Shown: piece by piece, positions 1-64,000 of the stretch | Numbering within the stretch: position 1 is the stretch's first letter | How the letters are laid out: each line of letters opens with the position of its first letter | NCBI GenBank assembly: GCA_029210325.1 | Contig: JARGPU010000001.1 | Coordinates: 506,126-570,125, forward strand | Source of the DNA: Alcanivoracaceae bacterium | Lineage (GTDB): Bacteria > Pseudomonadota > Gammaproteobacteria > Pseudomonadales > Alcanivoracaceae | Direction: 5' to 3' | DNA: 64,000 nucleotides | The notes under the pieces: model-generated | The model's input: the letters and a program-made list of their open reading frames with translations, nothing else | Database searches by the model: none | What the model was told of the DNA's origin: nothing | Made by a program: the position numbers and the translations under genes

Positions 1-917
1 GAGGCCTCTATGCCGATACTTTTGCCGTCATAGTCGGTTTGACCGGGGACCACGGGCCCATCAACGTTCGAGTAGCCAACTACTTCGTAGCGGCCCACCA
101 GATTGACGCTTGGCAATTGGGCGGAGGTGCGTTGCCGTGCGGCAGCTTTGGCGCTGTCAGCTTCGTAGCGGCTGGCCAGCACTTGCGGGTTATTGCTGCG
201 CGCTCGTTCCATCCAGAAAGAAGGCAGCGCCGGTTCCGGGCCAGCCATGGGCAGGTCTTCACGCAGACCAGCCAGCTTTATCCAGGTTTTACCCGTCATT
301 GCTTCCAGTTGGTCGCGGGAAATATCGAAATCCGCTTCGGCCAGAATCAGGCCGGCACGGGACAGGTCGTAAGCTGCTTTGGCTTCTTCGACGTCGGTAA
401 TCGGCACCAGACCAACATCAAAGCGCTCCTGAGTCTGCTCCAGCTGCCGACTGAGTGCGCGCTCCTCTGCCTGCGCGGTGTGCAGGTCTTCCCAGCGGCG
501 CAGCACATCCAGATAACGCTGGGTGACACGCAGCAGAAAGTCCTGCCGTGCTTGCTCGAAGCGGGCCTCGCCGGCATTGCTCAGGGCCTTGCCCTGATTC
601 TTGCTGTACCAGGCATCTGGTCGAAACAACGGTTGCACCAGAGTCAGTGCCGCGACATCGCTGGTGGACCGGCTTTCAGCAACCGGGCCGTCGGGATCGC
701 GGTAGCTGCGGGTTAATCCGTAGCTGGCGGTGAGGCTGGGCATTAATGCAGCGCGCCCCTGGCTGGCCAGTTGCTGGTCGGCCTGCAGCGAACGCTGCGC
801 AGCAGCCCATTCCGGATCTGCGCTGGAAGCGGCGTTAAGAATATCTGTTAGATCGGCGGTATCAGCCAGCGCCTGACCGCAAAGCAGTGAGGCAAGCAGG
901 ATGGTGGTAATTCGCAT
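1..917 (-). CDS. tolC: TolC family outer membrane factor (3' end beyond window)
   Basis: Outer-membrane channel of type I secretion and RND efflux systems. The reading frame is open from an ATG at 917 to the left edge, giving about 305 residues of the N-terminal part; the rest is cut off by the window. The start is preceded by GAGGA at a good distance, and the protein begins with a hydrophobic signal peptide ending near ALA-DT. Repeated alpha-helical stretches (ADLTDILNAASSADPEWAAA at the mature N-terminus) and the phrases SQGRAALMPSL and NQGKALSNAGEARFEQA are typical of the family. It is divergent from thiC, the same arrangement as opmH/thiC in Pseudomonas, so this is probably the OpmH/TolC orthologue. 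The family assignment is firm; the exact partner pumps cannot be told from here. Confidence 0.9.
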   Translation of the reverse strand, partial: MRITTILLASLLCGQALADTADLTDILNAASSADPEWAAAQRSLQADQQLASQGRAALMPSLTASYGLTRSYRDPDGPVAESRSTSDVAALTLVQPLFRPDAWYSKNQGKALSNAGEARFEQARQDFLLRVTQRYLDVLRRWEDLHTAQAEERALSRQLEQTQERFDVGLVPITDVEEAKAAYDLSRAGLILAEADFDISRDQLEAMTGKTWIKLAGLREDLPMAGPEPALPSFWMERARSNNPQVLASRYEADSAKAAARQRTSAQLPSVNLVGRYEVVGYSNVDGPVVPGQTDYDGKSIGIEA

Positions 918-960
918 GACGAGTCCTCAAAGGATCGGTGGCGGCAGCAGTGGATAGTAA

Positions 961-3601
<2,641 letters not shown>

Positions 3602-3628
3602 TGGTGCCGCTATGCTTATAGTCAGACT

Positions 3629-4102
3629 ATGACCGAATCCTGGACCGCCAATAAGCGTTACCGAGTGGACCTTCCTGATCTGATCAGCCAGGGGGAGCAG
3701 AACTATGCCCGGCTGATACGGCTGATGCAGTCTCTGGGTGATGCCGACCATGTCCGTCTGGTGGTTGGCAGCCAGGGCGAAAGAGCACTCAATGTGCGGG
3801 TGTTGCAGCGTTGTCGCTATACCACCGAAATCAGCCTGCAGCAGGACACCTTGCATGCCCTGTTGCCGGGCCCTTCGCTGACCGTGCGCTTGTACCATGA
3901 TGCCCGGCTGGCGGAAGTTACCGAGGCCACCCCATTTCAGCGCGTGGCGGCCCGCCATGACTACCCTAATCCGGCCATGCACCAGCGCGATGAAAAGCAG
4001 CAGTGGAACCGCTTTCTTGGTGAATGGCTGCGTCATCTGCATGATCACGGGCGGGCCGATGGCAGTTTGTGGCGTGAACAGGTTGGCGTACGTAGCGGCT
4101 GA
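3629..4102 (+). CDS. yqiB: DUF1249 family protein (YqiB)
   Basis: A 157-residue cytoplasmic protein of unknown biochemical function. The opening KRYRVDLPDLISQGEQNYARL and the later block TEISLQQDTLHALLP followed by RLYHDARLAEV are the hallmarks of DUF1249. It sits between nudF and cpdA, as yqiB does in enterobacteria and Pseudomonas. The assignment rests on sequence resemblance and position; no catalytic motif is evident. ATG 3629 is the first start in frame, though the ribosome-binding site is weak. Confidence 0.85.
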   Translation: MTESWTANKRYRVDLPDLISQGEQNYARLIRLMQSLGDADHVRLVVGSQGERALNVRVLQRCRYTTEISLQQDTLHALLPGPSLTVRLYHDARLAEVTEATPFQRVAARHDYPNPAMHQRDEKQQWNRFLGEWLRHLHDHGRADGSLWREQVGVRSG

Positions 4103-4164
4103 TGGTGGTAATAAACCCATGCTTTGGTTATAAGTGCATGTAATCGCTTGAGGGAGCGCAGGCA

Positions 4165-4974
4165 TTGAGTCAGGAAGGAGCAGGGCCGTTGCGGGTAGTG
4201 CAGGTTTCAGACTGCCACCTGTTTGCGAGCACGGAAGGCAAACTGCTGGGTTTGAATACCCAGTTCAGTCTCGACAGGGTGCTGGAGCTGGTGCAGTCCG
4301 AGCAGCCCTCCATGGATATGATTCTGGCGACGGGTGATCTGGCTCAGGATTCCTCGCTGGAGGCCTACCAGCGCCTCGATGCTGCGCTTGGTGAGTTCGG
4401 TGTGCCGACCTACTGGATCGAAGGCAACCATGACAAGCCAGCCCCCATGTTGCAGGCCCTCAAGGGGCATAAGGCACAAATGGGGCCGCTGGTGATCGAG
4501 CGCGGCGAATGGACCATCGTCATGCTCGACTCCACCATCCCCGGAGAAGTCCCTGGCGAGCTTTATGATGATGACATCGAGTTTTTGCGGCGCTCGCTGA
4601 ACAATGCTGCCGGCCAGCACATCATGGTGTGCCTGCACCACCATCCCATTCCCATGGGCTGCAAGTGGCTTGATACTCAGGTGGTGTCCAGCGCGGACCG
4701 TTTCTTTGAAGTGATCGACGTTGAGCCCCGTATTCGAGCGGTAGTTTGGGGCCATGTTCATCAGGAGTTCGATGGTGAGCGGCAGGGCGTGCGCCTGTTT
4801 GCGGTGCCGTCCACCTGCGTTCAGTTCAAGCCGCATAGTGATGATTTCGCCGTCGACAAGCAGCCGCCAGGGTACCGCTGGTTTGATCTGTACCCTGATG
4901 GCCGAATCGAGACGCAAGTATCACGGGTGCAAGGGATTGAGTTCGAAGTGGATATGTCGGTGAAAGGCTATTGA
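4165..4974 (+). CDS. cpdA: 3',5'-cyclic-AMP phosphodiesterase CpdA
   Basis: Class III cAMP phosphodiesterase that lowers cellular cAMP, and so CRP/Vfr activity. The 269-residue product starts at TTG 4165, with GGGAG 8 nt upstream. The metallophosphoesterase signature is complete: DCH near residue 16, GDLAQD, GNHD, the HHHP block and the GHVH pair near the C-terminus, which bind the dinuclear metal centre. Its stop overlaps the yqiA start (ATTGA). It is of interest because a CRP/Vfr-like site lies near 61.74 kb and Pil-Chp, a known cAMP-raising system, is also in this window. Confidence 0.93.
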   Translation: MSQEGAGPLRVVQVSDCHLFASTEGKLLGLNTQFSLDRVLELVQSEQPSMDMILATGDLAQDSSLEAYQRLDAALGEFGVPTYWIEGNHDKPAPMLQALKGHKAQMGPLVIERGEWTIVMLDSTIPGEVPGELYDDDIEFLRRSLNNAAGQHIMVCLHHHPIPMGCKWLDTQVVSSADRFFEVIDVEPRIRAVVWGHVHQEFDGERQGVRLFAVPSTCVQFKPHSDDFAVDKQPPGYRWFDLYPDGRIETQVSRVQGIEFEVDMSVKGY

Positions 4975-5546
4975 CCTCGCTTCTCTATATTCACGGTTTT
5001 AACAGTTCGCCCCAATCCCTCAAGGCCCGCCAGATGGCGCAGCACTTCGCTGCCTATAACGCCTCCGCCCGATTGATCGTTCCCGCCCTGCCGCCCGCGC
5101 CTCAGGAGGCGATGGCGTTGCTAGAGCGGGAAATCGCTGGCGCGGGACCGGTGGCTCTGGTGGGTTCTTCCCTGGGTGGCTTCTATGCAACCTGGCTGGC
5201 CCACCGCCACGGTCTGAAGGCTGCGCTGATTAATCCGGCAGTGCGTCCCTGGGGCTTACTGGATCAGCATTCTGGCGAGCAGGCCAATTACCACACTGGC
5301 GAGCGCTATACCCTGCAGCCCGGCTGGGTGGACGACCTGCGCCACTATGAAGTTGCCGAAATCAGCGTGCCGGAAAACCTGCTGGTGATGCTGCAGACCG
5401 GCGATGAAACCCTGAACTGGCGCGATGCCTGGGACTACTATGGCGACTGTCATTTGTACCGCGCGCTCGGCGGTAGTCACAGCTTTGATGACTTTGATGC
5501 GCTGATTCCGTTAGTGTTGCGGTTTTCCGGGATCTCTCTGACCTGA
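4971..5546 (+). CDS. yqiA: YqiA-type esterase
   Basis: Small alpha/beta-hydrolase of 191 residues. It starts at TTG 4971, overlapping the cpdA stop by 4 nt. LYIHGFNSSPQSLKA is the family opening. The nucleophile elbow GSSLGG and the C-terminal HSFDDF (catalytic His) complete a Ser-His triad. E. coli YqiA has esterase activity on short acyl chains; the physiological substrate is unknown. The cpdA-yqiA-parE order is conserved in gammaproteobacteria. Confidence 0.9.
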   Translation: MTSLLYIHGFNSSPQSLKARQMAQHFAAYNASARLIVPALPPAPQEAMALLEREIAGAGPVALVGSSLGGFYATWLAHRHGLKAALINPAVRPWGLLDQHSGEQANYHTGERYTLQPGWVDDLRHYEVAEISVPENLLVMLQTGDETLNWRDAWDYYGDCHLYRALGGSHSFDDFDALIPLVLRFSGISLT

Positions 5547-5553
5547 GCAATTC

Positions 5554-7440
5554 ATGAGTAATAATTATACCGCCGAGAATATCGAAGTTCTCTCCGGACT
5601 GGATCCGGTTAAAAAACGTCCGGGCATGTATACGGACACCAGCCGTCCGAATCATCTGGCCCAGGAAGTGATCGACAACTCTGTCGATGAAGCATTGGCC
5701 GGTCACGCCAAGAATATCCGTGTCACCCTGCATAAAGATGGCTGCGTCGAGGTAGAAGACGATGGCCGCGGTATGCCGGTGGACTTGCATCCGCAGCTGA
5801 AAAAGCCTGGCATCGAAGTGATCCTGTGCACCTTGCATGCCGGCGGCAAGTTTTCCAACAACAACTACCAGTTCTCCGGCGGCTTGCATGGCGTCGGGGT
5901 GTCTGTGGTCAATGCTCTATCGAAGCAACTCGAGGTGCAGGTCAAGCGTGACGGCAATGTTTATAAAATGACCTTTGCCCACGGCGACAAGCAATCTGAT
6001 CTGGAAGTCATTGATACCGTTGGCAAGCGCAACACCGGCACCATGCTGCGCTTCTGGCCGGAAGAAAAATATTTCGATAGTCCGAAAATTTCTGTCAGCC
6101 GCCTGCGTCATCTGCTCCGCGCCAAGGCGGTATTGTGCCCCGGACTGGCAGTTACTCTGGTCGACCACAACAGTGGCGAAACGGAAAGCTGGCAGTACGC
6201 AGATGGTCTGGTCGAATACCTGCTCGATGCCACCCGTGGTTGGGAGAAGGTCCCGGAGGTGCCGTTTGATGGAGTCATGCGCGCTGAAACCGAAGCGGCA
6301 GACTGGGCCGTGCTGTGGTTGCCGGAAGGCGGCGAACTGGTTACCGAGTCCTACGTTAACCTGATTCCCACCGCTCAGGGTGGCACCCACGTTAACGGCC
6401 TGCGGGCAGGTCTGCTCGAGGCCATGAGAGAGTTCTGCGAGTTCCGCAATCTGTTGCCGCGCGGGGTTAAGCTATCGCCGGAGGATATCTGGGACCGTGC
6501 CTGCTATGTGCTCAGCATCAAGATGCAGGATCCGCAGTTTGCTGGTCAGACCAAGGAGCGCCTTAGTTCACGGCAAACCGCTGCGTTTGTCTCCGGTGTG
6601 GTCAAGGATGCTTTTAGCTTGTGGTTAAATCAGCACACCGCGGACGCGGAAAAGCTGGCGGACCTGTGCATCAACAATGCACAGAAGCGTATGCGCGCGG
6701 CGAAAAAAGTAGTGCGCAAAAAGGTCACTGCTGGCCCGGCACTGCCCGGCAAGCTGGCAGATTGTGCCAGCGATGACCCGGCTCAGACTGAACTGTTTCT
6801 GGTGGAAGGTGATTCCGCAGGCGGCTCCGCCAAGCAGGCGCGTAGTCGCGAGTTTCAGGCGATCATGCCGCTGCGCGGTAAGATCCTGAATAGCTGGGAG
6901 GTGGACTCCAGCGAAGTGCTCGGCTCTCAGGAAATCCATGACATCGCAGTGGCGCTTGGCATCGAGCCGGGTAGCGATGACCTGGGTCCGCTGCGGTACG
7001 GCAAGGTATGTATTCTTGCCGATGCGGACTCGGATGGTTTGCATATCGCTACCTTGCTATGCGCACTGTTCGTGCGCCACTTCCCCGCGCTGGTTAAGCA
7101 CGGCCATGTGTTTGTTGCCATGCCGCCGCTGTTCCGTATCGATATCGGCAAGGATATCTATTACGCACTCGATGAGTCAGAAAAACAGGGTGTGATGGAT
7201 CGCATTCGTGCTGAGGGCAAGCGTGGCAAGATTCAGGTTACCCGTTTCAAAGGTTTGGGTGAGATGAATCCACTGCAGTTGCGTGAAACCACCATGGCGC
7301 GGGATACCCGTCGACTGGTGCAGCTTTCCATTGAGGCGGGGGACGACACCCATCAGCTGATGGACATGCTGCTGTCGAAAAAACGGGCCGGCGATCGCAA
7401 GGACTGGCTGGAAGATAAAGGCAACCTGGCAGAGATTTAA
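5554..7440 (+). CDS. parE: DNA topoisomerase IV subunit B
   Basis: ATPase subunit of topoisomerase IV, which decatenates daughter chromosomes. At 628 residues it is full length. The N-terminal GHKL ATPase has EVIDNSVDEALAG, DDGRGMPVD and the glycine-rich GLHGVG box. The TOPRIM domain begins at LVEGDSAGG (E418) and contains the acidic DADSDG. The C-terminal MNPLQLRETTM is standard. It starts 7 nt after yqiA and is immediately followed by parC. Confidence 0.97.
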   Translation: MSNNYTAENIEVLSGLDPVKKRPGMYTDTSRPNHLAQEVIDNSVDEALAGHAKNIRVTLHKDGCVEVEDDGRGMPVDLHPQLKKPGIEVILCTLHAGGKFSNNNYQFSGGLHGVGVSVVNALSKQLEVQVKRDGNVYKMTFAHGDKQSDLEVIDTVGKRNTGTMLRFWPEEKYFDSPKISVSRLRHLLRAKAVLCPGLAVTLVDHNSGETESWQYADGLVEYLLDATRGWEKVPEVPFDGVMRAETEAADWAVLWLPEGGELVTESYVNLIPTAQGGTHVNGLRAGLLEAMREFCEFRNLLPRGVKLSPEDIWDRACYVLSIKMQDPQFAGQTKERLSSRQTAAFVSGVVKDAFSLWLNQHTADAEKLADLCINNAQKRMRAAKKVVRKKVTAGPALPGKLADCASDDPAQTELFLVEGDSAGGSAKQARSREFQAIMPLRGKILNSWEVDSSEVLGSQEIHDIAVALGIEPGSDDLGPLRYGKVCILADADSDGLHIATLLCALFVRHFPALVKHGHVFVAMPPLFRIDIGKDIYYALDESEKQGVMDRIRAEGKRGKIQVTRFKGLGEMNPLQLRETTMARDTRRLVQLSIEAGDDTHQLMDMLLSKKRAGDRKDWLEDKGNLAEI

Positions 7441-7443
7441 TTG

Positions 7444-9681
7444 ATGGCTGACGATTTCGAAAAAATTGCCCTGCGCGACTATACCGAGAAGGCCTACCTC
7501 GATTATTCGATGTACGTGATTCTCGATCGCGCTCTGCCGCATATTGGTGATGGTCTCAAGCCGGTGCAGCGGCGCATCATTTATGCAATGAGCGAGCTTG
7601 GTCTGAAGAACAGTTCCAAGCATAAAAAGTCCGCACGTACCGTGGGTGACGTGCTGGGTAAGTATCACCCGCACGGTGATTCTGCCTGTTATGAAGCCAT
7701 GGTGCTGATGGCGCAGCCATTCAGCTATCGCTACCCGCTAGTGGACGGTCAGGGCAACTGGGGCTCGCAAGACGATCCAAAATCATTTGCAGCGATGCGT
7801 TATACCGAGTCGCGGCTGGCGCCCTATGCGGAAGCGCTACTCAGCGAACTCGGCCAGGGTACTGCGGAGTGGGTGCCGAATTTCGACGGCACGCTGGATG
7901 AGCCGAAGTTGTTGCCGGCGCGGGTGCCCAATGTCTTGATGAATGGCACCACCGGCATTGCTGTTGGCATGAGCACCGATATCCCGCCGCACAATCTGCG
8001 CGAAGTGGTTAACGCCTGTATTCATTTGCTGAAGGACCCCGGTGCTTCCCTGGATGACCTGGTTGAAATAATTCAGGGGCCGGACTATCCCACCGAGGCC
8101 GAGATTATTACGCCGCGCAACGACATTATCCGCATGTATGCGGAGGGTCGTGGTTCGCTGAAGATGCGTGCCATCTGGGAGATGGAAGAGGGCGATATCG
8201 TTGTCACCGCGTTGCCCTATCAGGTATCCGGTGCCAAGGTTTTGGAACAGATCGCCGACCAGATGAATAAGAAAAAGCTGCCTATGGTCAGCGATCTGCG
8301 TGACGAGTCAGATCATGAGAACCCGACCAGGCTGGTGATTACCCCGCGCTCCAATCGTGTCGACGTACAGCAGTTGATGAGCCATCTGTGCGCCAGCACA
8401 GACTTGGAAAAAAACTATCGGGTCAATCTGAACATGATTGGCATCGACGGCAAGCCACGGGTCAAATCCCTGGATGTGATTCTTAACGAGTGGCTGCAGT
8501 ATCGCATGGTGACGGTGCGCCGCCGCCTGCAGTATCGCCTGGATAAAGTGCTTGAACGTCTGCATATTCTTGATGGCTTGCTGATTGCTTTTCTGAACAT
8601 CGACGAAGTTATCAATATTATTCGCCACGAAGACGAGCCCAAGACCGTGCTGATGGAGCGTTTTGCTTTGTCAGATCGTCAGGCGGAGGCGATTCTGGAA
8701 CTCAAGTTACGGCATATCGCCAAGCTTGAGGAAATGAAGATCCGTACAGAGCAGAGTGAGCTGGCGGATGAGCGTAAGTATCTGGAAGACACTCTCGGCT
8801 CCATGTCGCTAATGAAGAAGCTGGTGGCGAAAGAGCTGAAGGGCGATGCGGAAAAGTATGGAGACGATCGTCGCTCACCAATTGTCGAGCGTGATGAATC
8901 AAGGGCGCTGGATGAAAACGAGCTGGTTGCAGCGGAGCCGATTACTGTGGTGCTTTCTGATCGTGGCTGGGTGCGGTCTGCCAAAGGTCACGATATTGAT
9001 CCGTTGTCGCTGAGCTATAAGTCCGGTGATGGCTTCCTTTCTGCAGCCAGTGGCAAATCAAATCAACAGGCGTGCTTTATTGATTCCACAGGGCGCACCT
9101 ACTCACTGGCGGCCCATGGGTTGCCTAGTGCCAGAGGGCATGGCGAACCACTATCCGCCTTGCTGGCGCCGCCTAGTGGGGCCAGCTTTATCGCCACCAT
9201 GATGGGCGGCGATAAAGAAGCCTGGCTGCTGGCCAGTGATGCCGGTTATGGTTTTGTTGCCCGCCTTGGGGATCTGCATGCCAATAAGAAAGCCGGCAAG
9301 GCTGCGCTCAGCGTGCCGGCAAATGGCAAGGTGCTGGCGCCACGTCATATTCGCAACCCTCAGGAAGACATGGTGGCGGTGCTGGCCAACGATGGCCGTC
9401 TGCTGGTATTTGCTTTGAAGGACTTGCCGGAAATGCCGCGCGGCAAGGGCAACAAGATGATGGCCATTCCGTCCGCCAGACTGGCGGATCGCTCCGAGTT
9501 TGTGCAGGACGTCCAGGTACTGGGTGCAGACGATACGCTGTTGGTTTACGCCGGCAAGCGGCATATCGGCCTGAAGCCTTCGGACCTTGAGCACTACTAT
9601 GGCGAGCGAGGTCGTCGTGGGGCCAAGTTGCCGCGAGGCTTTCAGAACGTTGATCGGATGGAAGTGGAACGTAAGGGCTAG
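7444..9681 (+). CDS. parC: DNA topoisomerase IV subunit A
   Basis: Breakage-reunion subunit of topoisomerase IV, 745 residues. I start it at ATG 7444; an upstream TTG at 7441 would add one residue and is less likely. The catalytic tyrosine is Y120 in AMRYTE, the same number as in E. coli. The quinolone-resistance positions S80 and E84 (GDSACYE) carry the wild-type residues, so no classical ParC resistance substitution is present. The C-terminal domain contains degenerate GyrA-type blades. The stop codon is the loop of a long hairpin. Confidence 0.97.
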
Positions 9682-9696
9682 GCCCTTGCGTTCCAC
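9664..9696. terminator. 15-bp hairpin at the parC/gdhA convergent junction
   Basis: Arms 9664-9678 and 9682-9696 are complementary over 15 positions with one T/G wobble. The 3-nt loop 9679-9681 is the parC stop codon itself. gdhA ends on the other strand at 9701, so the structure can serve both transcripts. No T-run follows on either strand, so it is not a canonical intrinsic terminator. Confidence 0.65.
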
Positions 9697-9700
9697 TAGA

Positions 9701-11038
9701 TCAGATTACACCCTGCGCCAGCATGGCATCGGCGACCTTTACAAAGCCAGCGATGTTGGCGCCATCAACATAATCTACCTTGCCTTCCTTGCTGCCGTAT
9801 TCAATACAGCTATGGTGAATACGCTGCATGATCTTGTGAAGTTTTTGATCTACTTCGCCTTCGGTCCAGGTCAGGCGCTGGCTGTTCTGGCTCATTTCCA
9901 AACCGCTTACTGACACGCCGCCGGCATTGGACGCTTTGCCCGGTGCATAGAGAATGCCTGCCTCACGGAGCACTTCAATGGCGGGTAAGGTGGATGGCAT
10001 GTTGGCGCCTTCTGCTATGCAGAAACAGCCATTTTGAATCAACAGTCGCGCATCCTCAGCATGTAGCTCATTCTGTGTCGCACAGGGTAGGGCAACATCA
10101 CAAGGAATCGACCACGGATTGCTGCCAGCGCTATAGGCAAGGTTGAACTCCGTGGCCATTTCGGACAGAGAGCCCCGTCTTTCATTCTTCAGGTGCCGCA
10201 GGTAGTACCACTGGTCAATGCTCATCCCTTCAGGGAAATGCAGCATGCCGGAAGAGTCAGACATGCTCATTACCTTGCCACCGAGTTCAAGCGCTTTACG
10301 GGCCGCGTGCTGGGCAACACTGCCGGCACCGGAAATCGTTACACGCAGCCCTTCAAGTGACTGGTCTCGTGTCTTAAGCATTTCCTCGACGAAATACAAA
10401 AGGCCATAGCCGGTCGCTTCCGGACGCAGCAGGCTGCCACCGTATGCAAAGCCTTTACCGGTAAATGTTCCGGTGAATTCATTAGTGAGCTTCTTGTACA
10501 TGCCAAACATATAGCCGACTTCTCGGGCGCCTACGCCTATATCGCCGGCGGGCACATCCAGATTTGGGCCAATATGCCGATAAAGCTCACACATAAAGGC
10601 TTGGCAGAAGCGCATGACTTCGTTATCGCTTTTACCTTTCGGGTCAAAATCACTGCCGCCCTTGGCGCCGCCCATGGGTAGCGAGGTAAGACCATTTTTG
10701 AAGGTTTGCTCAAAGGCGAGGAATTTCAATATGCCAAGATTGACTGACGGGTGAAAACGCAAGCCGCCTTTATAGGGGCCAATGGCGCTGTTCATCTGTA
10801 CTCGGTAGCCACGATTGACCTGTACCTGGCCGTTGTCATCTAGCCAGCAGACGCGAAAAATTATTACCCGCTCTGGCTCCACCAAGCGTTCAATCAGTCC
10901 TGGCTGTTGATAGCGTTTGGTGCGTTCGATAAACGGCCACAGGGATTGCAGTACTTCCTCGGCGGCCTGATGAAATGGCGCCTGCTCCGGGTCACGTTGA
11001 CGGAGTTGCTGGAGGAAAGTGTCCAGAGAGACAGCCAC
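9701..11038 (-). CDS. gdhA: NADP-specific glutamate dehydrogenase
   Basis: Converts 2-oxoglutarate and ammonia to glutamate. The 445-residue product is a normal hexameric-type GDH. It starts at GTG 11038 with a strong AAGGAGG 5 nt upstream; an overlapping ATG at 11040 is out of frame. The active-site region PMGGAKGGSDFDPKGK, the substrate loop NRGYRVQMNSAIGPYKGGLR and the Rossmann motif GAGSVAQ are present. ASNAGGVSVSGLEMSQN near the C-terminus is typical of the NADP type. It is monocistronic by position. Confidence 0.96.
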   Translation of the reverse strand: MAVSLDTFLQQLRQRDPEQAPFHQAAEEVLQSLWPFIERTKRYQQPGLIERLVEPERVIIFRVCWLDDNGQVQVNRGYRVQMNSAIGPYKGGLRFHPSVNLGILKFLAFEQTFKNGLTSLPMGGAKGGSDFDPKGKSDNEVMRFCQAFMCELYRHIGPNLDVPAGDIGVGAREVGYMFGMYKKLTNEFTGTFTGKGFAYGGSLLRPEATGYGLLYFVEEMLKTRDQSLEGLRVTISGAGSVAQHAARKALELGGKVMSMSDSSGMLHFPEGMSIDQWYYLRHLKNERRGSLSEMATEFNLAYSAGSNPWSIPCDVALPCATQNELHAEDARLLIQNGCFCIAEGANMPSTLPAIEVLREAGILYAPGKASNAGGVSVSGLEMSQNSQRLTWTEGEVDQKLHKIMQRIHHSCIEYGSKEGKVDYVDGANIAGFVKVADAMLAQGVI

Positions 11039-11104
11039 ATAGGCCTCCTTATGAGTGTTTTGAGTACTATAGCTGCTTTTGTCATGCGCCTCATATTTTC
11101 CATC

Positions 11105-11118
11105 CCCCTATATAGGGG
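11105..11118. repeat. 14-bp perfect palindrome between gdhA and a secreted-protein gene
   Basis: CCCCTATATAGGGG is a perfect palindrome in the 149-bp gap upstream of both the gdhA start (11038) and the gene starting at 11188. Its position between divergent starts suggests an operator or overlapping promoter elements. No known regulator consensus is recognised. Confidence 0.4.
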
Positions 11119-11187
11119 TGGTGAATGGCTGGTGCTTTGCGTAGCATAAAGATGGGACAGAAAACTATAAAAATCAGGAGAAAGGGC

Positions 11188-11532
11188 ATGATCGCAATCT
11201 TCAGAACGCTATTTTTGATGGGTATGTTGGTAGTTGCGCCTGTTTGGGCTGAGAGTGATGAGGCGCCAGCGCAAGAACAGGGTTCGGTGGCAGAGGAATC
11301 GGCGCAGGCTGTGGCAGAGGATGAGGGGCTGGTGGATGTCAGTGTAACTGGCGAGCAAGTAGTTACCGTAAACACAGGTAATGAGAAAGTTGACGCTGCC
11401 GCTAATCTGGTTGCCCGCTGCGCAGAGCGTAAAGCGGCGCACACAGCCTGCGGAAGTGGTTTTAAAGCGATTGCCTGTAAAAAGTCTGTGGACCTGACTC
11501 GTTACCGCGGTCTCGACTGCCCGGACCTATAA
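11188..11532 (+). CDS. Small secreted protein with four cysteines, unknown function
   Basis: I do not recognise a family. The 114-residue product starts at ATG 11188 with AGGAG at 11176-11180. A signal peptide is evident (MIAIFRTLFLMGMLVVAPVWA, cleavage likely after A21). It is followed by an acidic, Ala/Glu-rich linker to about residue 50. A C-terminal module holds four cysteines (C78, C88, C97, C111) spaced 10, 9 and 14 apart, consistent with two disulfides in the periplasm. The 3' end overlaps the convergent GIY-YIG gene by 6 bp. Confidence 0.7.
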   Translation: MIAIFRTLFLMGMLVVAPVWAESDEAPAQEQGSVAEESAQAVAEDEGLVDVSVTGEQVVTVNTGNEKVDAAANLVARCAERKAAHTACGSGFKAIACKKSVDLTRYRGLDCPDL

Positions 11533-11853
11533 TTTCTCGTCTTGGCATTCGCTATTCAGGTTAAGCAAGTCGAGCAGAGTGGCGAGGTCCGCCACTCTGC
11601 TAATAACCTCTAACTTTTGCCCGCGGCGCAGTCTGCGCAAGCGGTACTCTGCCCGTAGGGCGAGACTCCGATCACCGATCTGCATAAGCCAGACCATGGT
11701 CAGTTTGCTGGCGGCGCGAGTAAAGCGGGCGCCTTTGGTGCCGCCATGCAAGTGCTCCTGATAGCGGCGCTGGGGGTCGGTGCTGATGCCGGTATATAGA
11801 CGGCCATCACAGTCCAGCAGGTACAGCCACCAAAGTGGTTCGTCGCTGCTCAT
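11527..11853 (-). CDS. GIY-YIG domain protein (UPF0213/YhbQ-like)
   Basis: A 108-residue single-domain GIY-YIG protein. WWLYLLDCDGRLYTGIST is the GIY-YIG core, followed by the conserved arginine in DPQRRYQEH and HLHGGTKGARFTR. Stand-alone proteins of this size belong to the YhbQ/UPF0213 group, some of which are reported to act on DNA; the role is not settled. The start ATG 11853 overlaps the stop of the upstream oxidoreductase (ATGA), so the two are probably cotranscribed. Confidence 0.85.
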   Translation of the reverse strand: MSSDEPLWWLYLLDCDGRLYTGISTDPQRRYQEHLHGGTKGARFTRAASKLTMVWLMQIGDRSLALRAEYRLRRLRRGQKLEVISRVADLATLLDLLNLNSECQDEKL

Positions 11854-12827
11854 TCCTGAGGGCAGATCACGATGGTGCCAACCGAGCGTCGTTCGAACAG
11901 GGCAGCAAAGGCCTCACCGGCTTGCTCCAGAGCAAAGCGCTGATCTGCTTGTGGCTTCAGCTTGCCCGCCAGAGTCCATTCCACCAGCGTGCTGATCACC
12001 GGTGGCACGATGGCCGGGCTGGTCATTACCGCGCCGCCCCAGTTTACCCCGTGGATGCTGCACTGCTTGAGCAGCGGCAGGTTCAAGGGAATGCTGGCAA
12101 TGCCAGTGACAAAACCCACCACCAGGAAACGGCCACCGGGACTAAGCAGGCGCAGTGCCGGCTCTGCTGTGGCGCCACCCACTGGATCGTAGACCACGTC
12201 GATGCCTTTGCTGCCAGCCGCTGACTTGGCCGCTTTGCGCCACTCCGGGTCGGTGTAATCGATCACCGCATCAGCGCCGGCGTCCAGGCAGCGTTGGCGT
12301 TTTTCTTCGCTGCCGGCGCAGGCAATCACCCGCGCACCCATGGCCTTGGCGATCTCGATGGCAGTGATGCCTGTGGTGCCCGAGGCGCCCAGCACCAGCA
12401 GGGTTTCGCCGGCCTTCAGGTTGCCGATCTCACGCAAGCCATACAGGCCCGTGGCATAGGCAATAAAGAAGTTGGCGGCGTCTTCCAGCTTCAGCGCCGC
12501 AGGCAGGGGGAAGCAGGACATGGCGGGCAGGGTGAGTTGCTCGGCCATGGCCCCCATAAAGGCAAAGCCGGCCACCGCATCACCGACCTTCAGGTGGCTG
12601 ACGCCTTCCCCTACTGCCTCCACCGTGCCGGAAAATGAGCTGCCCGGCACAAATGGCAGCGGCGGCTTGATCTGGTATTCACCTTTGATTAGCAGACCAT
12701 CAAAGTAGCCCACGCCGACCCCGGCAACACGCAGTTGCACCTCGCCCTGGTTTGGCGCCCGGCCTGGAATATCGGAGACTTTCAGAGCCGAAGGATCGCC
12801 AAAGGCTTCTACCTGTAATGCGCGCAT
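11850..12827 (-). CDS. NADPH:quinone oxidoreductase family protein
   Basis: Zinc-independent medium-chain dehydrogenase/reductase of 325 residues. The opening MRALQVEAFGDPSALKV and the fold motif FVPGSSFSGTVEAVGEGV are typical of quinone oxidoreductases. The cofactor loop ETLLVLGASGTTGITAIEIAK carries the AXGXXG-type nucleotide-binding pattern. No structural-zinc cysteine cluster is visible. The substrate is unknown. It is divergent from the thiolase gene. Confidence 0.85.
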   Translation of the reverse strand: MRALQVEAFGDPSALKVSDIPGRAPNQGEVQLRVAGVGVGYFDGLLIKGEYQIKPPLPFVPGSSFSGTVEAVGEGVSHLKVGDAVAGFAFMGAMAEQLTLPAMSCFPLPAALKLEDAANFFIAYATGLYGLREIGNLKAGETLLVLGASGTTGITAIEIAKAMGARVIACAGSEEKRQRCLDAGADAVIDYTDPEWRKAAKSAAGSKGIDVVYDPVGGATAEPALRLLSPGGRFLVVGFVTGIASIPLNLPLLKQCSIHGVNWGGAVMTSPAIVPPVISTLVEWTLAGKLKPQADQRFALEQAGEAFAALFERRSVGTIVICPQE

Positions 12828-12846
12828 GCTGCTCTCCCGTATTGTT

Positions 12847-12859
12847 CTAATGTGATTAG
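12847..12859. promoter_or_regulatory. Small inverted repeat upstream of the oxidoreductase gene
   Basis: CTAATGTGATTAG is a 5-bp inverted repeat with a 3-bp spacer, 20 bp upstream of the minus-strand start at 12827 and within the 176-bp divergent gap to the thiolase. It could be an operator or a chance AT-rich repeat. Confidence 0.25.
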
Positions 12860-13003
12860 CTGATCCTAGTATAGCGGCCCGGCGTGACCAGATATCACCT
12901 CAGCGGGCACCATGCTGTCATTGTTGCAGGCTGCTGGTGGGGAGTAGCCTTTCTGCTCTGCGGCACTTTGAGCCGTGCCGACCAATCAACAAGGAGACCG
13001 ATC

Positions 13004-14167
13004 ATGGCTGAAGCCTATATTGTCGACGCCGTCCGTACTGCCGGGGGGCGCCGGAATGGCCGCCTGAGCCGCAAGCATCCCGCCGATCTGGGTGGCATCG
13101 TGATTGATGCATTGCTAGACCGCACCGGTGTTGACCCGGCTGCGGTTGAAGATGTGATCTTCGGCTGCGTCAGTCAGATCGGTCCGCAGACCTTTAACGT
13201 TGCTCGCACTAGCATCCTCAGTTCGAAGCTGCCGGAATCCGTGCCTGGTGTGTCCATTGACAGGCAATGCGGTTCCTCCCAGCAGGCTATCCATTTCGCG
13301 GCACAGGCGGTTATGTCCGGCACCCAGGACCTGGTGATTGCCGGCGGCGTAGAAAACATGAGCATGGTGCCGATCGGCGCGCCGATGACTAAGGTGATGG
13401 ATCTGGGTTCTCCGTTCGATGGGGAAATCGGCAAGCGCTATCCGGGCGAGCAGTTCAGCCAGTTTACCGGCGCCGAGCGTATGGCAGCCAAGTATGGAGT
13501 AACCCGCGAAGAGCTGGCCCGCTTTGCCTATAACAGCCATGTAAATGGTGCTGCGGCGACCACCGCTGGCAAATTCAAGGATGAAATTATCCCCATTGAG
13601 GTGGAGATCGAAGGCCAGAAAGTTGTTCACGATACTGATGAAGGTATTCGTTGGGAGCCGGATTACGATTCCATGTTAAGCCTGGCACCACTGCAGGAAG
13701 GTGGAGTGATTTCCGCTGCGTTTGCCAGCCAGATCTGTGACGGCGCATCTGCGGTACTGGTGGCCAGTGAGGCAGCAGTTAAAAAATACGGCCTCAAGCC
13801 ATTGGCGCGCATTCATGCCATGGCGGTAGTGGGTTCTGATCCGACCATGGTGCTGGAAGGTCCTATTCCAGCCACCGAAAAAGTGTTGCAAAAATCCGGT
13901 CTGAAAATTGAAGACATGGATCTGTATGAGGTTAACGAAGCATTCGGCTCTGTGCCGCTGGCCTGGGCCAAGGCGGTGGGCGCCGATATGGCCAAGCTGA
14001 ACGTGAATGGTGGTGCTCAGGCTCTTGGTCATCCACTCGGTGCCACTGGCAGCAAGCTGGCCGGCTCGCTGATTCATGAATTGCGCCGTCGTGGTGGTCG
14101 TTATGGGCTGCTGGCCATTTGCGAAGGCCTGGGAACTGCTAACGCGACTATCTTTGAGGTGCTCTGA
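13004..14167 (+). CDS. Acetyl-CoA C-acyltransferase (thiolase)
   Basis: Thiolase of 387 residues for condensing or cleaving acyl-CoA, in beta-oxidation or related pathways. It starts at ATG 13004 with AAGGAG 7 nt upstream; the frame extends to 12884 but without a ribosome-binding site. The nucleophile is C89 in DRQCGSSQQAIHFAA. The general-base His lies in NVNGGAQALGHPLGATGS. The second Cys lies in ICEGLGTAN, a variant of the usual CIGGGxG. Which acyl chain it uses cannot be read from sequence. A strong terminator follows. Confidence 0.93.
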   Translation: MAEAYIVDAVRTAGGRRNGRLSRKHPADLGGIVIDALLDRTGVDPAAVEDVIFGCVSQIGPQTFNVARTSILSSKLPESVPGVSIDRQCGSSQQAIHFAAQAVMSGTQDLVIAGGVENMSMVPIGAPMTKVMDLGSPFDGEIGKRYPGEQFSQFTGAERMAAKYGVTREELARFAYNSHVNGAAATTAGKFKDEIIPIEVEIEGQKVVHDTDEGIRWEPDYDSMLSLAPLQEGGVISAAFASQICDGASAVLVASEAAVKKYGLKPLARIHAMAVVGSDPTMVLEGPIPATEKVLQKSGLKIEDMDLYEVNEAFGSVPLAWAKAVGADMAKLNVNGGAQALGHPLGATGSKLAGSLIHELRRRGGRYGLLAICEGLGTANATIFEVL

Positions 14168-14207
14168 CTTCGAGATGCTTTGTTAAAAACACCTGTCTTG
14201 ATGTAAT

Positions 14208-14235
14208 AAAAATGGCGCCATAAGGCGCCATTTTT
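14208..14235. terminator. Bidirectional intrinsic terminator
   Basis: A perfect 12-bp stem (14208-14219 with 14224-14235) encloses an ATAA loop. The A5 and T5 at its two ends are part of the stem, so it ends transcripts on both strands: the thiolase from the left and the Rieske gene from the right. Confidence 0.9.
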
Positions 14236-14252
14236 ACATTCCGCAGCAGGTT

Positions 14253-14597
14253 TCAGGCAACGACAAAGATCTGATCACCCTCAACTTCCACTGGCCATGT
14301 TTTCAGCGCCTTCTCTTTGCGCACAGCATTGAGTAGCTGTACGCCAGGTGGGAAGTTAGCCCACTCCACAACTTCGCCGGTGCGGATATCAAAGCGCGCC
14401 CGGTGCAGCGGGCATTGAACGCACTTGTCTTCAACGATCTTGCCCTTTTCCATGGATCGGAACAGGTGGGTACAGCGTGCCTCGGTGGCGTAAACACCAT
14501 CCGAAAGATGAAAAATCAGGACCTTGTCGTCATTGACCTTAACCAACTTGCTGGTGCCTTGAGCGATTTCCGAAACCTTGGCTACGGGGTGACGCAT
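14253..14597 (-). CDS. Rieske [2Fe-2S] domain protein
   Basis: A 114-residue stand-alone Rieske ferredoxin. The cluster ligands are C42 and H44 in CTHLF and C62 and H65 in CPLHRARFD. A further C59 is present. The layout RCTH...CPLHRARFDIRTGEV matches ferredoxin components of ring-hydroxylating dioxygenases and NirD-like proteins. No oxygenase partner is adjacent, so its redox partner is unknown. AAGGAG precedes the ATG. Confidence 0.88.
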   Translation of the reverse strand: MRHPVAKVSEIAQGTSKLVKVNDDKVLIFHLSDGVYATEARCTHLFRSMEKGKIVEDKCVQCPLHRARFDIRTGEVVEWANFPPGVQLLNAVRKEKALKTWPVEVEGDQIFVVA

Positions 14598-14719
14598 GTG
14601 AAGCTCCTTGGTGTGATGGCTTGCCTGAGCTACGGACAGGCAATTAATTGATCAAGCAAGATTGCAGAAGCGGGCGACATATACAAGCGCTCTGGGGAAA
14701 AGCGAGAGCAGGCTATACC

Positions 14720-15067
14720 TTATTCAAGTATCAGACGTGGATAATAGTCTTCATTGTAGGGAAGGGGCTGGTCCATTCGCGCGGCTATTTCATTGGCTAG
14801 CTGTCGACGCAGTCGAGAGACGATGGTGCCACAGGCAGGTACATTGCGTGATGCACCAAATATTTCCGAGCGTGCACTATCCAGTTGCCGAATGATTTCC
14901 TCACGGGCCACAGATGGCAGAATGCTACTTCCGATATAGGCAGATGCTGCACGAAGATCGTCCTTGGCCTCGCCGGTGTAGTCCTGCACTAACTCATCAG
15001 AAACGCTGGCGCAATAATCGTGCAGACGCAGCAGCGGAATAAGCAGGGGATCGATGTTGGCTGGCAT
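14720..15067 (-). CDS. Hypothetical protein, 115 residues
   Basis: No family recognised. The sequence is predicted to be largely helical and soluble, with no signal peptide or membrane segment. Phrases such as IPLLRLHDYCASVSDELVQDY and IVSRLRRQLANEIAARMDQ suggest a compact helical bundle. GAGG precedes the ATG at 15067. It lies between the Rieske gene and the AraC regulator on the same strand, separated from each by 75-120 bp, so an operon is uncertain. Confidence 0.6.
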   Translation of the reverse strand: MPANIDPLLIPLLRLHDYCASVSDELVQDYTGEAKDDLRAASAYIGSSILPSVAREEIIRQLDSARSEIFGASRNVPACGTIVSRLRRQLANEIAARMDQPLPYNEDYYPRLILE

Positions 15068-15142
15068 GATACTAACCTCATTTAGTGCAGCGCGGATGAT
15101 GGGACATCAAGCGAACAAATGACAGCAGGTTCCGTGCCACTT

Positions 15143-16204
15143 CTACTTAATCTTTATGACATTGCGAAGGCGATGGCGAAATGATGTTGGTGACTCGCCG
15201 GTCCATCTGCGGAATGCTCTGGAGAAATTGGCCGGGTTTTGATAGCCAAGTCGAGTCGCGACAGCTTGTACTGAAAGGCCGCTATGTTCGAACAATTTTT
15301 GTGCATCGCGCCGACGGCATTCCTCAACGATTAACAAAAAAGATGTGCCATGACGTTGCAGTTTTCGCTTAAGAGTGCGACTTGAGATGCATAATTTATC
15401 CGCCACTTGCTCAAGTCCGGGGTAGCCATCTCCTGTTAATACCAGCTCCGCGCGCACTCGTTGAGCTATGTCAGCCTCTTGATCGGCGGCCAGTGCCAAT
15501 TCCTGTTCACACAGTTCGATCGCACCACGGGAGGCAAGCGGGTCCGCCATGACCGGACGCTGGGAAAGATAGTGTTGAGGCAAACGCAACATATTAACCG
15601 GCTGCTGGAAGTGGGTGGTCGGCAACCGATGTTGCCATTCCTTGTGGTAGTCAGGCTCGGCGTTGTCGAAGCAGATTTCCATGCCGGGAATATCCAAAAG
15701 GTCGCGGCCCAGTAGCACCGCGGTGGCGCGGGCAATGCCAAGTAATATGTTTTCCACGAAGAACTGACGCATTACGGGAATGGGTTGTCGCTCCCGCAGG
15801 ATCAGGTCGCCGTACTGATCATCCTCAACAAACTCAAAGGTAAAGCCAGCTTGTCGAAGCCGCGCATAGCGAGCCGAAATTTCCTGAGCCTGACGCAGCG
15901 TTGCCGCACTCATGGCAGCATAGCCCAAAACCCCATGCACGGTTGGTCGCATGCGCAGGCCGTACTCGTAGCCAAGCGCCGGATCTGCGCTCAGAGCCTG
16001 GGCGCGCATCACCAGCAGCGTCCATTGGGCGGGCGACATGCGCGCCTGACTGTTATCCAGCAGCGCCGGGTCCAGCGGCACGCCTTGCAACAGGGCCACG
16101 TCAGAGATGCCACGCTCCGCCAGAATCTCAAGCAGCAGCTGCAGGTAGGCAATAGAGATGCTGGGTTGCTTGGCGCGATAGGGGTCTTTCATCTTGGGCC
16201 TCAT
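15143..16204 (-). CDS. AraC family transcriptional regulator (OruR/ArgR-like N-terminal domain)
   Basis: A 353-residue regulator. Residues 20-210 look like the arabinose-binding-type domain found in AraC proteins of lipid and amino-acid metabolism (MSPAQWTLLVMRA, GVLGYAAMSAATLRQA). The C-terminal double helix-turn-helix runs over about residues 255-345: VADKLCISSRTLKRKLQ is the first recognition helix and VATRLGYQNPANFSRAFRRW the second, diagnostic one. It is divergently transcribed from the SDR-monooxygenase-patatin operon, so it most likely controls that operon. The effector is unknown. Confidence 0.9.
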   Translation of the reverse strand: MRPKMKDPYRAKQPSISIAYLQLLLEILAERGISDVALLQGVPLDPALLDNSQARMSPAQWTLLVMRAQALSADPALGYEYGLRMRPTVHGVLGYAAMSAATLRQAQEISARYARLRQAGFTFEFVEDDQYGDLILRERQPIPVMRQFFVENILLGIARATAVLLGRDLLDIPGMEICFDNAEPDYHKEWQHRLPTTHFQQPVNMLRLPQHYLSQRPVMADPLASRGAIELCEQELALAADQEADIAQRVRAELVLTGDGYPGLEQVADKLCISSRTLKRKLQRHGTSFLLIVEECRRRDAQKLFEHSGLSVQAVATRLGYQNPANFSRAFRRWTGESPTSFRHRLRNVIKIK

Positions 16205-16240
16205 CTGGCATGGCCCATAATGATATGAAGTTTGGCGCGC

Positions 16241-16255
16241 CAGCGCATCACGCTG
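16241..16255. promoter_or_regulatory. Inverted repeat in the AraC/SDR divergent promoter region
   Basis: CAGCG-CATCA-CGCTG lies in the 113-bp gap between the AraC start (16204) and the SDR start (16318). It is a candidate operator, supported only by position and symmetry. Confidence 0.3.
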
Positions 16256-16317
16256 ATTAAAGTGGGGCCTTACACTTGTCTCAGGTGCATTTCAGGCGGC
16301 AACAAGAAGAGGGTGGT

Positions 16318-17154
16318 ATGGCTGTGCAGTTGGATGGAGCGGTGGTTGCGATCACCGGGGCGGGTCGTGGCATTGGCATGGCGATCGCCAAGCGACTTGC
16401 GGCGGCCGGTGCCCGGGTTAGCATTGGTGATATCGACGCAGCGCTGGCAGAGCAGGCCGCGGCCGCGGTAAATGGCTTTGGCTGCGCTCTTGATGTGCGG
16501 GAGAGGGCCTCCTATGCGGCCTGGCTTGAAGCCACTGAGCAGGCCCTCGGCCCGGTGGATGTGATCATCAATAACGCCGGCATTATGCCCACCGGTGCCT
16601 TTCTCGATGAGAGTGACGCCCTGAGTGACACTCAAATCGACATTAATCTGCGCGGGGTGATACATGGCTGCAAGTTGGCCATGCCGGGTATGGTGGCGCG
16701 TGGTCGGGGTCATGTGGTCAACGTGGCCTCCATGGCTGGCCGTCTCGCCGTCCCTGGCCTGGCAGTGTACTGCGCCACCAAGTTCGCGGTAGTCGGGCTG
16801 ACTGAAACCCTGCGCGAGGAATATCGCGATAGCGGCGTTGCCTTTACTACGGTGATGCCAGCCAAGGTTACCACCGAGCTGGCCGCCGGCACCGACAACG
16901 CTGCCCGTGGCGTGCCAACGGTCACCCCGGAGGATGTTGCCGAAGCGGTATACGACGCGATCATCCATCAATTGCCGGAAGTCACCTTGCCCCGCTATTT
17001 ACTCGCCCTGAATCCGCTGCAAAGCGCCGCGCCACACTGGTTGCTACGTGGTGTGCGTCGGCTATTCGGTGATCGTCGCGTGCTGGAAAAAATAGATGTC
17101 AGCGCTCGCGCCAGTTATGACCAGCGTATTGGCGCGCTGGCGAAAAAATCCTGA
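16318..17154 (+). CDS. Short-chain dehydrogenase/reductase (classical SDR)
   Basis: NAD(P)-dependent oxidoreductase of 278 residues, started at ATG 16318 rather than the TTG at 16276 because of the nearer purine-rich site. The cofactor motif is TGAGRGIG, the structural NNAG follows, and the catalytic Y151 and K155 lie in YCATK. SDRs of this kind sit beside Baeyer-Villiger monooxygenases, where they oxidise an alcohol to the ketone substrate; that role is inferred from the neighbour. The downstream gene starts 11 bp later. Confidence 0.9.
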   Translation: MAVQLDGAVVAITGAGRGIGMAIAKRLAAAGARVSIGDIDAALAEQAAAAVNGFGCALDVRERASYAAWLEATEQALGPVDVIINNAGIMPTGAFLDESDALSDTQIDINLRGVIHGCKLAMPGMVARGRGHVVNVASMAGRLAVPGLAVYCATKFAVVGLTETLREEYRDSGVAFTTVMPAKVTTELAAGTDNAARGVPTVTPEDVAEAVYDAIIHQLPEVTLPRYLLALNPLQSAAPHWLLRGVRRLFGDRRVLEKIDVSARASYDQRIGALAKKS

Positions 17155-17164
17155 GGAGGCTGTG

Positions 17165-18691
17165 ATGGCACAGGCGAAAAAGAGGGCCGCGTCCAAGGCG
17201 CGCCCAGTAGACGTAGAAGTAGTGGTGATTGGTGCCGGCATCAGTGGCATTGGCGCAGCGATACGATTGCGCGAGCAGGGTGAAACAGATTTTATTGTGC
17301 TGGAAAAAGCCGAAGCCCTTGGCGGCACCTGGCGCGACAATACCTACCCGGGATGCGCCTGCGATGTGCCTTCTGCGCTGTATTCCTATTCCTTTGCCCA
17401 GAACCCGAACTGGAGCCGGGTGTTCGCCGGCCAGGCGGAAATTCTCGACTACGTGAATGATGTTGCCGGCCGCTTTCAGGTGGAGCCTCACATTCGCTAT
17501 GGCGAGCCAGCCATTAGTACTCAATGGGATGAGCGCCGCTGTCGCTGGATGGTGCGTACTGGCAAAGGTGAATATCACGCCCGCACGATCATCTCCTGCG
17601 CTGGCTACCTGCATGAGCCTCAGATTCCAGATATTCCGGGGCTAAAAGAATTTACCGGCACTATTTTTCATTCCTCGCACTGGGATCACCAGCATGACCT
17701 GCGTGGCGAGCGAGTCGCGGTGATCGGCACCGGTGCATCCGCCATCCAGTTTGTTCCGGAGATCCAGCCTTTGGTGAAACAGCTGGTATTGTTTCAGCGC
17801 ACCCCGCAGTGGATTTTGCCAAAACCCAATCAGACCATGGGCAGCGCCTCGCAAAAACTGCTTGGCTTGCCAATGGCAATGGGCGCCCTGCGAGCGGCGT
17901 TATATTCTGGACTTGAAGCCTTTGGTGTTGGCTTTCGCAGGCCAGTGCTACTCAAACAAATCGAAAAGATCGCCCGTGCCCATATTAATCTGACGCTGAA
18001 GGATCCGGAACTGCGTGCAAAGCTCACTCCGGACTATACCCTTGGCTGCAAGCGTGTGCTGCTGTCGAATAACTACTATCCGGCGTTAACACAGGCGAAC
18101 GTGGATGTGCTCGCCACCGGCGTTAAACAAGTGCGCGGTAATGTACTAATTGGCCATGATGGCAGTGAGCGGGAAGTGGACACCATTATTCTCGGTACCG
18201 GCTTCCATGTTTCCGATCCGCCGATTGCCGAGCAGGTGCGCGGCACTGATGGTCGCACCTTGGAGGAGATATGGAATGGCAGCCCGCAAGCCTATCGCGG
18301 CACCACCATTGCCGGTTTCCCAAACCTGTTTCTGGTGCTTGGCCCGAATCTGGCGATTGGTAATAACTCTGCTTTTATCGTTATCGAGTCCCAGCTTAAC
18401 TATGCCATGGGCGCCTTAAAGACCATGCGTGATAAAAACCTGATCCGTTTGGAAGTGCGTGAGGCGGTGCAGCGCCGTTACAACAGCAAAGTGCAAAAAG
18501 CGCTGCAGGGAACCGTATGGAATACAGGTGGTTGCTCCAGCTACTACATCGACCGTAATGGCAAAAACAGCATCGGCTTTCCGTGGAGCAGCAACACCAT
18601 GCAGCGATTGCTGCAGCAATTTGATGTGCAAAGCTATGACACCCAGGCAGCCGATGAAGCAGTCGGCGAAAGCATATCTGTGACCGGTTGA
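17165..18691 (+). CDS. Flavin-containing monooxygenase, Baeyer-Villiger type
   Basis: FAD/NADPH-dependent monooxygenase of 508 residues, start ATG 17165 after GAGGAGG. The FAD Rossmann motif GAGISG is at residues 23-28 and the NADPH motif GTGASA is in the middle. The Baeyer-Villiger fingerprint FXGXXXHXXXW is exact at residues 163-173. NTYPGCACDVPSALYSYSF is typical of the BVMO/AlmA family. It would insert oxygen into a ketone, or oxidise long-chain compounds as AlmA does. The SDR before and the hydrolase after fit a ketone-to-ester-to-hydrolysis route. Confidence 0.9.
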   Translation: MAQAKKRAASKARPVDVEVVVIGAGISGIGAAIRLREQGETDFIVLEKAEALGGTWRDNTYPGCACDVPSALYSYSFAQNPNWSRVFAGQAEILDYVNDVAGRFQVEPHIRYGEPAISTQWDERRCRWMVRTGKGEYHARTIISCAGYLHEPQIPDIPGLKEFTGTIFHSSHWDHQHDLRGERVAVIGTGASAIQFVPEIQPLVKQLVLFQRTPQWILPKPNQTMGSASQKLLGLPMAMGALRAALYSGLEAFGVGFRRPVLLKQIEKIARAHINLTLKDPELRAKLTPDYTLGCKRVLLSNNYYPALTQANVDVLATGVKQVRGNVLIGHDGSEREVDTIILGTGFHVSDPPIAEQVRGTDGRTLEEIWNGSPQAYRGTTIAGFPNLFLVLGPNLAIGNNSAFIVIESQLNYAMGALKTMRDKNLIRLEVREAVQRRYNSKVQKALQGTVWNTGGCSSYYIDRNGKNSIGFPWSSNTMQRLLQQFDVQSYDTQAADEAVGESISVTG

Positions 18692-18700
18692 GGAAAGTTA

Positions 18701-19630
18701 ATGACAGAACCAAAACGAGCGTTGGTACTCGGCTGTGGTGCAGTAGCCGGTGCCGCCTGGCAGATCGCCACATTAAATGAACTGCAGCAACGTCTGGGTT
18801 GGGATGCACGCGATGCGGATATTCTTATCGGTACATCCGCCGGTGCCGTGCTTGCCACCCTGCTCGGCGCAGGGGTCAGTGTCGAGCGCATGCTCGCCAG
18901 CCAGCGTGGCGAGCTGCAGGGCTGCCAGTGGAATCACGACACTGACACCGGCGGCGCTATTCCGCCGCTGCCACGCCTCGGTTTCAGCGGGGTAAAGCTG
19001 TTTGTTCATGGTCTGCGCGGCGAGGTATCACCTCTTACTGCTATTACCGGCCTGATGCCGCACGGACGCACCGACATGCAGCCGATGACGAACCTGATAG
19101 ACAGTGTGGTCACTCCGGGGCAATGGGTATCTCACCGCAACACCTGGCTGATCGCGGTGGATGCGGATAGTGGCCAGCGTGTTGCCCTTGGTCGTGACCA
19201 TGCTGATATGCCGGCCAACCGGGCGGTATGCGCGTCCTATGCTGTACCTGGTGTGTGCCCGCCAGTGCAGTGGCAAGGAAGCACCTATCTGGATGGGGGT
19301 ATTGCCTCACCAGCTTCCGCCGACCTGCTGTTGGGCACCGATATCGAAGAAGCCATTGTACTAGCCCCTATGGCCTCCATGCAGATGGATAATCCGCGCT
19401 CGCCGCTGGCAAAGATTGAACGGCGCGTGCGCCGCTATATGACCGCGATTGTTGATCGGGAAGTGGCACAGCTTCGCCATGCGGGCATCCGGGTGATTCG
19501 TATTGATCCGGGCCCGCAGGACCTGACGGCGTTTGGCTTTAATATGCTCGACCCATCCAGGCGCGAGCGGGTATTTCAGACCGCCTGCGCCACCGCAGAA
19601 TCAGCGGTCCGCGCCGCGCTGGCGGGATAA
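18701..19630 (+). CDS. Patatin-like phospholipase/esterase
   Basis: Ser-Asp dyad hydrolase of 309 residues. The oxyanion-hole glycines lie in LGCGAVAGAAW (a GxGxxG-type loop), the nucleophile is S46 in GTSAG, and the catalytic Asp lies in YLDGGIASP. There is no signal peptide, so it is cytosolic or membrane-associated. It starts 9 bp after the monooxygenase stop and completes the operon. In context it would hydrolyse an ester product or a lipid; this is inference. Confidence 0.88.
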   Translation: MTEPKRALVLGCGAVAGAAWQIATLNELQQRLGWDARDADILIGTSAGAVLATLLGAGVSVERMLASQRGELQGCQWNHDTDTGGAIPPLPRLGFSGVKLFVHGLRGEVSPLTAITGLMPHGRTDMQPMTNLIDSVVTPGQWVSHRNTWLIAVDADSGQRVALGRDHADMPANRAVCASYAVPGVCPPVQWQGSTYLDGGIASPASADLLLGTDIEEAIVLAPMASMQMDNPRSPLAKIERRVRRYMTAIVDREVAQLRHAGIRVIRIDPGPQDLTAFGFNMLDPSRRERVFQTACATAESAVRAALAG

Positions 19631-19662
19631 CATCTGCGACCAGCCTGTTTTTCACCGGCTTG

Positions 19663-19732
19663 TGTAGTTCCCCCGATTTAGTGGACACCTCCTCGGTTAG
19701 GAGAAGGTGCCCACTAAATCGGGGGGGCTACA
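19663..19732. mobile_element. 70-bp palindromic element with IS-like TG...CA ends
   Basis: The two ends are near-perfect inverted repeats of about 28 bp. TGTAG, two variable bases, CCCCCGATTTAGTGG, one variable base and CACCT form the left end (19663-19690), and the same is read in reverse complement from 19732. The TG/CA termini and C-run resemble ends of IS3-type insertion sequences, so this may be a MITE-like fragment. No transposase and no clear target duplication are seen. It sits between two convergent genes and can fold into a long hairpin, which may also terminate transcripts. Confidence 0.6.
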
Positions 19733-19753
19733 TTAACAACGCCAATGTATCTG

Positions 19754-21094
19754 TTAGTTTGTCCGTGAGCGACGTTTGAAGGTTTGCGTGTGCGCCACCG
19801 TAGCGACGCCGTCATCAGGGTTAACAGTGTAGAAAGTAAGGGTAAGGTCGTTACCCTGAATTTCGGAAATCACAAAACCGAGTACATTTCCCTGCTGATA
19901 GATGAACGGATTGCGCGTGGCGTCTCCTTCCAGCTCCCGTGTTTTGGCGCCGGCGCCGGAAATCATGAAGATAGTATTGCCACACTCGGGGATGGAGTGA
20001 AGCAGTTGCAGGTCGTGATCATGTCCAGCGACAAACAGATCGACCTTGCCGCAGATGTTTTTCTCCAGCCAGCGGCGATAGTTCTCCCCGGAGAAACGAC
20101 GAGTGAACAAATCGATGGGTGGGATGCCTTCATAGTTTCCAGCATTGCCATGCATGCCATTTGAAAGATACGGATGGTGGGCATAAGCAATTTTCCATTG
20201 TGCATTGCTGCTGGCCAGGGCATTGCGTGCCCACTCGCCTTGCTGCCACTCATACCAGACCCAGTATTCCGGATCGGTCTCAAACACGGTCATGAAGGGA
20301 TTGGAGTCGAGCGCCAGAAAGGTGGCGGTAGGCGCGCCGCTGTTGGCGGGGTGCGAGTGTTGATAGTAGCGAGAGGGCAGGATCCAGCGGTCAGTGGCGC
20401 GGTCGTTGCGGTAGCTATATTCAACCTGAATCTCGCCAGTCCGGTTCCAGTTGCCGATGCCGTCTACGACCAGGCTGTTGTCGTGATTACCAAGCGCCAT
20501 GTAGAAGGGAAAGTTGGCATTGCGCATGGGTTGTTCGAATTTGCGATCAAATGCATCTTCATAAGGTGATTGCGGGTTTTCATCATAGATATTGTCGCCC
20601 AGTCCAATAGCGAACTCGCAGCCACCTTTCTGGTTGCACACAGCTCCCATGGCGTTGGCAACCAATTCCTGTTCACGAGCGCCGGTGCCGAAGTCTCCCA
20701 CTGCTACAAATCGAAGTGACGCTGATGTATCACCGCCGGCGGCATAGTCCAAAGGCTTGAACACAGCCTTCACCTCGATATCGCTGTCCAGTTTAACCCA
20801 GCAGTGCAGCCGCTCGGTGCTGTCACAGCCGCGCCAGTGAGAGAAGCGATAGCCAGCATCCGGGGTGGCGATAAGCTGCGCTTTGTTGACGCCAAATCTG
20901 CCCTGGAGATCCTCGTAGTCGCGTACCAGACAGGTTCCAGAATCTGCGCGACAATTGATCATTGCCGGGTTCGACGTGACTGTGCCGCCAGTGGTGGTGA
21001 TCACCTTGAGGTCACAGGCGGAGATAATCAAACAGGTGCTTAATAATAAAGCGAGTCGGGTCAATTTTCCGGTTCCAGGGATGTTGGTCAGCAT
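19754..21094 (-). CDS. Lipoprotein metallophosphoesterase (purple-acid-phosphatase-like)
   Basis: A 446-residue exported phosphatase. The lipobox IISAC puts the acylated cysteine at C27. Residues about 35-120 form a beta-rich region with Cys residues (GGTVTSNPAMINC, then FSHWRGCD) like bacterial surface beta repeats. The catalytic domain follows, with VGDFGTG, GLGDNIYD, LGNHDNS, AHHPYLS and AGHDHDLQ, the five metal-ligand blocks of tartrate-resistant/purple acid phosphatases. The substrate is unknown. It is probably on the periplasmic side of a membrane. Confidence 0.85.
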   Translation of the reverse strand: MLTNIPGTGKLTRLALLLSTCLIISACDLKVITTTGGTVTSNPAMINCRADSGTCLVRDYEDLQGRFGVNKAQLIATPDAGYRFSHWRGCDSTERLHCWVKLDSDIEVKAVFKPLDYAAGGDTSASLRFVAVGDFGTGAREQELVANAMGAVCNQKGGCEFAIGLGDNIYDENPQSPYEDAFDRKFEQPMRNANFPFYMALGNHDNSLVVDGIGNWNRTGEIQVEYSYRNDRATDRWILPSRYYQHSHPANSGAPTATFLALDSNPFMTVFETDPEYWVWYEWQQGEWARNALASSNAQWKIAYAHHPYLSNGMHGNAGNYEGIPPIDLFTRRFSGENYRRWLEKNICGKVDLFVAGHDHDLQLLHSIPECGNTIFMISGAGAKTRELEGDATRNPFIYQQGNVLGFVISEIQGNDLTLTFYTVNPDDGVATVAHTQTFKRRSRTN

Positions 21095-21508
21095 GATCGA
21101 GCCTTTTAATTGTTATTGGGGCGAAGCAGCGTTGGGAATCAAGTGAACAGTGATGCGCAGGCACTTCTGTGTGCCGGAATACATGCCAGCGTGACAGAGG
21201 GCACTAGCTGACTGTATCGTCTGACTGCTCACAAAATGGGACATAGTGCATGCAGAAACAGCCAGATTTTGGGCTGTGTCTTGTAGGGACGCCCGTCGAG
21301 CAAGAATAAATGCGTAGACGCGCCGTCTGCAGGCATCGGAAACCCTTAGTGATGTGGGTCGCGGTGGAAGCCATGATGATCATTGTTTTTGCAGTTTGGC
21401 ATGTGAAGCAGAAGGCTTCCTGGCTAGAATTCGGAAATGAAAATCGGCACTCACACAATGGTCTATGATGTGCTTCCAGATATTTTATGTACGGATTGAG
21501 GAATTAGG
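21095..21508. other. 414-bp intergenic region without a convincing gene
   Basis: This lies between the divergent phosphatase and moaC starts. A Cys-rich open frame on the minus strand (21204-21458) begins at GTG without a ribosome-binding site, resembles nothing, and I judge it spurious. Only weak hairpins were seen (around 21159-21174 and near 21410-21424). I found no Moco-riboswitch signature before moaC. It presumably holds the promoters of both flanking genes. Confidence 0.5.
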
Positions 21509-22015
21509 ATGTCTGAACGCCTGACCCATCTGGATGAGCAGGGTCGTGCGGCGATGGTGGACATTACCGCCAAGGCCGAAACCGATCGCCGAGCGTTGGC
21601 GGAATGTCGTGTGCGTATGTTGCCGCAGACCCTGAGTATGATTGTTGATGGCAGTCATGCCAAAGGCGATGTGTTGGCAGTGGCTCGTATAGCGGGCATT
21701 CAGGCAGCCAAGCGCACCGCAGATCTTATCCCCCTGTGCCATCCATTAATGCTTAGCAAGGTGCGCGTTAGTCTTGAGGCAGAGGGTGATAGCTGCCTGC
21801 ATATTCTGACGGAGTGCCGGGTTAAGGGCGCCACCGGTGTGGAGATGGAAGCGCTGACGGCCGCCTCGGTGGCGGCGTTAACCGTATATGACATGTGCAA
21901 GGCCGTTGATCGCGGCATGGAGATTACTGGCTTGCGCCTGCTGGAAAAGAGCGGCGGCCGGTCCGGAGATTTTCGCCGTGATGATGGACGTGATGGTGGA
22001 GTGGAGCTGGCGTGA
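21509..22015 (+). CDS. moaC: Cyclic pyranopterin monophosphate synthase MoaC
   Basis: Second enzyme of molybdenum-cofactor synthesis; it converts the MoaA product to cyclic pyranopterin monophosphate. At 168 residues it has the usual length. [35 protein letters not shown] and [23 protein letters not shown] are the conserved blocks, the last with the active-site Lys/Asp region. AGGAA precedes ATG 21509. The stop overlaps moaD. Confidence 0.97.
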
Positions 22016-22266
22016 AAGTTTCCCTGCTTTACTTCGCCCGCTTTCGCCAATGCCTGGGTGTTGATGAGGAGATTATTGATGCCGCTGCGGGCAGCACCGT
22101 GGCGGATATTATTGATTCTCTGGCCGCCCGCGGCGGCATCTGGCAGGAGCTGTTTGCTGGTGACACCAGCGTTATGGCCGCCATTAATGAACAGATGGCC
22201 TCGTTAGGGAGCGCCGTGCAAGATGGCGACACATTGGCACTGTTCCCGCCGGTCACCGGGGGCTGA
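22012..22266 (+). CDS. moaD: Molybdopterin synthase sulfur carrier subunit MoaD
   Basis: Ubiquitin-like sulfur carrier of 84 residues. It starts at GTG 22012, overlapping the moaC stop (GTGA). The C-terminus ends in FPPVTGG, the Gly-Gly tail that is adenylated and thiocarboxylated. It forms molybdopterin synthase with MoaE, whose gene begins at the next base. Confidence 0.95.
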
Positions 22267-22725
22267 ATGGATACAGCGCTGCTCGACACGTTGATTACAC
22301 AAGTGCCGTTGGACGTGCAAACGGCCTCCGACTGGTTACATGCTGAGGCAGGAGCCAGCGGTGCGGTGGTGATGTTTAGCGGTCTGGTGCGCGGCGAGCA
22401 GGGTGAAGTAGATACGCTGACACTGGAGCATTATGCCGGCATGAGTGATCGCGTTCTGGAGCAGCTGGCCGCTGACGTTGCAAGCCGCTGGCCGTTACAG
22501 CGTGTGCTGGCGTGGCACCGGGTTGGCAGCATGTCGGTGGGTGAGGTGATTGTGCTGGTTGGCGTCACTGCGGCCCATCGACAGGAAGCGTTTTTGGCGG
22601 CCAGTTGCCTGATGGATATGCTTAAAACTCGAGTGCCGTTGTGGAAAAAAGTTAACGGCCCGCAGGGCGAGCAGTGGGTCGAAGCGCGGGACAAGGATCT
22701 ACAGGCGGCGCAACGCTGGCTGTAA
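22267..22725 (+). CDS. moaE: Molybdopterin synthase catalytic subunit MoaE
   Basis: Catalytic subunit that receives sulfur from MoaD to make the dithiolene of molybdopterin; 152 residues. The catalytic lysines are K120 and K127 in LKTRVPLWKK, matching K119 and K126 of E. coli. The HRVGSMSVGE block and GAVVMFSGLVR are conserved. It starts directly after the moaD stop, consistent with the 1:1 complex. Confidence 0.96.
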   Translation: MDTALLDTLITQVPLDVQTASDWLHAEAGASGAVVMFSGLVRGEQGEVDTLTLEHYAGMSDRVLEQLAADVASRWPLQRVLAWHRVGSMSVGEVIVLVGVTAAHRQEAFLAASCLMDMLKTRVPLWKKVNGPQGEQWVEARDKDLQAAQRWL

Positions 22726-22729
22726 CAGG

Positions 22730-23953
22730 TTAACGACAGAACGGCTCGACGGTAACGTACTCGCCTTGTGATACAGAGCCCTGTTCTTGCGCCAGCACGA
22801 TAAAACAGTTTGCCTTACTCATGCTGGTGAGCACGCCAGAACCCTGATTGCCTAATGGTGTTACCAATAATTCACCATCGTCACTCTGGCTGACAATGCC
22901 GCGCTGATAATCCGCACGTCCCGGTTTTTTCTTGATCGGCGCCTGCAGTTTTGCCTGCATGGTCAGAGCAGTCTGCCAGCTGCTGCCTTGCATGGTGAGC
23001 AGGGCCGGCATGGCCAGTTGCATCAAGGTGACCAGCGCGGAAACAGGATTGCCGGGCAGGCCGAAAAAAACGCTGTTCGGCAGCCTGCCAAAGGCAAACG
23101 GCTTGCCCGGTTTAATGGCCACTTTCCAGATATGAATGTCACCGATCTCGCCGATTACCTGACGTACCAGGTCGGCCTCGCCAACGGACACCCCGCCGGA
23201 GGTGATCACTGCATCAGCTTGGCCATCGGCTTGCAGGAAACGCTGCCGTAAGGCGTCGGTATTATCGGCAACATGGCCCATGTCGATAACCGTAAAGCCT
23301 GCTTCGCTCAGCGCCGCCTGCAGCATGGCGCGATTGCTGTCGTAGATCTGTCCGGGGCCAAGTGGCCGCCCGGCGGGCACCAGCTCGTCGCCGGTGGAAA
23401 TCAGGGCGACGCGCAAACGACGCTGCACTGTCACGCTGGCAATGCCTTGGGAGGCCAGCAGACCGATATCGGCAGCGCGCAGGCGCCGGCCAGTGGGGAG
23501 CAGGGTTTCGCTAGCGCGGATGTCCTCTCCCTGGCGACGAATATTTTCTCCCGGCTGCAGCTCCTGCTGCAGGCTGACAACCTCATCGTGACACAGCACC
23601 TGTTCCTGCATGATCACTGCCGCCGCGCCCTGCGGTACCTTGGCGCCGGTCATGATGCGCACGCACTGGCCTGGCTGCAGCCCGCCATTGAAGGGGTGGC
23701 CAGCGAAGCTGCTACCGATCAGCGTCAGGCCAGCCTTGCTGTGCAGATCGGCCTGATGAATGGCGTAGCCATCCATGGCGGAGTTGTCTGCCGGCGGCAC
23801 ATCATGGGCGGCGGTGATCGCTTCGCTGGTAACGCGGCCAATGGCGTCGATCAGTGCCACGGGCTCGCCGGCATTGATCGCCGTAACGGAGTCAAGCAGG
23901 CGCCCGAGGCATACTTCAAGCGGCAGCATGCCGGGTTCGTCATGACAGGCCAT
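22730..23953 (-). CDS. moeA: Molybdopterin molybdenumtransferase MoeA
   Basis: Inserts molybdate into adenylylated molybdopterin. At 407 residues it has the normal size. DNSAMDGYA near the N-terminus, GIRIMTGAKVP-like RIMTGAKVPQGAAAVIMQE, the MPT-binding STGDELVPAG and TSGGVSVGEAD, and KPGKPFAFG with FFGLPGNPVSA are all present. It converges on moaE with 4 bp between stops. Its start faces moaA across a 235-bp gap that holds the Moco riboswitch on the other strand. Confidence 0.96.
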   Translation of the reverse strand: MACHDEPGMLPLEVCLGRLLDSVTAINAGEPVALIDAIGRVTSEAITAAHDVPPADNSAMDGYAIHQADLHSKAGLTLIGSSFAGHPFNGGLQPGQCVRIMTGAKVPQGAAAVIMQEQVLCHDEVVSLQQELQPGENIRRQGEDIRASETLLPTGRRLRAADIGLLASQGIASVTVQRRLRVALISTGDELVPAGRPLGPGQIYDSNRAMLQAALSEAGFTVIDMGHVADNTDALRQRFLQADGQADAVITSGGVSVGEADLVRQVIGEIGDIHIWKVAIKPGKPFAFGRLPNSVFFGLPGNPVSALVTLMQLAMPALLTMQGSSWQTALTMQAKLQAPIKKKPGRADYQRGIVSQSDDGELLVTPLGNQGSGVLTSMSKANCFIVLAQEQGSVSQGEYVTVEPFCR

Positions 23954-24084
23954 CAGATAATTTCCTTGAAAAACAGCTCTGGATTGTACCTGTGAACCCT
24001 GACTGGATGTCAGGCCTTGGTGCTATGGCCGCGGCCAGTGATGGGCGCTAACATGGGCTCAGGTACCGAGCTGCTATGCCTTCA

Positions 24085-24188
24085 CTGAGGCCCTAACCGG
24101 CCATCCGTATGGTGTTGCAGCCGTGGTCATTCTGGCCACCGGGTCGCAGGGGAAACGCTGCGGCCTCCCGCATTCGGAAAGGTGACCC
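24085..24188 (+). ncRNA. Molybdenum cofactor (Moco) riboswitch upstream of moaA
   Basis: The 3' half GGCCACCGGG (24134-24143), a GC-rich hairpin with a GGGGAAAC-type loop, CGGCCTCCCG (24161-24170) and GGAAAGGTG (24177-24184) closely match the E. coli moaA leader, where the Moco motif ends GCCUCCCGUAUCUGGAAAGGUG just before the start codon. The 5' part CGTATGGTGTTGCAGCCGTG also matches. The last segment contains the Shine-Dalgarno bases of moaA, so ligand binding would control translation. The 5' border is approximate. Confidence 0.85.
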
Positions 24189-25169
24189 ATGCTACAGGAC
24201 CGTTATGGCAGACGGTTCCGTTATCTGCGCCTGTCGGTAACGGATGTCTGTAATTTTCGCTGTACCTATTGTTTGCCGTCTGGCTATCAGGCGCCGGCGG
24301 GCGCTGTGCCTGACGGGTTTCTCGGGGCTGAAGAGATCGCCGTGATCGCAGCCGCCTTTGCTCGCTTGGGAACCAGCAAGATTCGCCTGACCGGTGGTGA
24401 GCCAGGTTTGCGCGCCGACCTGCCCGAGCTGATCCGTATCTGTAAGCAGACAGAAGGGATTAACACGGTGGCCTTGACCAGCAATGGCTATCGCTTGCCC
24501 AAGCAGATTCACGACTGGCATCAGGCCGGGCTGGATCGACTGAATGTCAGTATCGATTCACTGGATCGGCAGGAATTCGCCAGCATCACCGGCCATGACA
24601 AGTTGCCGACCATCCTTGATGGCCTGGATCAGGCGCTGTCGCTGGGCATGCAAGATATCAAGATCAATGCTGTGCTACTGCGCGATGGTTATGCCCAGCG
24701 CATGCAAAGTTTTCTTTCCTGGCTGCGCGACACTCCCGTCACTCTGCGTTTTATCGAATTGATGCAAACCGGTGACAACAGCGTGTTTTTCCGTGACCAG
24801 CATTTGCGCGGGCAAGAGATGTTGGCAATGTTGGTTGAGCAGGGCTGGCAGGAGACTGCCCGGGCACAGGATGCGGGGCCCGCCCGTGAGCTATGGCATC
24901 CGGACTACGCCGGGCGTATAGGTTTTATCATGCCCTACAGCAGTGACTTCTGCGCCAGTTGTAATCGCTTGCGGGTGTCAGCTCTGGGACGCCTTCATTT
25001 ATGTTTGTTCGCAGATCAGGGCCATGACATTCGCAGCTGGTGCCGCGATGGCGATGTCGAGGGGTTGATGCAGCATCTGCAGGATATGATCGGAGATAAA
25101 GGGGAAAGCCACCTGCTACAGCAGCAACACACCGGCGCGACCCGACATTTTGCCATGATTGGCGGTTGA
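24189..25169 (+). CDS. moaA: GTP 3',8-cyclase MoaA
   Basis: Radical-SAM enzyme for the first step of molybdenum-cofactor synthesis; 326 residues. The SAM cluster CX3CX2C is C21, C25 and C28 (CNFRCTYC). The second cluster lies in FCASCNRLRVSALGRLHLC (CX2CX13C). The C-terminus ends Gly-Gly, as needed for activity in known MoaA. It is led by a Moco riboswitch and followed by moaB 16 bp later. Confidence 0.97.
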   Translation: MLQDRYGRRFRYLRLSVTDVCNFRCTYCLPSGYQAPAGAVPDGFLGAEEIAVIAAAFARLGTSKIRLTGGEPGLRADLPELIRICKQTEGINTVALTSNGYRLPKQIHDWHQAGLDRLNVSIDSLDRQEFASITGHDKLPTILDGLDQALSLGMQDIKINAVLLRDGYAQRMQSFLSWLRDTPVTLRFIELMQTGDNSVFFRDQHLRGQEMLAMLVEQGWQETARAQDAGPARELWHPDYAGRIGFIMPYSSDFCASCNRLRVSALGRLHLCLFADQGHDIRSWCRDGDVEGLMQHLQDMIGDKGESHLLQQQHTGATRHFAMIGG

Positions 25170-25185
25170 ATATTTCGGAGCTTAT

Positions 25186-25719
25186 ATGAGCCAGTCCACC
25201 ACAGAGTTTGTTTCGCTGCGCATCGCCGTGCTTACCGTATCGGATACCCGCACACCGGATACGGATACCTCCGGTGCACTGCTGGTTGAAAAATTGTCTG
25301 AAGCGGGCCATCAGCTGGCGGATCGAGCTTTGCTACGTGATGACATCTGGCAGTTGCGTGAGCAGGTGTGCCGTTGGGTTGGTGAAGGAGATGTGCAAGT
25401 TATTCTGGTCACCGGCGGCACCGGTTTTACTGGCCGCGATTCCACCCCGGAGGCGCTGGCGCCACTATTTAATAAACATGTTGATGGTTTTGGAGAGCTG
25501 TTTCGCCAGCTTTCCTACAGCGAGATCGGCACCTCTACCATTCAGTCGCGTGCCGTTGCGGGGCTCGCCGATGGCGTGCTGATCTGCTGTCTGCCGGGCT
25601 CCACCGGTGCTTGCCGCACCGCCTGGGATGGTATTCTAGCCAGTCAGCTGGACAGTCGCTTTCGCCCCTGCAATTTTGTTCAGCACCTGCGCGGCGGCCA
25701 TGGTCAGCGCTGTGGCTGA
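25186..25719 (+). CDS. moaB: Molybdenum cofactor biosynthesis protein B (MoaB/MogA family)
   Basis: Binds molybdopterin; members adenylylate it before metal insertion. The 177-residue product starts at ATG 25186 after [23 protein letters not shown] at the N-terminus and [18 protein letters not shown] are the family signatures, with [14 protein letters not shown] near the C-terminus. No separate mogA is in the window, so this protein may supply the adenylylation step. Confidence 0.93.
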
Positions 25720-26299
25720 ACAGCTGGCCACGCTGAATGATTGGCATTTGCTGGTGCTGGCGGGGGGGCGAGGTAGTCGCATGGATGGCCTCGACAAGGG
25801 CCTGATGCTGATTAATGGGCAGCCGGCTGTGCTGCATTTGCAGGCACGACTCTCTGCTCCCGCCATGCTGGCTAGCGCTAATCGCAATGCAGACCGTTAT
25901 GCCAGCCTTGGTGTGAGGACGGTGGCGGATCAGCGTCAGGAGTTCTGTGGGCCGTTAGCTGGCCTGGAAGCACTGTTTCTGCAATGCAGCAGTAGCCGGG
26001 CCGTGGTGGTTCCCTGTGATATGCCCGGGTTGCCGCCCTCACTGGCGCAAGACCTGTTGGCCCAACTCGAAGATGAAGACAGCATTGCTGTTGCCCATGA
26101 CGGTGAGCGTTTGCAGCCTTTGTGTATGGCATTGTCATCGATCCGTTGGCAAGAGGATCTGTCACGCTATCTGGATCAGGGTGGTCGCAGTGTCCACGGT
26201 TGGCTGGAGGGCAAGTCGCTGCGGGTTTGTCAGTTCTCATCAGCACAGGCCTTTCGCAACCTGAACACCGCCGAGGACCTGACCAGTTATCAACAGTAG
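25700..26299 (+). CDS. mobA: Molybdenum cofactor guanylyltransferase MobA
   Basis: Adds GMP to Moco to form the guanine-dinucleotide cofactor; 199 residues. The nucleotide-binding loop LAGGRGSRMDGLDKGL is near the N-terminus, followed by CGPLAGLEA and VPCDMPGLP. I chose ATG 25700, which overlaps moaB by 20 bp; a TTG at 25676 is also in frame. Its presence implies bis-MGD enzymes such as nitrate reductase or formate dehydrogenase elsewhere in the genome. Confidence 0.94.
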   Translation: MVSAVAEQLATLNDWHLLVLAGGRGSRMDGLDKGLMLINGQPAVLHLQARLSAPAMLASANRNADRYASLGVRTVADQRQEFCGPLAGLEALFLQCSSSRAVVVPCDMPGLPPSLAQDLLAQLEDEDSIAVAHDGERLQPLCMALSSIRWQEDLSRYLDQGGRSVHGWLEGKSLRVCQFSSAQAFRNLNTAEDLTSYQQ

Positions 26300-26364
26300 G
26301 GCTGCTTGATCCTGCCAGTAGCTCGGGCATCATTGTGATCATCGCTCAAGGAAGTATTGGCACC

Positions 26365-26841
26365 ATGACAACTCTGCGACCCGGCATCTATAAGCATTAC
26401 AAAGGCAACCTTTACCAGGTTGTCGAAGTGGCTACCCACAGTGAGACCCTGGAAAAGGTGGTGGTGTATCGGCCCATGTATGGCGAGCAGGGTTTGTGGG
26501 TGCGGCCATTGGCCATGTTCACCGAGGAGGTGGATGTTGCTGGGGTGATGGTACCGCGCTTCGCTTGGCAGTCAGCTGGTCCGGCGCCGCAAGCAATCAA
26601 GCCGCCAGCGGCTCAAGTTCAGGCAGTGCGGCGCACTGCTGCGCCAGCACTGGCACCGGTTGCGACACCGGTTAGCAATCCGGCGGATGCATCCGTGGAA
26701 GAGCGGGTTAAGGCGGCCATGTCGGCGGGCGATGACAGGCCGGATTTTTCTTCCATGCCGCTGTTTGATAATCCGGCCACCGCAATCAAAGCGGGACTTG
26801 CTGGCGTGGCGGTATTGATCCTGCTGATCTGGCTGTTTTGA
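26365..26841 (+). CDS. DUF1653 protein with C-terminal membrane anchor
   Basis: The 158-residue product starts at ATG 26365 after AAGGAAG. Residues 4-65 are a DUF1653 domain (RPGIYKHYKGNLYQVVEVA, then VVYRPMYGEQGLWVRPLAMF), a small fold of unknown function usually found alone. It is followed by a Pro/Ala-rich linker (about 66-110) and a single hydrophobic helix at residues 139-157 reaching the C-terminus. This predicts a tail-anchored protein with the DUF1653 domain in the cytoplasm. It is 65 bp after mobA and could be cotranscribed. Confidence 0.8.
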   Translation: MTTLRPGIYKHYKGNLYQVVEVATHSETLEKVVVYRPMYGEQGLWVRPLAMFTEEVDVAGVMVPRFAWQSAGPAPQAIKPPAAQVQAVRRTAAPALAPVATPVSNPADASVEERVKAAMSAGDDRPDFSSMPLFDNPATAIKAGLAGVAVLILLIWLF

Positions 26842-26842
26842 T

Positions 26843-27739
26843 TCAAAGATTGACTCTAATCCCTGCGCCGAACGCTTCTTCTGTCGCGTCGCCCGGCTCA
26901 TCGTTACGATTGATCTGATACTGCAGGTACTCGGCCATCAGCGACAGGCGATCCGAGATATCTATTGAAAGTCCCGCATTGTGGCCTCGCACGCTGGTGT
27001 CGAACTTGCCGCTGCTGATGGTTTTGTCCAGAGTTTGGGGGTCTATTCGCTGGATGTAGACCAGCTTGTTGGTGTGCTGAAGGTCCTGATAGAACACACC
27101 AGCAAATGTGGTTAGTCGGTCGAGCGGCCGGAAGCCGACGATCATATCGGTATCCAGCCCTTCATTGGCCTGCTTTAGTGACAGCACTCGGTAAGACTTT
27201 TTACTGCAGAATACCAATAGCTCGCAGGACTTTACGCTGCGGCGCTTCTCTTCACTGTTTTCGCTAAACAGATAGCCAATGCTTAAGGAAAGGCTCAGGT
27301 TGCCGCGTTGGGCGCGGGAGCCGGCATCGCCAAGTAGCTGATAGCGGGCTGCAGGCCTAAGAGTTTCCGGTACCAGCGGAGTTGGAGATGTCGGCACGCC
27401 TAATGCGAAAGAGAGCCGATCGGTAATGCCAAACTCTGCATTGATCATCGGGTTGTAGCTGCTATCCCCGCTGACCACTTGCTGCTGATCTGGGGTTGCG
27501 CGGGTGTCAGTAATCACCGTATGGCTATGGGCAATGTAATCCAGACTAACGGCACTACTTCCCTGGCCGGGTGTTTCTGGAAGACGAAGGCGCCCCAAGG
27601 GCATATCGGAGCTGAATGTCTTGCTCTCCGGTACGCTCAACTTGCTGACATCCGGATCCGGGGAGGTTTGGCAGGCCGTCAATGCGAATGCGGCACAGAC
27701 AATTAGCACAGGCAGTGGAAAAGTCCTTCTGATAGGCAT
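26843..27739 (-). CDS. Lipoprotein with beta-strand repeats, unknown function
   Basis: A 298-residue lipoprotein, with lipobox ALTAC at C23. Alternating hydrophobic strands such as MINAEFGITDRLSFALGVP, GNLSLSLSIGYLFSEN and LSIDISDRLSLMAEYLQYQ resemble an outer-membrane beta-barrel or MetA-pathway-type porin-like fold. Two cysteines lie close together near residue 170-180. The start follows GGAGG and lies 24 bp after the pyrC' stop, so it may be the last gene of the pyrimidine operon. The function is unknown. Confidence 0.7.
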   Translation of the reverse strand: MPIRRTFPLPVLIVCAAFALTACQTSPDPDVSKLSVPESKTFSSDMPLGRLRLPETPGQGSSAVSLDYIAHSHTVITDTRATPDQQQVVSGDSSYNPMINAEFGITDRLSFALGVPTSPTPLVPETLRPAARYQLLGDAGSRAQRGNLSLSLSIGYLFSENSEEKRRSVKSCELLVFCSKKSYRVLSLKQANEGLDTDMIVGFRPLDRLTTFAGVFYQDLQHTNKLVYIQRIDPQTLDKTISSGKFDTSVRGHNAGLSIDISDRLSLMAEYLQYQINRNDEPGDATEEAFGAGIRVNL

Positions 27740-27763
27740 TACGGGCCTCCTGGCCTGTTGCTG

Positions 27764-29047
27764 TTAATCTGACAACCAGCTGACCTTGCCTTCGCAGACG
27801 GTAAGGCGCACCGCGCCGGGCAGGTTGGTGTCAATCCATGGGCTGTTCTTTCCAGCGGATAACCAGTGTTCGCTATGGGTTTGCTTAGCTTGCATGTCCA
27901 CCACGCACAGGCTCGCCGCACGGCCGATTTCCAGATGACCGATTTGCTGGCCAAGGCAGCGAGCTGGGCCACTGGTCAGCAGTTCGATGGCGCGCTGCAG
28001 TGACAACGCCTGCTTTTCTACCAGTAGCAGCATAAGCGGCAGCAGGGTTTCGATGCCGGAGATACCTGCTTTGGTGGCCGGGAATGGTGCCTGCTTGCTT
28101 GAGGAGCCGAGCGGCAAATGTTGTGAGCAGACCGCATCAATGGTGCCATCGGCCGCGGCCACCAACAGGGCATCGCGATCACTGCGGCTGCGTAGCGGCG
28201 GGATGATATGGCAATCGCTGTTGAAATTTTCCAGTGCTGATTCGTCCAGCAGCAGATGATGAATGCTGACATCTGCGGTCACCGGTAATCCACGACGCTT
28301 GGCGTCGCGCAGTAACTCGGCGCTGGCGGCGCAGCTGATTTGCTGGATATGCAGACGTACGCCGGTAGTTTCGCAAAGTAGCAGTGCGCGACTCAGCTCA
28401 ATGGTTTCGGCGACGGCGGGAATGCCGGGTAAGCCAAGGCGCGAAGCCACCGGACCGTCGTGGGCGCAACCGCCGGCGGACAGTGCGGCGTCCTGGGGGC
28501 GCAGCATCACCGGAATGTTGAAGGTGGCGGCGTACTCGAAGCAGCGCTTCATTACCAAGGTGTCTTGCAGTGGTTTGCCGGCGTTACTGACGCCGATGCA
28601 GCCGGCCTCTTTCAGGGTAACCATTTCCGCCAGCTGACGACCTTCAAGGCCTTGCGTCATGGCAGCCAGTGGCAGCACTTTGGCAAAGCCGGACTTGAAT
28701 GAGCGTTCCCGAATCAGGCGTACGATAGCCGCGCTATCAACTACCGGATTGGTGTCCGGTTGCGCGCACAAATGGGTGATACCGGCACTGGCTGCGGCCA
28801 GCGCTTCCGAGGCAATCGAGCCGCTACGGCCGCCGGAGGATTCGGACAGGTGCACACAGGTGTCGACCAGGCCGGGTAGCACCAGCATGCCTTCGGCGTT
28901 GATAATTTCCGCACCGGGTGCATCCAGGCTGGCAGCAATTCGCACAAGCCGGCCATTCTCAATGAGGATGTCGAGCACCTCATCGCGGCCCGTGTTCGGA
29001 TCAATAACCCGGCCCTTGCGAATTAGCAGGTGAGCTTTCTGGTTCAT
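27764..29047 (-). CDS. pyrC': Inactive dihydroorotase homologue PyrC' (aspartate carbamoyltransferase partner)
   Basis: A 427-residue dihydroorotase-like protein that is probably not catalytic. The usual metal motif DXHXH reads D62-T-C64-V-H66, lacking the first His. The later histidine sites are SIHHLLLDE and SQHLPLG rather than DHAPH. In Pseudomonas such PyrC' proteins do not react but are needed to assemble the ATCase dodecamer with PyrB. The start overlaps the pyrB stop by 4 bp, which supports a subunit role. A functional PyrC must be encoded elsewhere. Confidence 0.88.
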
Positions 29048-30024
29048 AGACCGCTCTCCTGTCCGCTGATGGACATGGACATCACCGCCATGCGCACGGC
29101 GATACCGAAGGTGACCTGATGGAGAATCACCGAGCGTGGTCCGTCGGCCACTTCCGAGGCAATTTCCACGCCGCGATTAATCGGTCCTGGGTGCATGATA
29201 ATGGCATCTGGTTTAGCCGGACGCAGGCGCTCGTTGTTTAACCCATACAGGCGGTAGAACTCGCCTTCCGAGGGCAGCAGGGCGGAGTCCATGCGCTCTT
29301 TTTGCAGGCGCAGGGCAATCACCACATCCACATCGCGCAGGCCAGAGGCAAGATCAGTGTGGACGCTGACGCCGAGGCTTTCGATATCCGTCGGCAGCAG
29401 GGTTTTCGGAGCGATCACCCGGACTTCTTCGGCGCCGAGAATATTCAGTGCATGAATTTGCGAACGTGCCACCCGTGAGTGCAGCACATCGCCAATGATC
29501 GCTACCTTGAGTCCTTCAAAGCCGCCCTTGTAGTGACGGATGGTGTACATGTCGAGCATGGCCTGGGTAGGGTGCGCGTGGCGACCGTCACCGGCATTGA
29601 TCACTGCCACCTGTGGGGTGACATGGTTGGCGATAAAAAACGGCGCGCCGGAATCGGAGTGGCGCACGATAAACATGTCGCTGGCCATGGCTTCCAGGTT
29701 CCACAGCATGTCCATCAGCGTTTCACCCTTGCTGGTGGCGCTCTTGGCAATATCGATATTCAGGACATCCGCCGACAGCCGCTTGGCAGCCAGTTCAAAG
29801 GTGCTGCGGGTGCGGGTGCTGGGTTCAAAGAACAGGTTGACCACGGTCTTGCCACGTAGCAGCGGCACCTTCTTGATGGAGCGGCCGCCGACTTCGACAA
29901 AGCTGGCTGCGCCATCAAGGATTTCTTCAAGCAGGGAGCGGGGCAGGCCTTCGACGGAAAGGAAGTGCTTCAGCCGGCCATCGGCGGTGAGCTGGATATT
30001 CGCGGATGGCGGCGAGTGAATCAT
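29044..30024 (-). CDS. pyrB: Aspartate carbamoyltransferase catalytic subunit
   Basis: Condenses carbamoyl phosphate and aspartate in pyrimidine synthesis; 326 residues from ATG 30024, which overlaps the pyrR stop (ATGA). The carbamoyl-phosphate loop [13 protein letters not shown] is intact, as are the 80s loop region [10 protein letters not shown], the HPTQA motif and [10 protein letters not shown] near the C-terminus. It pairs with the downstream PyrC'. No pyrI regulatory-chain gene is present, as in class A ATCases. Confidence 0.96.
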
Positions 30025-30536
30025 GCAGGCGTCATCTCGATAATGTCCGCAGCGAGTGGTGCGGGTCCGCGTAATTCTACTCGCTGGTGGGGTGGTAATG
30101 CCAAGGTCTGGCCACAAATATCCGCACAGATTGGTAATTGTCGATGGCCGATATCAAACAGGGCGACCAAAACAATGGATGCGGGCCGGCCAAAATCGAA
30201 CAGTTCGTTCATGGCGGCGCGAATAGTTCGGCCAGTCATCAGTACGTCGTCCACCAGCACGATGTGAGTGCCCTCCACTTCAAATGGCAGCTGGCTGGGC
30301 TTGACGTTGGGGTGCAGACCGCGGTGGGTGAAGTCGTCCCGGTAGAAGCTGATATCCAGAGTGCCAAGCGGAATCTCATCGCTGAGGCGTTGTCGCAGCG
30401 CCTCAGCCACCCACACTCCGCCGGAGTGGATGCCGACCATGGCGAAGTCCTGAATGCCGCCTTGCTCCAGCCGCTGCCGCAGTGCGTCTGCCATGGTATC
30501 GAGGCGTTGATCAATATCGCTGCTGGTCCAGTTCAC
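30021..30536 (-). CDS. pyrR: Bifunctional pyrimidine regulatory protein/uracil phosphoribosyltransferase PyrR
   Basis: Phosphoribosyltransferase-fold protein of 171 residues, starting at GTG 30536 and overlapping the ruvX stop (GTGA). The PRPP-binding motif is [29 protein letters not shown] is conserved in PyrR. In Pseudomonas it is linked to pyrimidine control, while the RNA-binding role is known from Bacillus; which applies here is not visible. Confidence 0.93.
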
Positions 30537-30964
30537 GATTGCTCCTGAGGGGTAATTCCACCGTCGCGGAAATAGCTTTCAATCATCAGTACGGCGGCAA
30601 GACTGTCAACACGTGGGTCCGGGCCGCGCTTGTTGCGGCTACCAAGCTGGTCGCGAGCTTCACGGGTAGATAAACGCTCATCCACCATCCACACCGGCTT
30701 GCTGAAGCGACCATGCAGCTGCCGGGCGAAGCGTCGCGCACGGCTACTGGATTCGCTTTCACTGTCATCCATATTCAGCGGCAAACCGACAACAAAGCCG
30801 GACGGCTGCCATTCTTGCACCAGCTTTTCGATGGCGGGCCAGTCCGGCACACCATCACGGCTGGCAAGTGCCGTTAATGGATTGGCGGTGCCGGTCAGTG
30901 ATTGACCACAGGCTACACCAATCTTCTTGCTGCCATAGTCAAAGCCGAGCAGTGTCTCAGGCAT
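30533..30964 (-). CDS. ruvX: Holliday junction resolvase-like RuvX/YqgF
   Basis: RNase-H-fold protein of 143 residues that acts in 16S rRNA 5' processing in E. coli. I start it at ATG 30964, just inside the yqgE end; a GTG at 30976 would add four residues. [13 protein letters not shown] carries the first catalytic Asp, VGLPLNMD the middle block and DERLSTREA the second acidic site. It lies between yqgE and pyrR with overlaps on both sides. Confidence 0.94.
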
Positions 30965-31517
30965 GGCCGGCGTCACCGCTTAGTAGGCGGATATCTACTC
31001 CGAGAGTATTTGCCGCCGCCTGCCAGCGCTCACTAATCGGCACTTCGAATAGGGTGGCAGCATCTGCCGGCACGCTTAGCCAGGCGTTATCCAGCATTTC
31101 CTGCTCCAGTTGGCCTGAGCCCCAGCCGGCATAGCCCAGCGCCGTCAGGCTGCGATTCGGTCCATTCCCGGCGGCGATCGCTTCGAGAATATCGCGCGAG
31201 GTGGTCAGATGCAGTCCTTCCATCAGTTGCTGGCTGGAGGTCCATTCCTCGGTGGTGCTCGGGTGCAGGATAAAGCCGGTTTCCGGGCGCATGGGCCCGC
31301 CCTGGACTACCTGATGGCGGCCAGCCAGCGGATCATGTTCGATGCTGAGGTCTTCCAGGATATCGTCCACGGTCAGCGACGAAGGGCGATTCACGGTCAG
31401 GCCCATGGCGCCTTCCGCACTGTGCTCAACCACCCAGATGACGCTGTGATGGAAGTTGGGATCAGCCAGTTGTGGCATGGCGATCAGGAAATGATTTTTC
31501 AGGCTTGGGTAACTCAT
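30957..31517 (-). CDS. yqgE: YqgE/AlgH family protein
   Basis: A 186-residue protein of the UPF0301 family. It opens with NHFLIAMPQLADPNFHHSVIW, followed by GAMGLTVNRPS and GGPMRPETGFILHP. In Pseudomonas AlgH is associated with alginate and virulence gene regulation, but its biochemical activity is unknown. The neighbouring ruvX is the conserved partner in most gammaproteobacteria. Confidence 0.94.
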   Translation of the reverse strand: MSYPSLKNHFLIAMPQLADPNFHHSVIWVVEHSAEGAMGLTVNRPSSLTVDDILEDLSIEHDPLAGRHQVVQGGPMRPETGFILHPSTTEEWTSSQQLMEGLHLTTSRDILEAIAAGNGPNRSLTALGYAGWGSGQLEQEMLDNAWLSVPADAATLFEVPISERWQAAANTLGVDIRLLSGDAGHA

Positions 31518-31568
31518 GGCATCAGTATTGGGGTGAAGCAGGCGAGGAACAAGTCGCGAGGCAAGAAT

Positions 31569-32444
31569 TCAGTGAGAAGTCAGCCGTTCGCGGGCGTCAA
31601 AGCGCCAGGTGCGGATGATCTCCAGGACATCCACATTGCGGCGCATTTCGTCTGGGAAGGGGGCAAACGGCGCGGCCAGGCGGACGCTCTGAATGGCGGC
31701 CTCATCCAGGAAGCGCTGCCCGGAAGACTGGGTTACCTCAATGTTCTGTACGGTGCCATTAGGCTTTAGCTGCACGGCTAGCCGGACATTGCCAAAGATG
31801 CTCTCGCTGAGCGCCTTTTGCGGGAAATTGCGGGTGCCGATTTCCTCCACCGCGCGGCGAAAGGAGTCCAGATACATGGCTTCGTAATGAGCCTTGGCGG
31901 ACACCGAGGTCAGGTGATGGACCCGTGGGCGTTTTGCATAGGCCTGTTTCTGAGCGTCCAGTCGAGCTTGCAGGCTGGCGATTTCCTTGCTTAACGCAGC
32001 TTCAGATTCCTGCTTTGACTTGGGTAGGGGAGTTGGCGGTGTCGGCTTGTCGATGGTGGCCGGTGCCTTGCGCGATGACACTCCCTGAGTGGTGATGATG
32101 ACTCGCTGGGTCGGCACCGGTGAGGGGTCCACGGTGGAGGGCGCCTGCAGATTTACCTGGGCGATATTCTGGCTATCAAATGGCGACTGCTCGGTGGTGG
32201 TCACTTCCCGTTTTTCGTCCAGATCCCCGGAGGCCTGCTGGTTGGCCTGGGCAAGAAAGTCGGCATCCTCCGGCTCGATGTCACTGAGTTGCTGGGCAAT
32301 GGTGATTTCGATGGTGCGGGCGCCCGGGGTTGGCTCGTCCGCGCCAAAGCCCAGACCAAGGATCAGTACGGCATGGAAGGCGAGCGCCAGAAACAGCATG
32401 AAGCTGAGTCGGTCGGCAGCACTGACGGGAGCGGCGGCAGCCAT
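31569..32444 (-). CDS. tonB: TonB-like energy transducer (TonB3 type)
   Basis: Inner-membrane anchored protein of 291 residues. A transmembrane helix covers about residues 14-34 (LSFMLFLALAFHAVLILGLG). A long Pro- and Gln-rich periplasmic spacer follows, then a TonB C-terminal domain from about residue 200 (GNVRLAVQLKPNGTVQNIEV, then FPDEMRRNVDVLEIIRTWRF). The position between gshB and yqgE next to pilG is that of tonB3 of Pseudomonas, which is linked to twitching motility. No exbB or exbD is adjacent. Confidence 0.88.
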   Translation of the reverse strand: MAAAAPVSAADRLSFMLFLALAFHAVLILGLGFGADEPTPGARTIEITIAQQLSDIEPEDADFLAQANQQASGDLDEKREVTTTEQSPFDSQNIAQVNLQAPSTVDPSPVPTQRVIITTQGVSSRKAPATIDKPTPPTPLPKSKQESEAALSKEIASLQARLDAQKQAYAKRPRVHHLTSVSAKAHYEAMYLDSFRRAVEEIGTRNFPQKALSESIFGNVRLAVQLKPNGTVQNIEVTQSSGQRFLDEAAIQSVRLAAPFAPFPDEMRRNVDVLEIIRTWRFDARERLTSH

Positions 32445-32446
32445 GG

Positions 32447-33397
32447 CTACTCCGCTAGCTGTTCGAGCAGGCAGTCGAATAACTGCCCGGCAATGTTCAG
32501 CCCGTAGATCTCATCCAGCTCGCGGATGCAGGTCGGGCTGGTGACGTTAATCTCGGTGAGGTAATCGCCGATGACATCAAGGCCGACGAAATACAGGCCC
32601 TTGGCCTTCAGTACCGGGCCCACTTGCTGGCAAATCCAGCGGTCGCGCTCGGTCAGCTCACGGCCCACGCCACTGCCGCCGGCTGCCAGATTGCCGCGTA
32701 GCTCGCCTTCTTTAGGCACTCGGGCCAGAGCGTAGGGTACTGGCTCGCCATTGATCATCAGGATGCGCTTATCACCCTGAACGATCTCCGGGATGTAGCG
32801 CTGGGCCATGATCGGGGTTTTGCCGTGCTGGGTCAGAACTTCGATAATCACGCTGATATTGGGGCTGTCCGCCGGCACCCGGAAGATGTTCGAGCCACCC
32901 ATGCCATCAAGGGGCTTCATCACCACGTCGCGCTGCTCAGAGACAAACGCCTTGAGCTGGTCGGCCCGGCTGGCTACCAGCGTCGGGCTGCAGCACTGGG
33001 GGAACTCCGTGGCAAACAGCTTTTCGTTGCAGTCGCGCACGCTTTGGGTGCGATTGACCACCAGTACGCCCTCACGCTCAGCCTTTTCCAGCAGGTAGGT
33101 GACGTAGATATAGTCGTTATTGAACGGGGGGTCCTGACGCATCAGCACCATATCCAGAGAGGCCAGATCCAGTTCTGTGCTGGCGCCCTTGTCGAACCAC
33201 TGCTCATTGTTGTCGGTTACATGCAGGTCCGCAGCCTGAGCAAAGGTCCGGCCTTCGCGTACGTAGAGGTCGCCGGGAGTCATATACAGCACCTGCCAGC
33301 CACGCCTGCGGGCTTCCAGCAGCATGGCGAAGGTGCTGTCCTTCCACGGTTTGATCTTTTCGATGGGGTCCATTACGACCCCGAGGCGGATTGTCAT
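32447..33397 (-). CDS. gshB: Glutathione synthetase
   Basis: ATP-grasp ligase joining gamma-glutamylcysteine and glycine; 316 residues from ATG 33397. VMDPIEKIKPWKDSTFAML is the N-terminal hallmark. KPLDGMGGSNIFRV is the glycine-rich ATP loop, and RELTERDRWICQQVGP with INVTSPTCIRELD ends the protein. The stop is 2 bp before the tonB start, so it heads the gshB-tonB-yqgE-ruvX-pyrR-pyrB-pyrC' operon. Confidence 0.96.
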   Translation of the reverse strand: MTIRLGVVMDPIEKIKPWKDSTFAMLLEARRRGWQVLYMTPGDLYVREGRTFAQAADLHVTDNNEQWFDKGASTELDLASLDMVLMRQDPPFNNDYIYVTYLLEKAEREGVLVVNRTQSVRDCNEKLFATEFPQCCSPTLVASRADQLKAFVSEQRDVVMKPLDGMGGSNIFRVPADSPNISVIIEVLTQHGKTPIMAQRYIPEIVQGDKRILMINGEPVPYALARVPKEGELRGNLAAGGSGVGRELTERDRWICQQVGPVLKAKGLYFVGLDVIGDYLTEINVTSPTCIRELDEIYGLNIAGQLFDCLLEQLAE

Positions 33398-33628
33398 TGC
33401 GGCTCCCTTGGCGGCGTGGACATGGTAGCAGTGCCGCTTCCTCGAGACACCATCCGTCAAAGGGCTTTTTTGCAGCCTTTATAAGGTGTTATAGATTGAA
33501 TGTGGAAACTGTGTTAAAACTCGGCACTGGACTAGGGAAAACATCGTACTAAATGATAAAAAATCCAAAAAATACGGTAAAACAATAAGTTAGGCCTCAT
33601 AACTGCGGACGGCTGAAGGCTGCAATCA

Positions 33629-34015
33629 ATGACTGAAGAAAACTTCCAGGATCTCAAGGTGATGGTCATCGACGACTCGAAGACCATCAGACGTACTGCT
33701 GAAACCCTGCTCAAAAAAGCCGGCTGTGAGGTAATCACTGCTACTGATGGTTTTGATGCATTGGCGAAGATCGCTGACACCAAACCCAATATTATTTTTG
33801 TCGACATCATGATGCCGCGTCTGGATGGTTATCAGACCTGTGCGCTGATCAAGAACAACAGCGCCTTTAAAAATACCCCGGTGATAATGCTGTCGTCTAA
33901 AGATGGTCTTTTTGACAAGGCCAAAGGGCGGATTGTTGGTTCGGATGAATATCTGACCAAGCCGTTCTCCAAAGAAGAATTGCTTGGCGCTATTCGCCAG
34001 CACGTTCAGATGTAA
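33629..34015 (+). CDS. pilG: Response regulator PilG (Pil-Chp)
   Basis: Stand-alone receiver domain of 128 residues. VMVIDDSKTIRRTAETLL is the acidic pocket, the phosphoacceptor is D59 in FVDIMMP, and the switch lysine lies in LTKPF. In Pseudomonas PilG promotes pilus extension and cAMP production. It is the first gene of the Pil-Chp operon, divergent from gshB across a 231-bp AT-rich gap. Confidence 0.93.
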   Translation: MTEENFQDLKVMVIDDSKTIRRTAETLLKKAGCEVITATDGFDALAKIADTKPNIIFVDIMMPRLDGYQTCALIKNNSAFKNTPVIMLSSKDGLFDKAKGRIVGSDEYLTKPFSKEELLGAIRQHVQM

Positions 34016-34060
34016 TTGCCATCTCGGTCATGTTGGTCGAGGGGAAGTGAGGATGCCGTT

Positions 34061-34429
34061 ATGGCGAAGATTTTGATTGTCGACGACTCTCCTACCGAAA
34101 CTTATAAGTTGCGGGAGATTCTCGAGCGCCATGGACATTCGGTTATTGAAGCGGTGAATGGGGCTGATGGCGTAGCTGTCGCGCGAGCCGAACTGCCAGA
34201 GCTGGTGTTGATGGATGTGGTGATGCCCGGGCTGAATGGTTTCCAGGCTACCCGGCAACTGACCAAGGGCTCTGACACAGCGCATATTCCGATCATTATC
34301 GTAACCACCAAGGATCAGGAAACTGACCGGGTGTGGGGGCAGCGTCAGGGCGCTAAAGATTATCTGACCAAGCCGGTCGACGAGGAAGTGCTGATGCGCA
34401 CCGTCGATCGGATGCTGGCGGAAGGGTAA
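34061..34429 (+). CDS. pilH: Response regulator PilH (Pil-Chp)
   Basis: Second stand-alone receiver of 122 residues from ATG 34061; the upstream in-frame codons from 34016 have no ribosome-binding site. ILIVDDSPTETYKLREIL, D52 in LMDVVMPG and LTKPVD are the receiver landmarks. QRQGAKDYLTKPVDEE is diagnostic of PilH. It counteracts PilG, favouring retraction. Confidence 0.94.
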   Translation: MAKILIVDDSPTETYKLREILERHGHSVIEAVNGADGVAVARAELPELVLMDVVMPGLNGFQATRQLTKGSDTAHIPIIIVTTKDQETDRVWGQRQGAKDYLTKPVDEEVLMRTVDRMLAEG

Positions 34430-34441
34430 GGGAGTGATGTT

Positions 34442-34987
34442 GTGAGTACTGCATCCGCGGCCTTTATCAAACTGGCGGATCTTTCTGCTCGCTGTCGTCA
34501 GCGGGCATGGCAGTTGCCGTCTCGCCAGGATGTAGTGCAGTACTGGAGTGGTATCGGCTTTTTGCTTGATGGTCGTCGCTATGTGGCGCCGTTGGAGCAG
34601 GTCTCCGAAATCCTTCAGCCGCCTTCCTACACGCGGGTGCCGGGTGTGCATCACTGGATGAAGGGCATCGCCAATGTACGCGGTCGCTTGATGGCAGTGA
34701 TGGATCTGACCGGCTTTCTCGAAAAGAGTACGCCGCTGCAGGATAAACGTCGCCGCTTGCTGGTGATTGATCAGGGCGATCTGTACACCGGTATAACGGT
34801 GGACGATGTATACGGCATGCAGCACTTTCCGGTAACCGGTTATACCGCTGATCCGGAAAATGCAGATGAAGCAGTGCGGCCCTTTTTACAGGGCGGTTAT
34901 GAAAAAGATGGAGAGATCTGGCAGGTGTTCAGTATTGAGCATCTCGCAGAGGATCCGAGGTTTCTGCAGGTTGCTCGTACGGGCTGA
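34442..34987 (+). CDS. pilI: CheW-like adaptor PilI
   Basis: CheW-domain scaffold of 181 residues that couples the receptor PilJ to the kinase ChpA. It starts at GTG 34442. The CheW pattern is visible in GIGFLLDGRRYVAPLEQV, the GVHHWMKGIANVRGRLMAVMDL block and the closing VDDVYGMQHFPV. The gene lies between pilH and pilJ as in Pseudomonas. Confidence 0.93.
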   Translation: MSTASAAFIKLADLSARCRQRAWQLPSRQDVVQYWSGIGFLLDGRRYVAPLEQVSEILQPPSYTRVPGVHHWMKGIANVRGRLMAVMDLTGFLEKSTPLQDKRRRLLVIDQGDLYTGITVDDVYGMQHFPVTGYTADPENADEAVRPFLQGGYEKDGEIWQVFSIEHLAEDPRFLQVARTG

Positions 34988-35041
34988 CGTTGCAGGGGAA
35001 CGGGTGAAACAACAAGAGCAAGGCAGGCCAGGAGCCACGTT

Positions 35042-37057
35042 ATGAATTTCAATCCGGGAGAGGTGTTCGCCAGATTGCGGGGAGGTGCCAGCGGTCCGCT
35101 GACGCTGGGTCTGTATGCGGGCGCAGCGATTGCTGTACTGCTGGCGGTATTCAATTTTAGTTATCTGGCGATTCAGGCCAACGTGGCCAAAGATAACATT
35201 ACCTATGCTTCTGAGCTGCGAGTCGTATCACAGCAGATCGCGAAAAACGCGCTGGAAGCGGCTGCGGGTAACGCCGAGGCTTTCGGGGAACTGGAAGCGG
35301 CCAAGACTACCTTCCAGGAAAGCTGGGATCAGGTTAGTGAGGCCAGCGTTGGCAATCCTGAGTTGCTTAGCCGTGTGGGTTTGCTCTGGGATGATGTGAA
35401 AGACAGCGCAAACATCATTCTGAGTGGTGAGGACACGGTACTCGATTTGCATGAAGTGGCAGCCACCCTGTCCCAGACCGTGCCGATGTTGCAGGCAGAG
35501 TATGAGGGTGTTGTCGACATTCTGATTATGGGGGAAGCGAATCCTGATCAGGTAGCCATTGCAGCCCGTCAGTCTCTGTTGGCAGAAAGAATTGTTCGAG
35601 CTATTGACCGAGTGCTCGCCGGTGGTGAGGGTGCGGTGCAGGCGGCTGACAGTTTCGGTCGTGATGCCAGTCAGTTTGGTCGAATCATGAATGGCATGAT
35701 CGAGGGTGATGACGCTCTTGGTATTGAGCGAATTGATGACCCGGAAGCGCTGGACTATCTGGCGGAAATTGCCTCGCTGTTCGACGAATTCGTTAACCAG
35801 TCTGTTGATGAAATTCTTGAGACCGCGCCGGAGCTGTTCCAGGTGCGTGCTGCGGCGGACAGCATCTTTGCTCGCTCGCAGGACCTGCTGCTTGAGTCCA
35901 CTAATCTGGCAGATGAATTCGAGCAGTCCACTGCCGGCGTTTTTCCATCGGTTCTGGCTGGTCTGATTTTCTCCGGTGTTGCGCTGGCTCTGTTTGTCAT
36001 CATCGTGCTGCAGCGTGTTACTGAAGATCGCAAGAAGAAAGATGAGCTGGAAGCAGAAAACCAGCGGAACCAGTCTGCTATTTTGCGTCTGCTTGATGAG
36101 CTAGGCGACCTCGCTGATGGTGACCTGACAGTACAGGCGACGGTAACCGAGGACTTCACCGGTGCTATCGCTGACTCCATCAACTTCTCCATTGACCAGC
36201 TGCGCTCTCTGGTACAAACCATTAACCAGACTGCGGTACAGGTGGCATCTGCTGCCCAGGAAACCCAGTCCACGGCTATGCATCTTGCCGAGGCGTCTGA
36301 GCATCAGGCGCAGGAAATTGCCGGTGCATCTGCCGCTGTGAACGAAATGGCGGTCTCCATTGACCAGGTATCTGCCAACGCTTCTGAGTCCGCCGCCGTT
36401 GCGGAACGAGCGGTAGCCATCGCCAACAAGGGCGCTGAAGTGGTACAGGCAACGATCCACGGCATGGACACCATTCGTGAACAGATTCAGGAAACCTCGA
36501 AACGTATCAAGCGTCTTGGTGAATCGTCACAGGAGATTGGTGACATCGTATCGCTGATTAACGACATTGCTGACCAGACCAACATTCTGGCTCTTAACGC
36601 GGCGATTCAGGCGTCTATGGCTGGTGAGGCAGGTCGAGGCTTCGCGGTTGTTGCGGACGAAGTACAGCGCCTTGCGGAACGTTCCGCTGCGGCAACCAAG
36701 CAGATTGAAACGCTGGTAAAAACCATTCAGACCGATACCAACGAAGCGGTTATCTCGATGGAACAAACCACCGCCGAGGTAGTAAAGGGTGCTCGCCTGG
36801 CCCAGGACGCGGGTGTCGCACTGGAAGAAATTGAGAACGTATCGAAAAACCTGGCTGACCTGATTCAGAACATCTCCAACGCTGCTCGTCAGCAGGCGGC
36901 TTCTGCCGGCCATATCTCCAATACCATGAACGTTATTCAGGAGATTACCTCGCAGACTTCGTCGGGCACCACGGCCACAGCGCGGTCGATTGGTAACCTC
37001 GCCGAGATGGCTCAGGAAATGCGTAATTCGGTAGCCGGTTTCCGCCTGCCGACTTAA
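35042..37057 (+). CDS. pilJ: Methyl-accepting chemotaxis protein PilJ
   Basis: Receptor of the Pil-Chp system, 671 residues. One transmembrane helix lies near residues 21-45 ([19 protein letters not shown]) and a second near 305-330 ([20 protein letters not shown]). They enclose a periplasmic PilJ sensor region. A HAMP-like segment and the signalling hairpin follow; the tip reads [20 protein letters not shown] and then [19 protein letters not shown]. The protein senses surface contact through pilus tension in Pseudomonas. Confidence 0.95.
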
Positions 37058-37072
37058 GTCGCAGGCTGAGCC

Positions 37073-37090
37073 GGTTCCGGAGTCGGAACC
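37073..37090 (+). promoter_or_regulatory. Hairpin presenting the pilK ribosome-binding site in its loop
   Basis: GGTTCC (37073-37078) and GGAACC (37085-37090) pair around the loop GGAGTC, whose GGAG is the likely Shine-Dalgarno, and the pilK ATG follows immediately at 37091. The stem is only 6 bp, so it may tune pilK translation or be incidental. Confidence 0.35.
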
Positions 37091-37972
37091 ATGATGTCGA
37101 GTGCTGCCGTGAAAGATCGCTGGTCGATCAAAAATACACCTGTCATGGAGCAGGAGCAGTTCGAGCTCTGGCAGGCGTTGCTGGAAGATCGTACTGGTAT
37201 GACTTTGAACCAGGAGCGCAAGACGTTTTTGGAGACCAGTCTTAATATTCGTATGCGCGAGCTCGGCATTGCCGATTACGACGTTTACTACGAGCAGCTG
37301 GTTGCCGGCACAACGGAATCGAAGGCAATGGAATGGTCGGTGCTGGTGGATCGCCTCACCGTTCAGGAAACCAGCTTTTTCCGGCACGAGAGTTCCTACG
37401 CTTTGGTGGAGGAATATGTCAGCAAATTCGCCGGGCGGCCAGGCAAGCAGTCGCTGGATGTCTGGAGTGTCGGTTGCTCAACGGGCGAAGAGCCGTACTC
37501 TCTGGCCATGCTGATCAACGAGATTTTTAGCGAAAAGAAGAGTCAGCATTTCTTCGGCATTACGGCAACGGATATTAGTTTGCCGACTCTCGGTAAGGCT
37601 CGCCGCGGCATCTATCCGGCCCGCCGAGTTGATCGAGTTGATGTCAGCATGCGGGGCAAATATTTTGAAAGCATCAGCGAACGCGAGTATCAAGTTGTAC
37701 CCTCGCTTCGTGACCGAATCTGTTTTGCGCGTCTCAATGTTCTTGAAATCAATAAGGCGCCAATGCAGGACATGGATCTGATTTTTTGTCAGAACATGCT
37801 GATTTATTTCAGACGCTGGAGAAAGCGTCAAATTGTTACGCACATGGCCGAGCGCCTTGCCCCGGGGGGCATGATGGTGCTTGGTCTTGGTGAGATTACC
37901 GACTGGAGTCACCCGGATCTTGAGCGGGTGCCATTTAAAGACACTCTGGCGTTTCGTCGGCGTCAGGGTTGA
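37091..37972 (+). CDS. pilK: CheR-type methyltransferase PilK
   Basis: Protein-glutamate methyltransferase that modifies PilJ; 293 residues. The SAM-binding region contains DVWSVGCSTGEEPYSLAML, and ITATDISLPTLGKARRGIY with LIFCQNMLIYFRR is the rest of the CheR core. The start is one of two tandem ATGs (37091 or 37094). It is 33 bp after pilJ and 12 bp before chpA. Confidence 0.92.
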   Translation: MMSSAAVKDRWSIKNTPVMEQEQFELWQALLEDRTGMTLNQERKTFLETSLNIRMRELGIADYDVYYEQLVAGTTESKAMEWSVLVDRLTVQETSFFRHESSYALVEEYVSKFAGRPGKQSLDVWSVGCSTGEEPYSLAMLINEIFSEKKSQHFFGITATDISLPTLGKARRGIYPARRVDRVDVSMRGKYFESISEREYQVVPSLRDRICFARLNVLEINKAPMQDMDLIFCQNMLIYFRRWRKRQIVTHMAERLAPGGMMVLGLGEITDWSHPDLERVPFKDTLAFRRRQG

Positions 37973-37984
37973 TCGGGAGCGGAC

Positions 37985-40900
37985 ATGACCGACAGGCATG
38001 ACTATCTGGCACTCGACTGGGTTCGCGGAGAAATTCAGGAGACCCTGAATCAGGCGCAACAAGCGCTGGAAGCCTTCGTAGAGAATCCGGACGACTCCAC
38101 CCGTATGCGTTTTTGTCAGACCTATTTGCATCAGGTGTATGGCACCTTGCAGATGGTCGAGTTTTATGGCGCAGCGTTGCTTGCCGAAGAAATGGAAAAG
38201 CTTGCCCAGGCGTTGCTGGACGGCAAGGTTTCCCAGCTGGCGGATGCTCAGGAAACCCTGATGCGCGCTATTCTGCAGCTGCCCCCCTATCTGGATCGTG
38301 TCCAGGCAGGTCGTCGTGATTTGCCGTTGGTGCTTTTGCCACTACTGAATGACCTGCGTGCATCACGCGGTGAGTCCCTGCTTTCTGAAACATCCCTGTT
38401 CAAGCCGGATCTTGCTGGCGGAGCCAGTCACGGTCCTGTTCCGCAATCGGTGTTTGAAGATCCGTCGTTTCCGCAGCTTGCTCGTAAAATTCGCCAGATG
38501 TATCAGATCGCCCTGCTGGGTGTTATCCGTGGTGAAAATCTGCCTTCCAACTATGGGTTTATGGCGAAGGTATTTACCAAGCTGAAGCACGTCAGTGGTG
38601 ATGCTGCTATGGCTCCGCTATGGCAGGTGTCTTCGGCTATGGTTGAAGGCTTGTCTTTGGGAGGGATTCAGCCGGGCACGTCTGTTAAATCCGTGCTCGC
38701 TCAGCTGGATCGTTTGCTTAGAGTGATTGCCGGGGACGGTGCATCTGTATTGGCTAAGGCTCCGCCGGCGGAGCTGATGAAGAACCTGCTTTATTACATC
38801 GCCAAAAGCGATGTTGACGGCCCGGTGCTGCGGCAAGTGCGGGAAAGCTATCGTCTCAGCGATGCGCTGCCTTCTGAGGAGCTGATCAGTTCCGAGCGCG
38901 CCAAGATGGGCGGCCCGGATCAGGCCGCCATGGCGTCGGTGGTGATGGCGCTGTCTGAAGAGATTACCAAGGTCAAGGATGCCCTCGAGACCTTCGTTCA
39001 TAACGAAGAAACTGATGGCAGCAAGTTGAAGCCACAAAGCCAGACCCTCAAGCAGGTTGCCGATACTGTTGCAGTGCTTGGTCTGGGCCAGCCGCGCAAA
39101 CTGGTTGAAGAGCAGCTTGAAGTTATCGATGCGATCGCTGCAGGCAAGAGCGCGCCGGACCGGTCGCTGCTTATGGATGTGGCCGGCGCCTTGCTGTATG
39201 TCGAGGCCACCCTGCAAGGCATGACCGGCGACCGTCGTTCTTCTGAGCGCCAGAGCGCGCTGACATCTGTACCGGATCACGTCGAACGGGCCCGCGATGC
39301 GGTGATTCGCGAATGCCGGGCAGGGCTTGAAGAAGCCAAAGACGGCATCGTCGAGTTTATCGCTTCGCAGTGGCAGAAAGACCATCTTGCCGAGGTGCCT
39401 GCAAAGATCACTGCCGTGCGTGGTGGGCTGGCGATGATTCTATTGGTGCGGCCGGCGGCGGTACTGCGTCAGTGCGTTAACTACATCAATGAAAAGCTGC
39501 TACCGGAAGAGGCGGAAAAGCCTGATTGGCGCAGCATGGACACTCTGGCGGATGCCATCACCAGTGTGGAGTACTACCTTGAGCGAATTACCGACGATCC
39601 GGAGTCCGGCGACGAGATGCTGGACTTGGCTCGTAACAGTGTCGAATTGCTGGGCTACCCGATTGACGATGCGGAGTTTGGTAGAGGCGCCGGCGGCGCT
39701 GAAGCCGTTGCATCTGGCGTGTCTGCTTTAGCCACCGAAGAGATTAGCCTTTCAGTGGTGCCACTGAGTGAGCCAGCGGCCGAGCAGCCAGCAGAGGCTG
39801 ATGAATATGATGTAGAAGAAGTCAGTTTCGAGGGTGTTGATACGGTTTCTGAAGAGGCCTCAGAAGAACACGCTTCGCAACGGGCCGCGCCGGCACAGGA
39901 AGAGATTATTGCCGCAGCCCCGGTCAGTGCCCCGGCACCCGCACCGGAACGGGCCGAAGCCGGCGACGACGATCTTATTGATGATGAGATCGTTGAGATT
40001 TTTGTCGAAGAAGCCGGCGAAGTGCTTGAAGCGCTGAATGAATACTTCCCGCGCTGGGCATCCAATCAGAATGACGAAGAGGCGCTTATAGAATTCCGTC
40101 GCGCCTTCCACACTCTGAAAGGTTCGGGGCGGATGGTTGGTGCGACCACCGTGGGTGAGTTGGCCTGGTCTATCGAAAACATGATGAACCGGGTGATCGA
40201 CCGGACCATCGTGGCAACGCCCATATTGATTGAGCTGGTACGCACGGTACACGGACTGATTCCGGCTTTGGTGGATGCGTTTGCGCGCCGTCTTTCTAAT
40301 CCCTGGGATGTTACTCCGCTCAGCGAGGCTGCGTTTGCTCTGGCTGGTGGCGGCACCATTGATAGCGTGCCGGATGTCACGGGCTCCAGTGTCGCGGCGG
40401 ACCCGGTAGTTGAGGAGCCGGCCAGCGAAGTGGTTGAAGAGTTGCTGGAAATCGACGGCGCCGAAGAAACTGACCAGAGTGTTAGCGGCGATGACTCCGA
40501 AGGCGATGATTCTGATGATGTGCTGCTGGATATCTTCAAATCAGAAGCGCATACCAATATCGCTATGCTGCGCGACTGGTTAGCGAATATTGATCCCGAT
40601 CTGGCAGAAAACGATCTTGATGATGTGGTCTACAGGGCGTTTCACACCCTGAAAGGTAGCGCCAGAATGGCAGGTGTGCCGGCGGTAGCTGCGCTGGCTG
40701 AACCTGCCGAAGCCTATGCCCGGGCGCTAGCCGGGGCGGGTGGAAGGGCAAGTCGTGCAGCCGTTGACTTGATTCATGATGTTACTGAGGCGCTCAACGA
40801 AGGGTTGGTTGATTCTGAGGGCGCCGACGTCAGTATTGCTGACGCTGACGTTCTGATTGAGCGTCTTCATGATGCAATGGCTTTTGCGGATGGAGGCACT

Positions 40901-43900
40901 GGGCCGGATCCGCATCTGGTGTCTGTTTTCCTGTCCGCCGGTATGGATCTGATTCTGGATGCGGATAGCCTGCTGGCCGCCTGGTCGCAGAACCCCACCG
41001 AGATTTCCGGGTTGGAAAAACTGCGGGATGAATTGGCTTTGCTTGCGGGCAGCGCTGATACCGCCGGGCTCAACGAAATTTCCGAGTTGGCCAGGGCGCT
41101 GGAAGGTTGCTACGCAGCTTTGTCTGCCCAGCAGATCCGGCTGACTGGCGATTTCCTTGATGTTGCCACCCGCGCGCACGAGTCGCTGCTCGATATGATG
41201 GATAACCTTGCCGCCGCCCAGGGCCTCAAGCGAGACCCGGCGTTGCTGGCCTCTCTGGCGGCCTTCCTGGAAGGTGGCCCGGACGATGACGGCCCTGGCG
41301 GGATGGAAGTCGAAGAGATCGATTTTTCCGCATTTAGTGAAGATGAGGAAATTACAGCGACTCCGGCGCCAGCGGATGACGCTATTTCCGAAAATGATCT
41401 GCCTCCGTTGCCGGATGTGGACTCCGCCTCTTTTGTAGCTACCGACGAAGTTGAGTTGGCATCAGAAGTTGACCCTGAGCTGTTGGAAATTTTCCTCGAG
41501 GAAGCTGAGGAAGTCATGGAAAGTGCCGGCGCGGCGCTGGATGCGTGGCAGGGTGGTGACACCAGTCAGTTGGCAGGCCTGCAGCGAGACCTGCACACCC
41601 TTAAGGGTGGTGCAAGAATGGCAGGCATTCGTTCCATCGGTGACCTGGCGCATGAGCTGGAGAGTCTTTACGAGGGCTTTGCTGCTGGTCAGTTTAGCGC
41701 CAGCGATGAGCTGTTCGTATTGCTGCACCGCTGCCATGATTCTCTTGCTGATATGATTGATGCCATCCGTGTATCCGGCAATTGTGATCAGGCTCCCGAG
41801 TTGGTTGCGGCAATTGTCTCTTTCCTTTCTGGTGGGGATGTTGCTGCCAGTCAAGAGCCGGCGGATTCGTCTGATGATGAAATTCTGCAGCAGCTGATTG
41901 ATTCAGAGGACACCGAAGTAGCTGTTCAAGCTGCTGATATTACCGCTGCGCCCGTTGTGCTGGAGGAGGAAAGCACCCCGCCTCCTCAAGCAGAGCGTGA
42001 CCCAGAGTTGGTTGAAATCTTTCTCGAAGAGGCCGATGAGATTCTGGAGGCGGCTGGCACTAGCCTCGAATCCTGGATGGAAGCGCCAGATAACCTGATT
42101 GAAGTGCAATCCCTGCAACGCGACCTTCATACCTTGAAGGGTGGTGCGCGGATGGCGGAGATCCCCGAGCTTGGCGACTTGGGGCATGAGCTTGAGAACC
42201 TTTATGAAGGTCTCGCCATGGGTTCTCTGAAGGCTTCGCCGGTGATGTTCGAGTTGTTGCATCGCTGCCATGACCGGCTCGCCGAAATGGTAGAAGGCAT
42301 CAAGGCGTCGCAGGCCCTCAACCCGGCCAATGATCTGATTACGGCGATTCACAGCTATATCGCTGATCCAGCTGCTTTTGTGTTGCCCGACGTCTCGCTG
42401 AATCAGGCAACAGCACCAGTGGCATCAGCTCCTGTCGTATCGGCTGCCGAGGTTCAGTCTCCGGTTGCTGCGCAACCGCAAGCGCCGGAGAAAGTGGCCG
42501 TCGCCTCGGGCTTTGTTCTGCCCGCCGACGTTGATGCGGATATTCTGGAAATTTTTGTCGAGGAGTCGGGAGAGCTTTGCGAGGCGCTGGAAACTCATCT
42601 GACCACCTGGGAGCAGCAGCCTGACAACTCAGAGGCTGGAGCGGAGCTAAATCGTGTTCTGCATACCCTGAAAGGCGGCGCCCGACTTGCCGGTTTAAAA
42701 GAGCTGGGCGATGTCAGCCACGATTTCGAGACTGCATTAGAAGAAACAGATTTTCGCAAGGCGCCGCCGGCAGAGTTTTTTGCTCGCATGCATGCCTGGC
42801 AGGACAGGATTAACGAGCTGGTAGAGCAGATCCGTAATGCGGCTGCCGGTCAGCAGTCAGCCGCTTCATCGCCTGCGGCAAGTTTGCCGGCAGCAGCGCC
42901 ACAGGCAGAGTCTGTGGCGACCCCGAAAGAAAAAGTTGAGCCACAGCAGCAGAAGCTCACCCGGCGCCAGCAGGCTCAGCAGCAGCCGCAGGAAATGGTG
43001 CGCATTGACGCAGGCATGCTGGAGTCACTGGTTAACCTGGCTGGTGAAACCAGTATTAACCGCGGTCGTGTCGAGCAGGGTGTAACTGAATTCGCTAATC
43101 ATGTTCAGGAGATGGGTAACACCATCGAACGTCTATATGAGCAGCTTCGTCGTCTGGATGTGGAAACCGAATCGCAGATCATGTCGACCTACCAGCAGGG
43201 TCTGGAGAGTGGTGACTTTGGTGAAGATTTCGATCCGCTTGAGATGGATCAGTACTCAGAGTTGCACCAGATTACCAAGCAGCTTTCCGAGTCTGCGTCT
43301 GACTTGCTGGATCTGAAAACCACCCTGATCGATCGTACTCGTGACACTGAAACACTGTTGTTGCAGCAATCGCGAATCAATACGGAATTGCAGGAACGCT
43401 TGATGCGAACCCGCATGGTGCCCTTTACCCGATTGGTGCCGCGTCTACGTCGTATTGTTCGTCAGGTTTCTGGTGAGATCAGCAAAAAAGTCGAATTTGA
43501 TGTGGTTAACCCGGAAGGCGAACTGGACCGCACGCTGATGGAGCGGATCGTTGCGCCGCTCGAGCATATGCTGCGTAACGGCGTTGACCACGGTATTGAA
43601 GAGCCAGCCGAGCGCCGCGCCGCCGGCAAGGATGAAACCGGACGCATCACTCTGGAGCTGACCCGTGAGGGTGGCGAGGTAGTGATGATCCTGTCTGACG
43701 ATGGCAAGGGCATTGATACTGATGCAGTTCGTCGTAAGGCGGTCGAGCGAGGCCTGATGGAAGAGGGCTCCCGTCTGACAGATCAGGAAGTTCAGCAATT
43801 TATTTTCAATGCCGGTTTCTCTACGGCTGCCAAGGTAACCCAGATCTCTGGCCGTGGTGTCGGTATGGACGTGGTGTCCTCCGAGATCAAGCAGATGGGT

Positions 43901-44878
43901 GGCTCGGTCACTATCGACTCGAAGAAGGGCATTGGCACACGGTTTATGATTCGCCTGCCATTTACCTTGGCGATGAACCGCGCTCTGATGATTCGGGCCG
44001 GCGAGGATGTCTATGCCATTCCGCTTAACCAGATCGAAGGTATCGTGCGGATCAGCCCGTACGAGCTGGAGAACTATTTTGGCGAGGAAGATACGCCCTT
44101 CGTTTATGCCGGTCAGGCCTATGAGTTGGACTACCTTGGTAACTTTGTACTTGGGCAGAGAAAACCGTCACACCTGATGGCGCAGCAATCGCCTTTGCCG
44201 GTGTTGTTGATTCGCAGCACCGAACACCAGGTTGCGGTGCTGGTTGATGGTCTGGTGGGCTCGCGCGAAGTCGTGGTGAAGTCTGTTGGCCCACAGCTTG
44301 CAACAGTGGCAGGTATCAGTGGCGCCACTATTCTTGGTGATGGCTCCGTAGTAATCATTCTTGATGTGCATTCGCTTATCCGTGCCGCGCACATGCAGCG
44401 GCAACACGGCCTGCTTGAGAAGCGTGCCCGCCAGGATGCCAACCTGCCAGAAGAAATTATTCCAGAGGCGCCGGTTGTTGAAGAGAAGCGCGTACCACTT
44501 GTCATGGTGACTGATGACTCTGTAACGGTGAGAAAAGTAACTACCCGTTTGCTGGAGCGGAATGGCTTTGAAGTCATGACTGCGAAAGACGGTGTGGATG
44601 CCATCGCCAAACTGGAAGAGCGTCGCCCGGATCTGATGCTTTTGGATATCGAGATGCCACGCATGGATGGTTTCGAAGTGGCCTCCCATGTACGCCATGA
44701 TTCTCGTTTGAAGAATATCCCGATTATCATGATTACCTCTCGTACCGGCGAAAAACACCGTGAGAGAGCCTTTGAGATTGGTGTCGACCGCTACATGGGT
44801 AAACCTTTCCAGGAAGGCGAGCTGCTTGAAACCATTCAGGAGTTGTTGGCACGGATACAGGAGATTGCTGGGACATGA
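37985..44878 (+). CDS. chpA: Hybrid sensor kinase ChpA (PilL) of Pil-Chp
   Basis: Central histidine kinase, 2297 residues. Five canonical HPt modules carry phosphorylatable histidines at H709, H887, H1204, H1382 and H1560 (H-T-L-K-G motif). A degenerate N-terminal one at H49 lacks the lysine, and others without the His appear near residues 330-480 and 1000-1050. Acidic, Ala-rich linkers separate them. The kinase core has N1865 in RNGVDHGIE, DDGKGID and GRGVGMDVV, then a CheW-like domain, then a receiver whose acceptor is D2221 (LLDIEMP). Pseudomonas ChpA is similarly built. Confidence 0.96.
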   Translation: MTDRHDYLALDWVRGEIQETLNQAQQALEAFVENPDDSTRMRFCQTYLHQVYGTLQMVEFYGAALLAEEMEKLAQALLDGKVSQLADAQETLMRAILQLPPYLDRVQAGRRDLPLVLLPLLNDLRASRGESLLSETSLFKPDLAGGASHGPVPQSVFEDPSFPQLARKIRQMYQIALLGVIRGENLPSNYGFMAKVFTKLKHVSGDAAMAPLWQVSSAMVEGLSLGGIQPGTSVKSVLAQLDRLLRVIAGDGASVLAKAPPAELMKNLLYYIAKSDVDGPVLRQVRESYRLSDALPSEELISSERAKMGGPDQAAMASVVMALSEEITKVKDALETFVHNEETDGSKLKPQSQTLKQVADTVAVLGLGQPRKLVEEQLEVIDAIAAGKSAPDRSLLMDVAGALLYVEATLQGMTGDRRSSERQSALTSVPDHVERARDAVIRECRAGLEEAKDGIVEFIASQWQKDHLAEVPAKITAVRGGLAMILLVRPAAVLRQCVNYINEKLLPEEAEKPDWRSMDTLADAITSVEYYLERITDDPESGDEMLDLARNSVELLGYPIDDAEFGRGAGGAEAVASGVSALATEEISLSVVPLSEPAAEQPAEADEYDVEEVSFEGVDTVSEEASEEHASQRAAPAQEEIIAAAPVSAPAPAPERAEAGDDDLIDDEIVEIFVEEAGEVLEALNEYFPRWASNQNDEEALIEFRRAFHTLKGSGRMVGATTVGELAWSIENMMNRVIDRTIVATPILIELVRTVHGLIPALVDAFARRLSNPWDVTPLSEAAFALAGGGTIDSVPDVTGSSVAADPVVEEPASEVVEELLEIDGAEETDQSVSGDDSEGDDSDDVLLDIFKSEAHTNIAMLRDWLANIDPDLAENDLDDVVYRAFHTLKGSARMAGVPAVAALAEPAEAYARALAGAGGRASRAAVDLIHDVTEALNEGLVDSEGADVSIADADVLIERLHDAMAFADGGTGPDPHLVSVFLSAGMDLILDADSLLAAWSQNPTEISGLEKLRDELALLAGSADTAGLNEISELARALEGCYAALSAQQIRLTGDFLDVATRAHESLLDMMDNLAAAQGLKRDPALLASLAAFLEGGPDDDGPGGMEVEEIDFSAFSEDEEITATPAPADDAISENDLPPLPDVDSASFVATDEVELASEVDPELLEIFLEEAEEVMESAGAALDAWQGGDTSQLAGLQRDLHTLKGGARMAGIRSIGDLAHELESLYEGFAAGQFSASDELFVLLHRCHDSLADMIDAIRVSGNCDQAPELVAAIVSFLSGGDVAASQEPADSSDDEILQQLIDSEDTEVAVQAADITAAPVVLEEESTPPPQAERDPELVEIFLEEADEILEAAGTSLESWMEAPDNLIEVQSLQRDLHTLKGGARMAEIPELGDLGHELENLYEGLAMGSLKASPVMFELLHRCHDRLAEMVEGIKASQALNPANDLITAIHSYIADPAAFVLPDVSLNQATAPVASAPVVSAAEVQSPVAAQPQAPEKVAVASGFVLPADVDADILEIFVEESGELCEALETHLTTWEQQPDNSEAGAELNRVLHTLKGGARLAGLKELGDVSHDFETALEETDFRKAPPAEFFARMHAWQDRINELVEQIRNAAAGQQSAASSPAASLPAAAPQAESVATPKEKVEPQQQKLTRRQQAQQQPQEMVRIDAGMLESLVNLAGETSINRGRVEQGVTEFANHVQEMGNTIERLYEQLRRLDVETESQIMSTYQQGLESGDFGEDFDPLEMDQYSELHQITKQLSESASDLLDLKTTLIDRTRDTETLLLQQSRINTELQERLMRTRMVPFTRLVPRLRRIVRQVSGEISKKVEFDVVNPEGELDRTLMERIVAPLEHMLRNGVDHGIEEPAERRAAGKDETGRITLELTREGGEVVMILSDDGKGIDTDAVRRKAVERGLMEEGSRLTDQEVQQFIFNAGFSTAAKVTQISGRGVGMDVVSSEIKQMGGSVTIDSKKGIGTRFMIRLPFTLAMNRALMIRAGEDVYAIPLNQIEGIVRISPYELENYFGEEDTPFVYAGQAYELDYLGNFVLGQRKPSHLMAQQSPLPVLLIRSTEHQVAVLVDGLVGSREVVVKSVGPQLATVAGISGATILGDGSVVIILDVHSLIRAAHMQRQHGLLEKRARQDANLPEEIIPEAPVVEEKRVPLVMVTDDSVTVRKVTTRLLERNGFEVMTAKDGVDAIAKLEERRPDLMLLDIEMPRMDGFEVASHVRHDSRLKNIPIIMITSRTGEKHRERAFEIGVDRYMGKPFQEGELLETIQELLARIQEIAGT

Positions 44879-45891
44879 CCTCCGGTGGTCCGCGTATCGG
44901 CATCATTGCCGACACAACGCTTCAGGGGCACCTGCTTTCCTCTGCAGTGCGCGGCCAAGGCTATAACGTGGTGGTTAACAGTGATCCCGGTAGTATTGAA
45001 CGGAGCTGGCTGACTTCCAGTGATTTGGATTTGTGGGTAGTCGATCTTAATCACGAAGATCGCTGGCAGGATTTTCTTGATCATCTACTCGAGGGTACTC
45101 CGGTACCTATTCTGTTCTCAGATGGTCAGGCGCCGGCGCGCAATTCGCCGCTTTACCCCCGCTGGGAAAGACGTCTGCTGAGTAAGATGCTGGATTACGT
45201 TGGGCGCCCTCAAGTAGACGTCAAACTGGAGTCTCTGGCGCCCGCCAAGCCGGCGATCAACATACCCACGCCAAGCGAGTTTCGTAAGGTCGCCATCGGT
45301 CCAGTGCCGGAGCGAGTCTGGGTTTTAGGGGCGTCATTAGGTGGCCCGGCTGCGGTGAAGGTGTTCCTTGATTGTCTGCCGGCGGAGTTGCCGGTTGCCT
45401 TTGTTCTGGCTCAGCACATTGATAGCAGTTTTCTTGAAACGTTGGCCGGTGTTCTTTGCCGGGACAATAGTTTTGCCTGTCGTGTCGGTTATGAAGGCGA
45501 GCAGCTGAGTCATGGCACCGTGTTAATAGCGCCGGTGGAATACGAAGTGGCGTTTACGGAAACGGGAAGGCTAGTGTCTACTGGTAAGCCGTGGGAGGGG
45601 CCCTATTCGCCTTCTATTGATCAGGTGATCAATAACGTTTCATCCCGATTTGCCGGCCGCGCTGGTGCTATTCTGTTCAGTGGCATGGGCAATGATGGTT
45701 CTATTGCTGGGCCTGCCATGAAGGAGCGCGGCGGACCTGTCTGGGCTCAGGCCGCTGATAGCTGCGCCTGCAGCAGTCAGCCGGATTCGGTTCGGGATAC
45801 AGGTTGTGTAAGTTATTCGGGAACACCGGAGAAGTTGGCGCTGGCACTGGTGGAGTATGTCCGTCAGGATATCCGCCGGGGACTGCACTGA
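44875..45891 (+). CDS. chpB: CheB-type methylesterase ChpB
   Basis: Protein-glutamate methylesterase of 338 residues, starting inside the chpA stop (ATGA). The catalytic triad is S154 in LGASLGGPAAVK, H181 in AQHID and D274 in SGMGNDGS. The N-terminal 130 residues have receiver-like length but no recognisable DD and K phosphorylation set, as in known ChpB. It demethylates or deamidates PilJ opposite to PilK. Confidence 0.9.
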   Translation: MTSGGPRIGIIADTTLQGHLLSSAVRGQGYNVVVNSDPGSIERSWLTSSDLDLWVVDLNHEDRWQDFLDHLLEGTPVPILFSDGQAPARNSPLYPRWERRLLSKMLDYVGRPQVDVKLESLAPAKPAINIPTPSEFRKVAIGPVPERVWVLGASLGGPAAVKVFLDCLPAELPVAFVLAQHIDSSFLETLAGVLCRDNSFACRVGYEGEQLSHGTVLIAPVEYEVAFTETGRLVSTGKPWEGPYSPSIDQVINNVSSRFAGRAGAILFSGMGNDGSIAGPAMKERGGPVWAQAADSCACSSQPDSVRDTGCVSYSGTPEKLALALVEYVRQDIRRGLH

Positions 45892-45904
45892 TTAGGAGAA
45901 TAAT

Positions 45905-46354
45905 ATGGCTGAATTGCCGAAAGAAATTCCCGGGCTGCTGATCCCGATGCACGGCCGCCCATGGGTGGTTCCCAATATTGTCGTGGCTGAAATCATCCCG
46001 CTACGCCAGCCTGATCGTCCTGGCCATGGCCCGGAATGGCTGCTGGGTTGGCTCAGCTGGCGTGATCAGGATATCCCCCTGCTGTCGTTTGAGAGGCTTA
46101 ACGAAAGTGGCCAGGTAACCATCGGGCCCGAAGCGCGGATTGCGGTAATTAATACTGTCACCGGCAAGCTGAAATTTTATGCGGTGATTATCCAGGGGAT
46201 TCCACGCCAGTCGCGTATTGGCAAGGAAGATCTGGTTGAGGAGCCGGTAGAGAGCGGTCCGGCAGATTCCATGTATGTGCAGATGGGTGGAGATCTTGCC
46301 GTGATTCCGGATCTTGATGCCATTGAGCAGGCGCTGTCAGGCCTGATGCAGTAA
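45905..46354 (+). CDS. chpC: CheW-like protein ChpC
   Basis: A 149-residue CheW-like adaptor, AGGAG before ATG 45905. WVVPNIVVAEIIPL and PEWLLGWLSWRDQDIPLLSFERL follow the CheW fold. In Pseudomonas ChpC is a second adaptor for other chemoreceptors. The stop overlaps the next gene (TAATG); chpD and chpE, which follow in Pseudomonas, are replaced here. Confidence 0.88.
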   Translation: MAELPKEIPGLLIPMHGRPWVVPNIVVAEIIPLRQPDRPGHGPEWLLGWLSWRDQDIPLLSFERLNESGQVTIGPEARIAVINTVTGKLKFYAVIIQGIPRQSRIGKEDLVEEPVESGPADSMYVQMGGDLAVIPDLDAIEQALSGLMQ

Positions 46355-47361
46355 TGAGCCTGGACCGTGCCCGGCTTGCCCAGCTTGCCAGTCAGTCCAC
46401 ATTCTACAAGGGACGGTTTCGCAATCTCGAACGCATTCCATCCCATGGGCTAAAGGATTTTTTTCGCTGGCAGATTGAGGCCGGCGGAGGCTTTCCGCCG
46501 GGAAAGCGCTTCCCTCTGCTCAAGCCAGATCCACATCTGCTGGCGGAGCCAGCTACTGCACCGCGCCTGACCTGGCTTGGACATGCTTCCTTCCTGTTCC
46601 AGTTTAAGAATTGCAATGTTCTGACAGACCCGGTTTTCTCCGAGCGCTGTAGCCCGGTGCAATTTATTGGCCCCAAACGTTATACCCCGGCGCCCCTCCA
46701 GGTTAGCGAGCTGCCGCTGATTACTCATGTGCTGATTTCACACAACCACTACGATCATCTGGATGAAAAAACTGTACGGGACTTGCACCGGCGCTTTGGC
46801 GATCAACTGCAATTTTTTGTTCCTACCGGCGTGGCGGACTGGTTTACAAAGCGCGGCATTAACAATGTGGTGGAACTTGGATGGTGGCAGTCGTCTGTAG
46901 ATTCGGGGGACCACGCAGAACTGTTTTGTTTGCCGACCCAGCACTTTAGTGGTCGCAGCGCGACGGATCGCAATGCCAGCCTATGGTGTAGTTGGCTAAT
47001 GGACATTGACGGTTTCCGTTTCTACTTTGCTGGCGACACCGGGTATGCGTCATTGTTTCGCGATATTGGCACGCTGTTTGCGCCGATTGATCTGGCGCTG
47101 CTGCCCATCGGTGCCTATGATCCGCGCTGGTTTATGGGGCCTGTCCATGTGGATCCTGACGAGGCTTTGCGAATTCACCAGGATATTGGTGCGCGCTGTT
47201 CAGTGGCCATGCACTGGGGCACCTTTGTGCTGACAAGTGAGGCAATGGACGAGCCGCCGCGACGGTTGCGTCAAGCAATGGCGCAGGCGGGTATCCAAGA
47301 TGACGTCTTCCGGGTTTTCCAGCACGGTGAAACACAGCAATTTGCGGAATTGATTACATGA
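46354..47361 (+). CDS. Metallo-beta-lactamase fold hydrolase (NAPE-PLD/UlaG-like)
   Basis: A 335-residue zinc hydrolase. The metal motif is H130-N-H132-Y-D134-H135. WLGHASFLFQ and TDPVFSERCSPV at the N-terminal side, FAGDTGYASLF, LPIGAYDPRWFM and AMHWGTF match bacterial N-acyl-phosphatidylethanolamine phospholipase D-like proteins. It has no signal peptide. Its ATG overlaps the chpC stop, so it is translated with the chp operon, and its stop overlaps the acyltransferase start. A lipid substrate is therefore plausible, by inference. Confidence 0.85.
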   Translation: MSLDRARLAQLASQSTFYKGRFRNLERIPSHGLKDFFRWQIEAGGGFPPGKRFPLLKPDPHLLAEPATAPRLTWLGHASFLFQFKNCNVLTDPVFSERCSPVQFIGPKRYTPAPLQVSELPLITHVLISHNHYDHLDEKTVRDLHRRFGDQLQFFVPTGVADWFTKRGINNVVELGWWQSSVDSGDHAELFCLPTQHFSGRSATDRNASLWCSWLMDIDGFRFYFAGDTGYASLFRDIGTLFAPIDLALLPIGAYDPRWFMGPVHVDPDEALRIHQDIGARCSVAMHWGTFVLTSEAMDEPPRRLRQAMAQAGIQDDVFRVFQHGETQQFAELIT

Positions 47362-48335
47362 AAGAAATGCACGTATGGGAGGCGCGCTTGCTACGCGCGT
47401 TTTCTCGGTTGCCATTGTCCTGGGTTGTTGGTCTGGCTTCACTGTTGGCGAGATTGTTTGTCTATGTTCCTCTGTCGGTGGCCACTCCCCATCGGAGCGC
47501 CGTGATCAATGCACTGGTTTGCTTCCCGGAAAAGAACTGGGCGGCAGCAAGGAAGTTTGCCCGCCAATCTGTGATTGAGACTGCCCGAACTCTGGCCGGC
47601 TATAGCCATGTGTGGCTTCGACCGCCGGAGGAAACGCTGTCCAGAATAGCTAAAGTGCAGGGTTTGCAGGCTTGGCAGCAGGCCATAGAAAGTGATCGGC
47701 CGATACTCTACCTGTCACTGCATCAGTCCAGCTGGGAAGTGCCGGTGCTGTTGCTTGGAAAAAATGATCCAGGTGCACTTATTATGTATCAGCCGGTAGA
47801 GGGCAGTGCTCTAGAGGGGCTGGTTAAAACGGGCAGAGAAGCAACCGGTTGCACCCTGATTCCCACTAATAGCCAAGGTGTGCGGGCGGCGCTTGCCGGC
47901 CTTGCCCAAGGAAAGTCCATGGCACTGCTGGCGGACCATGAGCCCGGAGGGCGGAGTAATCCTTTTGTTCCGTTCTTTGGCCATGATGTGATGGTGCCAG
48001 CGTTTATCCACAAAGTGATCAAACGCTTTCAGCCCCATGTCTTTTTTATAAGTGCTCAGCGTAGCGATGATTATCATTACGAGGTGTGGCTGGATCAGGC
48101 CGACCCGGCCATGCTCACCATGGGCGAACATGATACGCTGCAGGCCATGACTGCGGGCTTCGAGACTATTATTCGGCGTAACCCCACACAATACCAATGG
48201 ACCTATAAGCGGTTCAGGCGTGGCAAAAATGGACCGCGAGGTTGGTATAAGCCAGCGGCGCTGAAGCGCTTGCAGGCAGGTGAGTTACCCGCAAGTGTAT
48301 TTGTTGAGCCAAAACCCGCTCCCACGGACGAATAA
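47358..48335 (+). CDS. LpxL/HtrB-like lipid acyltransferase
   Basis: A 325-residue member of the lipid A late acyltransferase family. The catalytic pair HX4E is H122 and E127 (HQSSWE). The family arginine/proline blocks MYQPVEGSALEGLV, ADHEPGGRSNPFVPFFG and the C-terminal QYQWTYKRFRR are visible. A hydrophobic N-terminal segment (about 19-40) gives membrane association. The start overlaps the preceding hydrolase stop (ATGA), suggesting joint action on a phospholipid or lipid A. Confidence 0.85.
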   Translation: MKEMHVWEARLLRAFSRLPLSWVVGLASLLARLFVYVPLSVATPHRSAVINALVCFPEKNWAAARKFARQSVIETARTLAGYSHVWLRPPEETLSRIAKVQGLQAWQQAIESDRPILYLSLHQSSWEVPVLLLGKNDPGALIMYQPVEGSALEGLVKTGREATGCTLIPTNSQGVRAALAGLAQGKSMALLADHEPGGRSNPFVPFFGHDVMVPAFIHKVIKRFQPHVFFISAQRSDDYHYEVWLDQADPAMLTMGEHDTLQAMTAGFETIIRRNPTQYQWTYKRFRRGKNGPRGWYKPAALKRLQAGELPASVFVEPKPAPTDE

Positions 48336-48356
48336 TCAGAAGGCTGGAGATATACC

Positions 48357-48914
48357 ATGATCGGTAACACCGAATTTTCCTGGGGTTGGATGGCCAAGCT
48401 GCTTCACTGGCTGATGTTTTTTGTGATTGTTGGCGCCTACGTTTCGGTTAACATGCATGAGCTGTTTGAAGAGGGGTCTGCCGAGCGGGACTGGTGGATG
48501 ATGCTCCACAAGAGCTTTGGTTTGACGGTTTTTGTACTGGTTTGGTTGCGCTTGGGATGGCGCATGGGGCAGCCGGCGCCGGAAAATTTTGCTGGCCCGA
48601 TGATGAGTAAGCTGGCGAGTATCGGTCACGGCCTGCTTTATCTGCTGATGATTGTCGTGCCAGCTTCGGCCCTGCTTATGTCACAACTTGCGGGCCGCCC
48701 GGTGAGCTGGTTTGGTGTGGTTGAATTGCCAGTTTGGCTGGAAGTTAATAAAGAGCTGGCTGGGCAGTTAAAAGATCTGCATGCGGAAGTGCTGGCGCCG
48801 GCGTTGTTTGTGTTGATCATTGCCCATTTTCTTGGCGCATTGTGGCATCACTACCTTGATAAGGATGACGTACTGAAGCGGATGTTGCCATTCTGGCGCA
48901 GTCGCGGTTTGTAG
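48357..48914 (+). CDS. Cytochrome b561 family protein
   Basis: Membrane b-type cytochrome of 185 residues. Four hydrophobic helices are evident: WMAKLLHWLMFFVIVGAYVSV, WWMMLHKSFGLTVFVLVWLRL, GHGLLYLLMIVVPASALLM and LFVLIIAHFLGALWHHY. Histidines at the expected heme-ligand positions (LHW, LHK, GH, AH) are present. CybB-like proteins shuttle electrons with ubiquinol. It starts 21 bp after the acyltransferase. Confidence 0.9.
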   Translation: MIGNTEFSWGWMAKLLHWLMFFVIVGAYVSVNMHELFEEGSAERDWWMMLHKSFGLTVFVLVWLRLGWRMGQPAPENFAGPMMSKLASIGHGLLYLLMIVVPASALLMSQLAGRPVSWFGVVELPVWLEVNKELAGQLKDLHAEVLAPALFVLIIAHFLGALWHHYLDKDDVLKRMLPFWRSRGL

Positions 48915-48929
48915 TCATAGCCTTCAATT

Positions 48930-49649
48930 TTATTCTCCGCGCGCCATCCAGATTGCTGCCAGCAAGGCAGGGGGAGCAGTCTCGGCGCGCAGCACTCTTT
49001 GCCCTAGTGCAAACGAACGAAAGCCACTACTGGCAGCATGCTCCAACTCCTCAGCACTGAAGCCCCCTTCTGGTCCGGTAAGCAGATGAATGTCACTGGC
49101 ATCCTGCAAAGCAGCGGCGGCTAATGGTTGCTCGCCCGGATGGGCAATCAGCTTAAGCGCGTCGTTCTCTCTCTGTAGATACTCCTCCAGTGCCAGTGGC
49201 TCATGGACAAGGGGGATCCTGTTCATGCCGCATTGCTCGCAGGCGCTGATAACTACCTGCTGCCAGTGTGGTAAACGCTTGTCGAGGCGGCCGCCACCAA
49301 GACGTACTTCGGTGCGAGAGGTGGTAACCAGCTGAAAGGACGCTGCGCCAAGCTCGGTGCCTTTTTGCAGCGCATAGTCCATTCGGTCTCCCTTGATCAC
49401 TGGCAGTGCCAGATGTACGGCGCAAGACGGCGTTCGGTCTGTTTGTTGAAACTCAATTGGCAGCACTTGTACCTGACGTTTGCCAATCGATTCAATGCGT
49501 GCGCGCCACTCACCCCCCTTGCCATTGAACAGGGTGATTTCGTTACCGCACTGCATCCTCAGTACCTTGCTGATGTGATGGCTGGCGTCTTCGCCCAGCT
49601 CGACAATGTTTTCCAGCTGGAAGTCCTGATTATCGTAAAAGCGGCGCAT
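48930..49649 (-). CDS. rsmE: 16S rRNA (uracil-1498-N3)-methyltransferase
   Basis: SPOUT-class methyltransferase of 239 residues, ATG 49649. LPVIKGDRMDYALQKGTELG, SRTEVR and the trefoil-knot SAM site LLTGPEGGFSAEELEHA with LGQRVLRAETAPP are diagnostic. It converges on cytochrome b561. It starts 16 bp after the bioA stop and may be cotranscribed with it. Confidence 0.95.
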   Translation of the reverse strand: MRRFYDNQDFQLENIVELGEDASHHISKVLRMQCGNEITLFNGKGGEWRARIESIGKRQVQVLPIEFQQTDRTPSCAVHLALPVIKGDRMDYALQKGTELGAASFQLVTTSRTEVRLGGGRLDKRLPHWQQVVISACEQCGMNRIPLVHEPLALEEYLQRENDALKLIAHPGEQPLAAAALQDASDIHLLTGPEGGFSAEELEHAASSGFRSFALGQRVLRAETAPPALLAAIWMARGE

Positions 49650-49665
49650 CTGGCTTTCCTGTGAT

Positions 49666-51018
49666 TCAGTCTCGAGTGGCGATATCAATGCCTTCCATGG
49701 CCACTTTGGCCAGATGGTCAATCTGATCAGGAGTGATTACGTACGGCGGCATAAAGTAGGTAACGCTGCCGAGAGGTCGGAGCAGGGCCTGACGGGTCAG
49801 CGCGTGTTGATAGACACGCAGACCACGACGTTCGCGCCAGTCGTAGGGGGTGCGAGAGGCCTTATCGCGAACCATTTCCACAGCTGCAATCATGCCGGTT
49901 TGACGTACCTCTGCCACATGCGGATGGTCATTGAGAGGTTCCAGTGCGCGGGCCATATGCGCGGCCAGGGCGCGATTGTTTTCGATCACATTATCGGTGG
50001 CGAAGATGTCCATGGTGGCATTGGCGGCGGCGCAGGCCAGTGGGTTGCCGGTATAGCTGTGTGAGTGCAAAAAGGCGCGCAAGGTATCGTAATCGTCGTA
50101 AAACATCTGATAGATGTGGTCGCTGGTTAGCACTGCGCAAAGTGGTAGATAGCCGCCGGTGAGACCTTTTGACAGAGCCATAAAGTCCGGTGTGATGCCC
50201 GCCTGCTCGCAGGCAAACAGTGTGCCGGTGCGGCCAAATCCAACGGCAATTTCGTCAGCAATCAGATGGACGCCGTAGCGATCACAAGCTTCCCGTAACA
50301 GCTTTAGATAAACCGGATGGTACATGCGCATGTTGCCGGCACATTGAACCAGTGGCTCAACGATAACTGCGCAAATTTCTTCATGCTTTTCGGCGAGGAT
50401 TTTTTGCATGCCCTCAAACTGTCGGCGCGAGTACTGCTCCCAGCTTTCTCCAGACTCGCGGTGGTAGCAGTCCGGGCTCGGTGCGGTGAACACTTCCATT
50501 AACAGCGGCTTGTAGGTGTGCTTGTAAAGATCCACATCGCCAACAGCGAGGGCGGCAAGTGTTTCACCGTGATAGCTGTTGCCAAGAGTGACAAAGCGCC
50601 GCTTTTTCGGCTTGCCCGCATTCTGCCAGTAGTGAAAGCTCATTTTCAGTGCGACTTCGATACCAGAGGAACCGTTGTCGGCAAAAAAAACTCGGGATAG
50701 TCCCGGTGCAGTCAGGCCAACCAGCCTTTCTGCCAGCTCAATCACCGGCTCATGGCTAAAGCCCGCCAGAATGACATGCTCTAGTTTTTCCAGCTGATCG
50801 CGCACGGCGCTATTGATGCGCGGGTTGGCGTGGCCAAAAATGTTTACCCACCAGGAACTGACCGCATCGATATATCGATTGCCATCAAAGTCCTCCAGCC
50901 AAACTCCTTCACCGCGGCGGATTGGAATCACGGGCAGTGATTGGTGATCCTTCATTTGCGTGCAGGGATGCCAGAGCACCTCCAGGTCACGGTTCATCAG
51001 GGCTTGATTGCTGGACAT
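49666..51018 (-). CDS. bioA: Adenosylmethionine-8-amino-7-oxononanoate aminotransferase
   Basis: PLP enzyme making 7,8-diaminopelargonate for biotin; 450 residues. LWHPCTQMKDHQSLP and SSWWVNIFGHANPRIN are BioA hallmarks. The PLP lysine lies in FMALSKGLTGGYLPL, and VIVEPLVQ with ADEIAVGFGRTG holds the cofactor Asp. The other biotin genes are not here. I see no BirA-type palindromic operator in the upstream gap. Confidence 0.95.
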   Translation of the reverse strand: MSSNQALMNRDLEVLWHPCTQMKDHQSLPVIPIRRGEGVWLEDFDGNRYIDAVSSWWVNIFGHANPRINSAVRDQLEKLEHVILAGFSHEPVIELAERLVGLTAPGLSRVFFADNGSSGIEVALKMSFHYWQNAGKPKKRRFVTLGNSYHGETLAALAVGDVDLYKHTYKPLLMEVFTAPSPDCYHRESGESWEQYSRRQFEGMQKILAEKHEEICAVIVEPLVQCAGNMRMYHPVYLKLLREACDRYGVHLIADEIAVGFGRTGTLFACEQAGITPDFMALSKGLTGGYLPLCAVLTSDHIYQMFYDDYDTLRAFLHSHSYTGNPLACAAANATMDIFATDNVIENNRALAAHMARALEPLNDHPHVAEVRQTGMIAAVEMVRDKASRTPYDWRERRGLRVYQHALTRQALLRPLGSVTYFMPPYVITPDQIDHLAKVAMEGIDIATRD

Positions 51019-51099
51019 GATTACTCCACAGGTTGCGCCCGATGATGATACGGGTCCGACGGTCGCGCCGCAAAAGAGTAGATGAGCTGGCAGCAGGCC

Positions 51100-51135
51100 A
51101 AAAAAAACCGACGGTATCAGGGGGGATGCCGTCGG
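51100..51135 (-). terminator. Intrinsic terminator (minus strand)
   Basis: An 11-bp stem (51125-51135 with 51108-51118, one wobble) with a CCCCCT loop is followed on the minus strand by eight Ts (complement of the A-run 51100-51107). It lies 148 nt downstream of the SRPBCC-SDR stop and 82 nt upstream of bioA, and would close either the SDR transcript or a separate small RNA. Confidence 0.9.
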
Positions 51136-51213
51136 CTAAGTGTTGCCTTATGCGAAGCGGCACTAAGTCGGGGGGACAGGAGGCCGGTTGGGGGACCGGC
51201 GTGCCGCTTCACA
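51100..51213 (-). ncRNA. Candidate small RNA with C-rich loops (unproven)
   Basis: On the minus strand a 10-bp stem (51201-51210 with 51154-51163) encloses a 6-bp hairpin (51195-51200 with 51183-51188) with loop CCCCCA. A single-stranded CCTCCTGTCCCCCCGAC follows, and then the terminator hairpin with loop CCCCCT. A weak -10-like TATGGT (51216-51221) and -35-like TTGCTG (51241-51246, 19-bp spacer) would start transcription at the base of the first stem. It could instead be the 3' untranslated part of the SDR mRNA or an IS remnant. Confidence 0.35.
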
Positions 51214-51283
51214 AAACCATATTGGCAAATGGCTCGTGAACAGCAAGTGACGGCATCGCCCGGTATAACCAGAGCGGGAATGC

Positions 51284-52669
51284 TCAGGTGTTGTTTGCCA
51301 GCCATTGCAGTAGCTCGGCCTGCTGAGCTGCACTCACTGCTGTGCCCGGTAACAGCGCCGTGGGACGCGGCTGGCGGTCGAACCAGAACTTGCCGCTGTG
51401 ACTAAGCGGCGCCTCGCTGCTGGCCAGCCATACCATGGTGTCTGCCCCCATGCGGGCGTCGCGTAGCCAACGCTGCATGCGTCGGTTGAAGGCGGGCAGC
51501 GATTTTTCCACGCCCGGGGTGGCGGCCCAGCCGGGGTGCATGCTGCTGAAGAAGATTTCGGGATGCTGCTGCGCCCAGTGTTCAGTGACGCTCACCAGCG
51601 CCCGCTTTGCCCGAGCGTATGCTTTACTGCCATCGTAGGGCTCGTTAAGGAACTGCATATCATCCAGTTTCAGTGGCTGCAGATACATGCCACCACTGGA
51701 GACGTTGATGACTCGGCCGCGGGCCTCAGCAAGCGATGGCAGCAATAGATCAGTCAGCAGCCACGGACACAGCAGATTGATCGCCAGCGCCCGTTCATGG
51801 CCGTCTGCGCTGGTGCCGTGCTCGGCAAATAGTGCGCCAGCATTATTGATAAGCACATCGATTCGCGGATAGAGCCGGGCCAGCTCTGCGCCGGCCCGCT
51901 TAACCTCGCTGAGCGATGATAGTTCGGCTTCGAAGGTAGCAACTTGCTCGTGGCTGGCTCCACTGAAATTGCGTACCGACTTTGCCGCCCGGGCGAGTTT
52001 CAGCGAGTCACGGCCCACCAGAACAACAGCGGCACCCAGTCTGGACAGCTCGCATGCGGCGGCCAGACCGAGGCCGGCAGTGGCGCCGGTAATCACCATC
52101 CGCTGGCCATCCAGATAGTCTGGTAACCCCTTGTTTTTCATCCCCAGATAGCCGCGTTCGGTAAATCCGAGCGCGGCCGGTAGCAGCAGTCTCTGAGCAA
52201 CTCGCTCAGCCAGTCCGGGATACTGCACCTCGGTCTGCGGAGTAAGCGCCTGCTGCAAACCGGCCACTGCGCGTTTTCCCATACGCACCATCAGCGGGTT
52301 CATCAGCTTTTCAACGTGACTGGCTGGCCCCTGAAAGCGCAGTTCCGCGTGATATTGAATTTCCGTGGACTGCGGGCCTAGCGGGCGCAAGCGGATCACA
52401 TCATGGGCGCTGAAGCCGTTGCCCTGACCCTGCAGATCTATGCGTCGTGGCGCGTCCAGCGCGGTCACGGTGTAGCGCATCGGAATACGTCGCCCGGCGC
52501 TATTCAGGATCAGATCGAATTCGCTACCCGCCCTCGGCTCGCCTGCAGTCAGCTTGGTTGCCCGGTAGACACCGGGATCCCACTGCTCGCTGGTGGAAAA
52601 GTCCGCCAGATAGCGAAAGCAGTCGCCGACGGAACGGGGAACCCTGATTGTTTCCTGCAGAGAAATCAT
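51284..52669 (-). CDS. SRPBCC domain fused to short-chain dehydrogenase (DHRS12-like)
   Basis: A 461-residue two-domain protein. Residues 1-150 form a START/SRPBCC polyketide-cyclase-like ligand-binding fold (RVPRSVGDCFRYLADFSTSEQWDPGV, then RYTVTALDAPRRIDLQG). Residues 190-460 form an SDR with VITGATAGLGLAAA, INNAG and YARAK as the catalytic YXXXK. The SDR half resembles retinol-dehydrogenase/DHRS12 proteins; the N-terminal domain would bind a hydrophobic substrate. It is divergent from the heme operon across the Fur-box region. Confidence 0.85.
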   Translation of the reverse strand: MISLQETIRVPRSVGDCFRYLADFSTSEQWDPGVYRATKLTAGEPRAGSEFDLILNSAGRRIPMRYTVTALDAPRRIDLQGQGNGFSAHDVIRLRPLGPQSTEIQYHAELRFQGPASHVEKLMNPLMVRMGKRAVAGLQQALTPQTEVQYPGLAERVAQRLLLPAALGFTERGYLGMKNKGLPDYLDGQRMVITGATAGLGLAAACELSRLGAAVVLVGRDSLKLARAAKSVRNFSGASHEQVATFEAELSSLSEVKRAGAELARLYPRIDVLINNAGALFAEHGTSADGHERALAINLLCPWLLTDLLLPSLAEARGRVINVSSGGMYLQPLKLDDMQFLNEPYDGSKAYARAKRALVSVTEHWAQQHPEIFFSSMHPGWAATPGVEKSLPAFNRRMQRWLRDARMGADTMVWLASSEAPLSHSGKFWFDRQPRPTALLPGTAVSAAQQAELLQWLANNT

Positions 52670-52735
52670 GGCGCTGTCCTGAAAAAGGTGACGCAGTGTG
52701 AATCACTGGTGGTGAAGACTGCATCATCAAATTAT

Positions 52736-52754
52736 GCAAATAACAATCATTCTC
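52736..52754. promoter_or_regulatory. Fur box
   Basis: GCAAATAACAATCATTCTC agrees with the 19-bp Fur consensus at 14 positions, with the core AATCATT exact. It directly abuts the -35 of the heme operon promoter and lies in the divergent gap to the SDR gene. A weaker second match covers about 52784-52802. Confidence 0.8.
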
Positions 52755-52755
52755 A

Positions 52756-52784
52756 TTGACGAGCCGCTTGCCCTCCTTTATAAA
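52756..52784 (+). promoter_or_regulatory. Sigma-70 promoter of the heme operon
   Basis: TTGACG (52756-52761), a 17-bp spacer and TATAAA (52779-52784) match the sigma-70 consensus well. The start of transcription would fall near 52791, 28 nt before the GTG start of the receptor gene. The Fur box next to it predicts repression by iron. Confidence 0.8.
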
Positions 52785-52818
52785 TGCGAACAGTTATCAT
52801 TTATATTCTGGTGGAAAA

Positions 52819-54792
52819 GTGAAGACCGCACGGCTGCTACTACTGATGGGCTGTATTCCGGGGGGGCTGTTGGCCTCAACCGACATTGATCAGGTAGTGG
52901 TCAGTGCAACCCGTAGTGAGCGATCCGTTATTGATGCGCCGGTCCGGGTAGAGGTAGTGACGGCCGATGAGTTAGCTCGGACCCATTCCCGGTCTCTGAA
53001 AGAGGCGCTGGAAAACGTGGTCGGGCTGCAGTTGCGGGAAATCCATGGCAAGTCCGGCTACGAGGCTGCGCTGCAAGGTATGACGGGTGACCAGGTGCTG
53101 GTGTTGATAGATGGCCAGCCGATCTCCGCCAGCACTGGCTCTACGGTTGATGTCAGTCAACTAGCGCTTTCCGAGGTCGAGCGCATCGAAATCGTCAAGG
53201 GCGCGACATCCGCCCAGTTTGGCAGCGCCGCGATGGGTGGGGTGATCAATGTCATTACCCGGCAGGTGGCGCCGGGATGGCAAGCCAGCGTGCTGGCTGA
53301 TGCGGGTAGCTATGGCGAGCAGAACCCGTCCGGCGAAGCCCTGGCAGCTGGTCGTCGGCATGCTCAGGTGCGGGCTGAGGCCGGTGGTGACACATGGCGG
53401 GGCCGGGTGGCACTGGACCAGTTGGCAAGCGATGGCTTCGACCCGGATCCGGGCAGTTGGGCCAGACCGGGTGATGAGCTGGTGCGCCAGCAGTTGGACA
53501 GTCGGCTTGAGTGGCATGGAAAAAATGGCACCCGCGCATTTGCCGGGGTGGGCGTGTATGACGAGGACATCGACAGCCGTTATGTATTGGTACTGCCCGG
53601 TGGTAACAGCAACCAGCGTAAAGAGGAGCAGGTTCGTCGTTTGCGTCTGACCACCGGGGCAGCAATACCGGTCGGCGCCTTCGGCTGGCAATGGTCGGCG
53701 CTGCATGAGCGCTTCGCTAATGACACCCTGAAGTTTGCCGGTAGCACGGCCTTTGATGATCGTCAGGCAGATATCTCTGTAGAGCAATTCAGTACCCAGC
53801 TGGCCTTGCCTGCCGGCACTAATCAGGAGTGGCTTGTCGGCGCAGATTGGCGCCGCGATGCGCTATCCCAGTTCAAGGATGGCACTTCGGAAATTGCGGC
53901 GGCGGATGAGGTCAGTCGCTATGCCAGCGAGGCGTTTGTCCAGCACAGCTGGTATCCATCCGCGCGATGGGAATTGCTGTCCGGAGTACGCTATCAGGAT
54001 GACTCGGATTTCGGTGGCCATGCGGCCGCCAAGCTTGGTGTTCGCTGGCATGCGTTCAGCGGCGAGGGCTGGCGGACAACATTTCGTGCAGGCGCCGGAC
54101 AAGGCTATCGGGTGCCCAATTTGAAGGAGCGCTACTACCTTTTTGATCACAGCCAGCTTGGTTATGTCGTGATTGGCAATCCCGATTTGCAGCCGGAAGA
54201 GTCACTGAGCTATCAGCTTGGCACGACGCTCTACTGGCGTGAAAGTCTTATTGTCGAGGCAGGCGTCTACTGGAATGAGCTGACCAATCTTATTCAGATT
54301 GACAGTGATAATCCGACAATCGGACCCGGTGGCATCAGTGAATTTCGTTATGAGAATGTCGGTCGTGCCCGTACCTACGGCGTTGAATCCGGAGTGACAT
54401 GGCGCGTTGCTCCGCGTCTGCGCTTAGAGGCGGGATACGCCTGGCTTGAGGCAGAGAATCTGCAAGACAAGACGGAGCTGACCCGCCGTCCCGCGCATCA
54501 GGCGAGACTTGGTGTTGATCAAGATATTTCCGCTCGTACCACGCTGACACTACGTGGCCGTTATCAATCAACAGAATTGGTTAGCACCGATACCGGTGCA
54601 AGATCCCCTGCTTGGGCCGTGGCTGATCTAAAGCTGAATCATGCTATCAGCAACAAGGTGAGCATTTTCTTCGGCATCGACAACCTGACAAATCGACAAC
54701 GGGAATTTTCTGATCCGGCGGACTTCTCTCCGCTGGCGGGACGCTTTGTGTACCTCGGTGCACGCTATCAACTGAAAGGGGAAAAGCGATGA
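52819..54792 (+). CDS. hmuR: TonB-dependent heme/hemoprotein receptor
   Basis: Outer-membrane receptor of 657 residues. GTG 52819 is chosen because a signal peptide (KTARLLLLMGCIPGGLLA) begins there and GGTGGA precedes it. The plug has VVVSATRSERSVIDAP as TonB-box region, then LIDGQPISASTGSTVD and IEIVKGATSAQFGSAAMGGV. The barrel ends in the usual aromatic-rich strand FVYLGARYQLKGEKR. Heme as substrate is inferred from the hmuY-S-T-U-V genes that follow; the conserved FRAP/NPNL box shows here as GNPDLQPE with YRVPNLKERYY. Confidence 0.9.
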   Translation: MKTARLLLLMGCIPGGLLASTDIDQVVVSATRSERSVIDAPVRVEVVTADELARTHSRSLKEALENVVGLQLREIHGKSGYEAALQGMTGDQVLVLIDGQPISASTGSTVDVSQLALSEVERIEIVKGATSAQFGSAAMGGVINVITRQVAPGWQASVLADAGSYGEQNPSGEALAAGRRHAQVRAEAGGDTWRGRVALDQLASDGFDPDPGSWARPGDELVRQQLDSRLEWHGKNGTRAFAGVGVYDEDIDSRYVLVLPGGNSNQRKEEQVRRLRLTTGAAIPVGAFGWQWSALHERFANDTLKFAGSTAFDDRQADISVEQFSTQLALPAGTNQEWLVGADWRRDALSQFKDGTSEIAAADEVSRYASEAFVQHSWYPSARWELLSGVRYQDDSDFGGHAAAKLGVRWHAFSGEGWRTTFRAGAGQGYRVPNLKERYYLFDHSQLGYVVIGNPDLQPEESLSYQLGTTLYWRESLIVEAGVYWNELTNLIQIDSDNPTIGPGGISEFRYENVGRARTYGVESGVTWRVAPRLRLEAGYAWLEAENLQDKTELTRRPAHQARLGVDQDISARTTLTLRGRYQSTELVSTDTGARSPAWAVADLKLNHAISNKVSIFFGIDNLTNRQREFSDPADFSPLAGRFVYLGARYQLKGEKR

Positions 54793-55937
54793 AACTGATG
54801 TACCAAGAGGCTCTGGCGGTGCTCGCAGCCAGTGCGTTGCTGGCGGGCTGTGGGGGCGCCAGTACGACGCAGGATGCCGAACCGCAAGAGCAAAACTATA
54901 GCGAGCGACAGCTGGATGCCAGTGATAACACAGACTATGTCTATCTAAATCTGGACACCAATACCGAGCTGTCACTTACCGCCGAGCAGGCAGCATCATC
55001 GACCGATTGGCATGTGGCGTTCCGTCGCTTTTCGGTGCAGCTCAATGGTGGTGCTTCCGGCCCCGGTGCAGTGGTCGGTGCCATCGCCGATGCTCAGACG
55101 GATTTCTATGATGCAGGCGGTGATCCACTGATTAGTGTATTTACCAATGCGACACCGGAAAGTGAGCTGGGTGCTTTCGAGGCGACTCTGGCCGCCCCGG
55201 GAAGCTGGACAACGGATAGTGTGGTGACGCAGTTGCGCGGCACCAGCAGTACGGATGGCGGCTGGTATTTTTATAACCCGATGAATGGCGTGATGAGTGC
55301 CAATACCGAAAATGGTTGGCTGATTCGTTCCGGAGAGGGTAACAGCTACGCTCGGATGCGAGCGCAAGAGCTTACCTTTGCCACTCGCTCGGGCAATGGA
55401 GTGGAAAGCTTTGAGTTCGCTTTCGATGTGCAGGTGCCCGGTACGGATCAGCTCACCGGCAGCGCAACATTCAGCGGTTCCATTCCTCCCGCTGGTGGAG
55501 AAGTGTGTTTTGATTTTGATGCTGACGCCAACGTTGCCTGCAGTGGACCGCTATGGGATTTGAAGATTGCCTTCTTTGGCCGGGACTTCTACTTGCGCAG
55601 TAATGGCGGGGTCAGTGGCGCGGGCGCCGGTGCAGTATTCGGTCCATTTGAGTGGGACGAGATATCCAGCTGGACCAGCGCCACGATCGAGCCGAGTGGC
55701 AGCAGTGTGGTAGCTCGTTATCAGGAGGATGTTACCAGCGGTATCTTCGATGAAAGCAGCTGGTACGCCTATAACCTGACCGGCGCCCACAGGCTGTGGC
55801 CGAACTACGCAGTCTATCTGATTGATACCAACCAGGCCGATGATGCCGCGCCCCGATATGCGCTGCAGATCACCGGCTACTACGACGCCACTGGTGCCAG
55901 TGGTTATCCGCGCCTGCGCTGGCGCCGAGTTAACTAA
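54789..55937 (+). CDS. hmuY: Lipoprotein with two HmuY-like heme-binding domains
   Basis: A 382-residue lipoprotein; lipobox LLAGC, C21. Two related halves are visible. DWHVAFRRFSVQLNGGASGP begins at D73, and its counterpart WDLKIAFFGRDFYLRSNGG begins at W256, both followed by GPG or GAG-rich loops. The pattern W-D-[IL]-AF...NGG is that of the HmuY family, known as a hemophore in Porphyromonas, where it is one domain. Here it overlaps the receptor stop (ATGA), so it likely hands heme to HmuR. HmuY assignment is by motif, and binding residues were not verified. Confidence 0.75.
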   Translation: MKLMYQEALAVLAASALLAGCGGASTTQDAEPQEQNYSERQLDASDNTDYVYLNLDTNTELSLTAEQAASSTDWHVAFRRFSVQLNGGASGPGAVVGAIADAQTDFYDAGGDPLISVFTNATPESELGAFEATLAAPGSWTTDSVVTQLRGTSSTDGGWYFYNPMNGVMSANTENGWLIRSGEGNSYARMRAQELTFATRSGNGVESFEFAFDVQVPGTDQLTGSATFSGSIPPAGGEVCFDFDADANVACSGPLWDLKIAFFGRDFYLRSNGGVSGAGAGAVFGPFEWDEISSWTSATIEPSGSSVVARYQEDVTSGIFDESSWYAYNLTGAHRLWPNYAVYLIDTNQADDAAPRYALQITGYYDATGASGYPRLRWRRVN

Positions 55938-55953
55938 GCGAGGAGTAAGGGTA

Positions 55954-57012
55954 ATGGAAGTTAATCAGATTATTGCACCTGACCCGGCATCGCTTCGTGA
56001 GCAATGGCATGCATTGCGTGGGCAAAATCCGAACATGCGAATCCGTAATGCAGCAGAACAGCTCGGCGTAAGTGAAATGACATTGCTTCTAACTGAGCCA
56101 GTTAGCAGGGTGCAGCGCCTGGATTCGAAATTTGCGGAGCTATATCAGAATATTTCTCTGCTGGGGCCGGTGATGACTCTGGCGCGCAATGATGAAGTGG
56201 TGCATGAAACCACCGGCAGTATGGGGAAATTCAGTGTTACCGGAAACGGTGCCATGGGGCTGTGTCTGGGGGAGATTGACCTGCGGGTATTCTTCAGTCA
56301 CTGGAAGCATGGCTATGCGGTGAAAGAAGTTGGCGCGAAAGGAGAGCGCCATAGCCTGCAGTTCTTTGATGCTGGCGGAGGAGCACTGCACAAGATATAC
56401 GCAGTTCAGAAAACAGATATGTCTGCCTGGTCTGCGCTGGTAGAAAAGCACACTGCCAGTGAGCAGCGCCCGGTGATTGACCTGCAAGCACTACCAGTGA
56501 TCGAGCGTTACAAGGGTAGGGTGGACAGTGCGGCGCTACGAGAAGACTGGGAAGCAATCACAGATGTGCATGAATTTCACAGCATGCTGAAGAAGCACAG
56601 GCTGGATCGTTTGACAGCACTGGAGAGTATTGGCAGCGACTGGGCCTTCCCGGTCGTTGGAGACAGTCTGGAAAATGTACTTAAGAATGCTTCGACATCG
56701 GCTGTTCCAGTCATGATCTTTGTCGGCAATCGCGGCATTGTGCAGATCTTTACCGGCCGGGTTAGCAAGCTGGTCAACATTCCGGGCTGGTTCAATGTGT
56801 TGGATCCGGATTTCAACCTGCATGTGTTAAACGCCGGGGTGAAATCTGTATGGGTGGTGAAGCGGCCATCAGAAGATGGGGTGATATCTTCGGTCGATGG
56901 CTTTAATGCCCGTGGCGAGCTGGTCTTCAGTGTCTTTGGTGAGCGCAAACCGGGCAAGCCGGAACTGCCGGGTTGGCGCGCATTGGTGGAGAAGCTGGAG
57001 CCGGCGTCATGA
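55954..57012 (+). CDS. hmuS: Hemin-degrading factor HmuS (HemS/ChuS/PhuS family)
   Basis: Cytoplasmic heme chaperone/heme oxygenase-related protein of 352 residues, AGGAG before ATG 55954. The two-lobed family shows IRNAAEQLGVSEMTLL near the start and NVLDPDFNLHVLN near the end. H206 in TDVHEFH aligns with the heme-ligand His of PhuS/HemS. The usual IQIHTG is here VQIFTG, so one conserved His is replaced. The stop overlaps hmuT by 3 bp. Confidence 0.9.
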   Translation: MEVNQIIAPDPASLREQWHALRGQNPNMRIRNAAEQLGVSEMTLLLTEPVSRVQRLDSKFAELYQNISLLGPVMTLARNDEVVHETTGSMGKFSVTGNGAMGLCLGEIDLRVFFSHWKHGYAVKEVGAKGERHSLQFFDAGGGALHKIYAVQKTDMSAWSALVEKHTASEQRPVIDLQALPVIERYKGRVDSAALREDWEAITDVHEFHSMLKKHRLDRLTALESIGSDWAFPVVGDSLENVLKNASTSAVPVMIFVGNRGIVQIFTGRVSKLVNIPGWFNVLDPDFNLHVLNAGVKSVWVVKRPSEDGVISSVDGFNARGELVFSVFGERKPGKPELPGWRALVEKLEPAS

Positions 57013-57821
57013 AGCTACTGCTTTCCGTGTTAATGATGGCGCTGATGTCGTCAGCACAGGCCGAGCGTCTGGTGGTTGCCGGTAGTGCGGTGACTGAGAT
57101 TCTTTATGCGCTCGGTGCCGGCGACCGGATTGTGGCAGTTGACAGCACCAGTCTGTGGCCGAACGCGGCCACAGAGTTGCCAAGTATTGGCTATGTGCGT
57201 GCTCTTTCCGCGGAGGGAGTGCTGGCACTCAAGCCGGATAATGTCCTGCTCAGTGATGACGCCGGTCCGCCCGTGGTGGTTGATGCATTAACGCGCGCAG
57301 TGAAGACCAGCAGAATCGAACCATTCAGTGATCCAGGCGTTTTGCCGGAACGTGTCCGGCAATTGTCGATGCTGGTTGGTCTGCGTGATGAAGGCGAGCG
57401 TCTGGCTGCGCAGCTGGCTACGCAGTTGGCTGAATTACGTCGCCGGTCTGACAGCGACTCGAGATCCGTGCTGGTTATTCTCGCAGCCGGTAATCGCGGC
57501 ATGATGGTTGCTGGCCGGGATACCGCTGCGCAATCCATGCTCGACTGGATTGGTTTGCGCAACACGGCCGCTGCACTCAGTGGATACAAGCCGTTCTCTC
57601 GGGAGGCCATGCTGGCGTTGCAGCCGGATGTGTTGGTCGTTGCGGAGACTGAGCCGGGAAGCTTTGATCTGCAAGCGCATCCGGTGCTGGCTTCAACTCC
57701 GGCGGGTCGCTCCGGTCGGGTACTGGTTGCTGACGCGACCTGGCTATTGGGCATGGGGCCACGTTTGCCTGAGGTGCTGCAGGCCATGCGTCGAACTGCC
57801 GAGCAGAGTGAGGCGCGATAG
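57009..57821 (+). CDS. hmuT: Periplasmic heme-binding protein HmuT
   Basis: ABC-transporter substrate-binding protein of 270 residues, ATG 57009. The signal peptide (KLLLSVLMMALMSSAQA) is clear. RLVVAGSAVTEILYALG and the ALKPDNVLLSDDAGPP region are typical of type III heme-binding proteins such as PhuT. The typical Tyr ligand position was not assigned with certainty. It overlaps hmuS, and hmuU follows immediately. Confidence 0.9.
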   Translation: MKLLLSVLMMALMSSAQAERLVVAGSAVTEILYALGAGDRIVAVDSTSLWPNAATELPSIGYVRALSAEGVLALKPDNVLLSDDAGPPVVVDALTRAVKTSRIEPFSDPGVLPERVRQLSMLVGLRDEGERLAAQLATQLAELRRRSDSDSRSVLVILAAGNRGMMVAGRDTAAQSMLDWIGLRNTAAALSGYKPFSREAMLALQPDVLVVAETEPGSFDLQAHPVLASTPAGRSGRVLVADATWLLGMGPRLPEVLQAMRRTAEQSEAR

Positions 57822-58834
57822 TGGAACGGGAAGTCAGCCGACCGCCTGTGGTGCTAATGCTGTCCGGGCTGCTTCTGCTTCTGCTTGTTGCCACGGTGAT
57901 GGCGCTGCGAGTCGGGCCAGTGGCAATCGGTAGTGTGGATGTATGGCAGGCGTTATGGCGGAGCGACGGCTCGCTGCAGTCTATGGTAGTGCGCGAGCTT
58001 CGTCTGCCTCGGATGATACTGGCTGCTTTGGTTGGCAGCGCATTGGCGCTGTCCGGGGCAATACTGCAGGGACTGTTTCGCAATCCTTTGGCCGACCCGG
58101 GTTTGATCGGCGTGTCATCCGGTGCCGCACTGGGGGCTGTGTCAGTGATCGTCATGGCGTCCTGGTGGTTAAACCCTGTGCCTGTCTGGCTGTTGCCAAT
58201 GATGGCCTTTGTCGGTGCACTGCTGGCCACACTGGTGGTTTGGCGTATCGCAACCCGACAGTCTGCTACCGATGTATCGCTGCTGTTGTTAGCGGGTATT
58301 GCGATTAATGCGCTGGTGATGGCGCTCACTGGTCTGTTGGTGTTCGCCGCAGACGATGCTCAGCTACGCGAGCTGACCTTCTGGAATCTCGGCAGTGTCG
58401 CGCAGGCAACCGCCGAGCAGATCGCGGTGACTTTGCCATGTTTGATTCTGGTTTGGCTGACCATTCCCTGGCTGGCCCGGCCGCTCAATGCGCTGTTGCT
58501 TGGCGAAGCGGTGGCTGGCCATCTGGGTTTCTCTGTAGAGCGGGTCAAGCGGGTCGCCATTTTCAGTGTTGCCTTGTCAGTTGGTGCTGCAGTGTCCGTA
58601 TCTGGACTTATTGGTTTTGTCGGATTGGTTGCCCCCCATCTGGTGCGACTGACACTGGGTGCCGATCATCGCCTTCTATTGCCTGCATCAGCGTTGCTCG
58701 GCGCTGTGTTGTTAATTACCGCAGACACCATTGCCCGAACCATTGTTGCGCCGGCAGAGCTGCCGATTGGCTTGGTAATGGCACTAATGGGAGGCCCGTT
58801 CTTTCTTTTTCTGTTGATGCAGAGACGGCGATAG
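57821..58834 (+). CDS. hmuU: Heme ABC transporter permease HmuU
   Basis: FecCD-family permease of 337 residues, starting at GTG 57821 on the hmuT stop. Multiple hydrophobic helices run through the protein. Characteristic segments are LRLPRMILAALVGSALALSG, GLIGVSSGAALGAVSV and the C-terminal FVGLVAPHLVRLTLG. It forms the membrane channel with HmuV as ATPase. Confidence 0.93.
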   Translation: MEREVSRPPVVLMLSGLLLLLLVATVMALRVGPVAIGSVDVWQALWRSDGSLQSMVVRELRLPRMILAALVGSALALSGAILQGLFRNPLADPGLIGVSSGAALGAVSVIVMASWWLNPVPVWLLPMMAFVGALLATLVVWRIATRQSATDVSLLLLAGIAINALVMALTGLLVFAADDAQLRELTFWNLGSVAQATAEQIAVTLPCLILVWLTIPWLARPLNALLLGEAVAGHLGFSVERVKRVAIFSVALSVGAAVSVSGLIGFVGLVAPHLVRLTLGADHRLLLPASALLGAVLLITADTIARTIVAPAELPIGLVMALMGGPFFLFLLMQRRR

Positions 58835-58845
58835 GAGTCAGGGAA

Positions 58846-59673
58846 ATGCCAACTGCAGAAAGCCGCTCAGAGTTACTTTCTTTGGATAACGTCAGTTTGC
58901 GAGCTGGCGGCCGCTATTTGCTGGAAAATATCAGCGCCAGTGCCAGTGTTGGCGAGATGATCGTGTTGCTAGGGCCAAATGGAGCTGGCAAATCAAGTCT
59001 GTTACGCCTGCTGGCCCGAGAGTTTAGCGACTACAAGGGCCTGGTCACCTTTTCTGGCAAGCCATTGTTCCGATGGTCAGGTCAGGCATTGGCCGGTCGT
59101 CGGGCAGTGATGCCGCAACATACGCCGGTAGCGTTTCCCTTCGCTGCTGCGGAAGTCGTTGCGCTGGGTCTTCCGGGGCGTTTGAGTGGCGATACATCCC
59201 ATCCTGCGGTCGCCGAGCTTATGCGCATTTTTCAGGTGGATCATCTGGCCTGGTGTTTTTACGGTGGCTTGTCCGGTGGTGAGCAGCAGCGGGTGCAACT
59301 TGCTCGGGTGCTGGCACAACTTTGGCTAACCGCCGGGCCAAAGCTGCTATTGCTGGACGAGTGCACGTCGGCACTTGACCCGGCCCAGCAGTATCGCGTC
59401 ATGGCGCTGTTGGCAGCGCTGGCACGACGCGGAGATTTCTGTGTTATTGCGGCATGCCATGATCTGCCATTGGCGGCCAGTGCGGCGACTCGTTTGTGGT
59501 TGCTGGAGCACGGACGTCTGGTTGCCGATGGCCATCCGGCGGCGGTTCTGCAGCCGGCGCGTCTGGAGCGTGTCTATGGCATTCGCGCTGAAGTGGAGAA
59601 TGCGGAAAGATTGCGTGTTTATGTTGAAGGCTGCTGTGAGCAGTTGCCGGAACTGGTTTGGCCGGCTGCCTGA
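58846..59673 (+). CDS. hmuV: Heme ABC transporter ATP-binding protein HmuV
   Basis: ATPase of 275 residues, started at ATG 58846 with GGAG at 58834-58837. Walker A is GPNGAGKSS, the signature is LSGGEQQRVQLARVL, and Walker B is LLLLDECTS followed by the His switch in ACHD. It is the last gene of the Fur-type operon. The stop codon forms the loop of a hairpin. Confidence 0.95.
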   Translation: MPTAESRSELLSLDNVSLRAGGRYLLENISASASVGEMIVLLGPNGAGKSSLLRLLAREFSDYKGLVTFSGKPLFRWSGQALAGRRAVMPQHTPVAFPFAAAEVVALGLPGRLSGDTSHPAVAELMRIFQVDHLAWCFYGGLSGGEQQRVQLARVLAQLWLTAGPKLLLLDECTSALDPAQQYRVMALLAALARRGDFCVIAACHDLPLAASAATRLWLLEHGRLVADGHPAAVLQPARLERVYGIRAEVENAERLRVYVEGCCEQLPELVWPAA

Positions 59674-59683
59674 GGCAGCCGGC
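59661..59683. terminator. 10-bp hairpin at the hmuV/lysA convergent junction
   Basis: GCCGGCTGCC (59661-59670) and GGCAGCCGGC (59674-59683) are perfectly complementary around the loop TGA, which is the hmuV stop codon. lysA ends on the other strand at 59699. No T-run follows, as at the parC/gdhA junction. Confidence 0.65.
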
Positions 59684-59698
59684 GCTACATCTGACGCA

Positions 59699-60940
59699 TC
59701 AAGGCAACAGGCTCTCCAGACGTAACTGCTCGTCGTAGGTTTCGCGCTGGCGCACCAGATAGGCCTGATCACCATCGACCATCACTTCTGCGGCACGATT
59801 GCGGCTGTTGTAATTACTTGCCATGGAAAAGCCATAGGCGCCAGCCGAGCGAATCGCCAGCAGGTCGCCGCTTTCCAGCGCCAGAGTGCGCTCCTTGCCA
59901 AGAAAGTCTCCGGTTTCGCACACTGGGCCAACGATATCCCATTCGCGGCAATCCGCATCATGTGGCTGTACCGGAATGATCTCCATCCAGGCGGAATACA
60001 GGCTTGGCCGAATCAGATCGTTCATCGCGCCATCAACAATGGCGAAATTCTTTTCCGCGGTTGGCTTCAAGAACAAAACCTTGCTGACAAACAGCCCGGC
60101 ATTGGCAGCAATAGCGCGGCCCGGTTCGATATGTACCGGCATGTCTGCAGGAATATGCTTGAGCAGCGCCGCAATATACTCCGCCGGCTCCGGTGGAGTT
60201 TCGTCGCGATAGCGCACGCCAAGGCCACCGCCCAGATCAAGATGACGAATCGGAATACCCTTGGCCTGCAGTCGCTCAACCAGATCCAGCACCCGCTTGA
60301 GGGCGTCTTCAAAGGGCGTCAGCTTGGTCAGCTGGCTGCCGATATGACAATCAACACCAATCACCTCGATGTGCGGTAAATCTGCGGCGTGCTGATACAG
60401 CGCCGGCGCCTGTTCGATATCGACGCCGAATTTGTTTTCTTTCAACCCAGTGGAAATATAGGGATGCGTTTGGGCGTCCACATCCGGGTTGACGCGGATG
60501 GCGATGCGGGCAACCTGATCCTGTTCTCCGGCTACCAGATTGAGTAATTCCAGTTCCGCTGCAGACTCGACGTTAAAGCAATGAATACCAGCCCTGAGCG
60601 CCAGCTCCATCTCGTCAGCGGTTTTACCCACGCCAGAAAAAACGATCTTGTCTGGATCACCACCGGCGCGTAGCACGCGAGTTAGCTCGCCACCGGAAAC
60701 AATGTCAAAGCCGGCGCCAAGACGGGCCAGCACATTTAATACGGCGATATTGGAGTTGGCCTTTACCGCGTAGCAAACCTGGTGCGGGTGGTCGCCAAAA
60801 GCGTCATCAAAGGCGCGAAAGTGACGCTCGAGTGTGGCCCGGGAATAGACATACAGCGGCGTGGCGAAGCGCTCAGCCAAATCGGCAACGGCAATTTCTT
60901 CGGCAAACAATTCGCCGTCACGGTACTGAAAATGATCCAT
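59699..60940 (-). CDS. lysA: Diaminopimelate decarboxylase
   Basis: PLP enzyme for the last step of lysine synthesis; 413 residues. The PLP lysine is K60 in CYAVKANSN. DIVSGGEL, HIGSQLT, LDLGGGLGVRY, EPGRAIAANAG and CETGDF mark the active site. The gene follows lptM on the same strand with 2 bp between them, the usual pairing in gammaproteobacteria. Confidence 0.96.
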   Translation of the reverse strand: MDHFQYRDGELFAEEIAVADLAERFATPLYVYSRATLERHFRAFDDAFGDHPHQVCYAVKANSNIAVLNVLARLGAGFDIVSGGELTRVLRAGGDPDKIVFSGVGKTADEMELALRAGIHCFNVESAAELELLNLVAGEQDQVARIAIRVNPDVDAQTHPYISTGLKENKFGVDIEQAPALYQHAADLPHIEVIGVDCHIGSQLTKLTPFEDALKRVLDLVERLQAKGIPIRHLDLGGGLGVRYRDETPPEPAEYIAALLKHIPADMPVHIEPGRAIAANAGLFVSKVLFLKPTAEKNFAIVDGAMNDLIRPSLYSAWMEIIPVQPHDADCREWDIVGPVCETGDFLGKERTLALESGDLLAIRSAGAYGFSMASNYNSRNRAAEVMVDGDQAYLVRQRETYDEQLRLESLLP

Positions 60941-60942
60941 GC

Positions 60943-61110
60943 TCAGGGTCCGGTGGTGGGGTCGGTGAGGGGAGATTCGGCGTCCTGCTTTTCCTGATCT
61001 TGCTGCTCGGCGGGCTTCCCCGGCTTGTCAGGTTCTGCGAAATACAGCGCGCCGCTCTGGCCGCATGCACTCAGCCACAGGGTTAGCAGAATAAAGGTTA
61101 GCAGGCGCAC
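60943..61110 (-). CDS. lptM: LptM-type small lipoprotein (lppL/YifL)
   Basis: A short gene of 55 residues starting at GTG 61110 after AAGGAG. The signal peptide leads to lipobox LSAC (C16), followed by CGQSGALYFAEP, the conserved CGxxGxLYxP motif of LptM. LptM assists maturation of the LptD outer-membrane translocon in E. coli. The remainder is a low-complexity Gln/Asp/Pro tail. Its position directly upstream of lysA is conserved. Confidence 0.9.
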   Translation of the reverse strand: MRLLTFILLTLWLSACGQSGALYFAEPDKPGKPAEQQDQEKQDAESPLTDPTTGP

Positions 61111-61154
61111 GATGGTCTCCTTGGTTCAGGGGGCGAGTATAGCGGCTTGCGTCG

Positions 61155-61583
61155 TCAGCGTCCCCGGCCAGTCAGGATTGACTTGGTCACATTGCCGGTG
61201 CCAATCAGACGCTCGCTACCATCCTCATTGATCACCAGTGCATCGCAGCGCATGGCCCCAAGAGTACGGCCCAGTCGGTCGACCCAGCTGCGGATCACCA
61301 CCGTCTCGCCGTGCAGGGCGGCGCGTAGCACACTGGTGTGCACTTCCACAGATACCGGATGTTGGTCGTCGTTCAGTTGTGGCACAACGGCGAAGAAACA
61401 AGCTACATCCATCATCGCGTAAAGAATGCCGCCATGCAGGGCGCCTTGGGGATTGGCGCTGAAGTCGTTGACCGCAAAGCGGACCTCGGCGCGGCCATCG
61501 GCGCTATGTACCAGTTCGAGCTCACAGGCTCGGTGCAGGGGGTGGTTGAGGACGCCTTCGCGTACCTGTAGCAGTCGGCTCAT
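61155..61583 (-). CDS. PaaI family thioesterase (hotdog fold)
   Basis: Acyl-CoA thioesterase-like protein of 142 residues, started at ATG 61583 after GGAG; a start at 61613 is possible. NPQGALHGGILYAMMDVACF is the hotdog helix with its HGG motif, and VSVEVHTSVLRAALHGETV is the next block. The substrate is unknown. A 45-bp gap separates it from lptM on the same strand. Confidence 0.87.
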   Translation of the reverse strand: MSRLLQVREGVLNHPLHRACELELVHSADGRAEVRFAVNDFSANPQGALHGGILYAMMDVACFFAVVPQLNDDQHPVSVEVHTSVLRAALHGETVVIRSWVDRLGRTLGAMRCDALVINEDGSERLIGTGNVTKSILTGRGR

Positions 61584-61726
61584 GGTGGGCTCCGGATTGT
61601 TGACGGGCCGCACTGTGCCCGCGCTGGCGGCTGCTGTCTATGACCGCAAACGGCATAGTTAAAGGCCTTTCAGTGCGTGACTGGCCGGTCATCGGGTCGC
61701 ACTTCAACAAAGTCGGTATAAGAGTA

Positions 61727-61748
61727 AAGTGTGAGATAGATCACGGAA
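61727..61748. promoter_or_regulatory. CRP/Vfr-like binding site
   Basis: TGTGA-N6-TCACG at 61730-61745, with flanking A-rich bases, matches the CRP consensus TGTGA-N6-TCACA except one end base. The dyad centre is near 61737.5. A TAATAT -10 at 61791-61796 puts the start of transcription near 61800, making this a class I-type position about 60-65 bp upstream of the gene at 61846. Confidence 0.7.
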
Positions 61749-61845
61749 TGACCAATTCGTAGTGCCGCTTCGTAGATCTGGATAAAACAATAATATTGCA
61801 CCCGGGGTAGTGGGCAGCATGCAGACCTGGTTGCGGGAGACTCAT

Positions 61846-62535
61846 ATGAGAATGCTTCTTGCCATGGTGTTGCTATGTCCGGCTTGGGCCATGGCAGATA
61901 CCGATGATTTTGTTTTGGGCCTTTTCCGTCTCGAGCGTTGTGCTTTTATGTCGTCCTCGGACAATGCACGGGCGAATCGGGTTGAGGAGTGTCGAGACAT
62001 CCTCGCTGATGTGGATGCCACCTATGCCGAGTTGGGTGAGTTGGAATCCGCGGAGCTGGTCGACGCACTTGCTGACAGCTGGGCTCAGCTGAGTGAATTG
62101 TACGATCAGGGGTTTGATGACCCGACGTCATTTCGCGATCACTACACCTCAGATGATATTCGTCTCAATCGTATCGCTTTGATCGAGGCGCTCGGTGACA
62201 GGATTCCCAGCCCGCCTAACCCGGTGGCTTTGGCGGTGTTAATGGAGCGTACCGCCAGCGAATATATCTGGCGTGCCGAAGCGACCATGGGTGCGGGCAT
62301 GAGCGCCACCGAGATTCTTGACCTGGAAACCATGGTGATGGATTTGGATGGTCAGTTCGAGAATCTGCGCGCACGCTATCCGCAGGATTCCAGTCTGCGT
62401 TATGCCTATTCCCGCTATCAGTTTATTCGTGGTTCGCTGCTGAATTACAACTCCGACACGGTGCCCTATCTGGTGGACCGTTATTCCAGCGACATTACGG
62501 AAGTGATGCGCAAGATGGAGCGCATCAAGTCATAA
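61846..62535 (+). CDS. Secreted protein of unknown function (229 residues)
   Basis: No family recognised. ATG 61846 follows GGGAGA. The signal peptide MRMLLAMVLLCPAWAMA is evident, then a mature protein of about 212 residues that looks mostly helical, with two cysteines (ERC, EEC) near the N-terminus likely forming a disulfide. No membrane segment follows. It lies behind a CRP/Vfr-like site, so it may be cAMP-regulated. The stop overlaps the convergent ACC-deaminase-like gene by 6 bp. Confidence 0.75.
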   Translation: MRMLLAMVLLCPAWAMADTDDFVLGLFRLERCAFMSSSDNARANRVEECRDILADVDATYAELGELESAELVDALADSWAQLSELYDQGFDDPTSFRDHYTSDDIRLNRIALIEALGDRIPSPPNPVALAVLMERTASEYIWRAEATMGAGMSATEILDLETMVMDLDGQFENLRARYPQDSSLRYAYSRYQFIRGSLLNYNSDTVPYLVDRYSSDITEVMRKMERIKS

Positions 62536-63525
62536 CTCATTGCCGCGGGCAAACGTTTGCCAGAATAGCACCGGTTGCCGGTGCTGTCTGGTTAGCGTCA
62601 GAGCGGCAGCGAAGGCCTTGCCGCTGTAGGTGCTTTCAAGTTCCAGACCATTTCTGCCACCACTGCTGATGGCGTGGCGCGCATCAGCAGTGGCCACCCC
62701 GTAACCTCCACCAAAATACTCTTCATGCCAAAGCCACTGTGCTGTGCATTTTTCAGGCAGTGTGCTGTCTGCATTACGCAGTGAGCGCCAGACCTGATCA
62801 ACCATGCCGCTGACCACATCGGGATGACATGCAGTGAAAGGGCCAACCTTGGCCGGCGCTACCTGTATGGCGTGAATGGTAACCTGCGGTAATACCAATG
62901 CGGCTCCGGCGATAATTCCTGCCACCGTGGCGCCGCTGCCTGCAGCAACCACAATATGTTTTGGCGCTGGCAATTCGCCGTTACGGATTTGCAGGTCAAG
63001 CTCGAGCATGGCATTGACGTAGGCAAAGGTTGCCACCGGAGCGGAGCAGCCGGCATAGAGAAAATAGCTTTTCCGATCAAGCCGCCGCGGATGCAAATAC
63101 CAGTTCAGTGCGGCTGAAAAAAGACTGCCTCTTGCCGTCAGTGTGGCACCGGCGCTACGCATTATTCGCTGATTCAGCCTGACGATGTCGGTTTCCGGCT
63201 GCGGAAAGGTAATCACCTCGCAGTGCAAGTTTTCGCGCTGACACATTAGTGCGGTAGCCACCCCGGCATTGGTGCCGGTGGCCCCCATGGTAATGACTCT
63301 GTTGGCCTGACGATGGCGAATGTCGGCCAGAACAAATTCAAGTTTGCGCGGCTTGTTACCGCCTTGATCGCTGCGGGTTAGGTCATCTCGTTTGATAAAC
63401 AGAAGGTCGCTTTCGGCGAACGCTTCCACGGCGGTCGGTAGCTCACACAGCTCTACCGGGTGCAGCGATGACAGGGCGGGAAAACGTAGTAGCAGTGGAA
63501 AGTGCTCAGCGGCCATGTCCGGCAT
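62530..63525 (-). CDS. PLP-dependent ACC deaminase/D-cysteine desulfhydrase family protein
   Basis: Fold-type II PLP enzyme of 331 residues. The PLP lysine lies in QGGNKPRKLEF. MGATGTNAGVATAL and VVAAGSGATVAGII are the substrate and phosphate-binding segments. Members act on D-cysteine or 1-aminocyclopropane-1-carboxylate; the substrate cannot be told here. The start is at 63525, or possibly M4 at 63516. It overlaps the upstream PLP gene, suggesting a shared role in D-amino acid use. Confidence 0.85.
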   Translation of the reverse strand: MPDMAAEHFPLLLRFPALSSLHPVELCELPTAVEAFAESDLLFIKRDDLTRSDQGGNKPRKLEFVLADIRHRQANRVITMGATGTNAGVATALMCQRENLHCEVITFPQPETDIVRLNQRIMRSAGATLTARGSLFSAALNWYLHPRRLDRKSYFLYAGCSAPVATFAYVNAMLELDLQIRNGELPAPKHIVVAAGSGATVAGIIAGAALVLPQVTIHAIQVAPAKVGPFTACHPDVVSGMVDQVWRSLRNADSTLPEKCTAQWLWHEEYFGGGYGVATADARHAISSGGRNGLELESTYSGKAFAAALTLTRQHRQPVLFWQTFARGNEL

Positions 63526-64000
63526 CCAGAGGGGGCCACCATTGCGCTTGCCGCTGGCCGTCCAGCGCCAGCAGATCGCCGAACTGAAGCAGCACTGCCT
63601 CGCTTTGCGTGGGGCGCAGGAATATCCAGTCGTCGACGCTTAGCTGTTGCGATGCAGAGCCATTGAGCATCATCTGATTGGAGCTGCTGCCGTACAGGCT
63701 GTTCTCGCTCAGCCCGGCGGGTGACTCTGGTTTGGCCATCCATTTACCGCCATAAATAAACAGTGTGGTGGCCCGATTCGGGTCCCAGCTCTGCCATAGG
63801 CTGCCGATGGGCAATGGCCCGGGCATGGTCAGGCCGTCGAGTTTTTTCAGTACTGGCGTTGCGATAAAGGCGGCTGGCTGAAAGTCTTCCAGCAGCGGTA
63901 AGTCAAAGTCCGTACCCTTGACCAGACAAGAGCCAGCCGAGACTTCGTTCAGCGGCGAACTCTCGTCATGTAAGCGAATAGTCGGGCTGCCCGCACCGTT
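63506..64000 (-). CDS. DSD1/D-threonine aldolase-like PLP enzyme, C-terminal part (5' end beyond window)
   Basis: The frame stays open to the right edge, and 164 codons of the C-terminal part are visible. The region NGAGSPTIRLHDESSPLNEV with CLVKGTDFDLP, and the end RPTQSEAVLLQFGDLLA, match the C-terminal domain of fold-type III PLP proteins of the D-serine dehydratase-like (DSD1) family. The N-terminal PLP-binding barrel lies outside. Stop overlaps the downstream gene by 20 bp. Confidence 0.7.
   Translation of the reverse strand, partial: NGAGSPTIRLHDESSPLNEVSAGSCLVKGTDFDLPLLEDFQPAAFIATPVLKKLDGLTMPGPLPIGSLWQSWDPNRATTLFIYGGKWMAKPESPAGLSENSLYGSSSNQMMLNGSASQQLSVDDWIFLRPTQSEAVLLQFGDLLALDGQRQAQWWPPLDAGHGR

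Follow-up and report, generated by a model that had tools for sequence, protein, structure and literature searches.

The window (the whole 64,000-nucleotide stretch of DNA that was analysed) carries on its minus strand a compact folded unit of 113 bases, read from 51212 down to 51100, between the gene of an SRPBCC-SDR fusion protein and bioA, the latter name being taken from the preliminary description of this DNA. All three are read in the same direction, the SDR gene lying 71 nt before the unit and bioA starting 81 nt downstream of the unit's terminator. The features of the locus, with their state in the relative Alcanivorax sp. 1008, are as follows.

51284..52669, minus strand: upstream gene, SRPBCC-SDR fusion protein (PF10604 and PF00106)
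51236..51252, minus strand: conserved upstream block CGTCACTTGCTGTTCAC (alignment form CGTCACTnnCTGTTCAC), possible -35 or activator region; 15 of 17 positions identical, no promoter reported by the scan
51213..51223, minus strand: conserved upstream block AATATGGTTTT (alignment form AAnATGGTTTT), possible -10 region; 10 of 11 positions identical
51100..51212, minus strand: the unit as a whole, a candidate sRNA (about 113 nt), judged by its fold and by its syntenic, conserved counterpart in Alcanivorax sp. 1008 (L034, 4476-4588)
51201..51212, minus strand: 5' arm of the outer stem, pairing with 51152-51163; 12 pairs formed in both species, U-G in the window being C-G in the relative
51152..51163, minus strand: 3' arm of the outer stem, from the predicted fold
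51183..51200, minus strand: hairpin 1, 6 bp, loop CCCCCA at 51189-51194; U-A in the window is U-G in the relative, C-run the same
51178..51183, minus strand: CCTCCT segment, not conserved (CCTGCT in Alcanivorax sp. 1008)
51167..51177, minus strand: mini-hairpin GUC-CCCCC-GAC, with a C6 run at 51170-51175; no difference between the two species
51108..51135, minus strand: terminator stem-loop, loop CCCCCT at 51119-51124, C6 run at 51120-51125, from predicted fold and comparison
51100..51107, minus strand: T8 tail of the terminator, present in both species
51045..51073, minus strand: weak promoter-like element TTGCGG-17-TATCAT before bioA, beyond the unit's terminator, found by eye and unreported by the scan; hexamers and spacing kept in Alcanivorax sp. 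1008
49666..51018, minus strand: bioA (PF00202)

Calculated for 121 nt, the fold has a minimum free energy of -58.2 kcal/mol, whereas shuffled sequences average -31.9 (sd 3.37); this corresponds to a z-score of -7.8, and none of 200 shuffles folds as well; the compact minus-strand fold that had been proposed for the SDR-bioA gap is borne out. The raw folding energy is less unusual because the region is GC-rich: of 6390 segments of 113 nt, taken every 20 nt on both strands and in part overlapping the unit, 55 are at least as stable. The 6-bp hairpin with loop CCCCCA inside the outer stem and the terminator with loop CCCCCT followed by T8 are recovered in the sequence and the predicted fold as the preliminary description gave them; the outer stem, presented there as a perfect 10-bp helix, is really 12 bp long and includes one U-G pair. 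A linker of 16 nt separates it from the terminator, whose stem consists of 7 bp, one mismatch and 3 bp. The segments CCTCCT and CCCCCC, thought to be unpaired, are both present, the former with one C overlapping the last pair of hairpin 1 and the rest as described, the latter flanked by a possible weak 3-bp GUC/GAC mini-hairpin, so that all three C-runs can be loops. The exposure of several C-runs in the loops of a stable fold, a feature of the class of C-rich-loop sRNAs, is thereby predicted for the unit, which is the sole place in the 64 kb, on either strand, where three runs of at least five C fall within 113 nt. A G-quadruplex or i-motif was set aside, because the hairpins would use the same bases.

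Alcanivorax is a genus of oil degraders that are harmless to work with in the laboratory. In Alcanivorax sp. 1008 (G001; NZ_JAFMPS010000002.1, L034), the one informative relative, so that all evolutionary comparison is between two sequences, the unit lies between the same two genes at 92.0% identity. This compares with 71.8% for the upstream gap, 79.0% for the downstream gap, 78.6% for the SDR gene (58.0% at third codon positions) and 90.7% for bioA (75.2% at third positions), and the excess of the unit is significant against the gaps (Fisher p 0.0005) and against the SDR gene (0.0004). Stretches of bioA are nevertheless equally conserved: along the SDR-unit-bioA region, 375 of 2892 segments of 113 nt are as identical as the unit, and the first 200 of these 375 all map to the unit itself, to bioA or to the bioA leader. 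Nine bases differ within the unit, which shows no insertion or deletion between the two species. Seven fall at unpaired positions and two in stems (UG against CG, UA against UG), both of the latter keeping the pair, and none falls in the three C-runs; the chance of at most two paired changes among nine is 0.044, and the chance that the seven unpaired changes spare the C-runs is 0.037 (T8 left out). The corresponding 113 nt of the relative adopt a like fold (z -7.2, none of 200 shuffles as good), in which 31 of 31 pairs form as they do in the window, so that the stems, whose loss in relatives had been named as what would speak against the unit, are kept. Compensatory base changes had been suggested as a check, and here the outcome is divided: both stem changes preserve pairing, but with two sequences compared and no double compensatory change among them, strict covariation is not demonstrated. 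The conservation of C-runs, another feature of C-rich-loop sRNAs, is likewise seen in two species only. Taken together, the fold, the conservation, the pair-keeping changes and the C-runs and T8 kept in two species support a structured non-coding RNA unit.

The sequences upstream of the unit bear on how such an RNA might be made. The preliminary description had placed a weak promoter at the base of the stem. The promoter scan of 50500-51800 reports none, and neither of the two conserved upstream blocks is a good sigma-70 hexamer, but their two-block pattern looks promoter-like, or like a promoter with an activator site. The blocks are separated by a 12-bp spacer of equal length in both species, of which 3 of 12 positions are identical (48 upstream bases aligned); overall, identity over the 33 bp adjoining the unit (72.7%) hardly differs from that in the remainder of the upstream gap (71.1%). 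Just upstream of the unit, Alcanivorax sp. 1008 also carries a perfect palindrome, CATGTTC-GA-GAACATG (L002, 1491-1506), which is absent from the window; it spans the diverged spacer and the possible -10 block and is perhaps an operator. No minus-strand terminator is reported between the SDR stop codon and the unit in the scan of 50500-51800, so the SDR mRNA should run through and end at the unit's terminator, and the SDR transcript could be the source of the RNA. A tRNA search of 50500-51700 with ARAGORN found none.

The distribution of the unit is narrow. It occurs once in its own genome by blastn, which among 57 genomes finds it in two, its own and that of Alcanivorax sp. 1008 (92%). A covariance model of the unit, R1, was used for homologue searches. 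Among 390 genomes drawn from the order it matches only the own genome, the draw having evidently missed that of Alcanivorax sp. 1008; with laxer filters, in 39 of the 46 genomes of the family, Alcanivorax sp. 1008 provides the only convincing match. Nine distant matches in the family, with E from 0.036 to 0.99, were not counted as homologues, each being a fragment, a terminator on its own or a fold of doubtful quality. Among 369 genomes of the class, R1 matches the own genome and two others (E 0.006 per genome), one with broken stems and the other with the outer stem and terminator only, which is chance level in 369 genomes, and both were rejected. Thirty loci of SDR relatives were collected in all, and at the 29 besides L034, 28 of them with enough downstream DNA, R1 gives no credible match; the downstream DNA of ten of the 29 was also inspected directly. 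One of the nine distant matches in the family (G031; L065, 1501-1565) is a lone terminator with a UCCCCC loop and T8, right after an SDR-type gene, that resembles the terminator of the unit. Nor does R1 find the unit anywhere in the ten other-genus genomes with the closest bioA (L005-L014), in seven of which the upstream side of bioA was inspected directly. Two cases are uninformative: L035, the remaining one of the 29 SDR loci, has a contig that stops within the SDR gene, and the genome G002, 64% complete, offers distant bioA matches only. The covariance search called for by the preliminary description thus recovers the folded unit in Alcanivorax sp. 1008 and nowhere convincingly outside the genus, and as far as seen the unit appears restricted to one genus, in 2 genomes.

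The earlier remark that no family is recognised holds against Rfam, in which no family reaches its gathering score for the unit; the best sub-threshold match by E-value is tfoR, with 18.3 bits against a cut-off of 70. Elsewhere in the window Rfam identifies a molybdenum cofactor riboswitch (RF01055, 72.8 bits; 24052-24200, plus strand), which overlaps by 12 bases the start, at 24189, of an ORF that we take to be moaA-like.

Several known RNAs share the layout of the unit. sX13 of Xanthomonas is described as an intergenic, strongly structured RNA of 115 nt whose three apical loops are C-rich (4-5 C, with UCCCCCU in one case); it represses mRNAs with G-rich motifs near the start codon and is Hfq-independent (PMC3771888). 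On that description, the unit is like sX13 (RF02232) in size, intergenic site, strong structure and the number of C-rich loops, and differs in architecture, since sX13 consists of three separate stem-loops and lies beside polA, whereas the unit has a hairpin and a mini-hairpin inside an outer stem plus the loop of the terminator, and has the SRPBCC-SDR gene and bioA for neighbours. For RepG (HPnc5490) of Helicobacter pylori, the relevant text describes pairing between a homopolymeric G-repeat and a terminator loop rich in C and U (PMC8295292). The unit also has a C/U-rich terminator loop, CCCCCT in a 10-bp terminator; for RepG that text describes one C-rich pairing loop, and its host and locus are unrelated to those of the unit. 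NfeR1, or alpha-r14, of rhizobia is described in the part of the source that concerns it as an Hfq-independent RNA with many predicted targets, whose three hairpins expose in their unpaired regions three C-rich anti-SD motifs that are redundant with one another (PMC10746234). The motif of that family (RF02344), CCUCCUCCC, is given there as ultraconserved, whereas the unit has a single CCTCCT, which is not conserved, and so does not show three CCUCCUCCC motifs. The 6C RNA (RF01066) resembles the unit through the hairpins with C6 loops of its Rfam consensus. At E up to 5, the unit has no Rfam match to sX13, a family that is present in the library, to ar14 or to 6C.

The unit appears to have company in the genus. 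Seven candidate sites were folded, and a second own-genome terminator with a C-run as its loop was found at L086, around 1480-1529. It belongs to an element of about 135 nt outside the window (L086, 1395-1529, plus strand; G000:C13) which folds into three hairpins with C-rich loops, AACCCCCGAUCCCCCGAUCCC, UUCCCCCA and that of the terminator (z -5.7, none of 200 shuffles as good), and of which 129 of 135 bases are the same in Alcanivorax sp. 1008 (L229). The tops of the two terminators are alike, AUC-CCCCCC-GAU in the second element and AUC-CCCCCU-GAU in the unit; this is the only clear likeness, and R1 scores the second element at 20.7 and 18.4 bits, the level of other doubtful matches. Its Rfam matches, all below cut-off, are to 6C (29.8 against 47 bits), ar14 (28.0 against 58.8 bits), Pseudomon-1/ErsA, sX11, sX13 and ar7; the 6C match is one that the unit lacks. 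The element lies between genes of mnhG type and engB type (NCBIfam: Na+/H+ antiporter subunit G; ribosome biogenesis GTP-binding protein YihA/YsxC), and in other gammaproteobacteria Spot 42 and ErsA are found near engB. In A. dieselolei B-5, sRNA4758272 was detected by RNA-seq between engB-type and antiporter-G genes and is described in that section as highly conserved in Alcanivorax, with two copies in some species (PMC9788540, section 2.8). The second element sits at the same-named gene pair, a likeness of locus and gene names, and the unit itself occupies a different locus. A third, weaker sRNA-like element of about 92 nt is present in Alcanivorax sp. 1008 (L074, 520-612, minus strand; G001:C71:3821-3909), where a GC hairpin is followed by a terminator with C7 in its loop and then by T8 (z -3.3, 1 of 200 shuffles as good); it was not found in the own genome, in which the best blastn match has an E of 0.37. 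The occurrence of a second C-loop element at the counterpart of an A. dieselolei sRNA locus raised our confidence in the sRNA reading from even to slightly above.

The evidence must be weighed against other explanations of the same fold. The unit could be the mere 3' end of the SDR mRNA, that is, a terminator and a hairpin stabilising the message against 3' exonucleases, with no role in trans. This explanation, which we regard as rather unlikely, draws on the shared strand, the 71-nt distance, the read-through expected from the SDR gene and the lack of a reported promoter, and the lone UCCCCC-loop terminator directly after the SDR-type gene of G031 also speaks for it. A protective hairpin, however, needs a stem and no fixed sequence, and here the C-runs are kept too; moreover, conservation is higher in the unit (92.0%) than in the SDR gene that it would serve (78.6%), and the unit accompanies the SDR gene at none of the 29 other loci, 28 of which extend far enough downstream. 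A leader of bioA, in which the terminator of a riboswitch or attenuator would decide on bioA transcription, is improbable. The terminator does precede bioA on the same strand, and another CCGTCGG, noticed by eye some 40 nt before bioA, could pair with the terminator's 5' arm, but that copy is absent in Alcanivorax sp. 1008, Rfam shows no riboswitch at the unit, and R1 finds no unit in the ten other-genus genomes with the closest bioA. The weak promoter-like element kept in both species between the terminator and bioA also counts against a leader.

Two remaining explanations change the nature of the element altogether. A functional RNA on the plus strand would read the C-runs as GGGGGA/GGA in loops, in the manner of CsrA-binding sponge RNAs; plus-strand loops do contain GGA, and there too the palindromic stem has a weak score, with E 0.083 for L034 and 2.3 for the window, but the T-run terminator exists on the minus strand only and the lone ACAGGA-like site, antisense of CCTCCTGT, is lost in Alcanivorax sp. 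1008, so we consider it very improbable. We give an equally small chance to a gene for a small protein or a DNA element such as a protein-binding palindrome or a mobile repeat. Short ORFs cross the unit in both species, which differ by no insertion or deletion; the changes nevertheless follow the pairing, those ORFs that terminate within the unit are unlike each other further upstream, and blastn finds one match in the own genome.

The explanation we favour, with a confidence a little better than even, is that the unit is an sRNA of about 113 nt that acts through pairing of its C-loops with G-runs at ribosome-binding sites, and that either has a weak promoter of its own or is released when the SDR mRNA is trimmed at its 3' end. 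In this model, the RNA would exist as a separate transcript ending at the rho-independent terminator, its 5' end arising in one or the other of these two ways. The rigid stems would present three runs of C5-C6 as loops that pair with G-runs in or close to the ribosome-binding sites of several mRNAs, whose translation would thereby be blocked; the genus would possess at least two C-loop RNAs, the unit among them. We infer this action from the layout common with sX13, RepG and NfeR1 together with the preservation of stems and C-runs. The preliminary description had pointed to anti-Shine-Dalgarno pairing, and this idea survives in altered form: in Alcanivorax sp. 1008 the C5-C6 runs persist but CCUCCU is changed to CCUGCU, which argues for G-run seeds as the likelier partners and against a pure anti-SD seed.

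A search for such partners gave candidates at the level of chance. In the own genome the pattern GGGGGGAN{2,11}ATG occurs 18 times and its reverse 13 times; in Alcanivorax sp. 1008 the counts are 25 and 14. The pattern GGGGGGN{2,30}ATG occurs 168 and 270 times, respectively, and its reverse 102 and 156 times, but reversal makes a poor control, since ATG and GTA need not be equally frequent. Eleven of the 168 own-genome sites were inspected closely, and most of their ATGs open no gene. Complementarity of at least 11 nt, which 3.6% of 3000 random GGGGGGA flanks reach, was seen at 1 of 15 sites in each genome, in the same gene (15 of the 18 own sites and 15 of the 25 of Alcanivorax sp. 1008 being included), and is within chance expectation in both. 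RNAduplex energies, which ignore accessibility, were dropped as evidence on targets. The sequence AGGGGGGAT is found 4 times in the own genome, where the control gives 0, and 5 times in Alcanivorax sp. 1008, where it gives 3, one occurrence in each being the unit itself; the lone orthologous pair (L121, L118) was rejected, as it lies within a long open frame. The candidate targets are these.

Thioesterase-like gene (PF13279): ATCAGGGGGGA at the ribosome-binding site, at the same position in the two species (L192, L177); complementarity of 11 nt to the region of the terminator loop
TonB-dependent receptor (PF07715): GGGGGGATGC (L182), 10 nt, with an identical match string in Alcanivorax sp. 1008
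423-aa protein with no Pfam match: GGGGGGAAACCATG in both species (L178, L189)
408-aa signal-peptide-like protein: G7 tract at codons 8-10 in both species (L117, 1510-1516, G000:C12; L116, G001:C49)

The G7 tract of the last gene is possibly slippery or phase-variable. A further candidate, which we presume to be a bfd-like gene, carries CGGGGGGAC at its ribosome-binding site in the own genome but only GGGG in Alcanivorax sp. 1008, and none of the 26 leaders of this gene located in other genera has a G-run there.

In conclusion, our observations indicate that the RNA unit is real and constrained and that its style is a known one. It is most likely an sRNA confined to the genus, which would have two or three C-loop RNAs in all. 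A bolder extension, which we put forward tentatively and hold to be unlikely as it stands, is that the genus has a small set of C-loop RNAs, comprising the unit, the mnhG-engB element and the third element of Alcanivorax sp. 1008, which would read G6-G7 tracts at translation starts and form an independent version of the mechanism known from sX13, RepG and NfeR1, with siblings at separate loci. If the unit is expressed, distant bacteria would share a design in which rigid stems offer C-runs to G-rich ribosome-binding sites, and two or three such RNAs in one genus would give sRNA4758272, detected but so far unexplained, a testable mode of action.
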